From Rhodanobacter sp. T12-5 (lineage in GTDB: Bacteria > Pseudomonadota > Gammaproteobacteria > Xanthomonadales > Rhodanobacteraceae), in the NCBI RefSeq assembly GCF_008329435.1, contig NZ_NPKN01000001.1, positions 744,001 to 808,000 on the forward strand: a DNA stretch of 64,000 nucleotides, read 5' to 3'. Made by a program: the position numbers and the translations under genes. How positions within the stretch are numbered: the stretch's first letter is position 1; the number at the start of each line of letters is the position of its first letter. Of the stretch, positions 1-64,000 are shown piece after piece. The notes under the pieces were generated by a model. The model was not told the origin of the DNA. It was given only the letters and a program-made list of their open reading frames with translations, and searched no databases.

Positions 1-263
1 AGCCGCTGGGCGCGCTCGATCCGATCGTGCGGCACGAATTGCAGGACGAGCTCAAGATCATCTTCGATCAACTCGGCAAGACGGTGATCGTGGTCACCCA
101 CGACCTCGCCGAGGCCGTCTGGTTCGCCGACCGGCTGGTGCTGGTGCGCGGCGGCGCGGTGGTGCAGGACGGGCGCTTCGAGGATCTGCGCGACCGCCCG
201 GCGTCCGCCTTCGTCACCCATTTCGTGCAGGCGCAGCGCCGGCTGCCGGAGCGCTCGCCATGA
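1..263 (+). CDS. Osmoprotectant ABC transporter ATP-binding protein, 3' fragment
   Basis: The reading frame is open from base 3 and the gene begins outside the window. The visible residues start with PLGALDP, the D-loop that follows Walker B in ABC ATPases, and continue to the H-loop (VVTHD). This is therefore the last third of a nucleotide-binding domain. The stop codon overlaps the start of the next gene (ATGA, 260-263), so the two are translationally coupled. That partner is an osmoprotectant-type binding protein/permease fusion, which points to the OsmV/OpuCA-type ATPase energising uptake of glycine betaine, choline or a similar compatible solute. The substrate is inferred only from the partner. 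No CBS-domain tail follows the ATPase, unlike the longer OpuCA proteins. Confidence 0.85.
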   Translation, partial: PLGALDPIVRHELQDELKIIFDQLGKTVIVVTHDLAEAVWFADRLVLVRGGAVVQDGRFEDLRDRPASAFVTHFVQAQRRLPERSP

Positions 264-1741
264 AGCGGCTGCTGCTTGTTTGTGGCGTGCTGCTCCTGTT
301 GCCGGCATGGCTGCAGGCGGAGCCGGTACGCATCGGCTCCAAGCAGTTCACCGAGTCGGTGATCCTGGGCGAAGTGGCAAGGATCAGCGCGCGCGACGTT
401 GGGGTCGATGCGGTGCATGAGCGCGAGCTGGGCGGTACCAGCATCCTGTGGAGCGCGCTGCAGCACGGCGATATCGACGTCTATGCCGAATACACCGGCA
501 CGATCACCCACGAGCTGCTGAAGGGCGTGGCGCCGGACGCCGACATCGCCACCTTGCGCGCGAAACTCAAGCCGCTCGGCATCGGCATCACCGACTCGCT
601 CGGCTTCAACAACACCTACGCGATCGGCATGCGCGCCGATCGCGCGGCCCAGCTGCATATCCGCCGCATCTCCGACCTGCTGGCGCAGCCCGGGCTGCGC
701 TTCGGCTTCTCCAACGAGTTCATGGATCGCGCGGACGGCTGGCCGGGCCTGCGGCAGCGCTACGGGCTGCCACAGACGCAGGTGCGCGGCCTGGATCACA
801 CCTTGTCGTATCGCGCCGTCGCCAGCGGCGCCGTCGATGCGATCGACCTGTACAGCACCGACGCGGAGATTCCGTACTATCACCTGCGCACGCTGGAGGA
901 CGACCGGCATTATTTCCCGCGCTACGAAGCGGTGTACCTGTACCGGTTGTCGCTGGAACATAGCGCACCGGCCGTCGTGACGGCCCTGCGCCAGCTGGCC
1001 GGCCGCATCGACGAAGACGCGATGCGCCGCATGAATGCGCGGGTGAAACTGCAGGGCATCAAGGATGGCGTGGTGGCGGCCGACTTTCTCGGCGTGCGCG
1101 CGGACGCCGATGGCGTCGGTTTCTGGTCGCGCCTGCTCCAGCGCAGCGTGGAACACGTGAAGCTGGTGGTGCTCTCGCTGGGGCTGGCCATCGTGCTGGC
1201 GATCCCGCTGGGCATTCTCGCGGCGCGGCTGCAGCGGCTCGGCCAGGTGGTGCTCGGGCTCACCGGCATCCTGCAGACGGTGCCGTCGCTGGCGATGTTT
1301 GTGTTCATGATTCCGCTGTTCGGCATCGGCACGTGGCCGGCGGTGGCGGCGCTGTTCTTCTACAGCCTGCTGCCGATCGTGCGCAACACTTACGCCGGCC
1401 TGGTCGGCATCGCGCCGGAGCTGCGCGAATCCGCCGCCGCGCTCGGTCTTCCGCCCGGCGTGCGGCTGCGCGAAGTGGAGCTGCCGATGGCGATGCGCTC
1501 GATCCTGGCCGGCGTCAAGATCGCGGCGGTGATCAACGTCGGTACCGCCACGCTGGCCGCCTTGATCGGCGCAGGTGGTTACGGCCAGCCGATCCTCACC
1601 GGCATCCGCCTCGACGACATCGGCTTGATCCTGGAAGGCGCCGTGCCCGCCGCGTTGCTGGCGCTGCTGGTGCAGGGCGTGTTCGAAGGTATCGAACGCT
1701 GGCTCACGCCGCGCGGCCTGCGCATCGAGGCGCGGCTGTGA
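260..1741 (+). CDS. Osmoprotectant ABC transporter, substrate-binding/permease fusion
   Basis: 493 residues. Residues 1-21 form a signal peptide. About residues 22-275 are an OpuAC-type periplasmic binding domain (VRIGSKQFTES opening, EYTGT segment). From about residue 291 there is a binding-protein-dependent permease domain with several membrane segments and the EAA-like cytoplasmic loop (ELRESAAALGLPPG), which contacts the ATPase. The fusion puts the binding protein in front of the permease in one chain, as in some OpuB/Osm-type systems. It overlaps the upstream ATPase gene by four bases and so belongs to the same operon. Likely role: uptake of quaternary-amine osmoprotectants, choline or carnitine across the inner membrane. 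The exact ligand cannot be read from sequence. Confidence 0.9.
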   Translation: MKRLLLVCGVLLLLPAWLQAEPVRIGSKQFTESVILGEVARISARDVGVDAVHERELGGTSILWSALQHGDIDVYAEYTGTITHELLKGVAPDADIATLRAKLKPLGIGITDSLGFNNTYAIGMRADRAAQLHIRRISDLLAQPGLRFGFSNEFMDRADGWPGLRQRYGLPQTQVRGLDHTLSYRAVASGAVDAIDLYSTDAEIPYYHLRTLEDDRHYFPRYEAVYLYRLSLEHSAPAVVTALRQLAGRIDEDAMRRMNARVKLQGIKDGVVAADFLGVRADADGVGFWSRLLQRSVEHVKLVVLSLGLAIVLAIPLGILAARLQRLGQVVLGLTGILQTVPSLAMFVFMIPLFGIGTWPAVAALFFYSLLPIVRNTYAGLVGIAPELRESAAALGLPPGVRLREVELPMAMRSILAGVKIAAVINVGTATLAALIGAGGYGQPILTGIRLDDIGLILEGAVPAALLALLVQGVFEGIERWLTPRGLRIEARL

Positions 1742-1750
1742 TACCCGGCG

Positions 1751-3370
1751 TCAATCCGTGGCGTCCGCGGTGCGTTGAAACTTGCCGTCGAGCAGCAGCC
1801 ATGCGCACAGCGCGCTGAGCAGGGCGAGGCCGGCGGACAGCCACATCACCCAACGGAAACCGGCCACGAACGCGTTGCCGATCGCTTGCCGCAAGGCCGC
1901 CGCCGCGGCCGCCGGCGCATCGTGGGGAATCACGATGCCGGCCAGCTTGGCGCGTTGCTCCACTACGGCCGAGGCGACGCCGGCCGGCGGCGACAGCTGT
2001 GCGAGCGCTTCGTCGAGGCTGGCGTCGAACGCCGCCGTCAGCACGAGGCCGAACGCCGCGATCGCCAGCAAACCGGCCGCGCGCGACACCGCGTTGTTCA
2101 CCCCCGACGCGGTGCCGGCGAGCTCCGCGCCCACTGCGTTCATCACGGTGGTGGTCAGCGGCGCCACGGTGATGCTCATGCCCAGGCCGAGCACGCAGAT
2201 CGCCGGAAAAAATCCGGTCCAGTAGGCCGCGCCGGTCGACGGCAGGGTGAACAGCGCGAACCCGCACGCCGCGATGGCCGGACCGACCATCAGCGGCAGC
2301 TTCGAACCGAACACGTCGACCAGGCGGCCCGCCCAGCGCGACAGCAGGAACATGATCGCGATGAACGGCAGCAGCGCCGCGCCGGCCGCGGTGGCGCCGT
2401 AACCCTGCACCTGGATCAGGTTGAGCGGCAGGAAGAACAGCGCGCCGCCGAGCGCCGCGTACAGCAGCAGGGTCAGCAGGTTCGCGCCGGCGAAATCGCG
2501 CTGGCGAAACAGTGCCAGCGGCAGCATCGGCGCGTTGCCGCGCGCCTCGACCCGCACGAACACCACCAGCGCCAGCACACCGATCGTGGCAGCCAGCAGG
2601 ATCGGCGCGGCCGTCCAGCCGCGCGCCGGCGCCTCGATCAGCGCGAACACCACGCCGGCCAGTCCCAGCGTAACCAGCATCGCGCCAACCACGTCCACTG
2701 GCTGGCGTCGCGACGCGCCCATGCTTTCGGGCACCTTCATCGCGCAGACCACCAGCAATACCGCGCCGACCGGCACGTTCAGCAGAAACGCCCAGCGCCA
2801 CGAATAGTGTTCAATCAGAAAGCCGCCGATCACCGGCCCGACCGCCGCGGTGATACCGCTGAACGCCGACCACGTGCCGATCGCCGCGCCGCGTTCGGCC
2901 TGCGGGTAGGTGGCGCTGATCAGCGCGAGGCTGCCCGGCACCAGCAGCGCGGCGCCGATACCCTGCAGTGCGCGCGTAGCGATCAGTTGATTCACGTTGC
3001 CGGAAAGCGCGCAGCCGATCGAGGCCAGCGTAAACAGCGCCACGCCCAGCATGAACATGCGTCGGCGACCGAAGCGATCGCCGAGCGCGCCACCCACCAG
3101 CAACAGCGAGGCGAGGAACAGCGCATACGACTCCATCACCCACTGCGCATCGGCGGTGCTGGCATTCAGATCCCGCTGGAGGGCTGGCAGCGCCACGTTG
3201 ACCACGGTGCCGTCGACGAACGCCAGGCCGGAACCGATGATCGCCGCCACCAGCGTCCAGTGCCGCGACGAAGCCGGGCACGTTGTCCCCGCCTTGCCAC
3301 TCAGGATGACGGCGGAATCGCAAGGTGGTTTTCCGATATGGCTCATGGCGATCGCAATAGTGGAACGCAT
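1751..3370 (-). CDS. DHA2-family MFS drug-efflux transporter (EmrB/QacA type)
   Basis: 539 residues, the usual length of 14-helix drug:H+ antiporters. The first membrane segment contains AFVDGTVVNVALPAL, typical of the DHA2 family. Motif A (GDRFGRRRMF) follows helix 2, and the antiporter motif C region (GPVIGGF) is in helix 5. It ends 10 bases from the convergent osmoprotectant transporter. The first methionine gives an unusual polar 40-residue N-terminus; a second start at 3346 (MSHIG) is equally possible because neither has a clear ribosome binding site. No membrane-fusion partner of EmrA type is adjacent, so it probably acts alone in the inner membrane. The substrate is unknown. Confidence 0.88.
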   Translation of the reverse strand: MRSTIAIAMSHIGKPPCDSAVILSGKAGTTCPASSRHWTLVAAIIGSGLAFVDGTVVNVALPALQRDLNASTADAQWVMESYALFLASLLLVGGALGDRFGRRRMFMLGVALFTLASIGCALSGNVNQLIATRALQGIGAALLVPGSLALISATYPQAERGAAIGTWSAFSGITAAVGPVIGGFLIEHYSWRWAFLLNVPVGAVLLVVCAMKVPESMGASRRQPVDVVGAMLVTLGLAGVVFALIEAPARGWTAAPILLAATIGVLALVVFVRVEARGNAPMLPLALFRQRDFAGANLLTLLLYAALGGALFFLPLNLIQVQGYGATAAGAALLPFIAIMFLLSRWAGRLVDVFGSKLPLMVGPAIAACGFALFTLPSTGAAYWTGFFPAICVLGLGMSITVAPLTTTVMNAVGAELAGTASGVNNAVSRAAGLLAIAAFGLVLTAAFDASLDEALAQLSPPAGVASAVVEQRAKLAGIVIPHDAPAAAAAALRQAIGNAFVAGFRWVMWLSAGLALLSALCAWLLLDGKFQRTADATD

Positions 3371-3397
3371 CCAGGCTTAGCCACCCACACCCACTTG

Positions 3398-3420
3398 TAG
3401 GAGCGACTTCAGTCGCGATG
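3398..3420. repeat. REP element, GGAGCGACTTCAGTCGC family (single)
   Basis: TAGGAGCGACTTCAGTCGCG is a short palindrome-bearing unit that recurs at 11685-11757, 16809-16929 and 32954-33028. Here only one unit is present, between the MFS gene and the ABM monooxygenase gene. Confidence 0.8.
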
Positions 3421-3499
3421 CTCTTCGCCCGGAATCCCGTCCGCCCATCGCGTTTGAAGCGATGCCTGCAAGAAGCTGACGAGACATCCCTGCGGAGCG

Positions 3500-3814
3500 T
3501 CAGCCGGCTTCCGCAAACGCCGTGACAACGAAATGCTGCACCTGGGGCTCGAACTCCAGAAGGAAGTCCCGATCCTCAGGATAGTATTTGGCTTTGAGGA
3601 GCTCATCGCCCGCAAAGGCGCGGATGCTCTCCTCCGAGTCCCAACGCGTAACGGTCATGAAGTGCGTGAGCTCGGACTCGTCGCGTCGCAGCACGGCAAC
3701 GCTCAGGTTGCCGGGGACGGAACGGTAATCCGGAACGGCCCGTTGCTCCAGGAAGGCCTCATACGCATCGGCCTTCGAACGTGCGGTGACCCCATGCCAC
3801 ATGCGACAAATCAT
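3500..3814 (-). CDS. Antibiotic biosynthesis monooxygenase (ABM) domain protein
   Basis: 104 residues from the methionine at 3814, which is preceded by a good ribosome binding site (GGGAGGGTTCA before ATG); a longer frame starts at 3832. The protein is a single ferredoxin-like alpha/beta barrel of the ABM family: an opening MICRMWHGVT strand, the VPGNLSVAVLRRDE strand and the FMTVTRWDSEESIRAFAG segment with the conserved W-S-E-I-F pattern. Family members are cofactor-free monooxygenases or heme-degrading enzymes, but many are small stress proteins of unknown activity. It heads a run of small minus-strand accessory genes; no partner suggests a substrate. Confidence 0.75.
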   Translation of the reverse strand: MICRMWHGVTARSKADAYEAFLEQRAVPDYRSVPGNLSVAVLRRDESELTHFMTVTRWDSEESIRAFAGDELLKAKYYPEDRDFLLEFEPQVQHFVVTAFAEAG

Positions 3815-3881
3815 TGAACCCTCCCATGCCACTGAACGCCGGCGTCAAGCGGCGGCGCCGCGATCCGCCTTGACCGAAATG

Positions 3882-4277
3882 TCAGGTGACGGCTTCGACA
3901 AACACCGTCTGTGCGCCTTTTCTTTCGCAGGTGAGGTTGACCGTGCGACCGATGGCTCGCGTCCGATGCACCGTACCCGCCGGGATGACGACGCTTTGCC
4001 ATTCGGTGAGCTCGATACAGTTGCCGCCCGCGAGATCGATTTGCAGCGTGCCCGCCACCACCAGAAACAGCTCGTCGGAATCCGGATGCTGATGCCAGCG
4101 ATACTCGCCCTCGAACACCGCCAGCCGCATGCAGTCGGAGTTGACGTCGACCAGCACCTGGTTGCGGTAAGACTCGGTGACTTCGGCTTGTTCCGCGCGA
4201 ATGTCGATGACCGCCAAAGCGGGATGGCGTGCCATCTGCGCTGAATACTCCTGTGCGGAAGGGAATTGCGATGTCAT
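3882..4277 (-). CDS. Cupin-domain protein
   Basis: 131 residues from the ATG at 4277, which has GGAG at a proper distance; the open frame continues upstream to 4511 but that part has no coding character. The core is one small cupin barrel: the EYRWHQHPDSDELFLVVAG segment carries the first cupin motif (H-x-H, then E) and VVIPAGTVHRT the second (PxGxxH), so the usual metal ligands are present. The N-terminal part is typical of single-domain cupins annotated as possible mannose-6-phosphate isomerase-like or sensor proteins. No catalytic function can be named. It lies between the ABM and DUF1737 genes on the same strand. Confidence 0.75.
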   Translation of the reverse strand: MTSQFPSAQEYSAQMARHPALAVIDIRAEQAEVTESYRNQVLVDVNSDCMRLAVFEGEYRWHQHPDSDELFLVVAGTLQIDLAGGNCIELTEWQSVVIPAGTVHRTRAIGRTVNLTCERKGAQTVFVEAVT

Positions 4278-4356
4278 GTGGGTGCTCCAGTTCGCGGGCC
4301 AGCTCGCAACAAGGCACGCGCGTGAACAAACACAAGTGGCCACGGTGCCAAATTCA

Positions 4357-4566
4357 TCATGGCGCAGTGCTCGACGAATGATGTTTCGTGCCGGGCCAGA
4401 TGATGGCTTGCGCCAGGATGACCTGGTGGCCGTCGAACGTGGCTGCCGGCGGACCATAGAGTTCGTAGCCAAGCGCCAGCGCTTCGCTGACCCGGCGGCA
4501 GAAAGCCGCATCGTCCGGACCGGTCAATGCGCGATACACGGGCAGGTCGTTTGGCGGATGTTTCAT
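4357..4566 (-). CDS. DUF1737-type small protein
   Basis: 69 residues from the ATG at 4566 with an upstream GAGG; a longer frame to 4698 overlaps the next gene and is probably not translated. The pattern L-x-V-Y-R-A-L-T-G-x-D-D-x-x-F-C-x-R-V-x-E-A-L-x-x-G-Y-E-L-Y-G-x-P and the closing QAIIWPG are those of the DUF1737 family, small bacterial proteins of unknown function. It sits directly downstream of the glyoxalase-fold gene on the same strand, perhaps in one transcript. Confidence 0.7.
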   Translation of the reverse strand: MKHPPNDLPVYRALTGPDDAAFCRRVSEALALGYELYGPPAATFDGHQVILAQAIIWPGTKHHSSSTAP

Positions 4567-4639
4567 GGTGACCTCGACGGCGTTGATGGGTCCCGGACTC
4601 AAACCCCGCCGCATCGCGGCGGTCGGTCCGGGCGAATGG

Positions 4640-5035
4640 CTAGTCCGTTTTTCTTTCGCGTAGCTGCAACACGTTGCCTTCCGGGTCGTGTCCATCACAG
4701 ACGGTGGATTGCTGAAAGCGCCATTCTTGTCCAGGCGGATTCAGTTGGCCACCCAGCCTGGCTGCCGCCTCGCGAGATGCAGCGATGTCGGGCACGAAGA
4801 AGACGAGCTTGATGGGCGTTTCTGCGCGCCGCGCCGGTGGGCTTGCGATTTCGATGGATGACGCGATGGTCGGGGGAATGGCAAGAACAACCAGCTGAAA
4901 CGCCGGCGATTCAAGCACGACGTGGTTCGCTTCCGTGTGCGCCACGTCTAAGCCGATAGTGCCGGCGTAGAACTTGCTGACCAGCGAAATGTTCTTCGCA
5001 TAGATGACGGCGCCGGCCATAGCCTGACTGGACAT
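4640..5035 (-). CDS. VOC/glyoxalase-fold protein
   Basis: 131 residues with two beta-alpha-beta-beta-beta modules of the vicinal oxygen chelate superfamily: GAVIYAKNISLVSKFYAGTIGL at the start and KLVFFVPDIAASREAAARLGG in the second half, ending in the typical DPEGNVLQL strand. A GGGAG ribosome binding site precedes the ATG at 5035. Members are glyoxalases, dioxygenases or resistance proteins that bind small ligands. The usual N-terminal metal-binding histidine is not obvious (IYAKN), so catalysis is uncertain. Confidence 0.75.
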   Translation of the reverse strand: MSSQAMAGAVIYAKNISLVSKFYAGTIGLDVAHTEANHVVLESPAFQLVVLAIPPTIASSIEIASPPARRAETPIKLVFFVPDIAASREAAARLGGQLNPPGQEWRFQQSTVCDGHDPEGNVLQLRERKTD

Positions 5036-5122
5036 GGATGCTCCCTGTGTTGGATGCGCTCAAGGCGCGGAACGCGAGCTCTTGCTGGCTGGCACATCCG
5101 CGGAGAGCCGATCCGCGGCCTG

Positions 5123-5935
5123 TCATCGGCCATGCACGGGTGAAGATGGCTTGCGCCCACGGACGGAAATCATGGGCGGTTGGGAAAGGTCAAGCATTCC
5201 GGCGCGCACGTTCTCAAGGTGCTGCTCGATCTCGTCATCCGCGACTATGCCATGGCTCAGCAGATCGCTTCGTATCATCTTTATCGTGGCAATTTCCAAT
5301 GGTACGCATTCGGGCAGGGCGATCGGGAAATACGCCTCGGCCGCCATGTCCGCCAGGCCAGCTTCGCGAAACATCCGCGGCAGCTTTCGGCCGAAAGACA
5401 GGTCGGCGCCCCGATTCGACAACAGCGCCCGGAACCCCGATCTGATCCTGTTGGCCAGTTCCTGCTCGGCGCCGTATGGGTCGATGCAGCTCAAAGGCTG
5501 CAGTGCAGGATCGGCATCTTCGACCACCAGCCAGCCGCCGGGTTTCAGCGCGGAAATCATGTTGCGGAAGGCGCGCTCCCGTTCGGGTACGTGAACCAGG
5601 ACCAGCCGGGCGTGCACCAGATCAAACAACTCATCGGGCGGTGGGTCGCGGGCCACGTCATGCTTGCGCACTTCCACGTTGCGGGTCGCCGCCTCTTTCG
5701 CCCAGGAGTCGTCGATGTCGGTTGCCAGTACGCGACCGGCCTGCCCGACGCGCTCGGCGATCATCCGAGCCAGCGCAGGCCCTCCGGCACCGACCTCCCA
5801 GCAGCGCCATCCGGCAGTCATGCCACAGGCATCGAACTGACGAAGCGTGCCTGGATTGAACAGCGCCGACAGTGCCGTGAAACGCTGTGCCGCTTCCGTG
5901 TTCCGGTTTTCCAGCAGGTAATCAGTCTCGGACAT
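5123..5935 (-). CDS. SAM-dependent class I methyltransferase
   Basis: 270 residues from the methionine at 5935 (MSETDYLL), which has GAGGAAG directly upstream; two in-frame starts further out (5986, 6016) lack one. The Rossmann-like domain shows motif I (EVGAGGPALA), the acidic end of strand 2 (ATDID) binding the ribose, motif II-like DLVHARLVL, and the LKPGGWLVVED strand of motif III. The C-terminal helical part is variable, as in small-molecule methyltransferases. Closest in style to UbiE/tellurite-type enzymes, but the acceptor cannot be identified. It closes the minus-strand accessory block. Confidence 0.82.
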   Translation of the reverse strand: MSETDYLLENRNTEAAQRFTALSALFNPGTLRQFDACGMTAGWRCWEVGAGGPALARMIAERVGQAGRVLATDIDDSWAKEAATRNVEVRKHDVARDPPPDELFDLVHARLVLVHVPERERAFRNMISALKPGGWLVVEDADPALQPLSCIDPYGAEQELANRIRSGFRALLSNRGADLSFGRKLPRMFREAGLADMAAEAYFPIALPECVPLEIATIKMIRSDLLSHGIVADDEIEQHLENVRAGMLDLSQPPMISVRGRKPSSPVHGR

Positions 5936-6112
5936 CTCTTCCTCGGTTCGAGCGTCATGTTGCGAGTTAAACGAGCTGTTCGCCATGAATACACCATTTC
6001 GATATGGTCGATCCAACTAGGCCGGTTACAAGCAGTCTGACAAGGTAAAATGGGGGCGGAGAAAAATCGAATGGAATTAATTTCCTGCGCCCCTTTTTTT
6101 CCTCGCTTCCTC

Positions 6113-6544
6113 TTAGTTGATGATTTCACCCATGCCCGTTTCGATGCGACTTCTCAATTGCTGGATGAACCCCGGGTCGTAGGGTTCCCAGCTTTCAAGT
6201 TCGCCAATGATCTTTAAAGGAAAATCACTCCGGTATGACTGAGTTGGGTTGCCTGGGAACTTCTTGTTTGTGACATTCGGGTCATCTTCGAATTTTCCCG
6301 TCGGTGCAATGACATAAACTCGCGGCCTTCCATCACCCTTGGCCATTTCAGCAGCAAGACCAGCTCCCTTTGGCAAGGCTGTGAAATAGATGTGATTCAT
6401 CACAATCCTATCGTCGTAGTTGGATATGAAACCTGGAGTTAACAAATCGCCGACCGATAGGCTTGCCTTTGTACCGTGGTAGAACGGACCAGCCACCGAA
6501 TCGCAGTTTTCATGGGAGACGGGAATCCACTCGTCATCATGCAT
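6113..6544 (-). CDS. arr: NAD+-rifampin ADP-ribosyltransferase (Arr)
   Basis: 143 residues, the length of Arr enzymes. The family signature is complete: GPFYHGTKA near the start, LLTPGFISNY, NHIYFTALPKGAGLAAE, VYVIAPTG, FEDDPNVTNKKFPGNPT and SYRS. Arr enzymes transfer ADP-ribose from NAD+ to the C23 hydroxyl of rifampin and inactivate it. The gene is visibly less GC-rich than the chromosomal genes on either side, matching the cassette array that begins 860 bp further on. No attC site or ribosome binding site of ideal spacing is seen around it (GAGG lies 11 bases upstream). A transferred origin is likely, but a resident chromosomal arr is possible. Confidence 0.93.
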   Translation of the reverse strand: MHDDEWIPVSHENCDSVAGPFYHGTKASLSVGDLLTPGFISNYDDRIVMNHIYFTALPKGAGLAAEMAKGDGRPRVYVIAPTGKFEDDPNVTNKKFPGNPTQSYRSDFPLKIIGELESWEPYDPGFIQQLRSRIETGMGEIIN

Positions 6545-6648
6545 TATCCGGGTTACCTCACGCTTTCTGCCCTATCGACAGGGTGGCGATTCTAGTTCCC
6601 ACCTCGGGCCTTGTCGCAAGCCTCCGTGGCTGGTATAAATTCGTAGTG

Positions 6649-6677
6649 GGAGGCGCAATGCGCCTCCTTTCTTATTT
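6649..6677 (+). terminator. Rho-independent terminator-like hairpin
   Basis: The arms GGAGGCGCA and TGCGCCTCC are perfectly complementary and are followed on the plus strand by a T-rich stretch (TTTCTTATTTT). It stands between arr and the IS3 relic, with no plus-strand gene reading into it, so it may be a remnant of lost sequence. Confidence 0.5.
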
Positions 6678-6734
6678 TGGGTGCCACCACATCTTTCGTG
6701 GTGGACATTCAGGATCATCCGGTGCTTGGGTCAA

Positions 6735-6955
6735 GCGGTAGTTCGTGCCTGAGGGTCGCTATCTCCTGGCCGCGTGGCACGCCCGGCCCGAGAAAGCCTT
6801 CGTCTTGCCGGCCTGCAGTTCACGCCGTCGACGCCCAGAACCCCTGCACCCATGCCGATGTCGCGGATCACCTGACTGAGCTGCGCACCCGGGAGACGGG
6901 TCAGGGCGACGGCTTCGCGTGTGAGCTCGTCGTTGAACTTTCTTCGCTTGGACAT
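6735..6955 (-). pseudogene. IS3-family transposase OrfA remnant, frameshifted
   Basis: The minus strand opens with MSKRRKFNDELTREAVAL, the N-terminal helix-turn-helix of IS3 OrfA proteins. After GMGAGVLG the match moves to another frame (RRRRELQAGKTKAFSGR), then to a third (PRGQEIATLRHEL). These three pieces together give the usual OrfA order, so at least two indels have disrupted the gene. No OrfB (DDE domain) follows. The relic lies immediately downstream of the last glyoxalase cassette, where an attC site would be expected. Confidence 0.75.
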
Positions 6956-7002
6956 GACACTCTTTTTTTTGGCCATGATCGGCCTTCATGGAAGTGCCCG
7001 CA

Positions 7003-7392
7003 TCAACGGGGTAGAACCCCACTGACCATGACGTAATACCCATCAGGATCGCGCAGAGCGAATTCTCTGGTGCCCGTGTTGGGACTGACATTAGGCTCCT
7101 CCGCAAGCGCGGCTACAAGAGAGCATGCGCGAGACAGCGTCCCATCAAAATCATCCACGCGGAAAAAAAGAAGCAGCCCGTTACCAGGCTCCGCGCGTTC
7201 CGGACTGGCGAGGGATGGATGCTCGTGGTCTCCCCACCGATGAAGGCAGAGTAGGACGGTCCCGTCTGTGTCGATGATCTGCCCAAAATAGGCATGGGCC
7301 GGCTGCGCGGCAGGCAGCCCCAAAAGCGACTGATACCACGCGAAGCTGCGAGTAACGTCAGTGACACCGATGATTGTCCACAAGCGCTTCAT
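7003..7392 (-). CDS. Glyoxalase/bleomycin-resistance (VOC) cassette protein
   Basis: 129 residues. The protein shows the VOC opening (LWTIIGVTDVTRSFAWYQSLLGLP), a mid-chain GQIIDTDGTVLLCLHRWG strand with a histidine, and the closing FALRDPDGYYVMVSGV strand. Its ATG lies 14 bases after the GTTAGGC core of attC A, so it occupies the last recognisable cassette of the array; its own attC is missing and an IS3 relic lies downstream instead. VOC proteins are frequent integron cargo and can sequester or modify drugs or aldehydes. No specific substrate can be assigned. Confidence 0.8.
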   Translation of the reverse strand: MKRLWTIIGVTDVTRSFAWYQSLLGLPAAQPAHAYFGQIIDTDGTVLLCLHRWGDHEHPSLASPERAEPGNGLLLFFRVDDFDGTLSRACSLVAALAEEPNVSPNTGTREFALRDPDGYYVMVSGVLPR

Positions 7393-7405
7393 AGTTGGTT
7401 CTGCG

Positions 7406-7467
7406 GCCTAACGCTGGAGTTGAGCGGCGCGCGGCTATTCGCGCGTCCGCTTGGACGATTGGTTAGA
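7406..7467 (-). repeat. attC site A
   Basis: The site runs from GCCTAAC (7406-7412) to GGTTAGA (7461-7467), with inner arms GTTGAGCGG and CCGCTTGGAC and a GCGCGCGGC/GCGCGC stem between. Read on the minus strand it has R''-L''-L'-R' order, matching the gene direction. The stop codon of the upstream HEAT-like cassette gene lies inside it (7463-7465). Confidence 0.85.
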
Positions 7468-7942
7468 ACGACCGGCCGGGAACATCGCCCCGGTTGACGC
7501 TCCAAAATGTACTACCAGAATGTTTGCGGTCGACAAAGTAGTGATGGTTCTTGCTCGAGATTGCGTCTATGGCGGCGGCAGCGGCAGCGCGGGTCTTGGG
7601 ATCTGGGTGAACTTGCAGTGACGTGAGCTGGGGAATGACGTCGGGCCGCAGCGAGTACGCCAAGATTGAACAGGCATATTCCCGAACGATGTATGAGCGG
7701 TCGGACAGTGCTGATAGCGCGAGTGACACGACATCTTGACGCACCCGAGCATAACGAGGGAGCCAAAAAAGAATCCTGGCTCGACCGCTGCCTCGCCGTA
7801 TGAGTAGATATGCGCTCGCAAGCAAGGGAATTAAGGGCTCAAGGCCGTGCTGTTGAAACAAGCGATGCTCGGCCTGGCCAACGTCACCGCCCTTAACCTG
7901 GCTATACAGCGCTACAAGCTCATCAACTGTAGGCAGAGACAT
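7463..7942 (-). CDS. HEAT-repeat-like cassette protein of unknown function
   Basis: 159 residues from the ATG at 7942, eight bases after the attC B core; the open frame continues upstream through attC B but that part is not expected to be coding. About residues 65-130 look like two short helical repeats (VRQDVVSLALSALSDRS, then VREYACSILAYSLRP and TRAAAAAAIDAI) of HEAT/Armadillo type, usually a protein-binding scaffold. No signal peptide or membrane segment is seen. The TAA stop is part of attC A, typical of integron cassette genes. Function unknown. Confidence 0.65.
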   Translation of the reverse strand: MSLPTVDELVALYSQVKGGDVGQAEHRLFQQHGLEPLIPLLASAYLLIRRGSGRARILFWLPRYARVRQDVVSLALSALSDRSYIVREYACSILAYSLRPDVIPQLTSLQVHPDPKTRAAAAAAIDAISSKNHHYFVDRKHSGSTFWSVNRGDVPGRSF

Positions 7943-7947
7943 AAGAG

Positions 7948-8004
7948 TTCTAACGCTGGAGTTGAGCGGCGGCGTAGCCGTCCGCCTCGAACGAGTGGTT
8001 AGGT
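7948..8004 (-). repeat. attC site B
   Basis: Core TTCTAAC at 7948-7954 and GTTAGGT at 7998-8004 enclose the arms GGAGTTGAGCGGCGGCG and CCGCCTCGAAC. It is nearly identical to site D (8953-9009). The stop codon of the membrane-protein cassette (7999-8001) lies within it. Confidence 0.88.
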
Positions 8005-8400
8005 GGCCACTCGGTGAACCACGAATTGAAAGTACAGAAATGCGCAAACCGCCAAGGCGCAAATTGCAAATTGCACCTTGCGCAGGAACATGTATCGGTC
8101 AGCATTGATAGTGAGCCCGACGTCGTGCAGATGTTTGTAACCACGCTGAGATAACCACATTGATAATTCGCTGTACTCTGTAGGTGGCCGCACGTCTAAA
8201 TTTATTGGTCTCGAAGTAGCGTAGTCCCTAAATCTCGTGAAATATGTGGGTTCTGGGCTGCCCATTGCAAGCCATAAAGGCATATCAACTTGCTTTAGAC
8301 GCGCCACTACACGCCTTAGGCTGATCTGCATTGCGACGTACGTGATCAGGAAAGCCGCGCCCGCCAAGATTATATATACAGTGGGTATGTAGTCGATCAT
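7999..8400 (-). CDS. Cassette-borne small membrane protein, unknown function
   Basis: 133 residues from the ATG at 8400; a GTG two codons upstream is also possible. Residues about 6-28 (YIILAGAAFLITYVAM) and 108-129 (FAICALAVCAFLYFQFVV) are hydrophobic helices flanking a polar central domain of about 80 residues containing RPINLDVRPPTEYSELS. A two-helix inner-membrane topology is likely. I recognise no family. It starts a few bases after attC C and stops inside attC B, and is low in GC. Confidence 0.6.
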   Translation of the reverse strand: MIDYIPTVYIILAGAAFLITYVAMQISLRRVVARLKQVDMPLWLAMGSPEPTYFTRFRDYATSRPINLDVRPPTEYSELSMWLSQRGYKHLHDVGLTINADRYMFLRKVQFAICALAVCAFLYFQFVVHRVAT

Positions 8401-8404
8401 GGGC

Positions 8405-8462
8405 ACCTAACGCTTGAGGTAAGCGGCGGCGGAACGCCGTCCGCTTGACCGAGTTGTTGGGC
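8405..8462 (-). repeat. attC site C
   Basis: Core ACCTAAC (8405-8411) and GTTGGGC (8456-8462) enclose GGTAAGCGGCGGCG and CCGTCCGCTTGACC. The arms diverge from sites A, B and D but keep the same length and stem position. Confidence 0.82.
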
Positions 8463-8533
8463 GGCAGGCACCACGTTCGCGATGCAATGGCGGCCAACGG
8501 AGATCCAATAATGGAATCATCCGTTGCGTCGCA

Positions 8534-8887
8534 TTATTGGGTGAGAAACATGCCAACAACTTTGGCGTCCTTTGCGTTGAGGTCAATTTCGAGTCCACCA
8601 CCTATGACATCGTGGCCGAGTGGCTTCTCGCGAACATGCCATACCCCGTTAGACAAAGTCGCGATCATGCTCTGTTGCCAATAAAGCTCCGAGACCTTCG
8701 GCAAGGTGGGATTTGTTGAGAACCAGATGGCACGAGCAATTGTTATTGCTGCTACGCCGTTTCTGATAACACCTTGCGATGGAGGCTCCCACGTAACCCG
8801 ATTGTCCTTTGTGCCGGAGTGCCAAGTGGCACACGCGGAGACGCACAGCACAATCAACACTGGTGCACTACGAAGAAAGGCAGTCAT
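8534..8887 (-). CDS. Cassette-borne lipoprotein with NTF2-like immunity-type fold
   Basis: 117 residues from the ATG at 8887. Residues 1-17 form a lipoprotein signal peptide ending in the lipobox VSAC, so the mature protein should be lipid-anchored. The rest (GVAAITIARAIWF, LSNGVWHVREKPLG, GGGLEIDLNAKDAKVVG) resembles the NTF2-fold immunity proteins of the YbbC/YhhH type, in which an alpha helix is followed by a 'GVW-V' strand, a glycine-rich turn and an 'EI-K--G-V' strand. In that family the proteins neutralise polymorphic toxins; here this is an inference from pattern only. An in-frame start at 8905 is possible. The gene lies between attC D and attC C. Confidence 0.6.
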   Translation of the reverse strand: MTAFLRSAPVLIVLCVSACATWHSGTKDNRVTWEPPSQGVIRNGVAAITIARAIWFSTNPTLPKVSELYWQQSMIATLSNGVWHVREKPLGHDVIGGGLEIDLNAKDAKVVGMFLTQ

Positions 8888-8952
8888 TGTGTCACGTGAT
8901 CTCATGCTCCTGCATTCCACCCGGATTACTTTAACCGATGCCGTCCACTGCC

Positions 8953-9009
8953 GCCCAACGCTGGAGTTGAGCGGCGGCGGAGCCGTCCGCCTCGAACGAG
9001 TGGTTAGGT
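8953..9009 (-). repeat. attC site D
   Basis: Core GCCCAAC (8953-8959) and GTTAGGT (9003-9009). It differs from site B at only a few positions over 57 bases, showing the homogeneity typical of sedentary chromosomal integrons. Confidence 0.88.
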
Positions 9010-9018
9010 GCCGCCCGC

Positions 9019-9414
9019 TTACGGTACATAGACTAGATGAATCTGCATGAGGAAGCCCGGATTGGCCTCATTTACTCGTACGTGCAACACCAAATCGCTT
9101 TGACCCTCCTCTTGTGTCCAGAGGTCTACTAGAGCATCCCAGTGGTCGCCGTACCAGATACAGACGGAAGAACCCCAGGTTGTGTCTGGCAATGCTATGA
9201 GTGTCGCGCCGTAGTCCTGAAGATATTCGCGGATGCACGAAGCGGTCTCGGCGGATACCGGTGCGACGTTGGCCACCCTTTTCTCTAACCCGTAGTCACC
9301 AGCGACGAAAGCCTCAACGATGGCACTGAGAGTTTCTCGCCACGCCGTCGGGATCGGTCCCTCAGCCTCATTTTTGAGCGCGATAACTTCGCCGTTGGGA
9401 CTCGTACTCTTCAT
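9019..9414 (-). CDS. Cassette protein of unknown function (DUF7668-like)
   Basis: 131 residues. A helical start (WRETLSAIVEAFVAGDY) is followed by CIREYLQDYGATLIALPDTTWGSSVCIW and a conserved-looking LVDLWTQEEGQSDLVLHVRV segment, ending in HLVYVP. The 'DL-T-EEG-SDL-L' plus terminal 'VYVP' pattern recalls a widespread small-protein family of unknown function; I am not certain of the assignment. No signal peptide or membrane helix. The start follows attC E and the stop precedes attC D, so this is a normal cassette. Confidence 0.6.
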   Translation of the reverse strand: MKSTSPNGEVIALKNEAEGPIPTAWRETLSAIVEAFVAGDYGLEKRVANVAPVSAETASCIREYLQDYGATLIALPDTTWGSSVCIWYGDHWDALVDLWTQEEGQSDLVLHVRVNEANPGFLMQIHLVYVP

Positions 9415-9437
9415 GCTGCGAGGCGTTCCATTGCGGC

Positions 9438-9527
9438 ACCTAACGCAAAAGTTGACCGGCTGCGGCGTGCAGCGCTCGGTTGTCGCGACATCCTATACCC
9501 GCAGTCCGGTCGAACGCATAGTTCGGG
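9438..9527 (-). repeat. attC site E (long, degenerate)
   Basis: ACCTAAC (9438-9444) and GTTCGGG (9521-9527) form the outer cores. The inner arms AAAGTTGACCGGCTGCGG and CCGCAGTCCGGTCGAAC pair, and a longer central loop makes the site about 90 bp. The GTTCGGG core departs from GTTRRRY by one base. Confidence 0.68.
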
Positions 9528-9968
9528 AGCGAGAGTGGCGGGGGCCCGATGGCTTGATCTGGTCGTGTCATTTCCGATAGCGGACCGCAGCGACGACGCT
9601 GTGCGTCTGAAACCAGCAAGGCGCCTGTGGCGGTCGGATCAACACAGTTATCCGACCGCCACAGGCGCCTTGCTGAGTATGCGTGGTCGCGCAGCTTCGT
9701 CAATCAGGGTGCACCGATATCTTACGCAGCGACTTTCCCCTGAAACGTGTCCGCCGCTCTTGATGCCGAACGCTTATTAGACCCCACATCGGGTCATAAG
9801 CACTGATGGTGGGCCGTCTGGTGGCCACGCGTCAACCGCAAATATTCTCGTTCGGTCAGGGTGTTGCGCCATAGCCGGTGTTCTGGGCGACGTAAATCCT
9901 TCATTTGCTTATTGCGCCACTTGAGGTCATAACGCTTATCACCTCGTTTCCGCAGCATATGCACGGTT
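9528..9968. other. Gene-free leading end of the cassette array
   Basis: No convincing gene is present in these 441 bases. From 9528 to 9771 the segment looks like a non-coding cassette, closed by GCCGAAC (9765-9771), which on the minus strand reads GTTCGGC like the core of site E. It contains a perfect 25-bp inverted repeat (listed separately). From 9771 onwards there are two similar imperfect hairpin units, at 9772-9800 and 9907-9934, with the shared pattern GCTTATT...GGTCATAA. These might be the relic of an attachment site or simply a small repeat. The GH13 amylase gene ends at 9969. Confidence 0.5.
9615..9674. repeat. Perfect 25-bp inverted repeat with 10-base loop
   Basis: The left arm (9615-9639, starting AGCAAGGCGCCTGTGG) and right arm (9650-9674, ending CCACAGGCGCCTTGCT) are exact reverse complements separated by CAACACAGTT. 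Either strand can fold into a very stable hairpin. There is no T-run after it, so it is not an ordinary terminator. Confidence 0.9.
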
Positions 9969-11651
9969 TCAGCGTTCTGGATGCCCTCGTTCGTCCATCA
10001 GCCGTGTCAGCTCCGCGACCAGGTCCGCACGCTTCGCCACCGCATCCAGCAGGTAGACCTGCACGTCGTGCGCGGCGACGTCGGCGTGCAGGCTGCCGCC
10101 CTCGGACACATTGATCGCAGCGCCGCTGAAAGCTGACGTCCAGCGACCGGCCTGCAGATAATCGCTGACGTCGAACTGCGCAGTGGTATCGCCCTTGTTG
10201 AGCAGCACCAGCGCGATCTGGTGCATGTCGCCTTTCTGGTACACGCGATAGAACGCGGCCTGGTTGCCGGCGAAGCGGAGCGGCAGCATCAGGCCGCGTT
10301 GCAGGGCGGGTGTCTTCTCGCGCAGCGAGGCGATGCGCTTGAGATGCTGATAGATCGGACTCTTCGATGCGGCGTCGACACGCTGCTGGCCGTAGTAGTT
10401 GCGGTTGCCCTGATGTTCGGCCTTGCCGCGTTCGAAGCCGGTTTCGGAGCCGTAGTAGATGGCGGGGATGCCGCGCGCGGTGAACAGCCAGTTGTTGGCG
10501 TCGATGAAGCCGTTGTCGCTGGCGTCCAGGCGCGCCATGTCGTGGTTGTCGTAGAAGGTGACCAGTTCGTAGGGATTCGCGTAGGGGCCGTTGGTGAGGT
10601 ACAGGCGGTCGAGCAGTTTGGCGTAGTCGCTGCCGGGGTGTTCGAACACGTCGGCGATGCGGCCGCGCAGCGGGAAGTCGAGCACGCTGATGCCGCCGTT
10701 CTGCGGCCAGGTGTACTGGCCGATGTTGTCCGGGCTGTAGTCGAAGGCTTCGCCGAACATGAAGAAGCCGGGATGCCTGGCGCGGATGCGCGCGGCGAAC
10801 TGTTTCCAGAAGGTGGTGGACATGTGGCTGATGGTGTCGATGCGGAAGGCATCGGCGCCCTGGTCGGCCCACTGCAGGTAGGCGCCGACGAAATATTCCA
10901 GCACGGCCGGGTTCTGATCGTCGTTGTTGGACAGCTGCACCAGGTCGTCGTACGCGTGATAGAAGCGGTGCAGCGGATTGCGCACGGGGTCGAGCCGGTA
11001 CGGCGGCAGGTTCTGTTCGTCGGCGACCAGCTTGCCGGCCTTGTCGTAGATCTGGCCGAACATCGGCTGCGCCTTCGGCATCGTGAAGGCGGGCGAGCCG
11101 TGGTTGGCGACGATGTCCTGCACCACCTTGAGTCCATCCTTGTGCATCGCTGCGGTGAACTGGGCGAAGTCGAGACCCTTGCTGGGCAGGTGTTCGTCGA
11201 GCTTGTAGAAGTTGACGCCCCAGTAGCCGTGGAAGCCGGTCTTGCCACGGTCGGTGAATTTCGAGCCCCAGCTGACCGGGTCGCCGCCGGTGAACGCCTC
11301 GTTGGGGTTGTCCACGATCGGCGTGATCCACACGGCGCCGAAGCCCATGCCGCGGATGTAGCCGGCGTTGTCCAGCACGCCCTTGAAGTCGCCGCCGAGG
11401 TAGCCGATGTTGGCGCTCTGGCCTTTCGGTGCGCCGGGCACCGGGATGTCGAAGGTGGGGTGCGCGCCGCCCTGGTCGCGCTGGTCGTTGGACGGATCGC
11501 CGTTGACGAAGCGGTCTGTCATCACGAAGTAGATCGCGTTGGATGCGAACGGTGCGTCGGTGCCGACGAAATCGGGCGGCGTGCTGGCGGCGTGGGCGAG
11601 GCCGGCGGCCAGCATCATCGCGAGGGCCGGGAATGCGGTTTTGCGAAGCAT
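9969..11651 (-). CDS. Secreted GH13 alpha-amylase-family enzyme
   Basis: 560 residues from the ATG at 11651, which opens a signal peptide (MLRKTAFPALAMMLAAGLAHA); the frame stays open upstream only because it runs through a REP pair. Conserved GH13 regions are all visible: region I-like DIVANHGSP, region II DAFRIDT with the nucleophile aspartate, region III GEAF with the acid/base glutamate, and region IV FYDNHD. A long GGDFKGVLDNAGYIRGMGF start and C-terminal beta domain resemble cyclodextrin-glucanotransferase/amylase types. It follows the MFS transporter gene on the same strand with a REP pair between, and likely hydrolyses starch or maltodextrins outside the inner membrane. Confidence 0.9.
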   Translation of the reverse strand: MLRKTAFPALAMMLAAGLAHAASTPPDFVGTDAPFASNAIYFVMTDRFVNGDPSNDQRDQGGAHPTFDIPVPGAPKGQSANIGYLGGDFKGVLDNAGYIRGMGFGAVWITPIVDNPNEAFTGGDPVSWGSKFTDRGKTGFHGYWGVNFYKLDEHLPSKGLDFAQFTAAMHKDGLKVVQDIVANHGSPAFTMPKAQPMFGQIYDKAGKLVADEQNLPPYRLDPVRNPLHRFYHAYDDLVQLSNNDDQNPAVLEYFVGAYLQWADQGADAFRIDTISHMSTTFWKQFAARIRARHPGFFMFGEAFDYSPDNIGQYTWPQNGGISVLDFPLRGRIADVFEHPGSDYAKLLDRLYLTNGPYANPYELVTFYDNHDMARLDASDNGFIDANNWLFTARGIPAIYYGSETGFERGKAEHQGNRNYYGQQRVDAASKSPIYQHLKRIASLREKTPALQRGLMLPLRFAGNQAAFYRVYQKGDMHQIALVLLNKGDTTAQFDVSDYLQAGRWTSAFSGAAINVSEGGSLHADVAAHDVQVYLLDAVAKRADLVAELTRLMDERGHPER

Positions 11652-11684
11652 GTATGCGTCCTGTTGCAGCAAAGGTGGGGGCGC

Positions 11685-11757
11685 TGTGGGAGCGACTTCA
11701 GTCGCGATGCTTTTCGAATACCCGGCTGAGAGCATCGCGACTGAAGTCGCTCCCACA
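11685..11757. repeat. REP pair (inverted), GGAGCGACTTCAGTCGC family
   Basis: TGTGGGAGCGACTTCAGTCG opens at 11685 and its reverse complement closes at 11757, with a short non-repetitive loop; the arms match perfectly for 25 bases. It lies between the MFS gene and the amylase gene and may stabilise or attenuate their shared transcript. Confidence 0.88.
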
Positions 11758-11760
11758 GGG

Positions 11761-13266
11761 CTAGCCTGCCGGCAATGGTTCGGTGCTGGCCTCCGGCTCG
11801 TGCACGCGCAGCGTGAACAGCCCGGCGATCAGCAGGCAGACGCCGCCAAGCGCCAATGCCCAGATCGGCTGGTTGTGGAAGCACAGTCGCAGCAGCAGGC
11901 CGAGCACGCTGGCGGCCAGCAGTTGCGGGATCACGATGAAGAAATTGAAGATGCCCATGTAGACGCCCATCTTCGCCGCCGGCAGGTTGTCCGACAGCAG
12001 CGCGTACGGCAGCGACAGGATCGAGGCCCAGGCGAAACCGACGCCGACCATCGAGGCGAGCAGCCACTGCGGGTCGCGGATATACAGGAACGACAGCAGC
12101 CCCGCGCCGCCCAGGCACAGGTTGATCAGGTGGCTGATGCGAATGCCCCAGCGACGCACCATCAGCGGAATCACCACGGCGGCGACCGCCGCGAATCCGT
12201 TGTACGCGGCGAACAGCACGCCGACCCAGTTGGCGCCTTCGTTGTACAGCGCCGAGCCGACGTCGGTGGTGCCGTAGATGGTCTGGGTCACGCCCGAGGT
12301 GGTGTAGATCCACATCGCGAACAGGGCGAACCAGGAGAACAGTTGCACCCAAGCCAGCCGGCGCATCGAGGTGGGCATGCCATAGAGATCGGCCATCACT
12401 TCGCGCAGCATGCCGCTGCTGCGGGTGCGGCTGAGCCAGGCGAACAGCAGGCCGGACACGATCAGGCCGCCGGCCAGCACGTAGACCTCTTTCTCCAGCG
12501 CGAAATGCCGGATCGCGAACAGCACCGCGATGCCGACCAGCAGCAGCACCACGCCCAATCGCCAGGCACGCGAGGTGTCCGCTGCCGGTTGCTGCGCGAC
12601 GTCGTCGGTGAACGATTGCAACTGTGCAGGCGGATATTCGCGCGTGCTCAGGATCGTCCACAGCACCGCGCCCAGCAACACCGCACCGCCGGCGTAGAAC
12701 GCGTACTTCACGGTGTCGGGAATGCCACCGTGCGGGGCCACGTTGGCCACGCCGAACCGCGCCAGCAGCCACGGCAGTGCGGAGGCGACCACCGCGCCGA
12801 TGCCGATGAAGAAACTCTGCATCGCGTAGCCGGTGGGGCGTTGCTGCGTCGGCAACTGGTCGCCGACGAAGGCGCGGAATGGCTCCATCGATACGTTGAT
12901 CGACGCGTCCAGGATCCACAGCAGGCCGGCGGCCATCCACAGCACCGGTGCGTTCGGCATCCACAGCAGGGCGAGGGAGGCGAATATCGCCCCGACGAGA
13001 AAATACGGTCGGCGCCGACCCAGCCGGTTCCAGGTGCGGTCGGAGAAGTGGCCGATGATCGGCTGCACGATCAGGCCGGTCAGCGGCGCAGCGATCCACA
13101 GAGCAGGGATGTCGTTCACGTCGGCGCCCAGGGTCTGGAAGATCCGGCTGACGTTCGCGTTCTGCAGTGCGAAGCCGAACTGGATGCCGAGGAAACCGAA
13201 GCACATGTTCCAGATCTGCCAGAACGACAAGGTCGGCTTGGTATTCAAGGTTGCGCGGTCCTTCAT
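11761..13266 (-). CDS. MFS sugar transporter (SLC45/GPH-like), probably maltodextrin import
   Basis: 501 residues with about 12 membrane helices. The first helix region (FLGIQFGFALQNANVSRIFQTLG) and the loop 2-3 motif RTWNRLGRRRPYF are typical of the SLC45/sucrose-type MFS symporters that carry maltose or other disaccharides in Xanthomonadales. The start overlaps the stop of the upstream glycosidase gene (ATGA at 13263-13266), so the two are translationally coupled. Together with the amylase downstream this gives an operon that cleaves alpha-glucans outside and imports the products across the inner membrane. The sugar specificity is inferred from the neighbours. Confidence 0.85.
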   Translation of the reverse strand: MKDRATLNTKPTLSFWQIWNMCFGFLGIQFGFALQNANVSRIFQTLGADVNDIPALWIAAPLTGLIVQPIIGHFSDRTWNRLGRRRPYFLVGAIFASLALLWMPNAPVLWMAAGLLWILDASINVSMEPFRAFVGDQLPTQQRPTGYAMQSFFIGIGAVVASALPWLLARFGVANVAPHGGIPDTVKYAFYAGGAVLLGAVLWTILSTREYPPAQLQSFTDDVAQQPAADTSRAWRLGVVLLLVGIAVLFAIRHFALEKEVYVLAGGLIVSGLLFAWLSRTRSSGMLREVMADLYGMPTSMRRLAWVQLFSWFALFAMWIYTTSGVTQTIYGTTDVGSALYNEGANWVGVLFAAYNGFAAVAAVVIPLMVRRWGIRISHLINLCLGGAGLLSFLYIRDPQWLLASMVGVGFAWASILSLPYALLSDNLPAAKMGVYMGIFNFFIVIPQLLAASVLGLLLRLCFHNQPIWALALGGVCLLIAGLFTLRVHEPEASTEPLPAG

Positions 13267-15452
13267 CGGGTGGCCTGGCGGGTGGCGATCGGCGCGATCA
13301 GCAGGTCACGCACTTCGGCCTGGTTCAGCGGGCCGGCGCTGCCACCGGCACCGCCGGTGTAGTGGGCGAAGTGGGCGAGGTAGCTCATGTTGAAGCCGTC
13401 GTCGAGCGCGAAGCGGCAGGTGCTGCCGACGTTCGCGCTGAAGCGGCCCCAGCTCGACTGCTGCGTGCGCACGCTGTGCGGCATCACGATCGGCAGGCGC
13501 TGCTCGTCGCTGCCGCTGCAACGAATCACCAGCATCTTCACCGCGGCGGTGATGCCGGTATTGATCGGGCCGTGGTCGTTGGCGTAGTCGAGTGCAACAC
13601 GGAAGTTGCCGTTGGCCGGGGCCGTCCACGTGCGTGGCCAGCTGCCGCCGATCTTTGCCACCTTGCCCACGCAGGTGGTCGGACTGTGCAGCGATTCGAG
13701 ACCGTGCGTATCCGCGCGGGTGACGCTGATGCAGGTGAGGCCCGGTTGCTGCGCGAGGTGGCCGTTGCCGTCGATGCTGCCATGGGCCTGCCCGTTGACG
13801 TAGAGCTGCACCTTGCCGTCAGCGGTGATCTTCCAGCTGTCGCCGTCGGCCCGCACCGAGGGGGCGGCGGGGGCGATCGGCGCGTACAGCGACGCGTCGG
13901 TGCGCAGCGGCGCGTCGGGCACCTGTACTGACTTGAGCCTAACCGTGGTGGCGGTGCCTTCGGTGGTGGTGCGATCGGCAACCAGCAGGTTGCCGGCATG
14001 GCTCTGCGGAAGTTGCAGCGTGATGCTGCGGTCGTGCAGCTTCAGCGTGATCGAGCGGCGCGTGCCGAACAGCATCGGCACCAGCGCGGTCGGCAGCTTC
14101 GGTTCCACGCGGCCGTCCTCGGCAAGGCCGAACACGCCCTCGGTGACCACCGCGAAATAGGCGGCCACCGACCACAACTGGCGCGGCGAATTCACCACCG
14201 GGCCGCTGAGCTTGCCTTCGTCGACGTGCTGGCCCTGGGTCAGCAGCTCGTAGTTCTCCATGTTGGAGCCGTACAACGCGGCACCGCGCATCACCGATTC
14301 GATTTCGTGCGCGATGCGTGCGGGCTGGTCGAGCTGGCGCGCGGCGCGCAGCGCGTACGCGCTGACGAACGGCCAGATCGCGCGGTTGTGGTAGATCGGC
14401 TGGTTGGAACGCTCCGGCCAGATCACCGGGCTGCCGGCAGGCCAGGTCGGGTAATTCGCCAGCGTCTGCCGTGCACGTTCGCCGTCGGCTACGCCGCTGG
14501 TGATCGCCAATGAAATGCCGAGCAGGTCGTAGGTGTCGTACGGCGTGCCGTCGCCGCCGATGTAGCTCATGTACATGCCGCGATCGGCGCGCCAGAAGTG
14601 GGCATTGATCGCCGCCTTCAGGGCGATGGCCTGTGCACGGTAGCCGGCGGCTGCGCGCGTGTCGTGATGTTGCGTGGCCAGCGTGGCGGCGAGCTGCAAC
14701 GCCTGGTAGTGCAGCACGTTGGTGGACAGCGCATACGACTGCGCGATGAAACCCACCGCGTCGGCCGTCCATGCCGGATAGCTCTGCTCGCGCCAGTCGA
14801 GGAACGAGGTCTCGCCGCGATACAACCCGAACGTGGCGTCGAAGGCGTATTGCCGATCCTGCGCCAGCGTATCGCCGAGCGCCTTGTACACGTCGCCGGC
14901 AAACGCCTTGTCGTCGAGCAGGTGGCGTGCGCCGAGAAACCACACCACGCGATCGGTGCTGATCGGCCAGCTGCCGCCCGAGCCGGTGTCCTGCATCGGG
15001 TACAGGCCCTGCGGTGCCGTGGCGACGCGCACGCCCGACAACTTGAACTTCAGCCCGTTGCGCGAACGTGCGGGATCGAATCGCCACAGGCCGAGGTCGA
15101 TCGAATACGACAGGTCGCGCGTCCAAACGTATGGCCACTTCAGGCCGGTCTCGAAGCACTGGCAGGGAATCGGCTGGCCGTGATCGAACGCGCCGTCGCG
15201 GATCGCACCGACCGAATCCTGCTTCAGGTCGTCCTGCGCCATCGCGAACAGGCCGTCGAACAACGGACTGGCGGTGTCCGCCTGCATCGGCTGCACCGCG
15301 ATCACACGCTGGCCGTAGGGCCAGGCCAGCGTGTAACCGTGCTGCGCATCGCCGCTGATGCCGACGTGCACGCCGTGCCAGTCCAGTCCGTCCTGCCAGG
15401 CTGGCGCGGCGGCGCCGGCGGCCATCGCGGTGGCCAGCAGCAGGCTCAGCAT
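13263..15452 (-). CDS. Secreted six-hairpin (alpha/alpha-barrel) glycosidase
   Basis: 729 residues with a short signal peptide (MLSLLLATAMAAGAAA). The central region (KWPYVWTRDLSYSIDLGLW, FLDWREQSYPAWTADAVGF, NRAIWPFVSAYALRAA) is that of an alpha/alpha six-barrel glycosidase related to the glucoamylase/GH63/rhamnosidase-like clan; WTRD is characteristic. A C-terminal beta-rich part of about 200 residues follows. The exact GH family cannot be settled by eye. It is the first gene of a three-gene minus-strand operon with the MFS transporter and the GH13 amylase and is divergent from a LacI regulator, so an alpha-glucan oligosaccharide is the likely substrate. Confidence 0.78.
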   Translation of the reverse strand: MLSLLLATAMAAGAAAPAWQDGLDWHGVHVGISGDAQHGYTLAWPYGQRVIAVQPMQADTASPLFDGLFAMAQDDLKQDSVGAIRDGAFDHGQPIPCQCFETGLKWPYVWTRDLSYSIDLGLWRFDPARSRNGLKFKLSGVRVATAPQGLYPMQDTGSGGSWPISTDRVVWFLGARHLLDDKAFAGDVYKALGDTLAQDRQYAFDATFGLYRGETSFLDWREQSYPAWTADAVGFIAQSYALSTNVLHYQALQLAATLATQHHDTRAAAGYRAQAIALKAAINAHFWRADRGMYMSYIGGDGTPYDTYDLLGISLAITSGVADGERARQTLANYPTWPAGSPVIWPERSNQPIYHNRAIWPFVSAYALRAARQLDQPARIAHEIESVMRGAALYGSNMENYELLTQGQHVDEGKLSGPVVNSPRQLWSVAAYFAVVTEGVFGLAEDGRVEPKLPTALVPMLFGTRRSITLKLHDRSITLQLPQSHAGNLLVADRTTTEGTATTVRLKSVQVPDAPLRTDASLYAPIAPAAPSVRADGDSWKITADGKVQLYVNGQAHGSIDGNGHLAQQPGLTCISVTRADTHGLESLHSPTTCVGKVAKIGGSWPRTWTAPANGNFRVALDYANDHGPINTGITAAVKMLVIRCSGSDEQRLPIVMPHSVRTQQSSWGRFSANVGSTCRFALDDGFNMSYLAHFAHYTGGAGGSAGPLNQAEVRDLLIAPIATRQATR

Positions 15453-15765
15453 GGCGCGGCCACGTGAGGTTGGGTACGGGTAATTCGGATCATCGACATG
15501 AGCCCTCCGGCGGCTGTTATGTCACGGCGCGGCATATCCCGCATGCTGCGGTTGCAACATCGACGACGGGCTGGTGTGTCCCTGCATGGTAGGTAGCGTC
15601 GCAATGCAGCAACCAGTGGTTGCATACGTATTCATGCGGCGGATCGTAACGGGCAAGGCCCGCCGCCATACTTGGGGGCCCATGCATCGCCGGCGACGAG
15701 TTCTTGTAAAGCGGCAGGCGATGGCGGCATAGTCGATCGACAGCAGCAACGACACCGGAGATTCC
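15453..15765. promoter_or_regulatory. Divergent control region of the glycosidase operon and lacI-type gene
   Basis: This 313-base region carries no gene. It must hold both promoters: leftward for the glycosidase-MFS-amylase operon and rightward for the LacI regulator. It contains the 15-bp motif TGCATACGTATTCAT at 15621-15635, which recurs twice near 42 kb. Confidence 0.7.
15621..15635 (+). promoter_or_regulatory. Putative LacI-type operator, ATACGTAT core
   Basis: TGCATACGTATTCAT has the 8-bp palindromic core ATACGTAT with a central CG, as in LacI-family operators. An identical copy is at 41969-41983, and an exact reverse complement at 42173-42187, both in front of alpha-glucan genes. Confidence 0.75.
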
Positions 15766-16776
15766 ATGCGGGTCCGCCTCGAAGATGTGGCGCGCGCGGC
15801 GAGCGTATCGCCCAAGACGGTGTCCCGCGTGCTCAACGACGAGGCCAACGTAAGCGACGAAACGCGCAAGCGCGTGCTGGCCGCGATGGAGGCGATGGAC
15901 TATCGCCCGCATCCGTCGGCGCGCAGCCTGGCCGGCAACCGCTCGTTCGTGGTGGCGATGCTGTACGACAACAACGACAACCCGGCCTCGACCTACCTGG
16001 CCGAGATCCAGGACGGCGTGCTCGAGGCCTGCGATGCGCACCGCTACAGCATGATGGTGCGCCCGCTGCGCATGCGCAGCGACGACTTCATCCGCCGGCT
16101 CGACGCACTGATCTCAGATCATCACCCCGACGGCGTGGTGCTGACGCCGCCGATCACCGACTACGCGCCGCTGCTGAAACGCCTGCGCGAACGCAACGTG
16201 CCGTATGCCAGCGTGTCGCCGCAGGGCGATGACGGCATCGGCGTGCGCATGGACGAGCAGGCCGCGGCCCGGGCGATGGTGGAACATCTGCTGGCGCTGG
16301 GCCATCGGCGCATCGCCCACCTCATCGGCATCGCCGATCACGGCGCCAGCCGCTGGCGACTGGCCGGCTACCGCGAGGCGATGGCCGCCGCCGGCCTGCC
16401 CGAGGACCCGGCGCTGGTGGTGCAGGGCGCGTTTACCTTCGGCTCCGGCGTTGCCGCCGCACGCGAGTTGTTCGCATTGAAGTCGCGGCCCACCGCCGTG
16501 TTCGCCGCCAACGACGACATGGCCACCGGCGTGATGTGGGCCGCCGGCGAATACGGGCTGAAGGTGCCGCACGACCTTTCCGTCTGCGGCTTCGACGACA
16601 CCCCGCTGGCACGCCAGCTGTGGCCGGCGCTCACCACCGTGCAGCAGCCCAGCCGCGAGATGGGCCGGCTGGCTGCGCTGCAACTGCTGAACGTGCTGCG
16701 CGGGCGTGGCCCGGGGCAGCTGGTGCAGGTGCCGTTCTCGCTGCAGGTCCGGGACTCGACCGCGCGGGTTCCCTGA
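15766..16776 (+). CDS. LacI-family transcriptional regulator, probable maltodextrin regulon repressor
   Basis: 336 residues. Residues 1-55 are a LacI helix-turn-helix plus hinge (LEDVARAASVSPKTVSRVLN, then RPHPSARSLAG). The rest is a periplasmic-binding-protein-like sugar-sensing domain (VVLTPPITD, GHRRIAHLIG, PTAVFAANDDMATGV, FDDTPLAR, LTTVQQPSREMG). GGAG stands five bases before the ATG. The gene is divergent from the glycosidase-transporter-amylase operon. The motif between them reappears in the second alpha-glucan locus, so this protein is the best candidate to bind it; effector probably a glucose oligomer. Only this LacI protein is encoded in the window, so the other operator types must have regulators elsewhere. 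Confidence 0.9.
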   Translation: MRVRLEDVARAASVSPKTVSRVLNDEANVSDETRKRVLAAMEAMDYRPHPSARSLAGNRSFVVAMLYDNNDNPASTYLAEIQDGVLEACDAHRYSMMVRPLRMRSDDFIRRLDALISDHHPDGVVLTPPITDYAPLLKRLRERNVPYASVSPQGDDGIGVRMDEQAAARAMVEHLLALGHRRIAHLIGIADHGASRWRLAGYREAMAAAGLPEDPALVVQGAFTFGSGVAAARELFALKSRPTAVFAANDDMATGVMWAAGEYGLKVPHDLSVCGFDDTPLARQLWPALTTVQQPSREMGRLAALQLLNVLRGRGPGQLVQVPFSLQVRDSTARVP

Positions 16777-16808
16777 GTTCGTCGCTGCCGGATATCGCGA
16801 CGCTTCCG

Positions 16809-16929
16809 TAGGAGCGACTTCAGTCGCGAGGGTGCGCAAGGCGCACCGCTTTCACCTCTCGACATGTATCTGCCCGCGCCGATGACGGGGCCGCTCTGGC
16901 GGCCCCTCGCGACTGAAGTCGCTCCCACA
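16809..16929. repeat. REP pair (inverted), GGAGCGACTTCAGTCGC family
   Basis: TAGGAGCGACTTCAGTCGCG at the left and CGCGACTGAAGTCGCTCCCA at the right enclose about 80 bases. It lies between the LacI gene and the GH3 gene. Confidence 0.85.
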
Positions 16930-16984
16930 GGAAAAGCGGCGTGCGGGTCGGATTGGCTGCCGCGGGCATGTTGCGCAGCAAATT

Positions 16985-16998
16985 GACAGCGCTGTCAT
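16985..16998. promoter_or_regulatory. LacI-type operator TGACAGCGCTGTCA
   Basis: A perfect 14-bp palindrome with a central GCGC, just upstream of the GH3 gene. The same sequence occurs twice at 27206-27240, between a TonB receptor and a halogenase-like gene. Confidence 0.8.
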
Positions 16999-17056
16999 AC
17001 GTGCCACTATGCGGTTTCGACGCGCGCCGCCGGCGCGCCAGCCTGGAGCCCCGCCC

Positions 17057-19633
<2,577 letters not shown>

Positions 19634-19890
19634 TTCGCGAAAGCGATCGCTCCCTGCCTGGCATCGTCGACTGCGCGACATCGCTGAACGATCGAAAATC
19701 GAGTGCAGCCAGGGGCCGTCGAAGGCTGCCTTGGCAAAGTTTGTCGCGCGTCGCGAAGCGAGTGCCGGCGGGGAGTGACTGAATCGGATTATCGGGGCAG
19801 GGCGACGCCGATGTCCGCGTTGCCCATCGCAAGTCCCGCTTGCCACATATCAGGCGTCCGTCGTCGCTGGCGCGGCTACACTCAAACCTG

Positions 19891-21006
19891 ATGAACATGC
19901 TGCCTCGCCCACCTTCGACGGATGTCCGCGCTGACTACGGCGCGACGTTCCCTCAGAAAAGCATGGCCGCGTTGTGGGCTTTGTGGGCAGTGTTCTGGCT
20001 GCTCATGATCGGCGTTTCCATCGAGGATCAACTCCGTAATCCGCTCACCCGGTGGTGGGAGCCCGTCCTGACGGAGGGGAGTTCGGCGCTAGTGTCGACC
20101 GGATGGATGTGGCTTGCCGTCCGGGTTCGCGAGCGCCATGTGCCCTATCTGGACAAGCCGCTGGTCTGGTTCGCCAGCTACTTGCGGTGGTTGCCGTTGA
20201 TCTTCGTCACGTGGATTACGGCGGTTTACACGATACGACATGGCGTCTACGCCGCCGTGGGCCGCACCTACGAGCATCCAGGCTGGGGCTTCGTCTCTGT
20301 ATACGAGAGCATCAAACTGACGATTTTTGCGGGACTGTGGCTCGGGATCCTGTTTGGCATCGATTCCTATGGACAGTGGCAACTCCAGCGGCACCGTCTG
20401 TTGCAAACGCAGAAAGCGCTGGCCGAGGCGCAGCTTGCGCAGCTTCAGGGTCAGCTGCGGCCGCATTTCCTGTTCAACGCACTCAACACCGTCTCGGCCC
20501 TGATGCATACGGATGTGGCGCGGGCCGACCGTCTGGTGGCGGCGCTCGGGGATCTGCTGCGTATCAGTCTTCGATCCATTGAGCATGAGATGACGCCGCT
20601 CGCTGAAGAACTTCGCACGCTTGAGCTATACGCGGACATCATGCACGAGCGGTTTCGGGATCGCGTGACACTGAGCTGGCAGACCGATCCGACGCTCCTC
20701 GACATTCCCGTTCCGGCGCTACTGCTGCAGCCCTTGCTTGAGAATGTGTTCAAACACGGTGTCGAGCCTACGGTGATGCCCGTACGCATCCATATCAGCG
20801 TTCTGCGCGAAAGCGACTCGCTGGCAATCGCCGTGAGCAACTCGAGCTCCATGCTGGCACCGGAGCATCGTGACGGGGTGGGATTCCGCAACTGCCGGGA
20901 GCGGCTGGGCATCATCTACGGCGATGCAGCGTCCCTGCGGGTCCGCAACGAGGACGACGGCGTTGCCGCGCGCGTCTTGATACCGCTGGCGGATACCGTC
21001 CAGTGA
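19891..21006 (+). CDS. LytS-type sensor histidine kinase
   Basis: 371 residues from the ATG at 19891; a longer frame starts at 19840 and neither has a strong ribosome binding site. About residues 25-165 hold four membrane helices without a large extracytoplasmic loop. A coiled stretch (LQTQKALAEAQLAQLQGQL) leads to the His_kinase signature RPHFLFNALNTVSAL with the phospho-accepting histidine, then to an HATPase domain (PALLLQPLLENVFKHG as N-box, GVGFRNCRERL as G-box). The stop overlaps the start of the LytTR regulator, giving a coupled two-component pair. The signal is unknown. Confidence 0.9.
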   Translation: MNMLPRPPSTDVRADYGATFPQKSMAALWALWAVFWLLMIGVSIEDQLRNPLTRWWEPVLTEGSSALVSTGWMWLAVRVRERHVPYLDKPLVWFASYLRWLPLIFVTWITAVYTIRHGVYAAVGRTYEHPGWGFVSVYESIKLTIFAGLWLGILFGIDSYGQWQLQRHRLLQTQKALAEAQLAQLQGQLRPHFLFNALNTVSALMHTDVARADRLVAALGDLLRISLRSIEHEMTPLAEELRTLELYADIMHERFRDRVTLSWQTDPTLLDIPVPALLLQPLLENVFKHGVEPTVMPVRIHISVLRESDSLAIAVSNSSSMLAPEHRDGVGFRNCRERLGIIYGDAASLRVRNEDDGVAARVLIPLADTVQ

Positions 21007-21743
21007 TCCGCGTCGTGATCGCCGACGATGAGGCGCCGGCCCGCGAGAAGCTCGAACGCGGGGTAGGCGAACAACCGGATATGGCAGTCGTCGGATCGGC
21101 TGAGGACGGATTGTCTGCGGCGCAGTGTATCGAGCAACTCCGCCCGGAAGTGGTCTTTCTTGATGTCCAGATGCCGACCTTGTCGGGACTCCAGGTCGCC
21201 GCACAGCTCGAGCCGTCGAATGCACCGCTGATCGTGTTCGTGACTGCATTTGACGAACATGCGGTGAAGGCGTTCGATCTCAATGCGGTCGACTATCTGC
21301 TCAAGCCTTACGACCTGGATCGTTTTGCGCGAACCGTGCAACGCGTCAGGGAGCGACTGAACGCCCATGAGTCGGGCGCAACAGCGGTAGCGGTTGGACG
21401 AGCACGGGCACTTTCCTGCGAGCGCTTGCTCGTGCCGGATGGCGAGCGGCTACAGCTGATCGATGCGGCATCCGTCGAATGGCTCGAAGCCGACGACAAC
21501 TACGTCCACGTGCACACGGCTGCGCGCAACTACCTGTTGCGCAGGACACTGCAGGATCTGCTGTCCCAGCTGGGGGAACAGCGCTTCGTGCGCATCCACA
21601 AGTCGACAGCGGTGAACCTCGATTCTGTCGCATCGCTCACCCCCCTCTTCAAGGGCGACTACGAAATCCATCTGCACAACGGCCGCATTCTCCGGCTCAG
21701 CCGACGGTATCGCGACGCGTTGTTCGCCCGCATGGGTCGATAA
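21003..21743 (+). CDS. LytTR-family response regulator
   Basis: 246 residues from a GTG start that overlaps the kinase stop. The receiver domain (VVIADDEAPAREKLE, phospho-acceptor in VVFLDVQMPTLSGLQ, KPYDLDRFA) spans residues 1-125. The LytTR DNA-binding domain fills the C-terminus (DAASVEWLEADDNYVHVHT, LLRRTLQDLLSQL, FVRIHKSTAVNLDSV, LRLSRRYRDALF). Such regulators bind direct repeats upstream of transporter or exopolysaccharide genes. The two permease genes that follow are the obvious targets. Confidence 0.92.
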   Translation: MIRVVIADDEAPAREKLERGVGEQPDMAVVGSAEDGLSAAQCIEQLRPEVVFLDVQMPTLSGLQVAAQLEPSNAPLIVFVTAFDEHAVKAFDLNAVDYLLKPYDLDRFARTVQRVRERLNAHESGATAVAVGRARALSCERLLVPDGERLQLIDAASVEWLEADDNYVHVHTAARNYLLRRTLQDLLSQLGEQRFVRIHKSTAVNLDSVASLTPLFKGDYEIHLHNGRILRLSRRYRDALFARMGR

Positions 21744-21886
21744 CGTCCGGCTCACCACGCCGACGTCTCCATTCACCCCCAATCTGCTGCTGCCTTGGTG
21801 CTGCCGGATCAAGCTGCAGTGAAGGGAAGCGTGTGGGTCGTACACGCTCCCGTTTGCAGAAGCGGAAGTGAATGAAGGGGAAAGGA

Positions 21887-23191
21887 ATGTTCGGCTACTA
21901 CTTTGACCTTGCCTTGCGCAGCCTCCGACGCAACAAGGTGCTCACCGCGCTGATGGTGATGGCTATAGCGCTGGGCATCGGTACCAGCATGACCACGCTG
22001 ACCGTACTGCACGTGCTGTCAGGCGATCCGTTGCCAGGGCGCAGCAGCACGTTGTATGCGCCGCAGCTTGATCCACGCGACATGGGTGACTATCAAGCGC
22101 AGGGCGAACCACCGGATCGAGTCACCTGGATCGACGGCATGAACCTGTTGCAGGCGAAGCGGGCGGATCGCCAGGCGCTGATGACAGGCGGTTCGGTGGC
22201 TATCCAGCCAGCGCAGTCCGCGTTCGATCCATTTTACGAGACCGCGCGCTATACCACGGCCGATTTCTTTCCCATGTTCGGTGTGCCGTTCCGGTACGGC
22301 CATGCCTGGGGCGCGCCGGAGGATGCGGCCAGCGCAGCCGTGGTCGTGATCAGCAGCACGCTCAATGACAAGCTGTTCGGTGGTCGCGACAGCCGCGGAC
22401 GCATGCTGCGCGTGGAGGGTCATGCCCTGCGCATCATCGGCGTGCTGGGTGACTGGCGGCCGAATCCGCATTTCTACGATCTCAACCTGAAGAGCTACGG
22501 TGGGGACGAAGGCGTCTACCTGCCGCTGTCCACCTCGCAGGATCTGCATCTGGCGCATGTCGGCGGTGCCGATTGCTGGGGCAATGGTGGTGACGGCGCC
22601 ACTCCCGCGCATACGGCACCCTGCGTGTGGCTGCAGTTCTGGGTGCAGTTGGATACGCCGACCCGGGTTGCCGCGTACCGGCAGTTTCTGATCCATTACT
22701 CGCTGGAGCAGAAGTCGCTGGGCCGCTTTCTGCGTCCGCCCAACGTACGCCTGCGCAATCTGATGCAGTGGCTGGACTACGAGCAGGTCGTGCCTGGTGA
22801 TGTGCGGTTGCAGAACTGGCTGGCACTGGGTTTCCTGCTCGTGTGCCTGGTCAATACGGTAGGCCTGATGCTGGCCAAGTTCCTGCGCCGCTCCGCCGAA
22901 CTGGGGGTGCGCCGCGCGCTGGGCGCATCGCGCCGTGCGCTGTTCATGCAGTTGCTGGTGGAGTCCGGTGTGATCGGGCTTGCGGGTGGGCTTGGCGGCC
23001 TGCTGCTGGCGTATCTCGGGCTGTGGCTGGTGCGACGACGGCCGGCCGATTACGCGCCGCTGGCACATCTGGATGGCGCGATGCTGGGGATGACACTCGT
23101 GCTGGCGGTGGTTGCCAGTCTGCTGGCCGGCGCGCTGCCAGCCTGGCGCGCCTGTCAGATCACTCCCGGCCTGCAACTGAAGAGCCATTGA
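21887..23191 (+). CDS. MacB-type ABC permease, first of a pair
   Basis: 434 residues from the methionine at 21887, which has GGGGAAAGG upstream and gives the usual family start (MFGYYFDLALRSLRRNK); an ATG at 21872 is an alternative. One N-terminal membrane helix is followed by a large periplasmic MacB-like domain (about residues 45-280), then the FtsX core with three helices (LGFLLVCLVNTVGLML, ELGVRRALGASRRALFMQLLVESGVIGLAGG, LVLAVVASLLAGALPAW). The next permease starts one base after the stop. It probably forms a heterodimer with it. No ATPase gene is adjacent. Confidence 0.87.
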   Translation: MFGYYFDLALRSLRRNKVLTALMVMAIALGIGTSMTTLTVLHVLSGDPLPGRSSTLYAPQLDPRDMGDYQAQGEPPDRVTWIDGMNLLQAKRADRQALMTGGSVAIQPAQSAFDPFYETARYTTADFFPMFGVPFRYGHAWGAPEDAASAAVVVISSTLNDKLFGGRDSRGRMLRVEGHALRIIGVLGDWRPNPHFYDLNLKSYGGDEGVYLPLSTSQDLHLAHVGGADCWGNGGDGATPAHTAPCVWLQFWVQLDTPTRVAAYRQFLIHYSLEQKSLGRFLRPPNVRLRNLMQWLDYEQVVPGDVRLQNWLALGFLLVCLVNTVGLMLAKFLRRSAELGVRRALGASRRALFMQLLVESGVIGLAGGLGGLLLAYLGLWLVRRRPADYAPLAHLDGAMLGMTLVLAVVASLLAGALPAWRACQITPGLQLKSH

Positions 23192-23192
23192 C

Positions 23193-24425
23193 ATGGATAT
23201 CCGACCGATTCTGTCCACCCTGCGCCGGCACAAGATCACCGCATCGCTGTTGATCCTGCAGATTGCGCTGACCTGCGCCATCGTGTGCAACGCGGTGTTC
23301 CTGATCCATCAACGCCTGCAGCAGATCGACATTCCCAGCGGCATCGCCGAGCACGAACTGCTGCAGATAAGGTTTGCGTACATCGGCGATCGACCGAATG
23401 CCTATGCGCAGGCTCAAACCGATCTGGCGACACTGCGGCAGATCGCCGGGGTGCAGGCGGTGGCGCTGGCAAACCAGTTGCCGCTGAGTGGTTATTCCAT
23501 GTCCAACAGCGGCATCAAGCTGCTTCCTCAACAGCAAAAGACCTCGCTCGAAGTGGCCAGCTATTACGGCCAGAACCTGTTGGCTACGCTGGGTGTACGG
23601 CTGATTTCGGGGCGAGATTTTCAGCCCGACGAACTGGTCGACCTGAAAACCGCGCTGCCCGCGTTGCACAGTGGCGACATGAAAAATCTGCCGCACACCG
23701 TAATCATCGATCAGCCAGTCGCCGCGCGTCTGTGGCCGGGCCAGAACGCGCTGGGCAAGACGATCTACTTTGGCAACGACATACCGATGCAGGTGGTCGG
23801 CGTGAGCTCGCCACTGGCACGGCCGGACTCGCTGCAGATGGGCGCCCAGAACAGCATCGTGTTTCCGATACGCCTGACCGCGACGGAGGGCGGAAGCTAT
23901 GTGATTCGAACCACCACGGGGGATCGCGAGCAGGTGCTGAAATCCGCACTGGCTGCGCTCAAGCGCCTCGATCCCAATCGCATCGTGCTGGAGCAGCGCA
24001 CCTATGACGAACTACGCCATGGGTACTTCCAAGACGACCGGGCCATGGCCGGCATGCTGGCTGGGGTTATCGCGGCGCTGTTGCTCGTCACCGCGCTGGG
24101 TATTGCCGGACTGGCCAGCTTCTGGGTTGGGCAGCGCCGCCGCACCATCGGCGTGCGCCGCGCTCTCGGTGCCACCCGCGGCAACATCCTGCATTACTTC
24201 CAGACGGAGAACTTCCTGCTGGCGACAATCGGTATTGCGCTGGGAATGGCGCTGCCCTACGGCATCAACCTGCTCTTGATGATGCGCTACGAATTGCCGC
24301 GGTTGCCCGGCATCTACTTGCCGGTCGGCGCGTTGGCTCTGTGGGCCATCGGCCAGCTCGCCGTGCTCGGTCCCGCGCTTCGTGCCGCCGCCGTGCCGCC
24401 GGTGGTGGCGACGAGGGGCGATTGA
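23193..24425 (+). CDS. MacB-type ABC permease, second of a pair
   Basis: 410 residues with the same architecture: one N-terminal helix (LLILQIALTCAIVCNAVFLI), a periplasmic domain of about 240 residues (GVQAVALANQLPLSG; VIIDQPVAARLWPGQNALGK), then the FtsX domain (LGIAGLASFWVGQRRRTIGVRRALGATRG). Start codon lies two bases after the stop of its partner, so the pair is co-translated. Related pairs with LytTR regulators in Xanthomonadales export peptides or small molecules. The window contains neither the ATPase nor a membrane-fusion protein for this system, which must be supplied from elsewhere. Confidence 0.87.
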   Translation: MDIRPILSTLRRHKITASLLILQIALTCAIVCNAVFLIHQRLQQIDIPSGIAEHELLQIRFAYIGDRPNAYAQAQTDLATLRQIAGVQAVALANQLPLSGYSMSNSGIKLLPQQQKTSLEVASYYGQNLLATLGVRLISGRDFQPDELVDLKTALPALHSGDMKNLPHTVIIDQPVAARLWPGQNALGKTIYFGNDIPMQVVGVSSPLARPDSLQMGAQNSIVFPIRLTATEGGSYVIRTTTGDREQVLKSALAALKRLDPNRIVLEQRTYDELRHGYFQDDRAMAGMLAGVIAALLLVTALGIAGLASFWVGQRRRTIGVRRALGATRGNILHYFQTENFLLATIGIALGMALPYGINLLLMMRYELPRLPGIYLPVGALALWAIGQLAVLGPALRAAAVPPVVATRGD

Positions 24426-24501
24426 ACCTGGAGGCGGATCCAGCGGCGAGGCATCGGTGAAGGAGAAGGATGATTAGCCCGTGTTATCGGGGGTAGGGTG
24501 A

Positions 24502-24525
24502 CTTCCCCCTGCTTCGCGGGGGAAG
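24502..24525. repeat. Stable hairpin after the permease operon
   Basis: CTTCCCCC and GGGGGAAG pair around TGCTTCGC. There is no T-run, so it is not a classical terminator, but it lies 77 bases after the permease stop and may mark the 3' end of that transcript. Confidence 0.55.
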
Positions 24526-24642
24526 CGAGAGCCACCATTCACAGGCCCCGAGCACGAGCGGAATCGCCAAACGTCTTCAATCACTCGGGAGCGACGGACG
24601 GTGTCCGCCTTGCAACGTCGACGGATCGAACCTCTCGCGCAT

Positions 24643-24673
24643 AAAAAAAGGATGCCCCGTTGCCGGGGCATCC
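24643..24673 (-). terminator. Rho-independent terminator of the TonB receptor gene
   Basis: On the minus strand GGATGCCCCGGCAACGGGGC continues as ATCC and then TTTTTTT. This gives an excellent GC-rich stem with a T tail, 48 bases after the receptor stop. Confidence 0.9.
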
Positions 24674-24720
24674 AGTGGCGACCGAGGGGAGGGGTCACGT
24701 CGCCAGAGGTAACCTGAAAC

Positions 24721-27138
24721 CTAGAACCACACGCCGACGTCGACGCCGTAGGTGCGTGGCGGCAGGTATTGCGAGGTGTAGATGAAGCCGCCGTCCGCGG
24801 TGGTGAAGCGGTCGGCACTGGTGCGGACCTTGCCGTCGGTGACGTTCTGCACGTAGGCCGAGACCCACCAGCGGTCCTGCGGCTCGGAGTAGCGCAGCGA
24901 GATGTCGCCGCGGCCGTAGGCCTTCTGCTTGTCGCCGTCGCCCAGGTTGAACGTGCTCAGCCACTGCGCGCTCTGGTATTGCGCGGAGATGCGCGGGGTG
25001 AGGCGGCCGCCGTTGGGCAGGTGGAAATCGTGTTCGTAGATCGCGGTGAGCGAGGTGTTCGGCGCGTGCGGCAGGTCGTTGCCGCTGACGTCGACGCAGT
25101 TGCTGATGCCGGACGCCGGGTCGCAGGCGGGCAGGCCCTGGTAGTCGTTGCTGCCGGCGTACTTGAGCGTGCCCAGCTCCTTCTTCGGGATCGCCGAGAA
25201 CACCAGGTTGAGCCGGTCGTTCTGGCCCGAAAGCGCCAGCTCGGATTCGAAGCCCATCACCTTGGTGGTGCCCTTGACGTTGGAGAAGCCCAGTCCGCGG
25301 TTGCCGTCGGGGTAGGTGATCGGCGCAGCCAGCTGGAAGTTCTTGAACTGCTCGTAGTAGATCGCGCTGTTCCAGGTCAGGTGGCCGTCGAGGAAGCTGA
25401 ACTTGGAGCCGACTTCGTAGTTGGTCAGCGTCTCCGGCTCGTACAGCGTGCCGGCGTCCTGGGTGCCGCCGGACTTGTAGCCGGTGGATACGCTGGCATA
25501 CAGCAGGCCGTGCTGGCCCACGTCGCCATCCAGCCGCGCCAGCCAGGTGACCTTGCTCTTGTCGTACTTCGCGTCGTTGACGGTGGATACGTTGAAGCCC
25601 ACGTTGCCCGGTTCGACGTCCGGCGAGATCGGCACCTGCGGCACGGTCGGATCGTAGGCCCAGCCCCAGCCGCGGCCGCCCTCGTTCTTCTTGGTGTCGT
25701 TGGACCAGCGCGCGCCGCCGGTCAGGCGCAGGCCGTCGGTGATGTGCCAGGTGGCCTGACCGAAGAACGCCTTGGACTCCACCGTCTCCTTCGGCTGGAT
25801 GAACGAGCCCTGCCAGGACACCGTACCCTGCGAGGTGCCGTTGAGAATCGGGATATCGAAGCGGATGTTGTTGTCCTCCGCCGCGTAGTAGGCGCCGAGG
25901 ATCCAGTCCACCGCGTTGTCGCCGGTCGATTTCAGGTCCAGCTCGTGGCTGTAGTTCTTGTAGTTGGAGAAGTTGGTGCGGTCGGCCTGGTAGGGCGCGC
26001 CGGTGGTGAAGCTGGTCGGCACCTGCGCGCCGTTGTCCTGGTCGAAGTTGCTCTTGCCGGAGAAACGGTTGAAGCCGGCGACGTAGCTCAGCGTCATCGA
26101 ATCGCCGATCTTGAAATCCATCCGGCTGCGCACCGTGTTGGAGTCGCGCTTCAGGTAGGGCGCGGTGTCGATCAGCGCCGACCAGAAATCCTGTCCGGCG
26201 CGCGGCTGCTGCATCAGGCTCATGCCGGGCGTGCCGCGATCGCGGAAGTATTCCCAGGACAGGTTCCAGGTGAATGCATCGCTGGGCTGCCACAGTGCGC
26301 TGACGCGCGCCGCGCTCTGGTCCTGCGCGTTGTACTTGTCGCCGCCGGTGACGTAGTCGCTGGCGTTGATCGGCTGGAACGTGGCCAGGCTGCCGCCGCT
26401 GGCGAGATACGCGGCCTGCTGCTGGGCGAGCGAGGGCAGTTGCTTCGACGGGTTCTGGTAATCCACGTAGCCGTCGTGCTGCTCCTGCGCGATCGCCACG
26501 CGCATGCCGAACGTGCTGCTGATCGGCAGGTTCACCATGGCGCGGGTGCCGACATGGCTGTAGCTGCCGGCCTCGATTTGCGCGTTGCCGTAGAAGCCGC
26601 TGAGGTCCGGCTTGGCGGTCTGGAAATTGACCACGCCGGCGGTGGAGTTGCGACCCCACAGCGTACCTTGCGGGCCGCGCAGGACTTCCACGCTGTCGAT
26701 GTCCAGCAACAGGCCGGCGGCCGCTTCCGGGCGCGGCGAGTACACGCCGTCGATGAACATCGCCACTTCCGGGTCGGCGTATTCGGTCTTGGCGCTGTCG
26801 TTGCCGATGCCGCGCATGGTCAGGGTGACCACGCCGTGGTCGCCCTGCGAGGTGGCCTGGAAACCCGGCACCAGCTTGGTGATGTCCTGCACGGTCATCA
26901 CCCGTTCCTTGTCCAGCGTATCGCCGCCGATCGCGCTGATCGCGACCGGCGTTTTCTGCAGCGGCGTCTCGCGCTTGGTGGCGGTGACCTGGATGGCGTC
27001 CAGGTCCTGGACTTTCTTGGTCGTCGCCGTCTTTGGCGTGCTCGTGTCCGGGGTCGCATCCTGCCCTGCGGCATGGACGGCACCCGTGGCAAATATGGCG
27101 GTCATGGCGACGTACAGTGCCGAGTAGCGTAGTTTCAT
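24721..27138 (-). CDS. TonB-dependent outer-membrane receptor (beta-glucan regulon)
   Basis: 805 residues from the ATG at 27138, preceded by GGAGAGGGTGAA; the longer frame to 27168 is not needed. A signal peptide (MKLRYSALYVAMTAIFATGAVHA) is followed by a linker, a plug domain (AIQVTATKRETPLQKTPVAIS, MRGIGNDSAKTEYADPEVAMF, VLRGPQGTLWGRNSTAGVVN) and a 22-strand barrel with the terminal phenylalanine (GVDVGVWF). The plug resembles FyuA/iron- and carbohydrate-type receptors. Two TGACAGCGCTGTCA operators stand between it and the divergent halogenase-like gene, as before the GH3 gene, suggesting uptake of beta-glucan oligosaccharides. The ligand is inferred from regulation only. Confidence 0.9.
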   Translation of the reverse strand: MKLRYSALYVAMTAIFATGAVHAAGQDATPDTSTPKTATTKKVQDLDAIQVTATKRETPLQKTPVAISAIGGDTLDKERVMTVQDITKLVPGFQATSQGDHGVVTLTMRGIGNDSAKTEYADPEVAMFIDGVYSPRPEAAAGLLLDIDSVEVLRGPQGTLWGRNSTAGVVNFQTAKPDLSGFYGNAQIEAGSYSHVGTRAMVNLPISSTFGMRVAIAQEQHDGYVDYQNPSKQLPSLAQQQAAYLASGGSLATFQPINASDYVTGGDKYNAQDQSAARVSALWQPSDAFTWNLSWEYFRDRGTPGMSLMQQPRAGQDFWSALIDTAPYLKRDSNTVRSRMDFKIGDSMTLSYVAGFNRFSGKSNFDQDNGAQVPTSFTTGAPYQADRTNFSNYKNYSHELDLKSTGDNAVDWILGAYYAAEDNNIRFDIPILNGTSQGTVSWQGSFIQPKETVESKAFFGQATWHITDGLRLTGGARWSNDTKKNEGGRGWGWAYDPTVPQVPISPDVEPGNVGFNVSTVNDAKYDKSKVTWLARLDGDVGQHGLLYASVSTGYKSGGTQDAGTLYEPETLTNYEVGSKFSFLDGHLTWNSAIYYEQFKNFQLAAPITYPDGNRGLGFSNVKGTTKVMGFESELALSGQNDRLNLVFSAIPKKELGTLKYAGSNDYQGLPACDPASGISNCVDVSGNDLPHAPNTSLTAIYEHDFHLPNGGRLTPRISAQYQSAQWLSTFNLGDGDKQKAYGRGDISLRYSEPQDRWWVSAYVQNVTDGKVRTSADRFTTADGGFIYTSQYLPPRTYGVDVGVWF

Positions 27139-27205
27139 TTCACCCTCTCCCCAAATCGTCGTGGACATGCGATGCAGTGGTCATGGACATGCGGTAGTCT
27201 GTACA

Positions 27206-27219
27206 TGACAGCGCTGTCA
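27206..27219. promoter_or_regulatory. LacI-type operator TGACAGCGCTGTCA, copy 1
   Basis: A perfect 14-bp palindrome between the divergent TonB receptor and halogenase-like genes; identical to 16985-16998. Confidence 0.82.
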
Positions 27220-27226
27220 ATTTTTA

Positions 27227-27240
27227 TGACAGCGCTGTCA
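27227..27240. promoter_or_regulatory. LacI-type operator TGACAGCGCTGTCA, copy 2
   Basis: Identical to copy 1 and exactly 21 bases away centre to centre, two helical turns. Two bound dimers would lie on the same DNA face. Confidence 0.82.
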
Positions 27241-27310
27241 TAGGGGCCGATCCTACTGCGAAATTTCACGATTGGCTTGTTGCTGCGCAGCAAAGCGGGG
27301 AGGACGGGAA

Positions 27311-28903
27311 ATGGCACGTATTCAGAAGATTCTGGTGGTGGGCGGCGGTACGGCCGGCTGGCTGACGGCCTGTTACCTGGCCAAGGCGCTGAACAGCGCG
27401 GCCCCGGGCAGCATCCGGGTCGAGCTGGTCGAGTCGCCGAACATCGGCCTGCTCGGCGTGGGCGAGGCCACGTTCCCGTCGATCCGCGGCACCCTGGCCG
27501 CGATCGGCCTGGACGAGCGCCGTTTCCTGGTCGGCGCCAGCGCGACGTACAAGCAGGGCATCCAGTACGTGAACTGGGTGCGCGCGCCCGGCGAACCCGG
27601 GCCGGACCGTTTCTTCCACCCGTTCAACCAGCCCAGCCAGCGCAGCGGCAGCCCGGAGCTGCTGCCTTACTGGCTGCTCGGCGGCGCACCCGCGGGCACG
27701 CGGTTCGCCGAAGCGGTGAGCATGCAGGCGCACGTGGTCGAGCATGGCCGCGCACCGAAGCGCGCCGGCGATCCCGATTACCAGGGGCCGCTGAACCACG
27801 CCTACCACTTCGACGCCGCCTGCTTCGCCGCCGTGCTGGCCGAGCATGGCCAGAGCCTGGGCGTCAGGCGTCACCTGGCTACGGTGGAACGTGCCGAGCT
27901 CGACGAATCCGGGGCGATCGCGCGCATCGTCACCAGGGAAATCGGCGAGCTGAGCGCGGACCTCTACGTCGATTGCACCGGCCTGCGCGGCGCGCTGATC
28001 GGCAGCGTGATGCAGTCGCCGTTCCACAGTCGGCGCGACGTACTGTTCGCCGACCGCGCGGTGGCACTGCAGGTGCCGTACCCGCGTCCGGACGCGCCGA
28101 TCCTGCCGTTCACGCGCGCCACCGCGCAGGAAGCCGGCTGGATCTGGGACATCGGGCTGCGCAAGCGGCGCGGCATCGGCTACGTCTATTCGTCGCGGCA
28201 TACCGACGCGACCCGCGCGGAAGCCGTGATCCGCGATTACGTGGGCGATCAGGCGGCCGGACTCGACGCGCTGCACATCAAGTTCGAGACCGGCCACCGG
28301 CCGGAGCACTGGCGCCGCAACTGCGTGGCGGTGGGCCTGGCCGGCGGCTTCGTCGAGCCGCTGGAATCCACCGGCATCGCCCTGGTCGAACTGGCCGCCT
28401 ACCTGATCACCCACCTGCTGCCAGGCGACGTCGACGACATGGAACGCACCGCGCGCCGTTTCAACGAAATGATGGTCGCGCGCTACGAGCGCATCATCGA
28501 CTTCATCAAGATGCACTACTGCCTGTCGCAGCGCCGCGACCACGCGTTCTGGATCGACAACACCGATCCCGCCAGCATCCCGCAGACCCTGCAGGACCGC
28601 CTGGCGCTTTGGCGCCACCGCCCGCCGCACCGGCTGGACTTCGTCACCGACCTGGAGATGTTCCTGCCGGCCAGCTGGCAGTACGTGCTGTACGGCATGG
28701 AATTCAAGACCGATCTCGAACCGATGCGCAGCGCCTATCCGCAGATGGAGGCGGCGCAGCGCGAGTTCGCGATGATCCGGCAGATGGCCGGCCATGCGTT
28801 GAACGACCTGCCCGACCATCGCGCGCTGGTCGAGCAGCTATGTCGCGAACATGCCGAGCGGGTCGGGCAGGAAGACAGCGAGACCGCCGAACGTGTTGCG
28901 TGA
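27311..28903 (+). CDS. Flavin-dependent tryptophan-halogenase-like protein
   Basis: 530 residues from the ATG at 27311, with GGGAGG at a good distance; an upstream start at 27272 is less likely. The FAD-binding motif is clear (ILVVGGGTAGWLTACYLAKAL) together with GVGEATFPSI. The catalytic lysine context of halogenases is kept (ATYKQGIQYVNW), as is the glutamate/serine motif GGFVEPLESTG. The second signature, normally WxWxIP, reads WIWDIG here. Proteins like this accompany TonB receptors in glycan loci of Xanthomonadales and Caulobacterales and their substrates are mostly unknown. It is divergent from a TonB receptor and shares two operators with it. A true halogenase or a related flavin monooxygenase acting on a sugar-linked substrate are both possible. 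Confidence 0.82.
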   Translation: MARIQKILVVGGGTAGWLTACYLAKALNSAAPGSIRVELVESPNIGLLGVGEATFPSIRGTLAAIGLDERRFLVGASATYKQGIQYVNWVRAPGEPGPDRFFHPFNQPSQRSGSPELLPYWLLGGAPAGTRFAEAVSMQAHVVEHGRAPKRAGDPDYQGPLNHAYHFDAACFAAVLAEHGQSLGVRRHLATVERAELDESGAIARIVTREIGELSADLYVDCTGLRGALIGSVMQSPFHSRRDVLFADRAVALQVPYPRPDAPILPFTRATAQEAGWIWDIGLRKRRGIGYVYSSRHTDATRAEAVIRDYVGDQAAGLDALHIKFETGHRPEHWRRNCVAVGLAGGFVEPLESTGIALVELAAYLITHLLPGDVDDMERTARRFNEMMVARYERIIDFIKMHYCLSQRRDHAFWIDNTDPASIPQTLQDRLALWRHRPPHRLDFVTDLEMFLPASWQYVLYGMEFKTDLEPMRSAYPQMEAAQREFAMIRQMAGHALNDLPDHRALVEQLCREHAERVGQEDSETAERVA

Positions 28904-28937
28904 TCCCGGCGTAGCCGAACGTGCGATGCATTCGTCG

Positions 28938-29025
28938 CAGGAGCCCGCTCGCGGGCGATGGTCTTGTTCCGATCCACCCGAATGGAGATTCAGGGCAGGA
29001 GCATCGCCCGCGGGCGGGCTCCTGC
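28938..29025. repeat. REP pair (inverted), GGAGCCCGC family
   Basis: CAGGAGCCCGCTCGCGGGCG opens at 28938 and its near reverse complement closes at 29025. A second pair of this family is at 44948-45017. It lies between the convergent halogenase and GH39 genes. Confidence 0.85.
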
Positions 29026-29098
29026 GGGGTGGTTTCATGTGGTCGTCGCGGCTTCATACGTCCTGGCCCTGAAAGGGATGGCCGTGGTGCAAGCCGCC

Positions 29099-30655
29099 TC
29101 AACGCAGCTCGATCACCACCAGCCCCTGCACCGGCACGTCGATCGCGAGCTTGCCGTCGCGCACATCGATCGTTTCCGGCGCGGCCAGCTTGCCGGCTTC
29201 GCGCAGCTGGGCGATCTGCTGGCGACTGGGGAAGTCGGGGCGGCCCATCTGGTCGAATGCAGCGACGGCGTTGCCGTGGGTTTCATCGAGTCGCCAGACG
29301 GTGGCATGAGCGTCGGCCGGCAGGTGGCGCATGTCGAGGCTGAAGTGTTTCGGCGTGCCGACGGGTCGGCCCGGCGTGTAGCTGGCGGTGTTGCCGACGG
29401 GCGGAGCGTAGTTCCATAGCGCGATGACCACGGTGCCGTCGGCGCGCCTGGTGACCAGGGCCGAATCGGACTTCACCGCGAGGCGCGTGCCGCCGAGCTT
29501 GTGCAGCATGGCGAATGCGTTGAACGCGGGCTTGTCGATGCGGTCGGCGGCGATCAGGCCGAAGCCGCCGTAGAACGGGTTGCGCACGATACCCTGTTCC
29601 TCGAACACGTCGGAGAACGACCAGTAGCTCATGATCTCGACCTTGCCGGCGCATTCGCGGATGGTGTTGGCCATCCACGGGCCCATGAACACGGTGTCGG
29701 TGACGTTGGGCAGGTTGGCGTAGCTGGCGTTGTATTCGCTGAACACCAGCGGCATCTTCGGGTAGGGCGAGGCGGCGATTTCCTTGTGCACCTTGTCCAC
29801 GGCACGGCAGACCATGTCGGCGCGCGGGATGTTCTCGCTGGTGTGAAACACGTTGTCGGCGGTGTCGTCGCCGTAGACGTGGGTGCTGACGAAATCCACC
29901 GGTACGTTGTCGTCTTTCGCATGCTTGAGAAAGGCCGGGATCCACGCGGCCTGCGCGGTGCTGGGGCCGCCCACGCGCAGGCGCGGATTGACCGCCTTGA
30001 GCGCGCGCACGGTGTGGTCGTACAGGGTGAAGTAGGTGGACTGCGCCGGCGTGCCGGTCCAGAAGCCGATGTTCGGCTCGTTCCACACTTCGAAATACCA
30101 GCTCGCCACCTCGTCGATGCCGTAGCGCTCGACCAGGTGCCTGGCCAGTGCGCCGATCATCGCGTCCCACTCGGCATAGTCCTTCGGCGGCGCGACGTTG
30201 GGCTGGTACCAGAACGCCTGCAGCGCCTTCGGATCGGAGGTCAGCTCCGGCGGCATGAAGCCGAGTTCGACGAAGGGTTTGACGCCGTGTTCGAGCAGGC
30301 CGTCGTAGATCTGGTCGATGTAGGAAAAGTTGTAGGAGATGCGGCCCTGCGCGTCGCGCTGCACCAGGCCCACGTCGTGATCGAGGATGCCGTGGAAGCG
30401 GATATAGCCAAAGCCGGTGGCCTGGTGCACCGCGTCCAGATCCTTGCGGTAGTCGTCGCGCAGCGAGAGCGCGGCGCGGCCGGAGCCGAACATCTGTTCC
30501 CAGAAGTGCGGGAACGCCACGCCCTTCGCGCTGGCGTCGATGCGCAACTGGGTGGTGGTCGCCGCGGGCGGCGCGGCGCTGGCCGCACTGGTGAACAGCA
30601 GGGCGGTGGCGCAAACGGCCAGGGCCAGGTTGCGTAACTGTGCGGAAAGAGTCAT
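29099..30655 (-). CDS. GH39 beta-xylosidase-like glycosidase
   Basis: 518 residues with a signal peptide (LALAVCATALLFTSAASA). The TIM barrel of GH39 is recognisable: FGYIRFHGILDHD, FVELGFMPPEL, WYFEVWNEPNIGFW with the acid/base glutamate, FVSTHVYG, and VFSEYNASY with the nucleophile glutamate. A small beta domain follows the barrel. GH39 enzymes cleave beta-xylosides or related pyranosides. The 18-bp palindrome at 30721-30738 stands 66 bases upstream of the start, unlike the operators of the neighbouring loci. The gene is monocistronic and probably belongs to a xylan regulon whose regulator is elsewhere. Confidence 0.88.
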   Translation of the reverse strand: MTLSAQLRNLALAVCATALLFTSAASAAPPAATTTQLRIDASAKGVAFPHFWEQMFGSGRAALSLRDDYRKDLDAVHQATGFGYIRFHGILDHDVGLVQRDAQGRISYNFSYIDQIYDGLLEHGVKPFVELGFMPPELTSDPKALQAFWYQPNVAPPKDYAEWDAMIGALARHLVERYGIDEVASWYFEVWNEPNIGFWTGTPAQSTYFTLYDHTVRALKAVNPRLRVGGPSTAQAAWIPAFLKHAKDDNVPVDFVSTHVYGDDTADNVFHTSENIPRADMVCRAVDKVHKEIAASPYPKMPLVFSEYNASYANLPNVTDTVFMGPWMANTIRECAGKVEIMSYWSFSDVFEEQGIVRNPFYGGFGLIAADRIDKPAFNAFAMLHKLGGTRLAVKSDSALVTRRADGTVVIALWNYAPPVGNTASYTPGRPVGTPKHFSLDMRHLPADAHATVWRLDETHGNAVAAFDQMGRPDFPSRQQIAQLREAGKLAAPETIDVRDGKLAIDVPVQGLVVIELR

Positions 30656-30720
30656 GGCGGGGTCCTGTTCGACGCGTGGTGTGGCCCGGGAAGGAGTCGG
30701 GCAAGGCCTGCAACCATCAG

Positions 30721-30738
30721 GATGTAAACGTTTACATC
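30721..30738. promoter_or_regulatory. LacI-type operator GATGTAAACGTTTACATC
   Basis: A perfect 18-bp palindrome with a central CG, 66 bases before the GH39 start codon. It occurs once in the window and differs from the other two operator types. Confidence 0.75.
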
Positions 30739-30856
30739 GAGGTGGAGTTTCCTACACGTCGGGGACCGAGTCCAGTCATCCGCCACCGGGATTCCGTGGG
30801 GTCGAAAGCGATCCCGCGGCGGCGGGGCGAATCCGCCCCGCCGCCATGAAACCGGC

Positions 30857-35429
<4,573 letters not shown>

Positions 35430-35465
35430 TCCATCACTCCCGCGATGCTTTGATTTCCACGGCTG

Positions 35466-35588
35466 TCATTCCGGCGCAGGCGGGAATCGCTTTTGAGCAA
35501 AACTGCCGGTTGGCACGCTCTCGTCACGCAATCGGATGCTGCCGGCAACGCGCGAAGCCAGTGCGATTTCCGCCTGCGCGGGAATGAC
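35466..35588. repeat. Inverted repeat of the TTCCCGCGCAGGCGGGAA type (MITE-like)
   Basis: TCATTCCGGCGCAGGCGGGA on the left and TCCGCCTGCGCGGGAATGAC on the right enclose about 75 bases, with nearly complementary arms of 25 bases. The two ends are unlike the REP families elsewhere in the window. It lies between GH13 and GH31 genes. Confidence 0.75.
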
Positions 35589-35622
35589 GATGGGGGGACG
35601 AGGCACTTCGCAGCCTGGCTGC

Positions 35623-37173
35623 TCATTGCAGTACCGCCGTCGCGTAGGCCGGTATCTCCAGCCGGCCATGCTGCAGCGTGGTGCCGGGTTGGCTGTGCAG
35701 CAGCACCTTGCTGAAACGGCTGTCGTCCAGCGCTACGTCCTGCGCTTGGCCGGACAGGTTGTGCAGTACCAGCACGTGGCTGTCGGCGTCGTCGAGCTGC
35801 CATGCGGCGATGTGCGGGTTGGTCATGGCGTACTCGTGGATCGCGCCGTCGCGCAACGTGGGCACCGCGATGCGCCAATGGATCAGCATCGTGTAATAGC
35901 GCAGCAGCGAGTCGTCGGCCTCTCGCTCGGCATCCACCGAGACGGCGGGGCCGTCGCCGGCGCTGAATGTCTTCCAGCGCGTCTCGCCCGCGCCATGCGG
36001 GTCGCGATGCCAGCGCATCGGTTCGCGCAGGTCGGGGTCGGGCTTCTTGCCGCGCATGCCCAGCTCCTCGCCGTAGTAGACGAACGGCTGGCCGGGCAGG
36101 GTGAGCAACATCGCGGCGGCCATGCGCATGTGCTGCGGGTTGCCGTCGAGCTGGCTCATCACCCGTTCCTGGTCGTGGTTGGACAGGAACGGCGCATCCA
36201 CGCCCGACTTGCCGGCGACCTTGCGGTAGGCGGCATCGGTGCGCGCGAGCAGGGCGCCGAGTTTGCCGGCGCGTTCGTTGCGCGCGCTGTCGATCAGCTG
36301 CACCGCCAGCGGGAAGTCGAACACCGCACTGAGCGGCTTGAAATACGGCGCCAGCGCTTCGGCGGAATCGCGGGTCACCTCGCCGACGACGTAGGCCGCG
36401 GGATTGACTGCATCCAGGCCGCGCCGGAATTCGGACCACCAGGCAAGGTTCTTCTTGAGCGTCAGCGGATTGTCCATGTCCGCCTTGAAGTCGTAGTAGA
36501 TGTGCTGGGCGGCATCGAGACGGAAACCGTCGACGCCCTTCTTCAGCCAGTACTGGCCGAGTTTGACCATCTCCTTGCGCACCGCCGGCGTGTCGTAGTC
36601 GAGGTCCGGCATGTTGGCGGAGAAGTCGCCCAGGTAGTACGCATCGCCGAGTGCGTGCCAGCCCTGCGCGCCGGCGGCGTCCGCGGCGTGCAGGTCGGTA
36701 TGCGGGCCGGCCCAGCTGTACCAGCGGTGATACGGACTGGCGGGATCGCGCGCGGCCTTGAACCACGGGTGCTGGTCGCTGGTGTGGTTGATCACCAGGT
36801 CGATGATCACCTTGATGTGGCGCTTGTGTGCTTCGCGCAGCAGCCGTTGGAAATCGGCCATCGTGCCGTACTGCGGATTGATCGCGTAGTAGTCGGTGAC
36901 GTCGTAGCCGTGGTAGCTGGGCGAGGGGTTGATCGGCATCAGCCAGATGCCGCTGACGCCGAGCGACTTGAGGTAATCGAGTTTCGCGGTGACGCCGTTG
37001 AGATCGCCGATGCCGTTGCCGTCGGTATCGACCCAGCTGCGCACGAAGATTTCGTACCAGACGCCGGAGGATGCCGGCCGGGATGACGGGTTCGCCGCAG
37101 GCGCCGCCGTCGCGGGCAGCATCGCACAGGGGGCCAGCAGGACGAGCAGGGCAAGCAAGGAACGACGAATCAT
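35623..37173 (-). CDS. Secreted GH13 alpha-glucosidase/alpha-amylase
   Basis: 516 residues from the ATG at 37173 with AGGAG upstream; a longer frame to 37293 overlaps the halogenase gene. Signal peptide MIRRSLLALLVLLAPCAM. The barrel carries VWYEIFVRSWVDTDGNGIGDLNGV, DLVINHTS (region I), DGFRLDAAQH (region II, nucleophile), VVGEVT (region III, acid/base) and FLSNHDQERV (region IV). The opening 'DTDGNGIGDLNGV' calcium-loop motif is typical of oligo-1,6-glucosidase/alpha-glucosidase and amylase subfamilies acting on short maltodextrins. It sits between the halogenase-like gene and the GH31 gene on the same strand. Confidence 0.9.
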   Translation of the reverse strand: MIRRSLLALLVLLAPCAMLPATAAPAANPSSRPASSGVWYEIFVRSWVDTDGNGIGDLNGVTAKLDYLKSLGVSGIWLMPINPSPSYHGYDVTDYYAINPQYGTMADFQRLLREAHKRHIKVIIDLVINHTSDQHPWFKAARDPASPYHRWYSWAGPHTDLHAADAAGAQGWHALGDAYYLGDFSANMPDLDYDTPAVRKEMVKLGQYWLKKGVDGFRLDAAQHIYYDFKADMDNPLTLKKNLAWWSEFRRGLDAVNPAAYVVGEVTRDSAEALAPYFKPLSAVFDFPLAVQLIDSARNERAGKLGALLARTDAAYRKVAGKSGVDAPFLSNHDQERVMSQLDGNPQHMRMAAAMLLTLPGQPFVYYGEELGMRGKKPDPDLREPMRWHRDPHGAGETRWKTFSAGDGPAVSVDAEREADDSLLRYYTMLIHWRIAVPTLRDGAIHEYAMTNPHIAAWQLDDADSHVLVLHNLSGQAQDVALDDSRFSKVLLHSQPGTTLQHGRLEIPAYATAVLQ

Positions 37174-37252
37174 CAGGGTCTCCTGCGGCAAGCGAAGAAC
37201 GGTCCGGCGCACGGCCTGCAGCTTTCGTACTGCCGGTGTCTGTCGAGGCAGG

Positions 37253-38800
37253 TCAACTGTCCGCCTTGAAATGGCGGGCGATGAATTCGGCATGCTCCGG
37301 CATGGTCGCCACGGCGCGCTCGACCAGGGTGCGTATGTCGGTGAGAAAGCCGTCGAGCTGCACCTGCGACAGTCCGTCGGCGAGCGGGTGATAGCGGACC
37401 GGCTGGATGCCCTGGCCGATCATCACCTGCAGCCAGCCCATCGGGGTGAACAGTTCCTCGCCGTCGCGAAAGACGTGGCCGCTCTGGCGGAACAGCTCGA
37501 TCCGGTGCGCCAGGCCCTCGGGCAGTTCCATCGTCGCGCATTGCCGCCAGAACTCGGTGTCGTCGCGTTCGGTGGCGTGGTAGTGCAGGGCGATGAAGTC
37601 GCGTGTGCGCTCGTATTCGAAACGGGTCTGCCGGTTGTACTCGGCGACCAGCGAGGGGTCGAAGTTCTTGTCCGGAAACATCGTCAGCAGGCGGCCGACG
37701 GCGGACTGCATCAGGTGGATGCTGGTCGATTCCAGCGGCTCGATGAAACCGCTGGCCAGGCCCATCGCGATGCAGTTGCGGTTCCACACGTTCTTGCGCA
37801 TGCCGGTGTGGAAGCGCAGCTGGCGCGGCTCGTCCAGCGCCGGGCCTTCCAGGTGCGAGAGCAGGGTGGCCGTGGCCTCGTCGTCGCTGACGTGGCGGCT
37901 GCAGTAGACGTGGCCGTTGCTGTCCAGGTGCTGCAGCGGAATACGCCATTGCCAGCCCGCCTTTTGCGCACTGGCCTGGGTGTATGGGCGGATCGTGTCG
38001 CCGTGTTCGCTGGCGATCACCACCGCACGATCGCAGGGCAGCCAGTGCTGCCAGCTGTCGTAGCCGGTCTTCAGCGCGCCCTCGATCAGCAGGCCGCGGA
38101 AGCCCGAGCAGTCGATGAACAGGTCGCCGGCGACGGTCTCGCCGCTTTCCAGCCGTATCGATTCGATGAAGCCGTCGATCTCGCGCAACGCCACGTCGAC
38201 CACCTTGCCCTCGGTGCGCACCACGCCGCGTTGCTCGGCATGCCGACGCAGCAGCTGGCCGAACCGCGCGGCGTCGAAGTGGTAGGCGTAGCGGATGCCG
38301 GTGAGCGGACTGTCGCCGACCTTGTCCATGCGCGCGAAACGGTTGAGGTTGGCCGCCTGTGCGTTGATCGAGTACGCCCACAGGTCGGGCACGGAATTCC
38401 CGCGGCGGCTGGCCGCTCCGGCGCTCGCGTCACTGGTGCGTTCCTGCAGGTCGCGCAACCAATAGTGCTGGAAGCCGGCCAGGCCCAGCGGCAGGCCGAC
38501 GTCGCTGAAGGCGTGCAGGTAGGTATCGCCGATCCGGCGCCAGTCGTTGAACTGCACCGCGAGCTTGATCGTGCCGCGGCTGGCCTTGAGCAGTTCGTCC
38601 TCGTCGATACCGAGGAACTTGCTGACGTGGCGTATCTGCGGAATGGTCGCCTCGCCCACGCCGACGATGCCGATCTCGCTGGATTCGACCAACCGGATCT
38701 GCACCTGCGAGCCGAGTGCCTGGGAAAGCAGTGCCGCCGTCATCCAGCCGGCGGTGCCTCCGCCGACGATGACGACATGGCGGATGCGTGGATCGTTCAT
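37253..38800 (-). CDS. Flavin-dependent tryptophan-halogenase-like protein (alpha-glucan locus)
   Basis: 515 residues from the ATG at 38800, with AGGAG upstream; an outer start at 38839 is less likely. FAD-binding VVIVGGGTAGWMTAALLSQAL and GVGEATIPQI are followed by the lysine-bearing GTIKLAVQFNDW. The halogenase signature WQWRIPLQ (WxWxIP) and the SGFIEPLESTS motif are both intact, so all hallmark residues of flavin-dependent halogenases are kept. It lies downstream of the MalA-like TonB receptor (behind a terminator) and directly upstream of GH13 and GH31 genes. The substrate is unlikely to be free tryptophan in this context; flavin reductase would have to come from elsewhere. Only about a third of its residues seem to match its paralogue at 27311. 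Confidence 0.85.
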   Translation of the reverse strand: MNDPRIRHVVIVGGGTAGWMTAALLSQALGSQVQIRLVESSEIGIVGVGEATIPQIRHVSKFLGIDEDELLKASRGTIKLAVQFNDWRRIGDTYLHAFSDVGLPLGLAGFQHYWLRDLQERTSDASAGAASRRGNSVPDLWAYSINAQAANLNRFARMDKVGDSPLTGIRYAYHFDAARFGQLLRRHAEQRGVVRTEGKVVDVALREIDGFIESIRLESGETVAGDLFIDCSGFRGLLIEGALKTGYDSWQHWLPCDRAVVIASEHGDTIRPYTQASAQKAGWQWRIPLQHLDSNGHVYCSRHVSDDEATATLLSHLEGPALDEPRQLRFHTGMRKNVWNRNCIAMGLASGFIEPLESTSIHLMQSAVGRLLTMFPDKNFDPSLVAEYNRQTRFEYERTRDFIALHYHATERDDTEFWRQCATMELPEGLAHRIELFRQSGHVFRDGEELFTPMGWLQVMIGQGIQPVRYHPLADGLSQVQLDGFLTDIRTLVERAVATMPEHAEFIARHFKADS

Positions 38801-38865
38801 GTCATGGCTCCTGCGCATGCCGTTTTCGTTCTCGCGCAACCACGGTCGCGGATGCGCGGATCAGG

Positions 38866-38900
38866 AAAAAAAGCCCCGCTGGACAGAGCGCAGCGGGGCA
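38866..38900 (-). terminator. Rho-independent terminator of the MalA-like receptor gene
   Basis: Read on the minus strand, GCCCCGCTGCG and AGCGGGGC form a stem and TTTTTTTCC follows. It lies 26 bases after the receptor stop and separates it from the halogenase-like gene. Confidence 0.88.
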
Positions 38901-38925
38901 TCAGGGGAGTCACATTTGGTGGGGC

Positions 38926-41832
38926 TTACTGGAACTTGTACGACACGCCGATATCGAACCGGCGACCGTAACGCTCCCACGTCTGCACCTGGCGGGGATC
39001 GTTGTTCTGGTAAGTGATGAAGGTCTTGTTGGACAGGTTGGAACCCTGCGCGATCAGGGTCAGGCCCTTGAGCGCGCCGCTGTCGAACGAGTAGCTCACC
39101 TGGGCGTCATAGCTGCTGCCGCCCTTGATGGTCTGCTCGATGCGCGAGGCGCTGATGCCCGACACCTCGCCCAGGAAGCTGGAGCGGTAGCTGTCGCTGA
39201 CGCGGGCCTCGAAACCTCCGTGCTGGTAGTAGATCGTGCCGTTGGCGACCCACTTCGACAGGCCTGGCACGGTGATCGGGTTGCTGTTGCCGGCGAAGAC
39301 CAGCGAGCTGTTGGTGCGGTTGCCGGTGAGGATCATGCCGAAACCGTCCAGCGGCTGCGCGATCAGGTTGAACGGCAGGTTCAAGGTGAGCTGGGCGCCC
39401 TTCACATAGCCGTGGCCGTCGTTGGTCGGGCCGGAGACGATACCCAGCGGCGTGCCCAACTGGGCTTGCTGCGCCGGCGTCAGACCGAACGGCAGGAACG
39501 AGCTGAAGTCGTACAGATAGGCCGCGTTCGGGTTGATGTAGTCCGACAGCTTGAGGTAGTAGCCCGACAGCGCGACATAGCCACCGCCACCGCTGCGGCA
39601 GACGTCCGAGTTCTTCGCGTCGCTGGCCTTGCACTCGTACCCGTTGCCGCCCGAGAAGTAATGCTCGTAGCTGACGTTGTAGTTGTCGGCCATGGTCGGC
39701 TTGAGCTTGGCATTGCCGCCCGAGGCGCTGAAGAAAGCCTGGTTCGGATCGGTCGACGTCAGGTGCGTGATGTTGCCGCTCACCCCGAGGCTGGCGTTCA
39801 TCTGATCCATGCGCGGGCGAGCCAGGGTACGTGCGGCGCTGACGCGCAGGTCGTCGTTGTCGCCGAAGCCGAAGATCAGGTTGGCGCTGGGCAGGAACTT
39901 GGTGTAGCTGGTACTGCCGACTACAGGAATCAGCGTGATCGCATTGCCGGTGATCGCACTGCCGGGTGCAACGCGCTCACCTTCCGCGCGCTGCGAGGTG
40001 TGCTGCGCCTGTGCGCCGACGTTGCCGCGCAGGCTGACGCCGCCAAGCTGGGTGTCGAGGTTGAACTGGAAGTACGGGGTCAACGTCTTCTCGCGCACCT
40101 TCCAGTTCGGCGGCATCGACAGTGACGAGCCGAAGGTGGGCACCTCCTGCAAGGTGCCGTTCCTGATCAGGTCGAACGGGTTGTAGCAGGTCTGCGCACC
40201 GACACCCATCCACGACAGCGGGCTGCAGCTGCTGCCGCTGAACGGCGCGGTCTCGACGGCATTGCCACCGCTGATCGTGCCGCCGCCCAGGGTCAGGAAG
40301 CTCTGGTCGATGTTGTAGGTCTTGTTGCGGGTGCTGTGCGCCACGCCGAACTCCACGCTGGAGAACGGACCGTTGGAAAAGCTGCGCTCGACTGCCAGGT
40401 GCAGGTTGGCCAGGTAGTCGACGGTGTGCGGCGCGTTGATGAAGCCCGCCTGCACCACGTCGTTGCCGCCGCCCCAGCCCTGCGGATCGGTCAGCACCAT
40501 GCCGTTGCTGTAATCCAGTGACGGGGTGACGTAGAACAGGCCGTCGTTGCGCTCGACGAAACCGAGCGTGTCCCTGGCGCCGTTGTTCGCGCCGAAGGCG
40601 GTGCCGGAATAGCTTTCGAGGTTGACGTCGCGGCGGGTGGCGCGCGAGTAGTTCGCGTCGAGATCGGCCGACCAGTCCTCGTTGATGGTGAACTTGTTGT
40701 CCCAGTTGAAGTTGTAGACGCGGGCGCTGGTGCTGTTGTAGTCGTTGCGAATGACCGCCTTGACGCCGTCGTAGGTGCCGCTCTGCACGAAGCCGTTCTG
40801 CACGTTGCCGCCCGGCTGCAGTGTCGCGTTGCCCCAGAACAGCGGGAACTCCATGCCCTTGGCCTGCTGCACTTCCTTGAAGTTGTCGTAGGTGAGGTCG
40901 ACGGTGCCGGTGTAATGCTCGTTCGGCTGCCACTGCACGGTGGCCAGCAAGCCGCGACGCTTCATCGAATCGGAGATGCCGTAGTTCTTCGAGCCGCCGA
41001 TCACGGCGTTGCCGTCGGCGTCGGTCGGATAGCCCCACGGGCCCTGGTGCTGGATCTGCGACGGGTTGGATTCGATGTCCACGCCCAGGGTGACGCCGAG
41101 GGTGTGGTTGGCGAACTGGTTCACCCACACGCCGTTGAGGTTGTAACCCTTGTCGCTGACGCCGGGGCCGTTGGCCGGCTGCGACATGCTGTCCCAGATG
41201 TAATGGGCATTCACCGCAGCCTCGGGGCCGCTCTTTTCCAACGGGCGGATGGTGTGCATGTCCACCGTGCCGGTGAGGCCCTGGCCGATCAGGTTGGCCT
41301 GCGGGGTCAGGTGCACCACCACGTTGTCGAACCAGCTCGAGGGGTACTGGTCAAACTGCACGTCGCGGTTGTTGGATGTGGAGACCTGCTGGCCGCCGTT
41401 GACCAGCGCGGTGGAGAAGTCCGGGCCGAGGCCGTGGATGGTCAGCACCTGCGGGCGACCGCTGACGGTCTGCACCGCCAGGCCGGGCAGGCGGCCGAGG
41501 GTGTCGGCGATGCTCACGCCGGGCAGTTTGCCGATCTGCTCGGCGGAGACGGCCTCGACAATGCTGGAGGCATTGCGCTTGAGCGCGGTGGAGTTCTCGA
41601 TGCTGCTGGCGAAGCCGCTGACCTGGACGGTCTGCAACTGCTTCGCCTTGGCTTTCTCGGCGCGCGTCTTGGCGTCGGGGGTGGTGGTGTCCTGTGCCGG
41701 CGGCACATCCTGGCTGGTCGCCTGCGGGCTGTTTGCCGGGCCAGGCTGCGGCGTGGCCGCGTAGGTTGCGGAGGTCGCGCAGAAGCCGACCGATGCCAGT
41801 GCCAAGGCAAGCACATTACGTTTGAATATCAC
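38926..41832 (-). CDS. TonB-dependent receptor for maltodextrins (MalA-like)
   Basis: 968 residues from a GTG at 41832 with GGGAGGGG seven bases upstream; this start gives a proper signal peptide (FKRNVLALALASVGFCATSATYAA), whereas the ATG at 41895 would add a 21-residue polar leader. A plug domain (VQVSGFASSIENSTALKRNASSIVEAVSAEQIGKLPGVSIADTLGRLPG, split here for reference) and the large barrel (terminal residues GRRFDIGVSYKFQ) follow. The 'LKRNASSIVEAVSAEQIGKLP' style plug is the one of Xanthomonadales/Caulobacter carbohydrate receptors such as maltodextrin MalA. Two ATACGTAT operators upstream are shared with the divergent alpha-glucosidase. It should carry maltodextrins through the outer membrane. 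Confidence 0.88.
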   Translation of the reverse strand: MIFKRNVLALALASVGFCATSATYAATPQPGPANSPQATSQDVPPAQDTTTPDAKTRAEKAKAKQLQTVQVSGFASSIENSTALKRNASSIVEAVSAEQIGKLPGVSIADTLGRLPGLAVQTVSGRPQVLTIHGLGPDFSTALVNGGQQVSTSNNRDVQFDQYPSSWFDNVVVHLTPQANLIGQGLTGTVDMHTIRPLEKSGPEAAVNAHYIWDSMSQPANGPGVSDKGYNLNGVWVNQFANHTLGVTLGVDIESNPSQIQHQGPWGYPTDADGNAVIGGSKNYGISDSMKRRGLLATVQWQPNEHYTGTVDLTYDNFKEVQQAKGMEFPLFWGNATLQPGGNVQNGFVQSGTYDGVKAVIRNDYNSTSARVYNFNWDNKFTINEDWSADLDANYSRATRRDVNLESYSGTAFGANNGARDTLGFVERNDGLFYVTPSLDYSNGMVLTDPQGWGGGNDVVQAGFINAPHTVDYLANLHLAVERSFSNGPFSSVEFGVAHSTRNKTYNIDQSFLTLGGGTISGGNAVETAPFSGSSCSPLSWMGVGAQTCYNPFDLIRNGTLQEVPTFGSSLSMPPNWKVREKTLTPYFQFNLDTQLGGVSLRGNVGAQAQHTSQRAEGERVAPGSAITGNAITLIPVVGSTSYTKFLPSANLIFGFGDNDDLRVSAARTLARPRMDQMNASLGVSGNITHLTSTDPNQAFFSASGGNAKLKPTMADNYNVSYEHYFSGGNGYECKASDAKNSDVCRSGGGGYVALSGYYLKLSDYINPNAAYLYDFSSFLPFGLTPAQQAQLGTPLGIVSGPTNDGHGYVKGAQLTLNLPFNLIAQPLDGFGMILTGNRTNSSLVFAGNSNPITVPGLSKWVANGTIYYQHGGFEARVSDSYRSSFLGEVSGISASRIEQTIKGGSSYDAQVSYSFDSGALKGLTLIAQGSNLSNKTFITYQNNDPRQVQTWERYGRRFDIGVSYKFQ

Positions 41833-41968
41833 CGTTATCCCCTCCCAGGGTTGCGCGTCATTTTTGTAGTGGGTTGTGATCGTTGCCCCAAACATCTTTG
41901 CCGGACGCGTCTGGCGTGGCCGTCAACGTGGGCCATGGTAGGGCGGCGATTCGCGGCCGAAGCTTTCC

Positions 41969-41983
41969 TGCATACGTATTCAT
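41969..41983 (+). promoter_or_regulatory. Putative LacI-type operator, ATACGTAT core (receptor-proximal)
   Basis: TGCATACGTATTCAT, identical to 15621-15635. It lies 137 bases upstream of the TonB receptor start codon. Confidence 0.8.
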
Positions 41984-42172
41984 TGTGTTGCTATGCATCG
42001 CAAACGCGCCTCGAAGGTCTTGCGCTGGTTGCGCTTTCGCGAGTCGTTGCCGGCGCGCCGTTGCCGACGGCAGACCCTGCCGTGCTAGTGTTTCAGCGTG
42101 GCTGCGGCAATTTCATTTGGACGTCCAAACGACATGGGTAAAGAAAATGTTGCGTTGCGATGAAGGTTGCCC

Positions 42173-42187
42173 ATGAATACGTATGCA
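42173..42187 (-). promoter_or_regulatory. Putative LacI-type operator, ATACGTAT core (glucosidase-proximal)
   Basis: ATGAATACGTATGCA, the exact reverse complement of the other two copies. It stands 108 bases upstream of the alpha-glucosidase start. Confidence 0.8.
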
Positions 42188-42294
42188 GTGTCGCAACCGG
42201 TCAACGTACAGCCGCTAAGCTGCTGGAAAGCCATGACAGCGCCGTCTTCGGGCGGTTCGCTGCGACTGGGCAGAGAACCCACAGGAACTTGCGA

Positions 42295-43917
42295 ATGAGT
42301 GATGCACCCTGGTGGCGCGGAGCCGTCACCTATCAGATCTACCCGCGCAGCTTCCAGGACACCGACGGTGACGGCGTGGGCGATCTGCCGGGCATCATCG
42401 AACGGCTGGACTACGTGGCCAGCCTCGGCGTCGATGCGATCTGGATCGCGCCGTTCTTCCGTTCGCCGATGGCGGATTTCGGCTACGACATCGCAGATTA
42501 TCGCGACGTCGATCCGTTGTTCGGCACGCTGGCAGATTTCGACCGGCTGCTGGACAAGGCGCATGGCCTCGGCCTGAAAGTGATGATCGACCAGGTGCTC
42601 AGTCATACCTCGGCCGAGCATGCGTGGTTCCGGGAAAGCCGCGAGAGTCGCGCCAACCCGAAGGCCGACTGGTACGTGTGGGCCGATGCGAAGGACGACG
42701 GGAGCGCGCCGAACAACTGGCTGTCGCTGTTCGGGGGCTCGGCCTGGCAGTGGGAGCCGCGCCGCGGGCAGTACTACCTGCACAACTTCCTGACCTCCCA
42801 GCCGGACCTGAATTTCTACAACCCCGACGTGCGCGCGGCGATCCTGGACAGCGTGCGCTTCTGGCTCGACAAGGGCGTGGACGGCGTACGGCTGGACGCG
42901 ATCAACTTCTGCTTCCACGACCGCCGGCTGCGCGACAACCCGCCCAAGCCGAAGGAGAAGCGGGTCGGCCGTGGCTTCAGTCCGGACAATCCGTACGCGT
43001 TCCAGTATCACCACTACAACAACACGCAGCCCGAGAACCTGACCTTCCTGGCCGACCTGCGCGAGTTGATGGATCGTTATCCGGACGTGGCCGCGCTGGG
43101 CGAAATATCCTCGGAGGATTCGCTGGCGACGATGGCCGAATATACCCGGGCCGGTCGCCTGCACATGGGTTACAGCTTCGAGTTGCTGACTGCCGATTTC
43201 AGCGTGGCGCACATCCGCGGCACGGTGCAGACGCTGGAAGCACAGATGACCGAAGGCTGGCCGTGCTGGGCGATCTCCAACCACGATGTCGAGCGCGTGC
43301 TGACGCGCTGGGGGCGCGGCCAACCGTCGCCCCAGCTTGCCAACCTGCTTACCGCCATGGTCTGTTCGCTGCGCGGCTCGGTGTGTGTCTTCCAGGGTGA
43401 GGAGCTGGGCCTGACCGAGGCGGAGCTGCCGTACGAGGCCCTGCAGGATCCTTACGGCATCGCATTCTGGCCGCAGTTCAAGGGTCGCGACGGGTGCCGC
43501 ACGCCGATGCCGTGGAGCGACGCTGATGCGCACGCCGGTTTCAGCCATGGCATGCCGTGGTTGCCGATCCCGCCGGAGCATCGCGCGCTGGCGGTGTCGC
43601 GTCAGGAGGGCGATGCGGGTTCGGTGCTGAACGGGTTTCGCACGTTCATGCACTGGCGAAAATCGCGGCCGGCATTGCGCTGGGGCGACATCCGCTTCGT
43701 CGACACCATCGAGCCGGTGCTGGCCTTCACGCGCAGTCTGGATGGAGTCTCCGTATTGGTGGTTTTCAATCTTGCCAGCGCCGCCACCGAGATCAGCCTG
43801 CCGCCAGGATTCGACCAGGCGCAGCCGCTGGACGGCCACGGCTTGCTGCAAGGCCATCGACATGGCGACCGGTTGCGGCTGCCCGGCTACGGCGTATGGT
43901 TCGCACGCGTGGACTGA
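42295..43917 (+). CDS. GH13 alpha-glucosidase
   Basis: 540 residues from the ATG at 42295, preceded by ACAGGAACT; upstream frame to 42160 covers an operator and is not coding. No signal peptide, so it is cytoplasmic. Catalytic motifs: VLSHTS (region I), DGVRLDAINF (region II, nucleophile), LGEISSED (region III, acid/base), AISNHDVERV (region IV). The start WWRGAVTYQIYPRSFQDTDGDGVGDLPGI is characteristic of oligo-1,6-glucosidase/alpha-glucosidase enzymes of the GH13_23 type from Xanthomonas and Halomonas, which hydrolyse maltose and short oligosaccharides and can also transfer glucose. It is the first of two plus-strand genes and should act on sugars imported by the MFS carrier. Confidence 0.93.
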   Translation: MSDAPWWRGAVTYQIYPRSFQDTDGDGVGDLPGIIERLDYVASLGVDAIWIAPFFRSPMADFGYDIADYRDVDPLFGTLADFDRLLDKAHGLGLKVMIDQVLSHTSAEHAWFRESRESRANPKADWYVWADAKDDGSAPNNWLSLFGGSAWQWEPRRGQYYLHNFLTSQPDLNFYNPDVRAAILDSVRFWLDKGVDGVRLDAINFCFHDRRLRDNPPKPKEKRVGRGFSPDNPYAFQYHHYNNTQPENLTFLADLRELMDRYPDVAALGEISSEDSLATMAEYTRAGRLHMGYSFELLTADFSVAHIRGTVQTLEAQMTEGWPCWAISNHDVERVLTRWGRGQPSPQLANLLTAMVCSLRGSVCVFQGEELGLTEAELPYEALQDPYGIAFWPQFKGRDGCRTPMPWSDADAHAGFSHGMPWLPIPPEHRALAVSRQEGDAGSVLNGFRTFMHWRKSRPALRWGDIRFVDTIEPVLAFTRSLDGVSVLVVFNLASAATEISLPPGFDQAQPLDGHGLLQGHRHGDRLRLPGYGVWFARVD

Positions 43918-43922
43918 GCGTC

Positions 43923-44945
43923 ATGACGTTGCCACGATCGACATGGCTGTGCGTGCTGCTGCTTTGCGGCGTCGGCATTGCCAGTGCGAACCCGACGTCT
44001 CGTGCGGATCACGCGTCGGCTGGCCAGGTTCCGTCGGTCGGCTGGAGTGCGCAGGCGCTCCAGCTCGACGCGCGCGCCTTCGCGCCGGAGCGGATCAAGC
44101 TCACGATCTATCTGCCACCCGGTTATGCCAGCGGCGCCGCGGCCAACCGGCGCTACCCGGTGCTGTATGCGAACGACGGCCAGGACATGGCCGCCGTGGG
44201 TCTGCAGGCGACCCTGGCGCAGCTGTATGGCGAGCATGCGATCGAGCCGATGATCGTGGTGGCGATCGACATGCTGGCCGACCGCGCCAGCGGCTACGGC
44301 CTGTCCGATCGCGCCAGCTCGCGCAGCCTCGTCGGCGGCTCGCGCATCGGCCCGATCGGTACGCGCGCGCAGGACTATTCCGCGTGGGTCGCCACGGTGC
44401 TGGTGCCGTATGTCGACGCGCATTACCGCACACGCAGATCCGCACATGCACGCACCATGCTGGGGTGGTCGCTGGGTGCGCTGAATGCGTTCAACCTCGG
44501 CTGGCAGTATCCGGAAGTGTTTGGCCGGGTCGGCGCGTTCTCGCCCTCGTTCTGGCTTGCCGCCGATCGCAGCGATGCCGCGTCGGTGCAGCGTACGCGG
44601 CTGGCCCAGGCGATGGTCGACCGCGGCGGCAAGCGCGCCGGCATGAAGATGTGGTTCGCGGTGGGCACGGCGGAGGAAACCAGCGACCGCGATGGCGACG
44701 GCATCAACGATACCGTCGACGACGTGCAGGATCTGATGGAAGGCTATCGCGGTGCCGATGGTTTCCACGCGCGCGGGCTGAAACAGCTCGGCTATTCGAT
44801 CGACATGGATGCCGCGAAGCATTCGTCATCGGATGCCGACGCGGTGTTGTTCCTGTTGCCGGGCGGCGTGCACAACCAGGCTTCATGGAAAAAGATGCTG
44901 CCGCCGTTCTTGCTGTGGGCCTACGGCAGGCATCCGGTCAAATAA
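43923..44945 (+). CDS. Secreted alpha/beta-hydrolase of the esterase D (PF00756) type
   Basis: 340 residues beginning five bases after the alpha-glucosidase stop, hence one operon. A signal peptide (LCVLLLCGVGIASA) is followed by an esterase domain: KLTIYLPPGYASG, YPVLYANDGQDM, the nucleophile serine in GWSLGALNAF, FGRVGAFSPSFW and the histidine in GGVHNQASW. An insert (DRDGDGINDTVDD) has the spacing of a calcium-binding D-x-D-x-D-G loop. Family members deacylate carbohydrates (feruloyl- or acetyl-esterases) or hydrolyse trehalose mycolates. Given the operon it may remove acyl groups from alpha-glucan oligosaccharides, but that is not shown by sequence. Confidence 0.82.
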   Translation: MTLPRSTWLCVLLLCGVGIASANPTSRADHASAGQVPSVGWSAQALQLDARAFAPERIKLTIYLPPGYASGAAANRRYPVLYANDGQDMAAVGLQATLAQLYGEHAIEPMIVVAIDMLADRASGYGLSDRASSRSLVGGSRIGPIGTRAQDYSAWVATVLVPYVDAHYRTRRSAHARTMLGWSLGALNAFNLGWQYPEVFGRVGAFSPSFWLAADRSDAASVQRTRLAQAMVDRGGKRAGMKMWFAVGTAEETSDRDGDGINDTVDDVQDLMEGYRGADGFHARGLKQLGYSIDMDAAKHSSSDADAVLFLLPGGVHNQASWKKMLPPFLLWAYGRHPVK

Positions 44946-44947
44946 CG

Positions 44948-45017
44948 TAGGAGCCCGCTGGCGGGCGATGCTTTGCTGGTTACATGGCAAAGGCATCGCC
45001 CGACAGCGGGCTCCTGC
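44948..45017. repeat. REP pair (inverted), GGAGCCCGC family
   Basis: TAGGAGCCCGCTGGCGGGCG opens at 44948 and its near reverse complement (CGACAGCGGGCTCCTGC) closes at 45017. It lies between the convergent esterase and peptidase genes. Confidence 0.85.
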
Positions 45018-45035
45018 AAGAACGCGGTTGCGGGG

Positions 45036-46694
45036 TTACTTGCGCTCGGCGGCCGTCTTGTCGCGGATACCGCGGAATTCGGAATCCTTGCTCCAGTCCG
45101 GCCACTGGTCGGAGTTCGCCAACTGGCTGCCCACGGTGTAGAGCAACTGCAGGTCGCGCGCCATGCCGGTGAACGACCAGCTTGCCTGCCATTCGTCGGA
45201 CGGCTGGTGGTAGTGCTTGGCGGTGTATTCCTTCTCCGCCGCCTTGCCGGCCGCGAGGCCGCCGTCGACCAGGTCGTTGCCCGAGCCGAACGACACTGCC
45301 GGCACGCCGCGCTTGGCGAACGAGAAGTGATCGGAGCGGAAGAAGTAGCCGGCCTGCGGATTCGAGTCCGGCGTGTAGACCATGCCGTACTGCTTCGCGT
45401 CGGCGATCATGTCGTCGAGCAGACCGAGCTTGGCGCTGCCGGAGATGGTGAAGTTGCGCGACGGGCCATGCGGGTCGAGCGCGTCCATGTTGATCACGCC
45501 GGCGGTGGTGGCCAGCGGATACAGCGGCTTGGATGCGTAGTACTCGGAGCCGAGCAGGCCCTTCTCTTCGGCGGTGACGTTGAGGAACACCATCGAACGC
45601 TCCGGCTTCGGCGCGTGCGCGAAGGCGCGGCCCAGTTCGATCAGTGCTGCGGTACCGGTGGCGTTGTCGACAGCGCCGTTGTAGATGCGGTCGCCTTTCG
45701 CGTCAGGCTGACCGACGCCCAGGTGATCCCAGTGCGCGCTGTAGATCACGGTCTCGTCCGGGCGCTTGCTGCCCTCGATGCGACCAACGACGTTGTGCGA
45801 GGTGATCACGCTCTTGTCGACCTTGAAGCTGGCCGACAGGGTTTCGCCCTTCAGCTCGACCGGCTTGAACGCGCGCGTCTGCGCCTGCTTCTTCAGCGTG
45901 TCGAAATCCAGCCCGGCGTGCTTGAACATCTGCACGGCGAGGTCGCGCTGGATCCATGCCTCCAGCGGTACGTGCACGCTGGACGGGTTGTCGCGCACGA
46001 TGTCGAACATGGTGTTGGTGTTGGAGTTCTTCACCGTGGCCCAGCCATACGAGGCCGGCGCGGTTTCGTGGATCACCAGCAGGCCGAGGGCACCCTGGCG
46101 GGCGGCTTCCTCGTACTTGTAGGTCCAGCGGCCGTAGTAGGTCATCGCCTTGCCGCCGAAGTCGCCCTTGCCGGTTTCGAAGTCGGGATCGTTGACGAGC
46201 ACCACGGCGATCTTGCCGTGCAGGTCGACGCCCTTGAAGTCGTCCCAGTGGCGCTCCGGTGCCTCGACGCCATAGCCGACGAAGACCAGTGGCGCATTCG
46301 CGATCGCCACCGAGGTCGAGCCGTCCATCGGTGCGCGTACCGCGATCTGCTGGCCCTGGGTCAGCGCCTCGGTCTTGCCGCCCATGGTCAGCGTGAGTTT
46401 CGGCGTGCCGATGATTTCGGTGCGCAGCAGCGGCACCGCCTGGGTCCAGCTGCGCTTGCCGTCGACCAGATCGCCACCGGGCTGCAGCCCGGCATCCTTC
46501 ATCTGTGCCACCACGTAGTCGATGGTTTTCGTTTCGGCCGGCGTGGCCGGGCCGCGGCCTTCGAAGGCATCGGAGGACAAGGTCTTGACCTCGTCGGACA
46601 GCCGGTGCGGATCGAATGTCGGCGCCTGGACCGCGGTGGCCATCAGGGCCGACGAGATGGAGAGCGCGAGAGTACAGAGGATCAGTCGTTTCAC
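45036..46694 (-). CDS. M28-family zinc metallopeptidase, secreted
   Basis: 552 residues with a signal peptide (LILCTLALSISSALMATAVQA). After the N-terminal region there is a PA-like insertion (HGKIAVVLVND, GALGLLVIHE). The M28 core has its zinc ligands: SAHWDHLG (His, Asp), NGAVDNATG (bridging Asp), NVTAEEKGLLGS (catalytic and ligand Glu), INMDALDP (Asp) and the late histidine in KHYHQPSDEW. This gives an aminopeptidase of the periplasm or medium. No operon partner; the convergent REP pair separates it from the esterase. Confidence 0.9.
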   Translation of the reverse strand: MKRLILCTLALSISSALMATAVQAPTFDPHRLSDEVKTLSSDAFEGRGPATPAETKTIDYVVAQMKDAGLQPGGDLVDGKRSWTQAVPLLRTEIIGTPKLTLTMGGKTEALTQGQQIAVRAPMDGSTSVAIANAPLVFVGYGVEAPERHWDDFKGVDLHGKIAVVLVNDPDFETGKGDFGGKAMTYYGRWTYKYEEAARQGALGLLVIHETAPASYGWATVKNSNTNTMFDIVRDNPSSVHVPLEAWIQRDLAVQMFKHAGLDFDTLKKQAQTRAFKPVELKGETLSASFKVDKSVITSHNVVGRIEGSKRPDETVIYSAHWDHLGVGQPDAKGDRIYNGAVDNATGTAALIELGRAFAHAPKPERSMVFLNVTAEEKGLLGSEYYASKPLYPLATTAGVINMDALDPHGPSRNFTISGSAKLGLLDDMIADAKQYGMVYTPDSNPQAGYFFRSDHFSFAKRGVPAVSFGSGNDLVDGGLAAGKAAEKEYTAKHYHQPSDEWQASWSFTGMARDLQLLYTVGSQLANSDQWPDWSKDSEFRGIRDKTAAERK

Positions 46695-46841
46695 TGGCAG
46701 CTACCTGTGGGGGGAAGGGATGAACCTCCCCGATACTAGTGAGCTGCCAGCGTTCGGTCCAGCCAGCGCCATCGGCGCCGGCTGGCGAATGGCCGACATC
46801 GAGCAAGCTGCGGTGTCGGATGCGTGACTCGTCGTTGGCGA

Positions 46842-47276
46842 CTAGTCGGTACCGATCACCTTGCCGCTGCGTGCATCGACTCTCAGCTTGACGTCGTTGC
46901 CGGCGGCGTTGTCGGCTTTGGCCTTCCATATGCCGTCGTCGAAATCCACGTCGTGCACGTGCGTGTAGCCCTGGGATTCCAGCGAGGCGCGCACGTCCTG
47001 CTCGCTCAGCTTCGAAACGAGTTCGTCGGGATAGACCTGGCCGGTCTTCGCGTCGATGCGCAGGTGCACCCGGTCGCCGTTCGCGCTTTTCGCCTTGGCG
47101 TGCCACATGCCATCCGTGAACTTCAGGTCATGCACCTTGGTGTAGCCCTGTGCGGTGAGCTGGCCCTGCACCTGCGGCTCGGTCATCGCCTGTTGTGCCA
47201 TCGCGATGCCGGATGCACCCAGCGAGAGCGTGCCCAGTGCCAGTGCAAACGTCAGTGACGTGATCTTTTTCTTCAT
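46842..47276 (-). CDS. Secreted double-PepSY protein
   Basis: 144 residues from the ATG at 47276, with GAGGT at a proper distance. A signal peptide (MKKKITSLTFALALGTLSLGASGIAMA) is followed by two tandem PepSY repeats of about 55 residues: TEPQVQGQLTAQGYTKVHDL ... HLRIDAKTGQVYPDE, then SEQDVRASLESQGYTHVHDV ... KLRVDARSGKVIGTD. PepSY proteins are thought to inhibit or chaperone proteases or to bind ligands in the periplasm. Here it is next to an M28 peptidase, but on a separate transcription unit, and is divergent from the PQQ dehydrogenase. Function uncertain. Confidence 0.85.
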   Translation of the reverse strand: MKKKITSLTFALALGTLSLGASGIAMAQQAMTEPQVQGQLTAQGYTKVHDLKFTDGMWHAKAKSANGDRVHLRIDAKTGQVYPDELVSKLSEQDVRASLESQGYTHVHDVDFDDGIWKAKADNAAGNDVKLRVDARSGKVIGTD

Positions 47277-47471
47277 GGAACGTACCTCGTTGCCTGCGGG
47301 AAACGCGAGTCTTGGCCGGGCCGTGCAAACGTGCGGTGAACACGAGCGGCGAGGCTGAATCGCGGCTGACGTCAACGAAGCGCGGGCACTGCCTGTGCTA
47401 CATAGGCAGGCGATCGTGAGCGGCTTCGGCTGCCGCGTTCAAACCGTGACTTCATCCGATCGAGGACGCCC

Positions 47472-49904
47472 ATGACACGAATGCCGCGCTCCGGCCTCTT
47501 GCTGCTGATCAGCGGCTGCGTGTTCGTACTGCTGGGTTTGACCCTGGTCATTGGCGGTGCGCGTCTGCTGATGCTGGGCGGCTCGCCTTACTACCTGCTT
47601 GCCGGGCTCGGCATGGCCGTCAGCGGCGCGCTGCTGATCGCGGGTCGGAGCGAGGCGCTGTGGCTGTATGCGCTGTTGCTGTTCGGCACGACCGTGTGGG
47701 CACTGGCCGAGGTGCGGCTGGACTGGTGGCAGCTGCTGCCGCGGCTGGATGTGTGGTTCGTGCTGGGGTTGTGGTTGGCGCTGCCGTTCGTCAATCGTCG
47801 TTTGCGTGTGATGCAGGACGGTGGCGACGTGAAGTGGCGTGGTGGGTGCTGGGCGCTTGGTAGCGCGCTGGCGATCGCCGCCATTTTCGGTATCGCCGCG
47901 CTGCTGCGCAGTCCCCAGGATCATCCAGGAGCGTTCGCCGCGGCCCGCATGGAGGCGAGCGGCAGCGTCGCATCGCCGTTTGTGGCAGCCGGTGACTGGA
48001 CGGCTTACGGCCGCTCCGGTTATGGCGACCGACATGCACCAGCGCGGGAGATCACGCCGCAGAACGTGCAGCAGTTGCAGGTGGCATGGACGTTCCACAC
48101 CGGCGACTTGAAGGGCTCCGATGATCCGCGGGAAACCGCCAGCGAGGTCACGCCGTTGAAGGCCAACGGCATGCTCTACCTGTGCACGCCGCAGCACGTC
48201 GTGATCGCGCTCGACCCGGATACCGGCAAGCAACGCTGGCGCTACCGCCCGGAAAGCAGCCGGCAATCGACGCATCGTCGGCCCGCTGCCTGCCGCGGCG
48301 TGGCGTATCACGACTCGGGCGCCTATGTCGGCACTGCCGCGGCGGCGTGGTTGCCCGCGCCGGCCGCGTCCAGCGCAGCACCGAGCGCACCGCGCGTGGT
48401 GCCGAAAGGCGCGGTGGCGATGTCGAGCATCCGTTTCGACGAATGCCCGCGCCGCATTCTTGCGCCGACCGCCGACGCCACCATCGTGGCCATCAATGCC
48501 GATACCGGCCAGCCGTGCGGGAGTTTTGGGGACCACGGCGTCATCGGTCTGGATGGAGACCAGCCGATGCGCAAGCGCGGCTTTCTCGACCCGACCTCGC
48601 CACCGCTGGCAACCCGGCATGTGCTGATCGTCAGCGCCGCCGACACCGATGGCGCGGACACCGGCGTGATTCGCGGCTACGACATCGACACCGGCAAGCT
48701 GTTGTGGAACTGGGATCCGTCGAACCCTGCGGAAACCGCACCAGTCGCGCCGGGTCAGACCTCCGTGCACCATTCGCCGAACTCCTCGGGCGTGTCCAGC
48801 GTCGACGAGAAGCTAGGCCTGGTCTACGTCCCGATGGGCGGCCAGACGCCGCGCGCGCGTGGTGGTCGGCGCGATTCGCCGGGCGAGCGTTTCGGCAGCG
48901 CGATCGTGGCGCTGGACATCGCCACCGGCAAGCTGCGTTGGGTCTACCAGAGCGTGCATCACGATGTGTGGAACCTCGGGCCTGGCGGTCAGCCGAGCCT
49001 GGTCGATCTGGATACGCCGCAGGGCAAACTGCCGGCGCTGATCGCCGCGACCCGGCGCGGCGACATCTACGTGCTCGATCGCCGCGACGGCAAGCCGATC
49101 GTGCCCGCACCGGAACAGCCGGTGCCGCAGGGCGCAGCGACGGGGGACCATCTGGCGCCGACCCAGCCGTTCTCCGCGCTGTCGTTCCAGCCACCGACAT
49201 TGCGCGAGCGTGACATGTGGGGCGCCACGGCATTCGACCAGCTGATCTGCCGGATCGATTTCAGGAAATTGCGCTACGACGGCATCTTCACGCCGCCGTC
49301 GGCACAGGGCTCGTTGATGCATCCGGGCGGTTCCGGTGTCTTCGATGGCGGCGGCATCAGTATCGATCCGCTGCGCCAGCTGGCCATCGTCAACCCGAAT
49401 GACATGGCCTTCGTGTCGCGGCCGATGGCTGGAGCCGGCTTCGCGACGGACCCGCATCCGCTGCTGTCTCCGCTCGGCATCCCCTGCCAGGCGCCGCCCT
49501 GGGGTCATGTCGCGGCGGTCGACCTGAAGACCATGCAGCGCGTGTGGATGCACAGAAACGGCATCGTGCAGGGTCGCCTGCTCTTTGGCATGGCATTGCC
49601 GCTGGGCGTGCCCAGCCTTGGCGGCCCGCTGAGCACCGGCGGCGGCGTGGCGTTTCTCGGTGGCACGGCGGACGACTACCTGCGCGCTTATGACGTGCGC
49701 ACTGGCCGGCAGTTGTGGCAGTCGCGCCTGCCAGCCAGCAGCCACGCTACGCCGATGAGCTATGTGTCGGACCGCAGCGGCCGCCAGTACGTGGTGGTGA
49801 TGACCGGTGGTCGCGATCGGCGGGGCACGACGATGGGCGGTTCGCTGGTCGCATACGCCCTGCCGGGCAGCCCCGCCGCGTCGGCATCGACGGGTTCACG
49901 GTAA
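47472..49904 (+). CDS. gcd: Membrane-bound PQQ-dependent glucose-type dehydrogenase
   Basis: 810 residues, the length of mGDH. Residues 1-145 form about five membrane helices (LLLLISGCVFVLLGLTLVIG, LLAGLGMAVSGALLIAG, LWLYALLLFGTTVWALAE, VLGLWLALPFV, LGSALAIAAIFGIAALL). The rest is an eight-bladed PQQ propeller (DWTAYGRSGYGDRHAPAREITPQN, GKQRWRYRP, FDECPRRILAPTADATIVAINADTGQPC, LVYVPMGG, GKLRWVYQSVHHDVWNL). It would oxidise an aldose or similar substrate in the periplasm and pass electrons to ubiquinone. The position corresponding to the catalytic aspartate of E. coli mGDH (TPD-I-W-G) reads TPRARGG here, so activity or substrate may differ. GAGG precedes the ATG. Confidence 0.85.
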   Translation: MTRMPRSGLLLLISGCVFVLLGLTLVIGGARLLMLGGSPYYLLAGLGMAVSGALLIAGRSEALWLYALLLFGTTVWALAEVRLDWWQLLPRLDVWFVLGLWLALPFVNRRLRVMQDGGDVKWRGGCWALGSALAIAAIFGIAALLRSPQDHPGAFAAARMEASGSVASPFVAAGDWTAYGRSGYGDRHAPAREITPQNVQQLQVAWTFHTGDLKGSDDPRETASEVTPLKANGMLYLCTPQHVVIALDPDTGKQRWRYRPESSRQSTHRRPAACRGVAYHDSGAYVGTAAAAWLPAPAASSAAPSAPRVVPKGAVAMSSIRFDECPRRILAPTADATIVAINADTGQPCGSFGDHGVIGLDGDQPMRKRGFLDPTSPPLATRHVLIVSAADTDGADTGVIRGYDIDTGKLLWNWDPSNPAETAPVAPGQTSVHHSPNSSGVSSVDEKLGLVYVPMGGQTPRARGGRRDSPGERFGSAIVALDIATGKLRWVYQSVHHDVWNLGPGGQPSLVDLDTPQGKLPALIAATRRGDIYVLDRRDGKPIVPAPEQPVPQGAATGDHLAPTQPFSALSFQPPTLRERDMWGATAFDQLICRIDFRKLRYDGIFTPPSAQGSLMHPGGSGVFDGGGISIDPLRQLAIVNPNDMAFVSRPMAGAGFATDPHPLLSPLGIPCQAPPWGHVAAVDLKTMQRVWMHRNGIVQGRLLFGMALPLGVPSLGGPLSTGGGVAFLGGTADDYLRAYDVRTGRQLWQSRLPASSHATPMSYVSDRSGRQYVVVMTGGRDRRGTTMGGSLVAYALPGSPAASASTGSR

Positions 49905-50063
49905 ACCTGCGCAGCTTTCGGCCGCTATAGCCATATGATGCGCCTGCCCGATCCGGGCCGAAAGACGCGGGCCGGGCTGGCGGCGACGCCTGCCTTGGCA
50001 TTGGCCGTCATTTGCTTTATGACTGGTTGGCGGCATGGACATCCCTGAGGGGGAGGATCGCGC

Positions 50064-53000
50064 ATGACCCAACGCCAGTGGCATCCGCGATCTGCGCTGA
50101 ACCGGTCGCTGACGGCTGAGGCCGGCGTGTTGCTGGTGCCTGCGCTCGGGCTTGTCGATGCGGGCATCGCGGCCGCCACGGGACAGCTGTCGCCGATGCG
50201 CGGCGCGACCGACCTGGTACTGGTGCTGTTGGCGCTTTCGACCTGGCTGGTTGCGCGCGATCGCCTGCGCGCAGGCCGCGTGCTGGCGCTGCTCACCGTC
50301 GTGCCGGCGTTGCTGGCGGCGCGCCTGAGTACGGCCGGCTGGGCCGATCCGCTGTTCGCGCCCTTGTGTGCTGCGCTGCTGCTGGTGCCGGCAATCTGCT
50401 GCAGGGGCCTGCCGGCCTCCGGCTTGCCCTGTGTGATTGCGCGCGGCGTCGCGGCGACGGCGATGTTTGTGGCGCTGGCGTGTCTGCTGCATGGATCGGG
50501 CGGCTATGCAGCGGTGGGCGAGATTCGCCCGGGCGCGCTGGTGGCCTGCGCGCTGGGTTGGCTGAGCCTGAGCTGCATCCTGCTTGGCCAAGGATTGGTC
50601 TGGTCGATTCCTTCGGCAGCTTCGGTGGCACTTTCCGGGCTCGGCTGGATGGGTGTGCTGGGCTGGCTGATCCAGTCGGCAACCCTGGTCCAGGGTGGGA
50701 CGAACCTGGTACCCATCGCCTTCAACTCCGCGCTGGCTTTCGTGCTGATGGGTCACGCCCTATGGCTGCTGGCGTCGGGGCGCGCATTCAGTGCCTGGTG
50801 CCTGGGCTTGCTGTGCGTTCCGCTGGCGATCTCACCCTTGCTGGCCGAGTGCCTGGGGTGGCCGGACTTCCTCGGCGAATTGTTCTGGCGACAGCAAGGC
50901 ATCACGGCAGAGGGTGCCTTGCCGGGACGGCTGGCGCCGAATACGTCGCTGGCGTTGCTGGCGGCCGAGCTGGGACTGAGCATGGCGCTGCTGGCACGGC
51001 GCAACGCCGGTCTGTGGAGTGTCGCCTGGGCCAGTGGCTTGCTGGTGCTGATGGCCGGAGCGATATCGCTTGCCGGCTACCTGTTCGCGCTGCCGGCGAT
51101 GCGTACGCTCGGCGTGCATGCGCACACGCCGATGTCGCTGCCGGTCGCCGTCGGCATGGCCGTCCTCGGCATCGGGCTGGTTGCCAGCAGCCCGCGTTCG
51201 CCATGGGAGCGACGCTATCGCACGGTGATCTTTCCGGCCGTGACGTGCCTGTTGACGGTGTCGCTGTCGCTGTTGCTGTGGCTTTCGCTGGAGCGACAGC
51301 AGGTCCAGTTGCAGCAGGCCGCCGGGCAGGTCTGGCGCGAGAATGCAGAGACCCTTCTGCACGGTGGCATGGATACGCTGGTGCGTGCCACCGATCGCCT
51401 GGCGGCCCGGCTGTCCGCCACGACGGATACGCCGGGCGCGATTCGCGATCGGCTGTTCGACGCCGATGCGTCCGGCTACCTGCGCGACATGGACGGACTG
51501 CGCACGCTCGGCTACGCCGATGCCGGGCGTGTGTTGCGCCGGTTGCGGGCACCCTCGTCCTCGGACATCAGGGTCGGCGCGGTGCTGGATCGCTCCGTCA
51601 GGCGCAAGCAACTGTTCGACCGGGCCGATGCCAGCACGCAGCCGGTGCTGAGCGCGCCGTTGACGCTGATCGGCGGCAAACGCGGCCAACTGATCGTCGC
51701 GCCGGTGCGCGACAACGCGGGGATCCAGGGCTACGTGATCGGTGCGCTTGAATTCGACCAGCTGTTTCCGCGCCTGCTGGCGGCCTTGCCGGGGCAACAC
51801 GGCCTGCGCATCAGCCAGGCGGGGGAGGTGTTGTATGCACGCGGTGCCGACAGCGGGGTCGCTCCGGTCAGCACGGATATTTCGTTGTACGGCCAGCACT
51901 GGCGAATGGACGTCTACCCGGATCGCGAAGGTATCGAAGCGCGCGTGCCGCAACTGGTCCTGCTGCTCGGTTTTGCCCTGGGCGGGTTGCTGGCGGTGGC
52001 GTTGCGGCTGTCCGCACTCGCGCGCGAACGGGCACGCCATGCCGAGGCCACCAGCGCCCAGTTGCGCGGGCAGGGCCGCGCGCTGGAGCGTGCACTGGAA
52101 GCGTCCCGGCTGATGATGGACAGCGCTCCGGACGTGATTTGCGTGATCGATCGCGACGGCCGCTTCCTGCAGGTCAGCGCGGCCGCCTTGCGCATGTGGG
52201 GTTACACGCCCGAATCGCTGGTGCGCGAGCCGCTGTCGCGGGTGGTCCATCCGGAGGATCGCGCAGGTACCGTGGCGGCGCTGGCACTGGTGATGCGCGG
52301 CGAACCCAATCCCGACTTCCGCAACCGCAACGTGACCCGCGATGGCCGGGTTCTTTACGTGCAATGGTCCGCGACGTGGTCGGCGCAGTCGCAATGCATG
52401 TACATGGTGGGGCGCGACTACACCGAGCTGCGCCGCGCCGAGAACCTGGAAAACCGCCGGCGCCTGGTGCTTGCCGCGGTGGCCGGCGGGCGGCCATTGC
52501 CCGAAGTGCTGGAGTCGCTGGTGACGGCTTACGAGGAGCACTACCCCGGCGCGTTGTGCTCGATCCTGCTGCTGCGTGAAGGTCGCCTCTTCCATGGCGC
52601 CGCGGTGCATCTGCCGGCGGACTATTGCCGCAGCATCGACGGCGCGGCGATCGGGCCGGAAGCGGGTTCATGCGGTACCGCGGCCTGGCGCGGCGAGCGC
52701 GTGGTAGTCACCGACATTGCCACCGATCCGCTGTGGCAAAACTATGCCTCGCTGGCGCTGCCGCACGGATTGCAGGCGTGCTGGTCCACGCCGATCCTGG
52801 CGCGTGACGGATCGGTGCTGGGTACGTTCGCGGTGTACTACACGACGCCGCGTGCGCCATTGCCGGAAGAGGTTTCCGGCATCGACACGCTGGCGGCGGT
52901 GGCGGCGGTGGCGATCGAGCATGAGCAGTCGTTCCAGCGCGTCAGCGAAAGCGAGCAGCGTTTCCGCTCGCTGTTCGACCATCATCCCGACGGCGTGTTC

Positions 53001-54800
53001 GCGCTGGGTCCCGACGGCCAGGTGATGCAGGGCAACCCGGCCGGTGCCGCATTGCTCGGTCTGGAGATGGTGGAATTGCGCGGCCGCCCGTTCGCGTACA
53101 GCTTCGTGGCGGCGGAGGGTGCCAGGGTACGGCAGTTGCTGACGGCTGCCACCCATGGCGAATCGGCCCGGCTCGACGTCACCGCGCAGGATGCGCGCGG
53201 CAACCGTTTCCCGGCGCATCTGGTCGGCATCCCGATCATCGTGGAAGGCGAGGCGCGCGGCGTCTTCGCCGTGCTGCAGGATCACCGCGAATTGCGCCAT
53301 GCACAGCAGGCCATGGTCAGCCAGCTGGCGCTGATCGTGGCGATCGCCGAAAGCGTGAATGAAGGCCTGATCGCGGTGGATCTGGAGGGACAACCCACCT
53401 TCCTCAACCACATGGCCTCGCGGGCGCTCGGCCTGCGGGTCGACAAGCTGCCCACGGGCAGTGAACTGCCCGCCGACATGGTGGCGCCGCTGCGGCAGAT
53501 CCTGGGCGGCACCGCGCTGGTGTCCGACAGCGACAGCCAGTTCGCGTTGCACGACGAGCGCACGCTGGAAGTGGCCTACCTGGCCAAGCCGCTGATGATC
53601 CACGGGAAGCTGGCGGGCGCCATGATGGCGTTTCGCGACATTGCCGCTGCCAAGGGAGCGCAACGCATCCTGCAACAGCGCAATCACTTCTTCGAAATGT
53701 CGCAGGAAGTGTTCTGCATCGCCGATCCGGTCACCGGCCGTTTCCTGCAGGTGAATCCGGCTTACGTCAAGCTGCTGGGCTTCGCGGAGGCCGAGATGCT
53801 GGCGATGCCGTTCATCGATTTGCTGCACCCGCTGGACAAGGCGCCGACGCAGGAGGCGATCGAGCGGCAGATGTCCGGCGCCGAGGCGATCAACGGGCTG
53901 CTCACCCGCATGCGCTGCGCCGACGACAGCTACCGCTGGCTCGAATGGGTTTCGATCACGGCATCCGATGGCCTGCTCTATGGCGCGGCGCGCGACGTTA
54001 CCGCCCGGCGCGAGGCCGACATCGCGCTGGCCAAGGCGATGGACGACCTGCGCATCCGCAACCGCGAACTGCAGGATTTTGCCTACGTCGCCTCGCATGA
54101 CCTGCAGGAGCCGCTGCGCAAGATCCAGTCATTCTCCGACCGGCTGCAATCCAGGCTGGGCAGCAGCCTGGACGATTCGTCCCACGACTACCTGCGGCGG
54201 ATGGGCCAGGCCGCACTTCGCATGCAGACCCTGATCGATGACCTGCTCGCCTATTCGCGGGTGGCGACGCGCACGGCCGGTGTCGCGCCGGTCGACCTGG
54301 CTGCGGTTCTGGCGGCGGTGCTGGACGACCTGGAGGCGCGCATCGCCGAGGCAAAAGCGGTCGTCACCTTCGATCCGCTGCCGACGATCCAGGCCGATGC
54401 CACGCAGATGCGCCAGCTGCTGCAGAACCTGCTGGCGAACGCACTGAAGTTCCGCGACGCCGAGCGGCCCTGCGTGGTCGCGATCAGCGTGCGCGGGACC
54501 GGTGCGGTCTTCGAATTGCGCGTCAGCGACAATGGCATCGGCTTCGAGCCGGCTTACGCCGAGCGCATCTTCGCGCCGTTCCAGCGACTGCATCCGCGCA
54601 ACGTCTACGAAGGCACCGGCATCGGCCTGGCCATCGTGCGGCGCATCGTCGAGCGGCACGGCGGCACGATCCGCGCCGAATCCGATGCTGGACAAGGGGC
54701 CAGCTTCATTGTCACTCTGCCCGTCATGTCGGCCGAACGGCTGTCTGCGGGCCGCGATGCTTCATCTATCGATGGCGAGATTCTGGAGGCGGATTCATGA
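50064..54800 (+). CDS. Large membrane sensor histidine kinase (multi-TM, PAS/GAF)
   Basis: 1578 residues. The first 410 or so form many membrane helices; an extracytoplasmic segment follows (residues about 415-630: WRENAETLLHGGMDTLV, TLIGGKRGQLIVAPVRDNAGI), then one more helix (LVLLLGFALGGLLAVALRL). In the cytoplasm: PAS (about 682-790), GAF (about 795-950), three further PAS domains (about 959-1075, 1075-1192 and 1205-1312), HisKA with phospho-accepting histidine in DFAYVASHDLQEPLRK (near 1340), and HATPase with LLQNLLANALKF and GTGIGLAIVRRIVERHGG. Likely integrates several unknown signals. GGGGGAGGA precedes the start. The stop overlaps the next gene. The final PAS has a heme-free pattern; ligand unknown. 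Confidence 0.9.
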   Translation: MTQRQWHPRSALNRSLTAEAGVLLVPALGLVDAGIAAATGQLSPMRGATDLVLVLLALSTWLVARDRLRAGRVLALLTVVPALLAARLSTAGWADPLFAPLCAALLLVPAICCRGLPASGLPCVIARGVAATAMFVALACLLHGSGGYAAVGEIRPGALVACALGWLSLSCILLGQGLVWSIPSAASVALSGLGWMGVLGWLIQSATLVQGGTNLVPIAFNSALAFVLMGHALWLLASGRAFSAWCLGLLCVPLAISPLLAECLGWPDFLGELFWRQQGITAEGALPGRLAPNTSLALLAAELGLSMALLARRNAGLWSVAWASGLLVLMAGAISLAGYLFALPAMRTLGVHAHTPMSLPVAVGMAVLGIGLVASSPRSPWERRYRTVIFPAVTCLLTVSLSLLLWLSLERQQVQLQQAAGQVWRENAETLLHGGMDTLVRATDRLAARLSATTDTPGAIRDRLFDADASGYLRDMDGLRTLGYADAGRVLRRLRAPSSSDIRVGAVLDRSVRRKQLFDRADASTQPVLSAPLTLIGGKRGQLIVAPVRDNAGIQGYVIGALEFDQLFPRLLAALPGQHGLRISQAGEVLYARGADSGVAPVSTDISLYGQHWRMDVYPDREGIEARVPQLVLLLGFALGGLLAVALRLSALARERARHAEATSAQLRGQGRALERALEASRLMMDSAPDVICVIDRDGRFLQVSAAALRMWGYTPESLVREPLSRVVHPEDRAGTVAALALVMRGEPNPDFRNRNVTRDGRVLYVQWSATWSAQSQCMYMVGRDYTELRRAENLENRRRLVLAAVAGGRPLPEVLESLVTAYEEHYPGALCSILLLREGRLFHGAAVHLPADYCRSIDGAAIGPEAGSCGTAAWRGERVVVTDIATDPLWQNYASLALPHGLQACWSTPILARDGSVLGTFAVYYTTPRAPLPEEVSGIDTLAAVAAVAIEHEQSFQRVSESEQRFRSLFDHHPDGVFALGPDGQVMQGNPAGAALLGLEMVELRGRPFAYSFVAAEGARVRQLLTAATHGESARLDVTAQDARGNRFPAHLVGIPIIVEGEARGVFAVLQDHRELRHAQQAMVSQLALIVAIAESVNEGLIAVDLEGQPTFLNHMASRALGLRVDKLPTGSELPADMVAPLRQILGGTALVSDSDSQFALHDERTLEVAYLAKPLMIHGKLAGAMMAFRDIAAAKGAQRILQQRNHFFEMSQEVFCIADPVTGRFLQVNPAYVKLLGFAEAEMLAMPFIDLLHPLDKAPTQEAIERQMSGAEAINGLLTRMRCADDSYRWLEWVSITASDGLLYGAARDVTARREADIALAKAMDDLRIRNRELQDFAYVASHDLQEPLRKIQSFSDRLQSRLGSSLDDSSHDYLRRMGQAALRMQTLIDDLLAYSRVATRTAGVAPVDLAAVLAAVLDDLEARIAEAKAVVTFDPLPTIQADATQMRQLLQNLLANALKFRDAERPCVVAISVRGTGAVFELRVSDNGIGFEPAYAERIFAPFQRLHPRNVYEGTGIGLAIVRRIVERHGGTIRAESDAGQGASFIVTLPVMSAERLSAGRDASSIDGEILEADS

Positions 54801-55255
54801 TGAAGGACCATGCAACATTGTCGATCCTGATGGCCGAGGACGATGCCGACGATCGGATACTGCTCAGCGATGCATTCCGCGACAGCGGCGTCGACGTCGC
54901 GCTCGAGTTCGTCCCCGATGGCGTCGAGTTGATGGCGCGGCTGCAGCGCCTGCTCGACGATCCGCACAGCAAACTTCCCGACTTGGTGCTGCTGGATCTC
55001 AACATGCCGCGCATGGACGGCCGCGAGGCGCTGCATGCCATTCGCGAACACGCCGGCCTGAAACACCTGCCGGTGATCGTGCTGACCACGTCGCGCGCGC
55101 AACTGGATATCCTGGCCAGCTACCGGCTCGGCGCCAACTCCTTCGTGACCAAGCCCAACCGGTTCGACGACCTCATCGGCGTGCTGCGCTCGCTGGAGCG
55201 CTACTGGATGGACATCGTGCAACTGCCCTCGGAATCGCAGGAGAGCAAGCCGTGA
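54797..55255 (+). CDS. CheY-like single-domain response regulator (Rcp type)
   Basis: 152 residues, a receiver domain only: LMAEDDADDRILL (acidic pair), LVLLDLNMPRMDGREAL with the phospho-accepting aspartate, VIVLTTSRAQLDIL, and NSFVTKPNRFDDL with the conserved lysine. It overlaps the kinase stop by four bases and its own stop overlaps the start of the next gene (GTGA). Receivers with the extended 'LPDLVLLDLNMPRMDG' and loop of this sort are typical of the Rcp1 group that follows phytochrome-like kinases. It probably shuttles phosphate from the kinase to another acceptor. Confidence 0.92.
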   Translation: MMKDHATLSILMAEDDADDRILLSDAFRDSGVDVALEFVPDGVELMARLQRLLDDPHSKLPDLVLLDLNMPRMDGREALHAIREHAGLKHLPVIVLTTSRAQLDILASYRLGANSFVTKPNRFDDLIGVLRSLERYWMDIVQLPSESQESKP

Positions 55256-57699
55256 GTCTGCCGCCGCTGCGCGTGCTGGTGGTGGATGACGACGAGGACG
55301 ACTTCGTCCTGATCCGCGACCTGCTGAAGGATGCCGAGGGAAGCAATTACGCGTTCGACTGGTGCGCAACTCCCGAGGAAGGCCTGCTCCATCTGCGCCG
55401 CGGCAAGCACGACGTCTACCTGGTCGACTACCTGCTGGGACCGTTCAGCGGCCTGGACCTGATCGAGAAAGTGAGCCGCGAAGGATTGTCGCGCGCCTTC
55501 ATCGTGCTCACCGGCCGCGGCAACCATTCGGTGGACGTGGCGGCGATGGCGGCGGGCGCCAGCGACTACCTGGTCAAGGGTGCGATCGACTCCGAACGGC
55601 TGGATCGCAGCATCCGCTATGCGGTCGATCGCACCCACTTCGTCGATGCGCTGCGCGACAGCGAGATGCGCCATCGCCTGTTGTTCGAGCAGAGTCCGGT
55701 GCCACTGCTGGTGTTCGACCAGAGCTCGCTGTCGATCCTGACCGCCAACGATGCGGCCAACCGGCAGTATGGCCGCCTGCGATCCGGCCTGGTCGGCCAG
55801 TCATTCGAAACGCTGCTGGCCCCCGCCGAGCGCGATCGGTTTCATGCGGCCCTGCATGCGGGCGTGCTCGCATCCGGTGCCGCGAACGTGTGGGAGCACC
55901 AGTCGGCGGATGGAAAGTCGCTGCAGGTTGAGGGGATCTTCCATCCGCTGAACTACCACGGCAGTCGTGCGGTGCTGGCGCATCTGCAGGACATCACCGA
56001 GCGGCGGCATGCCGAGGCGCAACTGCGCCTGCTCGAGCGCGCGATCCAGTCCACCGGCAACGGCGTGGTGATTGCAGACGCGAAGGCCGAGGACATGCCG
56101 ATCACCTTCATCAACAACGCCTTCGAACACATCACCGGATACCCCGCGGCCGAGGTGATCGGCCGCAATTGCCGCTTCCTGCAGGGCGACGAGGGCAACG
56201 CGATGGAGCGCGCCGCCATCCGCCAGGCACTGAGCGAGCAACGCGAATACTCGACCGTGCTCAGCAACGTGCGCAAGGACGGCACGCTGTTCTGGAACCA
56301 GCTCTACCTCGCGCCGGTGCGCGACGAGCAGGGCGAGGTGTCTCATTACATCGGCATCCAGAGCGACATCACCGGACATCGCGACACCGAAGCCCGGCTG
56401 GCCTACGCCGCCACCCACGACGTCTCGACCGGGCTGGCGCGGTATCCGGTGATCGAGGCGCTGCTGCAGGACCACGCGCTCCATCACGTCGGCGAACCGC
56501 TGACCCTGATCTATGCCGATATCGATCGCTTCCATGCGATCAACGAGGCGATGGGCCACGAAGTGGGCGATCGGGTGATGGCCGAGGTCGCGATGCGGAT
56601 GAGCGGCGAAGTGGGCGACGCGGGGCGCGTGGCGCGTTTCACCGGCGACGAGTTCGTGGTCGCCTTGCCCGGGATCGGACTGGACGAGGCCGTGGCCGTG
56701 GCCGAGCGGTTGCGCCACGCCGTCGCGCAACCGGTGGAGATATCCGGCGGCGAAGTGCTGGTGACGATGAGCATGGGTGTGGCCAGCTATCCCGGGCGGG
56801 TTGCCGATATCGACGACCTGCTGCGCCGCGCCGAGGCATCGATGTCGCGCGCCAAGCAGCTTGGCCGCGACATGGTCTGCCAGTACTCCGAAGCGGACAT
56901 GCGGCGCATGGAGGATCGCCGCATGCTCGGCATGCGTCTGCGCGGCGCCATGCTGCATGGCGAACTGCACCTCGAGTACCAGCCCGAGCTGCGCACGGCG
57001 GACCGCCTCGTGATCGGCTTCGAGGCCTTGCTGCGCTGGAACAGTCCCGACCTGGGACTGGTCATGCCCGAGCGCTTCATTCCCGTCGCCGAAGCCATGG
57101 GCCTGATGCCGGCGCTCGGCGGCTGGGTGCTCGATCGCGCCTGCGCGCAGTCGCGCGCGTGGATGGACGCCGGGCTGGGTGATTTCTTCGTGGCGGTGAA
57201 CGTGTCCGCCCAGCAGATCCAGCGCGGCAACTTCGCCGACCAGGTCGCCGACGCGCTGCAGCGGCACGGCCTGCCGGCCGACCGGCTGGAACTGGAGCTG
57301 ACCGAGAGCGCGCTGTTGGAAAACGCCGATCGCGCGCTGCACTCGATCAACCAGCTTTCCGCGCTGGGTGTGCGGATCGCGTTCGACGATTTCGGCACCG
57401 GCTATTCCAGCCTGTCCTACCTGCGCCAGTTCACGGTGGACAAGCTGAAGATCGACAAGTCGTTCGTGTGCGACCTGCCGCACGATCCGAGCAGCGTGGC
57501 GATTGCCACCACCGTGGTGGCGATCGGCCACCAGTTGCAGATGAGCGTGATCGCCGAAGGCGTCGAGACCGCCGAGCAGGCGCAGCTGCTGGCGGAAATC
57601 GGCTGCGACGCGCTGCAGGGCTATCTGCTCGGCCGCCCGATGAAGGCATCGGCGGTGGCCGACTGGCTGGCGCATAACCAGGTGATCCTGCCGGCCTGA
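55252..57699 (+). CDS. REC-PAS-LOV-GGDEF-EAL c-di-GMP signalling protein
   Basis: 815 residues from the GTG at 55252, with AGGAG eight bases upstream; the frame remains open to 54502 across the preceding genes. Domains: receiver (1-125; phospho-acceptor in VYLVDYLLGP); PAS (about 140-250); LOV-type PAS (about 258-370) with GRNCRFLQG (residues 304-312), where C307 is the photoactive cysteine, and RKDGTLFWNQLYLAPVRD; GGDEF (about 385-545) with the motif degenerate to TGDEF at 464; and EAL (about 560-810) with EALLRW at 591, NVSAQQ, ELTES, DDFGTGYS and AEGVE. It should be a phosphodiesterase for cyclic di-GMP whose activity responds to blue light and to phosphorylation. The cyclase is probably inactive. 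Confidence 0.92.
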   Translation: MSLPPLRVLVVDDDEDDFVLIRDLLKDAEGSNYAFDWCATPEEGLLHLRRGKHDVYLVDYLLGPFSGLDLIEKVSREGLSRAFIVLTGRGNHSVDVAAMAAGASDYLVKGAIDSERLDRSIRYAVDRTHFVDALRDSEMRHRLLFEQSPVPLLVFDQSSLSILTANDAANRQYGRLRSGLVGQSFETLLAPAERDRFHAALHAGVLASGAANVWEHQSADGKSLQVEGIFHPLNYHGSRAVLAHLQDITERRHAEAQLRLLERAIQSTGNGVVIADAKAEDMPITFINNAFEHITGYPAAEVIGRNCRFLQGDEGNAMERAAIRQALSEQREYSTVLSNVRKDGTLFWNQLYLAPVRDEQGEVSHYIGIQSDITGHRDTEARLAYAATHDVSTGLARYPVIEALLQDHALHHVGEPLTLIYADIDRFHAINEAMGHEVGDRVMAEVAMRMSGEVGDAGRVARFTGDEFVVALPGIGLDEAVAVAERLRHAVAQPVEISGGEVLVTMSMGVASYPGRVADIDDLLRRAEASMSRAKQLGRDMVCQYSEADMRRMEDRRMLGMRLRGAMLHGELHLEYQPELRTADRLVIGFEALLRWNSPDLGLVMPERFIPVAEAMGLMPALGGWVLDRACAQSRAWMDAGLGDFFVAVNVSAQQIQRGNFADQVADALQRHGLPADRLELELTESALLENADRALHSINQLSALGVRIAFDDFGTGYSSLSYLRQFTVDKLKIDKSFVCDLPHDPSSVAIATTVVAIGHQLQMSVIAEGVETAEQAQLLAEIGCDALQGYLLGRPMKASAVADWLAHNQVILPA

Positions 57700-57717
57700 G
57701 TCGGCACCACCTCGTTT

Positions 57718-58785
57718 TCATGGAGGGTCGGCGACACGCCCGTCGAACCAGTGGCCGGTGCGATTGACGATGCGCACCACCGAGAGCATCACCGGCACTT
57801 CCACCAGCACGCCGACCACGGTCGTCAGCGCCGCGCCTGAGCGCAGGCCGAACAGGCTGATCGCCGCCGCCACCGCCAGCTCGAAGAAGTTGCTGGCGCC
57901 GATCAGCGCTGCCGGGCCGGCCACGCAATGCGGCACTTTCAGCCAGCGGCTCAGGCCATAGGCGATGCCGGCGTTGAGGTAGACCTGGATGACGATCGGC
58001 ACCGCCAGCAGCGCGATGATCAACGGCTGCGCCAGGATCGCCTCGCCCTGGAAACCGAACAGCAGGACCAGGGTGGCCAGCAGTGCTGCCGTCGACCACG
58101 GGTCGATGCGCCGCAATGCCGTTTCAAGCGCGGCGGCGCCGCGCCGGCGCAGCAGCCAGCTGCGCCAGAGCTGGGCGACGATCACCGGCACCACGATGTA
58201 CAGCAGCACCGACAGCAGCAGGGTGCCCCATGGCACATGGATCGACGCCACGCCGAGCAGCAAGGCCACGATCGGTGCGAAAGCGACGACCATGATGGTG
58301 TCGTTGAGCGCGACCTGGGCCAGCGTGAAATTCGGTTCGCCGCCGCACAGTCGCGACCACACGAATACCATCGCCGTGCACGGTGCCGCGGCAAGCAGGA
58401 TCAGTCCGGCGATATACGAATCGTGCTGGGCGGCCGGCAGCCACGCGGCGAACACGTGACGGATGAACAGCCAGCCCAGCAGCGCCATCGAGAACGGCTT
58501 GATCGCCCAGTTCACCAGCAGCGTGATGCCGATGCCGCGCACCTGGCGATGCACGCCTGCGAGCTGCGCAAAGTCCACCTTCAGCAGCATCGGCACGATC
58601 ATCAGCCAGACCAGTGCCGCGACCGGCAGGTTGATGTGCTGCAGCTCGGCCGCGGCCAGCATCTCGAATACGGTCGGGATGAGATGGCCGAGCGCGATGC
58701 CGGTGACGATGCACAACGCGACCCAGAGGCTCAGGTAACGTGCGAAGAATCCGAGCTGCGGTGCGGCGGAGGTTTCATGACTCAT
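57718..58785 (-). CDS. arsB: ACR3-family arsenite efflux transporter
   Basis: 355 residues with ten predicted membrane helices. The family marks are visible: FFARYLSLWVALCIVTGI, LVWLMIVPMLLKVDF, the functional cysteine in AAPCTAMVFVWS, and the charged VLVEVPVML in the ninth helix. ACR3 proteins expel arsenite with the proton-motive force. It overlaps the arsC reading frame and ends the operon arsR-arsI-like-arsC-acr3. Some annotators would call it arsB or acr3. Confidence 0.92.
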   Translation of the reverse strand: MSHETSAAPQLGFFARYLSLWVALCIVTGIALGHLIPTVFEMLAAAELQHINLPVAALVWLMIVPMLLKVDFAQLAGVHRQVRGIGITLLVNWAIKPFSMALLGWLFIRHVFAAWLPAAQHDSYIAGLILLAAAPCTAMVFVWSRLCGGEPNFTLAQVALNDTIMVVAFAPIVALLLGVASIHVPWGTLLLSVLLYIVVPVIVAQLWRSWLLRRRGAAALETALRRIDPWSTAALLATLVLLFGFQGEAILAQPLIIALLAVPIVIQVYLNAGIAYGLSRWLKVPHCVAGPAALIGASNFFELAVAAAISLFGLRSGAALTTVVGVLVEVPVMLSVVRIVNRTGHWFDGRVADPP

Positions 58786-59284
58786 CGGCGGCAGCCTGCG
58801 GTCCGATGGCGCGAAGTTGTTGCTGCAAGGCCACGCGATCCAGCTTGTCCAGGGGAAGAGCCAGCAGCAGATCGATCCGGCGCCGCAACATCATCCAGGC
58901 CGACTGGAACGCACGACGACGATCTTCGCCGGAACCGTCGGCGGCAACCGGATCGGGCACGCCCCAGTGCGCGGTGACCGGCTGGCCTGGCCAGACCGGG
59001 CACAGCTCGCCGGCGGCGTTGTCACAGACGGTGATCACGATATCGATCGCCGGCGAGTCCGCCCGTGCAAACTCGTCCCAGCTCTTGCTGCGCAGCGGTT
59101 CGGCATAGCCGAACGCCTGCGCCAGTTCCGCCGCGATCGGCTGCACTTGGCCGCTGGGGAAACTGCCGGCGCTGAACGCCCGGAAGCGGCCTTTGCCGAG
59201 TACGTTGAGCAGGGCCTCGGCCATCACGCTGCGGGCGGAGTTGCCGGTGCACAGGAACAACACGTTGTACGGTCGCGTCGACAT
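58775..59284 (-). CDS. arsC: Arsenate reductase, low-molecular-weight phosphatase type
   Basis: 169 residues from the ATG at 59284. The CX5R phosphatase loop (VLFLCTGNSARS) is at the start and the additional redox cysteines are in VITVCDNAAGELCPVW, as in thioredoxin-linked ArsC enzymes. Reduces arsenate to arsenite, which the downstream ACR3 pump expels; the two genes overlap by 11 bases. The stretch upstream of 59284 in the same frame belongs to the previous gene. Confidence 0.93.
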   Translation of the reverse strand: MSTRPYNVLFLCTGNSARSVMAEALLNVLGKGRFRAFSAGSFPSGQVQPIAAELAQAFGYAEPLRSKSWDEFARADSPAIDIVITVCDNAAGELCPVWPGQPVTAHWGVPDPVAADGSGEDRRRAFQSAWMMLRRRIDLLLALPLDKLDRVALQQQLRAIGPQAAADES

Positions 59285-59286
59285 GT

Positions 59287-59763
59287 TCAGCAGCAGCCGC
59301 TGCTTGGGCCGCACGCGGCGGCGGGTTTGCTGGCGGCTGCCGGGCCGCAACAGGAGCCACCCTCGCTGGCGCCGGTATCGTCCGCCGCGCCGGCATAGAC
59401 GGTTGCCTCGCCATGCGTGTGGAAACTCTCCCAGCGCACGCCTTGGGGGTCTTCGGCCCAGAACTTGTCGGAATGGGCGTAGCAGCAGGTCGTGGCTTTC
59501 TCCGCCAGCGCGACGGCATCGGCGGCGTGCAGCCGCGCGCCGATCGCGGCGAGTTCGGCATCGTCCTCGGCCTGCATGCCGAGATGATCCACGCCGGCCT
59601 TGCGGCCGCGCTGCGAGATGGCGAAGTTGACCCGCGGATCGTCCAGCATCCACTTCGCGTAGTCCGGCTTGACCACGCTCGGAGCGGCGCCGAACAAGGT
59701 GCTGTAGAAGCGGATGCTGCTGTCGAGCTGCTCGACGTTCACGTGCACATGGAAGCGTTTCAT
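59287..59763 (-). CDS. arsI: ArsI/CadI-like VOC protein with cysteine-rich tail (C-As lyase candidate)
   Basis: 158 residues. The VOC fold is clear (MKRFHVHVNVEQLDSSIRFYSTLFG). The residues used by ArsI C-As lyases can be matched: histidines in FHVHV and VDHLGMQ, the adjacent cysteines in ATTCCYAHS, and glutamate in WESFHT. A 35-residue tail is added that is rich in cysteine (SCCGP, ACGPSSGCC), suggesting metalloid binding. The start overlaps the arsR stop by four bases. ArsI cleaves the carbon-arsenic bond of methylarsenite; CadI-like cadmium-induced proteins share the fold, so the specific activity is not certain. Confidence 0.82.
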   Translation of the reverse strand: MKRFHVHVNVEQLDSSIRFYSTLFGAAPSVVKPDYAKWMLDDPRVNFAISQRGRKAGVDHLGMQAEDDAELAAIGARLHAADAVALAEKATTCCYAHSDKFWAEDPQGVRWESFHTHGEATVYAGAADDTGASEGGSCCGPAAASKPAAACGPSSGCC

Positions 59764-60101
59764 CGTTTGCTCCTTGCCGGCTGGCAGGTTTTAGCGGGGG
59801 CGCAGTCGGCGACGGCCGATCCTGCGCAACAGTTCTCGGTGAGGAAACCGAGCAGGGCATTCATCTGCGGATAATTCGCGCGGCACTGGATCACCCGCCC
59901 GCGCCGCTCGTCGCCGACCATGCCGGCCCGGCGCAGGATGTGCAGATGATTCGTCAGCGTCGCCCCGGCGAGGCCGGTCGCGGCGGCCAGCTCGCCCACC
60001 GCCATGCCCTCGTCGCCAGCCTGCACCAGCAGGCGATACAGGTTCAGACGATGTTCCTGGGCGAGGGCATGAAGGCAGGCGAGCGCGTCCTTTGATTTCA
60101 T
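59760..60101 (-). CDS. arsR: ArsR-family metalloregulator
   Basis: 113 residues from the ATG at 60101. A winged helix with the recognition helix TLTNHLHILRRAGMV is followed by a C-terminal cysteine cluster (C91, C92 and C100), the arrangement used by the AfArsR type for arsenite, not the alpha-3N CxC site. The gene heads the arsenic operon. Upstream, TTCCATAATTCTGGAA around 60105-60120 is palindromic and is a candidate operator for autoregulation. An alternative start at 60155 is possible. Confidence 0.9.
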   Translation of the reverse strand: MKSKDALACLHALAQEHRLNLYRLLVQAGDEGMAVGELAAATGLAGATLTNHLHILRRAGMVGDERRGRVIQCRANYPQMNALLGFLTENCCAGSAVADCAPAKTCQPARSKR

Positions 60102-60340
60102 AATTCCAGAATTATGGAAATAATTTCGGATGTCAAGCCGGCTATAAAAAAGCATCTTTGCGATCTGTTTTGCGATCTGTTCGTGGCATCGCGTGAAGCT
60201 TGCCCGTGGCCGCGAACTGCGTCACGCGCCCATTCTTTTCAGGATCGCTTCACCCCGAGTTGACCCCCGCAGGCTCACTTTTCTTGCCCGTCAGGATTCA
60301 TGTCGCTCCTGCACGAGCCGGAAAACCGAGGAGAACGTTC

Positions 60341-60544
60341 ATGCAGATCGATCACCCGTGCGCACACGATTCATGCAAATGCATGGTGTCCGAGCAGGGC
60401 AAGTATTGCAGCGACTATTGCCGCGACGCCGATGCGGCCCGTGACGGCTTGCCCCGCAGTGGCGAGTGTCAGTGCGGGCATGCCGAATGTGGTTTGCCGA
60501 AAGCCTCCGCCCCACGCCAGGCGGCAACGTCGACCGTGGAGTAG
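60341..60544 (+). CDS. Small bacterial metallothionein
   Basis: 67 residues with AGGAGAACGTTC before the ATG; a longer frame begins at 60200. The cysteine pattern is that of prokaryotic metallothioneins: CAHDSCKC, KYCSDYC and CQCGHAECG, nine cysteines plus histidines, able to hold several Zn or Cd ions in the cytoplasm. It is adjacent to and divergent from the arsenic operon, which fits a combined metal-resistance block. Confidence 0.85.
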   Translation: MQIDHPCAHDSCKCMVSEQGKYCSDYCRDADAARDGLPRSGECQCGHAECGLPKASAPRQAATSTVE

Positions 60545-60548
60545 CGCT

Positions 60549-61502
60549 TCATCGGCGTGGCCCGGATGCGCCGGGAATGTCGCCCAGCGCCGACATGTAC
60601 AGCAACACGCCGGCCAGGCTTTTCAGGTCCTGCGCGTTGTGCTCGGCGACGCGGCGCAGATCCTTCGCCGAGCCGCCGCGCAGATAGCTCAGCCATGCGG
60701 CCGGCGCCTCCGATCCGGGCAGGTCATCCTCGCGCACGACCCCGAGCAGTTGGCGTTCGGCGGTGGCCAGCCGGCAGTTTTCCCAGCAGCCTTTCCAGTG
60801 CCGGCGCACCGGGTGGAGCAGGTCCAGATGACCCAGCCCGGCCAGCGGATCGGCCAGCCGCGCCAGCCGGTAGCGGGTGCGCAACAGCGGCGCGTCGTAG
60901 CATTTGCCGTTGTAACTCACCAGCACCGTATCGGGTTCGATCCATTGCGCGAACGTGCGCAGCATGGCGCTCTCGGCGGCCATGCTGGTGGTGGTCAGCT
61001 GGCGCAGGCGCAGGCGGCCGTCCGCCAGCCAGTCCGCGGCGCCGATCATGAACGCGCGCGTGCCGGTACCGCCTGCCAGTCCGGTGGTCTCGGTGTCGAA
61101 GTGCAGCAGGCGACGGGTCGCGACCGGTTCCGGCCAGCGCGCGAACGCGGTTTCGATGAGCGGGGGCGGAGCGAGCCAGTCCGCGAGGATCTCGATGTAG
61201 CGCAGGCCGGGCGACAGTTCGACGCCGGACACGTCGCGATCGCTGGATGCGCGAACCGGCGGGCCGTGCCTGAGCTGGGCGTGGCGTTGCAACAGCCGGC
61301 GGACGTCGGGCGACATCGTGGAGCGGGCGGTGGCAACGGCCGATGGAGGGTGCGCAGCGTGGAGGGTCGGGTCTTTCGACTTTGCTGCGCTACGCTCAAT
61401 ACGAACGGGTGGGGACGAAGCGAAGGATGGGGACGGCGCGGTGGGTGAGACTTGCCCCGCTTCCGCGCGCAGCCGGCGCAGTTTCGCGATCAGCTCGCTC
61501 AC
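60549..61502 (-). CDS. YprB/MrfB-type RNase-H-like exonuclease
   Basis: 317 residues. The N-terminal 100 are low-complexity, rich in serine, proline and arginine. A ribonuclease-H-like 3'-5' exonuclease domain follows with catalytic acids in LLHFDTETTGLAGGTG, LVSYNGKCYDAPLL, and near the end EHNAQDLKSLAGV. The start overlaps the helicase stop by four bases. In Bacillus subtilis the helicase YprA and nuclease YprB (MrfA and MrfB) repair mitomycin-C adducts together; the same pairing here implies a similar role. Confidence 0.82.
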   Translation of the reverse strand: MSELIAKLRRLRAEAGQVSPTAPSPSFASSPPVRIERSAAKSKDPTLHAAHPPSAVATARSTMSPDVRRLLQRHAQLRHGPPVRASSDRDVSGVELSPGLRYIEILADWLAPPPLIETAFARWPEPVATRRLLHFDTETTGLAGGTGTRAFMIGAADWLADGRLRLRQLTTTSMAAESAMLRTFAQWIEPDTVLVSYNGKCYDAPLLRTRYRLARLADPLAGLGHLDLLHPVRRHWKGCWENCRLATAERQLLGVVREDDLPGSEAPAAWLSYLRGGSAKDLRRVAEHNAQDLKSLAGVLLYMSALGDIPGASGPRR

Positions 61503-63910
61503 AGCGCGGCCAGCAGGGCGAGCACGCGCAGGGCCGCCGCCTTCGGGCTCGCGTGTGCATCTTCATCGGCGGCCAGCACCGGGCCGACGCAGGCCGGACA
61601 GCCGCCGCGGCAATCGCAACGTTCGATCAGGCTTTGCGACCGGGCGATCAGGTCTTCCCGGCGCTCGAACAACGGCGCACTCAGGCCGACCCCGCCGGGA
61701 AAGGCGTCGTACAGGTAGACGGTCGGGGTGAACGGCGCATCCGCCGCCAGCGAGGTGGGCTGGCCGTCCGCGCCGCGGAGCTGGCCACGCCCCGAGATGT
61801 CCGCGCTGACAAACCAGGCGCCATCGCCGCTGCCCACGGATTTCTGCAGGTCGCGCGACTCGGCCATGACGGCGACGGTGGCCACGATGTGGATCGCGCA
61901 GGCGGCGCCGAGGAAGCCGTCGAGCGCCTGCTGGCGATCGTCGAACTCGGCGTCCAGCACGCGTTGGGTGAGCTGCCACCACACGGCGGTGGTGTGCAGC
62001 TCCTGGTCGGGCAGGTTGACCGGGCCGTAACCGATGTTCTCGTGCGAGTAGTAGCGGATCTTCTTGTAGCCGGCGACGCGTCGCACCACATGCACTTCGC
62101 CATGGTGCGCGTGGCCGCGGCCGGCCGACGAGCTGTCGAAGCAGTCGAGTACCTTCAGCCGGGTGTAGTCGATGGCGTCGGTGTAGTAGTCGACATGGGT
62201 GCGCGTCACGTAGGCCTTGCGACCCTCCCAGTCCAGCCGTTCGACCTGGAACGGGACCGACTGGATCATGTGGATCGCGCCCTCGTACAGGGTCACCGCC
62301 GCGGCGCTGAAGTCCACTTCCGCGATGATGGTCTGCTTGCCGCCGGTGCGATCGACCACCACGAAATTGCCGTCGGCAACCGAGCGCAGCGACACCGCGT
62401 TGGCCGGATAACTGTCGGCGATCCATTCCCAGCGATCGCCCTCACGGTGCAGCACGCCTTCTTCGCCGAGGATTTCCAGCCATGGTGTCGCCGCTTCATT
62501 GCCGAACACCTCGTCGCCCCTGAATGGAAGTTCGAACGCGGCGCAGCGGATATGGTCGAGCAGGATCAGCGGCTGGTCGGGCGCGATGCGCGCATGTTCC
62601 GGCGAGGCGCCCTGGAAGAATTCCGGGTGGCGCACGAGGTATTGGTCGAGCGGGTCGGAGCTGGCCACCAGCACGCCGAGCGCCGATTGCTGGCGGCGCC
62701 CGGCACGGCCGAAACGCTGCCACGTCGCGGCGACCGAGCCGGGATAACCGTTGAGCACCACCACGTCGAGGCTGCCGATGTCCACGCCCAGTTCGAGCGC
62801 GGACGTGCTCACGATGCCGTCGACGTTGCCGGCGCGCATCTCGCGTTCGGCCGCGCGGCGCTCCTTCGGCAGATAGCCGCCGCGGTAGGCGCGGATCCGC
62901 GGCGGCTTGCGCGGGTCATGGTCGAACACGTCCTTCAGGTATTTGGTCAGCACCTCGACCATGCTGCGGCTCTGCGCGAACACCAGGGTCTTCATGCCCG
63001 ACTTGATCGCCAGCCGCGCGATGCGGTTGGTCTGCGAGCGTGCGGAGGCGCGCAGGCCGAGATCCGGGTTGATCACTGGCGGGTTCCACAACAGCACGTG
63101 CTTGTCGCCGGTGGGGGCGCCGCTGCGTGTGATGGCGATGACCGGACTCTCGATCAGCGCCTCGGCATGCTCCTGCGGGTTGCCGATGGTGGCCGAGCAC
63201 AGGATGAATTGCGGGGTGACGCCATAGAACGCGCAGACGCGTTGCAACCGGCGGATCACGTTCGCCACGTGCGAGCCGAACACGCCGCGATAGGTGTGGA
63301 TCTCGTCGATCACCACGTAGCGCAGGTTCTCGAAGAACTGCGCCCACTTGGTGTGATGCGGCAGGATCGCCTGGTGCAGCATGTCCGGATTGCTCACCAC
63401 CACGTCGCCGTGCAGCCGGATCGCCTGGCGGGCGTCGCCGGGCGTGTCGCCGTCGAAGGTGAAGGCCTTCACGCCGAGGTTGCCGGCCTGGTTGAGTTCC
63501 AGCAGCTCGGCGACCTGGTCCTGCGCCAGCGCCTTGGTCGGGAACAGGTACAACGCTTTCGCGTTGTGCTGCATCGCCGCCGCGATCACCGGCAGCGTGT
63601 AGCACAGCGACTTGCCCGAGGCCGTCGGCGTGACCACCGCGACATGCGCGCCCGCCTGTGTCGCGACCCAAGCTTCGTGCTGATGGCTGTAGAGCTGCCC
63701 GATCCCGCGCTCGCGCAATGCGTTCGCCAGTGCGGGCGGAAGATCCTCGGGCAAGGGCGCGAACGAGCCCTCCCGACCAGGCACCACGAACGCGCCGGTG
63801 ATCCGTGACGCGTACCGTTTCGACAGGCGCTGGGCCAGCGTTCGCCCATCGCCTGGCCCGCGCAGGATGACTTCGTCGGACGCCTGGTAGCGGTCGGGGA
63901 GAGCATTCAT
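61499..63910 (-). CDS. YprA/MrfA-type DEAD/DEAH-box helicase with C-terminal metal domain
   Basis: 803 residues. The N-terminal superfamily 2 helicase core has Walker A in TPTASGKSLCY, motif II DEIH in VVIDEIHTYRG, motif III CSATIGN, and motifs in the second RecA lobe (FAQSRSMVEVL, SALELGVDIGSLD, QRFGRAGRRQQ). The C-terminal DUF1998/MZB-type domain ends with CDCRGGCPACVGP, four cysteines that bind metal. This is the arrangement of MrfA (YprA). It is translationally coupled to the RNase-H-like gene. A separate nucleotide-excision pathway against mitomycin and similar adducts is the known role of the pair in Bacillus. Confidence 0.87.
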   Translation of the reverse strand: MNALPDRYQASDEVILRGPGDGRTLAQRLSKRYASRITGAFVVPGREGSFAPLPEDLPPALANALRERGIGQLYSHQHEAWVATQAGAHVAVVTPTASGKSLCYTLPVIAAAMQHNAKALYLFPTKALAQDQVAELLELNQAGNLGVKAFTFDGDTPGDARQAIRLHGDVVVSNPDMLHQAILPHHTKWAQFFENLRYVVIDEIHTYRGVFGSHVANVIRRLQRVCAFYGVTPQFILCSATIGNPQEHAEALIESPVIAITRSGAPTGDKHVLLWNPPVINPDLGLRASARSQTNRIARLAIKSGMKTLVFAQSRSMVEVLTKYLKDVFDHDPRKPPRIRAYRGGYLPKERRAAEREMRAGNVDGIVSTSALELGVDIGSLDVVVLNGYPGSVAATWQRFGRAGRRQQSALGVLVASSDPLDQYLVRHPEFFQGASPEHARIAPDQPLILLDHIRCAAFELPFRGDEVFGNEAATPWLEILGEEGVLHREGDRWEWIADSYPANAVSLRSVADGNFVVVDRTGGKQTIIAEVDFSAAAVTLYEGAIHMIQSVPFQVERLDWEGRKAYVTRTHVDYYTDAIDYTRLKVLDCFDSSSAGRGHAHHGEVHVVRRVAGYKKIRYYSHENIGYGPVNLPDQELHTTAVWWQLTQRVLDAEFDDRQQALDGFLGAACAIHIVATVAVMAESRDLQKSVGSGDGAWFVSADISGRGQLRGADGQPTSLAADAPFTPTVYLYDAFPGGVGLSAPLFERREDLIARSQSLIERCDCRGGCPACVGPVLAADEDAHASPKAAALRVLALLAAL

Positions 63911-64000
63911 TCGCGGCGGCCTGACTGACGGAATCGCAGTAGACCGGCGGCGGGTCTCACGGGATGAGACCGGGCGGGTTCGGCAATGTCGCGGCGGGCG

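Follow-up and report, generated by a model that had tools for sequence, protein, structure and literature searches.

Clusters of attC sites without an integron integrase are classified as CALINs by IntegronFinder, and in the IntegronFinder 2.0 survey they were about as common as complete integrons (2961 and 2760, respectively). According to PMC9024848, the program detects attI for class 1 only, so that arrays led by an attI of any other kind would be filed as plain CALINs. The locus described here lies in a 64,000-nucleotide stretch of DNA, referred to as the window, from a soil bacterium with a Rhodanobacter-type genome. It shares with CALINs a cluster of attC sites, the absence of a nearby intI and a single gene orientation, but it is led by an attI core. 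The CALINs of Xanthomonas (PMC12444791) come from the same order, have their intI elsewhere or lost and occupy recurrent chromosomal positions. In the accessible part of that report, however, attI is not mentioned at those CALINs and the arrays are described as stable after intI loss, whereas the arrays at the integrase-less loci studied here differ between species sharing a locus. Sedentary chromosomal integrons are likewise chromosomal, with an attI and with attC sites that are alike within a genome, and a locus on contig C12 of the present genome resembles one; in contrast to them, several attI-led platforms are found here per genome, mostly without an adjacent intI. Finally, the delta-attI cassettes of mobile integrons (PMC12901181) also hold attI-derived sequence that works with IntI1 outside its usual position, but the attI piece belongs to a cassette in that case, while here it heads a chromosomal array. 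In the available portions of the literature, with subscription journals largely outside the scope of the search, we found no report of attI at integrase-less arrays or of an IntI serving further attI sites in trans.

Layout of the array and its attC sites

The window array is best read as an integrase-less integron platform, with an attI core at its head and then six recognisable attC sites with their genes (Table 1).

Table 1. Features of the integrase-less array, listed from the attI end, and the flanking gene on that side
Feature	Position in window	Strand	Remarks
Flanking alpha-amylase gene, former intI side	9969..11756	-	genus-wide syntenic anchor
attI core at platform end	9769..9793	-	25/25 against C12 attI and C19 copy
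First cassette body, no evident gene	9529..9768	-	26-bp perfect inverted repeat 9614-9639/9650-9675
attC E (of ORF-less cassette)	9438..9527	-	29.7 bits
Cassette gene, DUF7668 protein, 131 aa	9019..9414	-	PF24705, 109 bits
attC D	8953..9009	-	80.4 bits; seed member
Cassette gene, 128 aa	8534..8920	-	no Pfam match; lipoprotein-like N-terminus by eye
attC C	8405..8462	-	67.8 bits; seed member
Cassette gene, ~133 aa	7999..8406	-	no Pfam match; hydrophobic segments by eye; stop within attC B
attC B	7948..8004	-	79.9 bits; seed member
Cassette gene, HEAT-repeat protein	7463..7942	-	stop (7463) within attC A
attC A	7406..7468	-	42.1 bits; outside seed
Cassette gene, glyoxalase/VOC-fold protein	7003..7392	-	PF00903, 36 bits
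IS3-family remnant, ISXc8-like, cutting array	6922..7028	-	76.9% to annotated ISXc8-like elements
arr, rifampin ADP-ribosyltransferase gene	6113..6544	-	149 bits, cut-off 130
Sixth attC	3831..3887	-	36.5 bits, E=3e-6; window-only search E=4.5e-7

A preliminary description made from the letters alone had proposed a CALIN of five attC sites at 7003-9771, and most of what it claimed was borne out. The five repeats carry the attC core at the spacing it gave and were all scored by our covariance model, site E weakly; all five genes are on the - strand, and two stop codons, that of the HEAT gene and that of the gene running to 7999, do fall inside the following attC. Sites B (7952-8005) and D (8957-9010), noted there as nearly identical, are 98% alike over 54 nt. 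An integrase was said to be absent from the window, and a profile search found no integron integrase on the entire window contig (C8). The CALIN label is thus correct by definition, since five clustered attC sites (7406-9527) and one at 3831 have no integrase nearby. The end of the proposed interval, 9771, falls inside the attI core, which had been overlooked, and the sixth attC lies outside the interval.

The covariance model (R1) was built from nine attC sites, namely B, C and D of the window and six taken from two further arrays in this genome, and it recovered both A and E (the latter at E=2e-4), neither of which was in the seed. When the window alone was searched with filters off, A, B, C, D and the site at 3831-3887 were found at E<1e-6 and the best remaining match had E=0.37, while site E gave a partial match (12.9 bits, E=1.1). 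Site E, with its long terminal loop, is the weakest of the five, and its place at a cassette junction supports it. No match was obtained with Rfam at gathering thresholds. When each site was folded singly as DNA, z-scores ranged from -0.40 to -2.97 for the - (gene) strand and from -0.59 to -1.96 for the + strand; the folds often differ from the canonical attC hairpin and were therefore not used as evidence. Pair counts over the nine seed sites showed covariation no greater than in shuffles, since the seed sites are too alike.

The HEAT cassette gene has 92% amino-acid identity to a gene of the integrase-less array L151 in genome G171. The glyoxalase cassette is truncated, its own attC having been lost at the IS3 remnant, and a similar remnant was seen by eye at the end of the array on contig C19. 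The arr gene has the IS remnant on one side and the distal attC on the other; it lacks its own attC and is likely a former cassette. Relatives of it were found in the attC-bearing loci L124 and L126. Directly before the sixth attC is a cupin gene whose stop lies within the site, and this attC is the distal remnant of the array. The array is flanked by an MFS gene and the alpha-amylase gene. Between 9400 and 10000, a promoter scan picked up a single consensus match (0.3 expected), which was given no weight, and a terminator was not found. PADLOC assigned no defence family to nine of the ten genes of the region, and its call of the methyltransferase at 5123-6016 as mad2 (49.5 bits) was taken to reflect a shared methyltransferase fold.

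attI copies, integrase and the window locus in related genomes

The attI core is identical over 25 nt at three places in the genome, in the window and on contigs C12 and C19, while a reversed-pattern control gave no match. The preliminary description had suggested looking for an intI elsewhere, and the C12 copy indeed adjoins an intact integron integrase (488 bits, 390-aa open frame) with an array; five IntI matches were obtained genome-wide, distributed over C12 and C14, and this one on C12 alone exceeds the family cut-off. The C19 copy heads a second integrase-less array, beside purB. Neither locus could have been visible from a 64 kb window. Many named Lysobacterales loci have this attI motif upstream of intI.

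An attI thus heads the window array, with its core intact and its outer part (9794-9823) decayed to 13/30 identity with C12, whereas C19 retains 28/30. No piece of IntI was found within 2.6 kb of this attI, and the locus is not a complete integron. A break of the window attI after about 41 nt was ruled out, as alignment with genome G152 shows a decayed leader. In G162, the attI at the purB locus is identical to that of the intact integron, which would fit concerted evolution of attI inside a genome; we do not claim this, since other genomes were mixed in this respect.

At the chromosomal site of the window array, several species of the genus have attC arrays. The array had been supposed to be either a resident integron of Xanthomonadales type or a moved piece of one. 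The proposed type fits, the nearest named IntI proteins being those of Rhodanobacter and Dyella, but the moved piece is unsupported, because the array has its own attI core and its MFS and alpha-amylase flanks also enclose an attC-bearing locus in G152, a related species. At the orthologous locus of G159, an attI is accompanied by the leader of intI and by a tblastn match to this gene over 167 aa. The ORF-less first cassette adjoins attI at this locus of G159 as well, where the 69 nt available are 90% identical, and also in G171, where it belongs to the intact integron (88%), for which reason its junction with attI at the window may be old and frozen. The intact integron of G162, with an ABM gene beside both arrays, was examined as the counterpart of the window locus and discarded, since the amylase-side genes were not found beside it, where a large unrelated ORF lies instead.

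Survey of attI loci in the family

With up to three mismatches allowed, 66 attI cores were found, spread over 34 of the 233 genomes (reversed-pattern control, 0), and 23 of these 34 carried two or more. We examined 58 loci; at least five of the eight other matches lie beside an intI match by coordinates, and one of those five, on G182:C36, was included in the comparison of attI/intI neighbourhoods. A full intI stood beside attI at 15 loci and not at 43. Of these 43 integrase-less loci, 36 had attC sites (36 of the 37 with more than 520 nt on the array side) and 20 kept a piece of intI detectable by tblastn. All 191 array-side attC were in the expected orientation, and the four on the other side were all at L151.

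The outer attI (positions 26-55) was conserved at 165/180 positions against 920/1125 in the adjoining leader (pooled p=3e-4; six pairs, one per locus), the excess being significant in only three of the six pairs and absent from the two closest (L122/L127 and L133/L134) and from L163/L168. The attI adjoining the resident intI of G065 and G154 differs in sequence type from their orphan attI, and the enzyme may or may not accept the latter. G066, G143 and G159 have an orphan attI but no IntI at 1e-30 among the matches listed.

Replacement of arrays and sharing of cassettes

The cleanest orthologous integrase-less locus is that of G094 and G096, with flanks 83-93% identical: the left one matches in four blocks (83-92%) over about 14 kb, the right one over 2.5 kb (93%). 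Their arrays (5.5 and 9.6 kb) share nothing as long as 150 nt at E<=1e-10; the right-flank match starts 2 nt before the attI core, and identity ends at the attI crossover. A similar replacement was seen at the purB locus of G162 and G154, where a distal flank of 937 nt is 83.7% identical and three species share a single intI-fragment/purB junction. In L122 and L127, the flank is 97% identical over 400 nt and the arrays match only in attC-length pieces (up to 63 nt) within the 1.5 kb compared. Array sides were compared over at most 1.5 kb, and longer stretches across arrays for G094/G096, G162/G154 and G000/G152 alone. Single cassettes were also shared within genomes. In G096, one cassette is 99.3% identical over 426 nt between the intact and an integrase-less array, ending 1-2 nt from the attC edges in both; in G162, a cassette common to both kinds of array is 91.6-93.3% identical and ends within 8 nt of the attC edges.

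The platform could be a dead relic, in which intI was lost long ago, the cassettes were frozen and the attI core has simply escaped mutation so far, and we regard the chances of this as evenly balanced. The window array fits such a history in its decayed outer attI, the IS remnant inside it, the cassette without attC and the first cassette common to G159 at the same locus. Across the family, however, orthologous integrase-less loci hold unrelated arrays up to the crossover nucleotide, and single cassettes of G096 and G162 are 91.6-99.3% identical to those of the intact array in the same genome. It is on these two grounds that action in trans is proposed for the family: the comparisons suggest that enzyme-less arrays in related genomes still swap cassettes, probably through a working enzyme elsewhere in the chromosome. 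At the window's own array such activity is possible; it is doubtful because the outer attI has decayed and the first cassette is shared with a relative, and this array may now be frozen.

The best explanation, which we consider quite probable from the sequences, would be an integrase-less platform at the window and an IntI acting in trans on satellite platforms. The window platform would formerly have had its own intI and then lost it, and the remaining IntI, that of C12, would serve the satellites in trans, by recombining free cassettes, through their attC, with the attI of the satellites and by excising cassettes from these platforms. More broadly, we lean towards a distributed integron, in which one integrase, sometimes more, would serve several attI-led platforms that lose intI, keep attI under selection and exchange cassettes in trans, the integrase-less arrays being working satellites rather than relics.

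Whole arrays might instead have been exchanged between strains by homologous recombination, as the flanks are similar and transformation could hence swap them. We find this improbable, since the donors would share the intI deletion, so that the differing arrays would still have arisen after the loss; moreover, the change-over lies at the attI crossover and not in the flanks, and the sharing of single cassettes in G096 and G162 is bounded by attC. Insertion of the cassettes by the resident IntI at a genomic site other than attI, as cited for attG in E. coli in PMC12444791, is very hard to credit, because an attG target is neither attI nor attC and the window target matches the intact attI at 25/25, and because the orthologous locus in G159 retains attI with remains of intI.

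If many CALINs keep a conserved attI and receive their integrase in trans, they would provide extra capture sites, and cassette exchange would be undercounted by tools that ignore attI. The loci found here are natural pairs, with the same integrase-less site and different cassettes, for direct tests. Two further cases of sharing were observed, and these count against action in trans. In G174, a shared cassette (98.7%) is loosely bounded, with ends 22-25 nt inside attC and one end far from any detected attC. In G157, a cassette is 98.3% identical between two integrase-less arrays, with one end 15 nt inside attC, and among the matches listed the only IntI of this genome lacks the first 37 model positions.

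An intact integrase and three attI copies in one genome

The genome of Rhodanobacter sp. T12-5 (G000; 3.98 Mb, 19 contigs) encodes an intact integron integrase (IntI) on contig C12 (488 bits, 390-aa open frame), whose nearest named integrase records are from Rhodanobacter and Dyella, and this gene heads an array in which seven attC were matched, the farthest with a weak score (25.1 bits). The 25-mer of the C12 attI, a motif that lies upstream of intI with 0-6 mismatches in many named Lysobacterales loci, has three zero-mismatch copies in the genome, on C12, in the window, which spans C8:744001-808000, and at C19:1282. The preliminary description had reported an array without a visible integrase, which holds for the window, but an attI core overlooked there heads the array and the intact IntI sits on C12. 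On C19, two attC (covariance model) precede attI, which is followed by a decayed intI start (tblastn residues 35-60) and then by purB (adenylosuccinate lyase, 672 bits). Since only the C12 copy has an intact intI, G000 contains one complete and two integrase-less platforms, that is, attI-headed arrays.

The five attC-like repeats described earlier (A-E) proved real by repeat finding, a covariance model scan and an unfiltered window scan, and the CALIN label (an attC cluster without a neighbouring integron integrase) is correct by definition. Our own covariance model, seeded with nine attC sites including three from the window, recovered A at 42.1 bits and E at 29.7 bits, both absent from the seed; E is the weakest of the set and gave only a partial match of 12.9 bits in the unfiltered scan. 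A sixth attC, scored at 36.5 bits by the same model, immediately follows a cupin gene. Pfam searches assigned the cassette genes between the window attC to glyoxalase/VOC, HEAT repeat and DUF7668, and two window cassette genes were without any Pfam match.

Features in and around the window array
Feature	Window position	Remarks
Sixth attC	3831-3887	
arr	6113-6544	rifampin ADP-ribosyltransferase, chromosomal, adjoins array
Order beyond IS3 remnant		arr, methyltransferase, another VOC protein, DUF1737, cupin, sixth attC
ISXc8-like IS3 remnant	6922-7028	glyoxalase cassette cut here
attC A-E	7406-9527	- strand
ORF-less cassette	9438-9768	26-bp perfect inverted repeat inside
attI core	9769-9793	
Inverted repeat	11681-11761	31 bp, 97% complementary, 19-nt spacing, between amylase and adjoining transporter gene

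The family genome search detected the ORF-less cassette in six of the 233 genomes. It occupies the place next to attI in the window, in G159:C8 and in G171:C14, and judging by its spacing from intI it probably does so in G171:C3 and G175:C10 as well, which gives it the look of a fixed leader cassette. At attI positions 26-55, the part outside the census search pattern, the window matches C12 at only 13/30 positions and C19 matches C12 at 28/30; the window core is perfect. As its outer attI is decayed and its first cassette is shared with the G159 locus and the intact integron of G171, the window platform may be drifting toward a relic, and on these comparisons C19 looks the better working satellite.

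Family census of attI loci

With up to three mismatches, the attI 25-mer occurred at 66 places in 34 of the 233 family genomes (reversed control, 0), and 23 of the 34 had at least two. Among the 58 of 66 loci covered in detail, a full intI stood beside attI in 15 and was missing from 43. An intI piece was detectable by tblastn in 20 of these 43 and none in 23. Array-side attC were present in 36/43 integrase-less loci, or 36/37 where the array side exceeded 520 nt (L156 being the sole exception), and the 43 loci had 191 attC on the array side and four on the other, all at L151. Integrase-less attI also occurred in one- or two-contig genomes (G067, G096, G157 and G207), indicating more than an assembly effect. 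Three genomes (G066, G143 and G159) have an orphan attI and no IntI match at 1e-30; they are natural controls, where arrays are expected to be frozen.

Probable cassette turnover at integrase-less platforms

Orthologous integrase-less loci carried different arrays. First, G094 and G096 share the left flank (four blocks, 83-92%, about 14 kb) and the right flank (93% over 2.5 kb, starting 2 nt before the attI core), with no common match of at least 150 nt between the flanks. Running from attI into the flank on the intI side, 400 nt align ungapped at 94.75% identity, from which we infer that intI loss is common to both and predates the array difference. Second, three species have a single intI-fragment/purB junction in common, and no cassette-length match was found among their purB-locus arrays; G162 and G154 share the distal flank as well. 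Third, L122 and L127 are 97% identical over 400 nt and have only attC-length matches in 1.5 kb of arrays.

Cassettes were also shared inside one genome. In G096, one cassette whose ends fall within 1-2 nt of attC occurs both in the intact array and in the integrase-less one, about 604 kb apart by coordinates, and the two copies are 99.3% identical. In G162, three cassettes of the integrase-less array are related (91.6-93.3%) to one cassette of the intact array. Two cases are less clear, namely G157 (98.3%; both arrays are integrase-less and the sole listed IntI match lacks model positions 1-37) and G174 (98.7%; boundaries loosely placed). Finally, attI positions 26-55 were conserved at 165/180 vs 920/1125 in the adjoining leader (six pairs, pooled p=3e-4), an excess significant alone in three pairs and absent in the other three. 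The differing orthologous arrays and the shared cassettes are best explained by site-specific recombination through an IntI whose gene lies at another locus.

CALINs at recurrent Xanthomonas loci are already described in PMC12444791, which also states that mobilisation of CALINs in trans is possible. Related work concerns Treponema integrons (PMC3607928), Shewanella CALINs (PMC9229058), accessory deformylase cassettes (PMC12690207) and Xanthomonadales attC (PMC8352920). Among the titles, abstracts and passages covered by our literature search, none described array turnover at integrase-less arrays that keep a conserved attI, which we suggest, from comparison alone, to be the new element.

The amylase locus across the genus

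An alpha-amylase orthologue was present in 27/45 genus genomes, and the stretch downstream was scanned in 26 of them, the window counted, some reaching a contig end. attC in the expected orientation were found at 13 loci, seven with one site; the single attC of G156 is weak (22.2 bits). In G182 the attC face the other way, and the covariance model found none at 12 loci. The 27th locus, in G159, ends 67 nt beyond attI and retains attI, leader and an intI piece. Among the matches listed, none placed IntI near the amylase in the 27 genomes by coordinates. G000 and G152 have the same MFS gene on one side and the amylase on the other, and no common match of at least 100 nt between them; as the G152 attI is degenerate, this pair alone does not demonstrate action in trans. 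The attI at this locus falls into three sequence types among species (L206, L209, L217, L218; L210, L215, L228; the window, L172), which suggests that integron platforms were replaced repeatedly.

Other observations

IS3 remnants of one kind terminate both integrase-less arrays of G000, that of the window, recognised by sequence match, and that of C19 (L012 1-130), recognised by eye. Relatives of arr (73-78% aa) occur in the attC-bearing loci L124 and L126; its best plasmid-collection match is 80% (Burkholderia), and 1723 of 1734 matching records are below 60%. The inverted repeat beside the amylase looks like an intergenic palindromic repeat. A segment of about 1.5-1.6 kb, possibly an insertion element aimed at cassette arrays, lies 0.3-0.8 kb from attI in L130, L131, L132, L152, L167, L169 and L170. 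Its copies in arrays of the same genome are 98.4-99.7% identical, and those from different genomes about 78-91%; L169 has it twice, the second copy 2.5 kb from attI.
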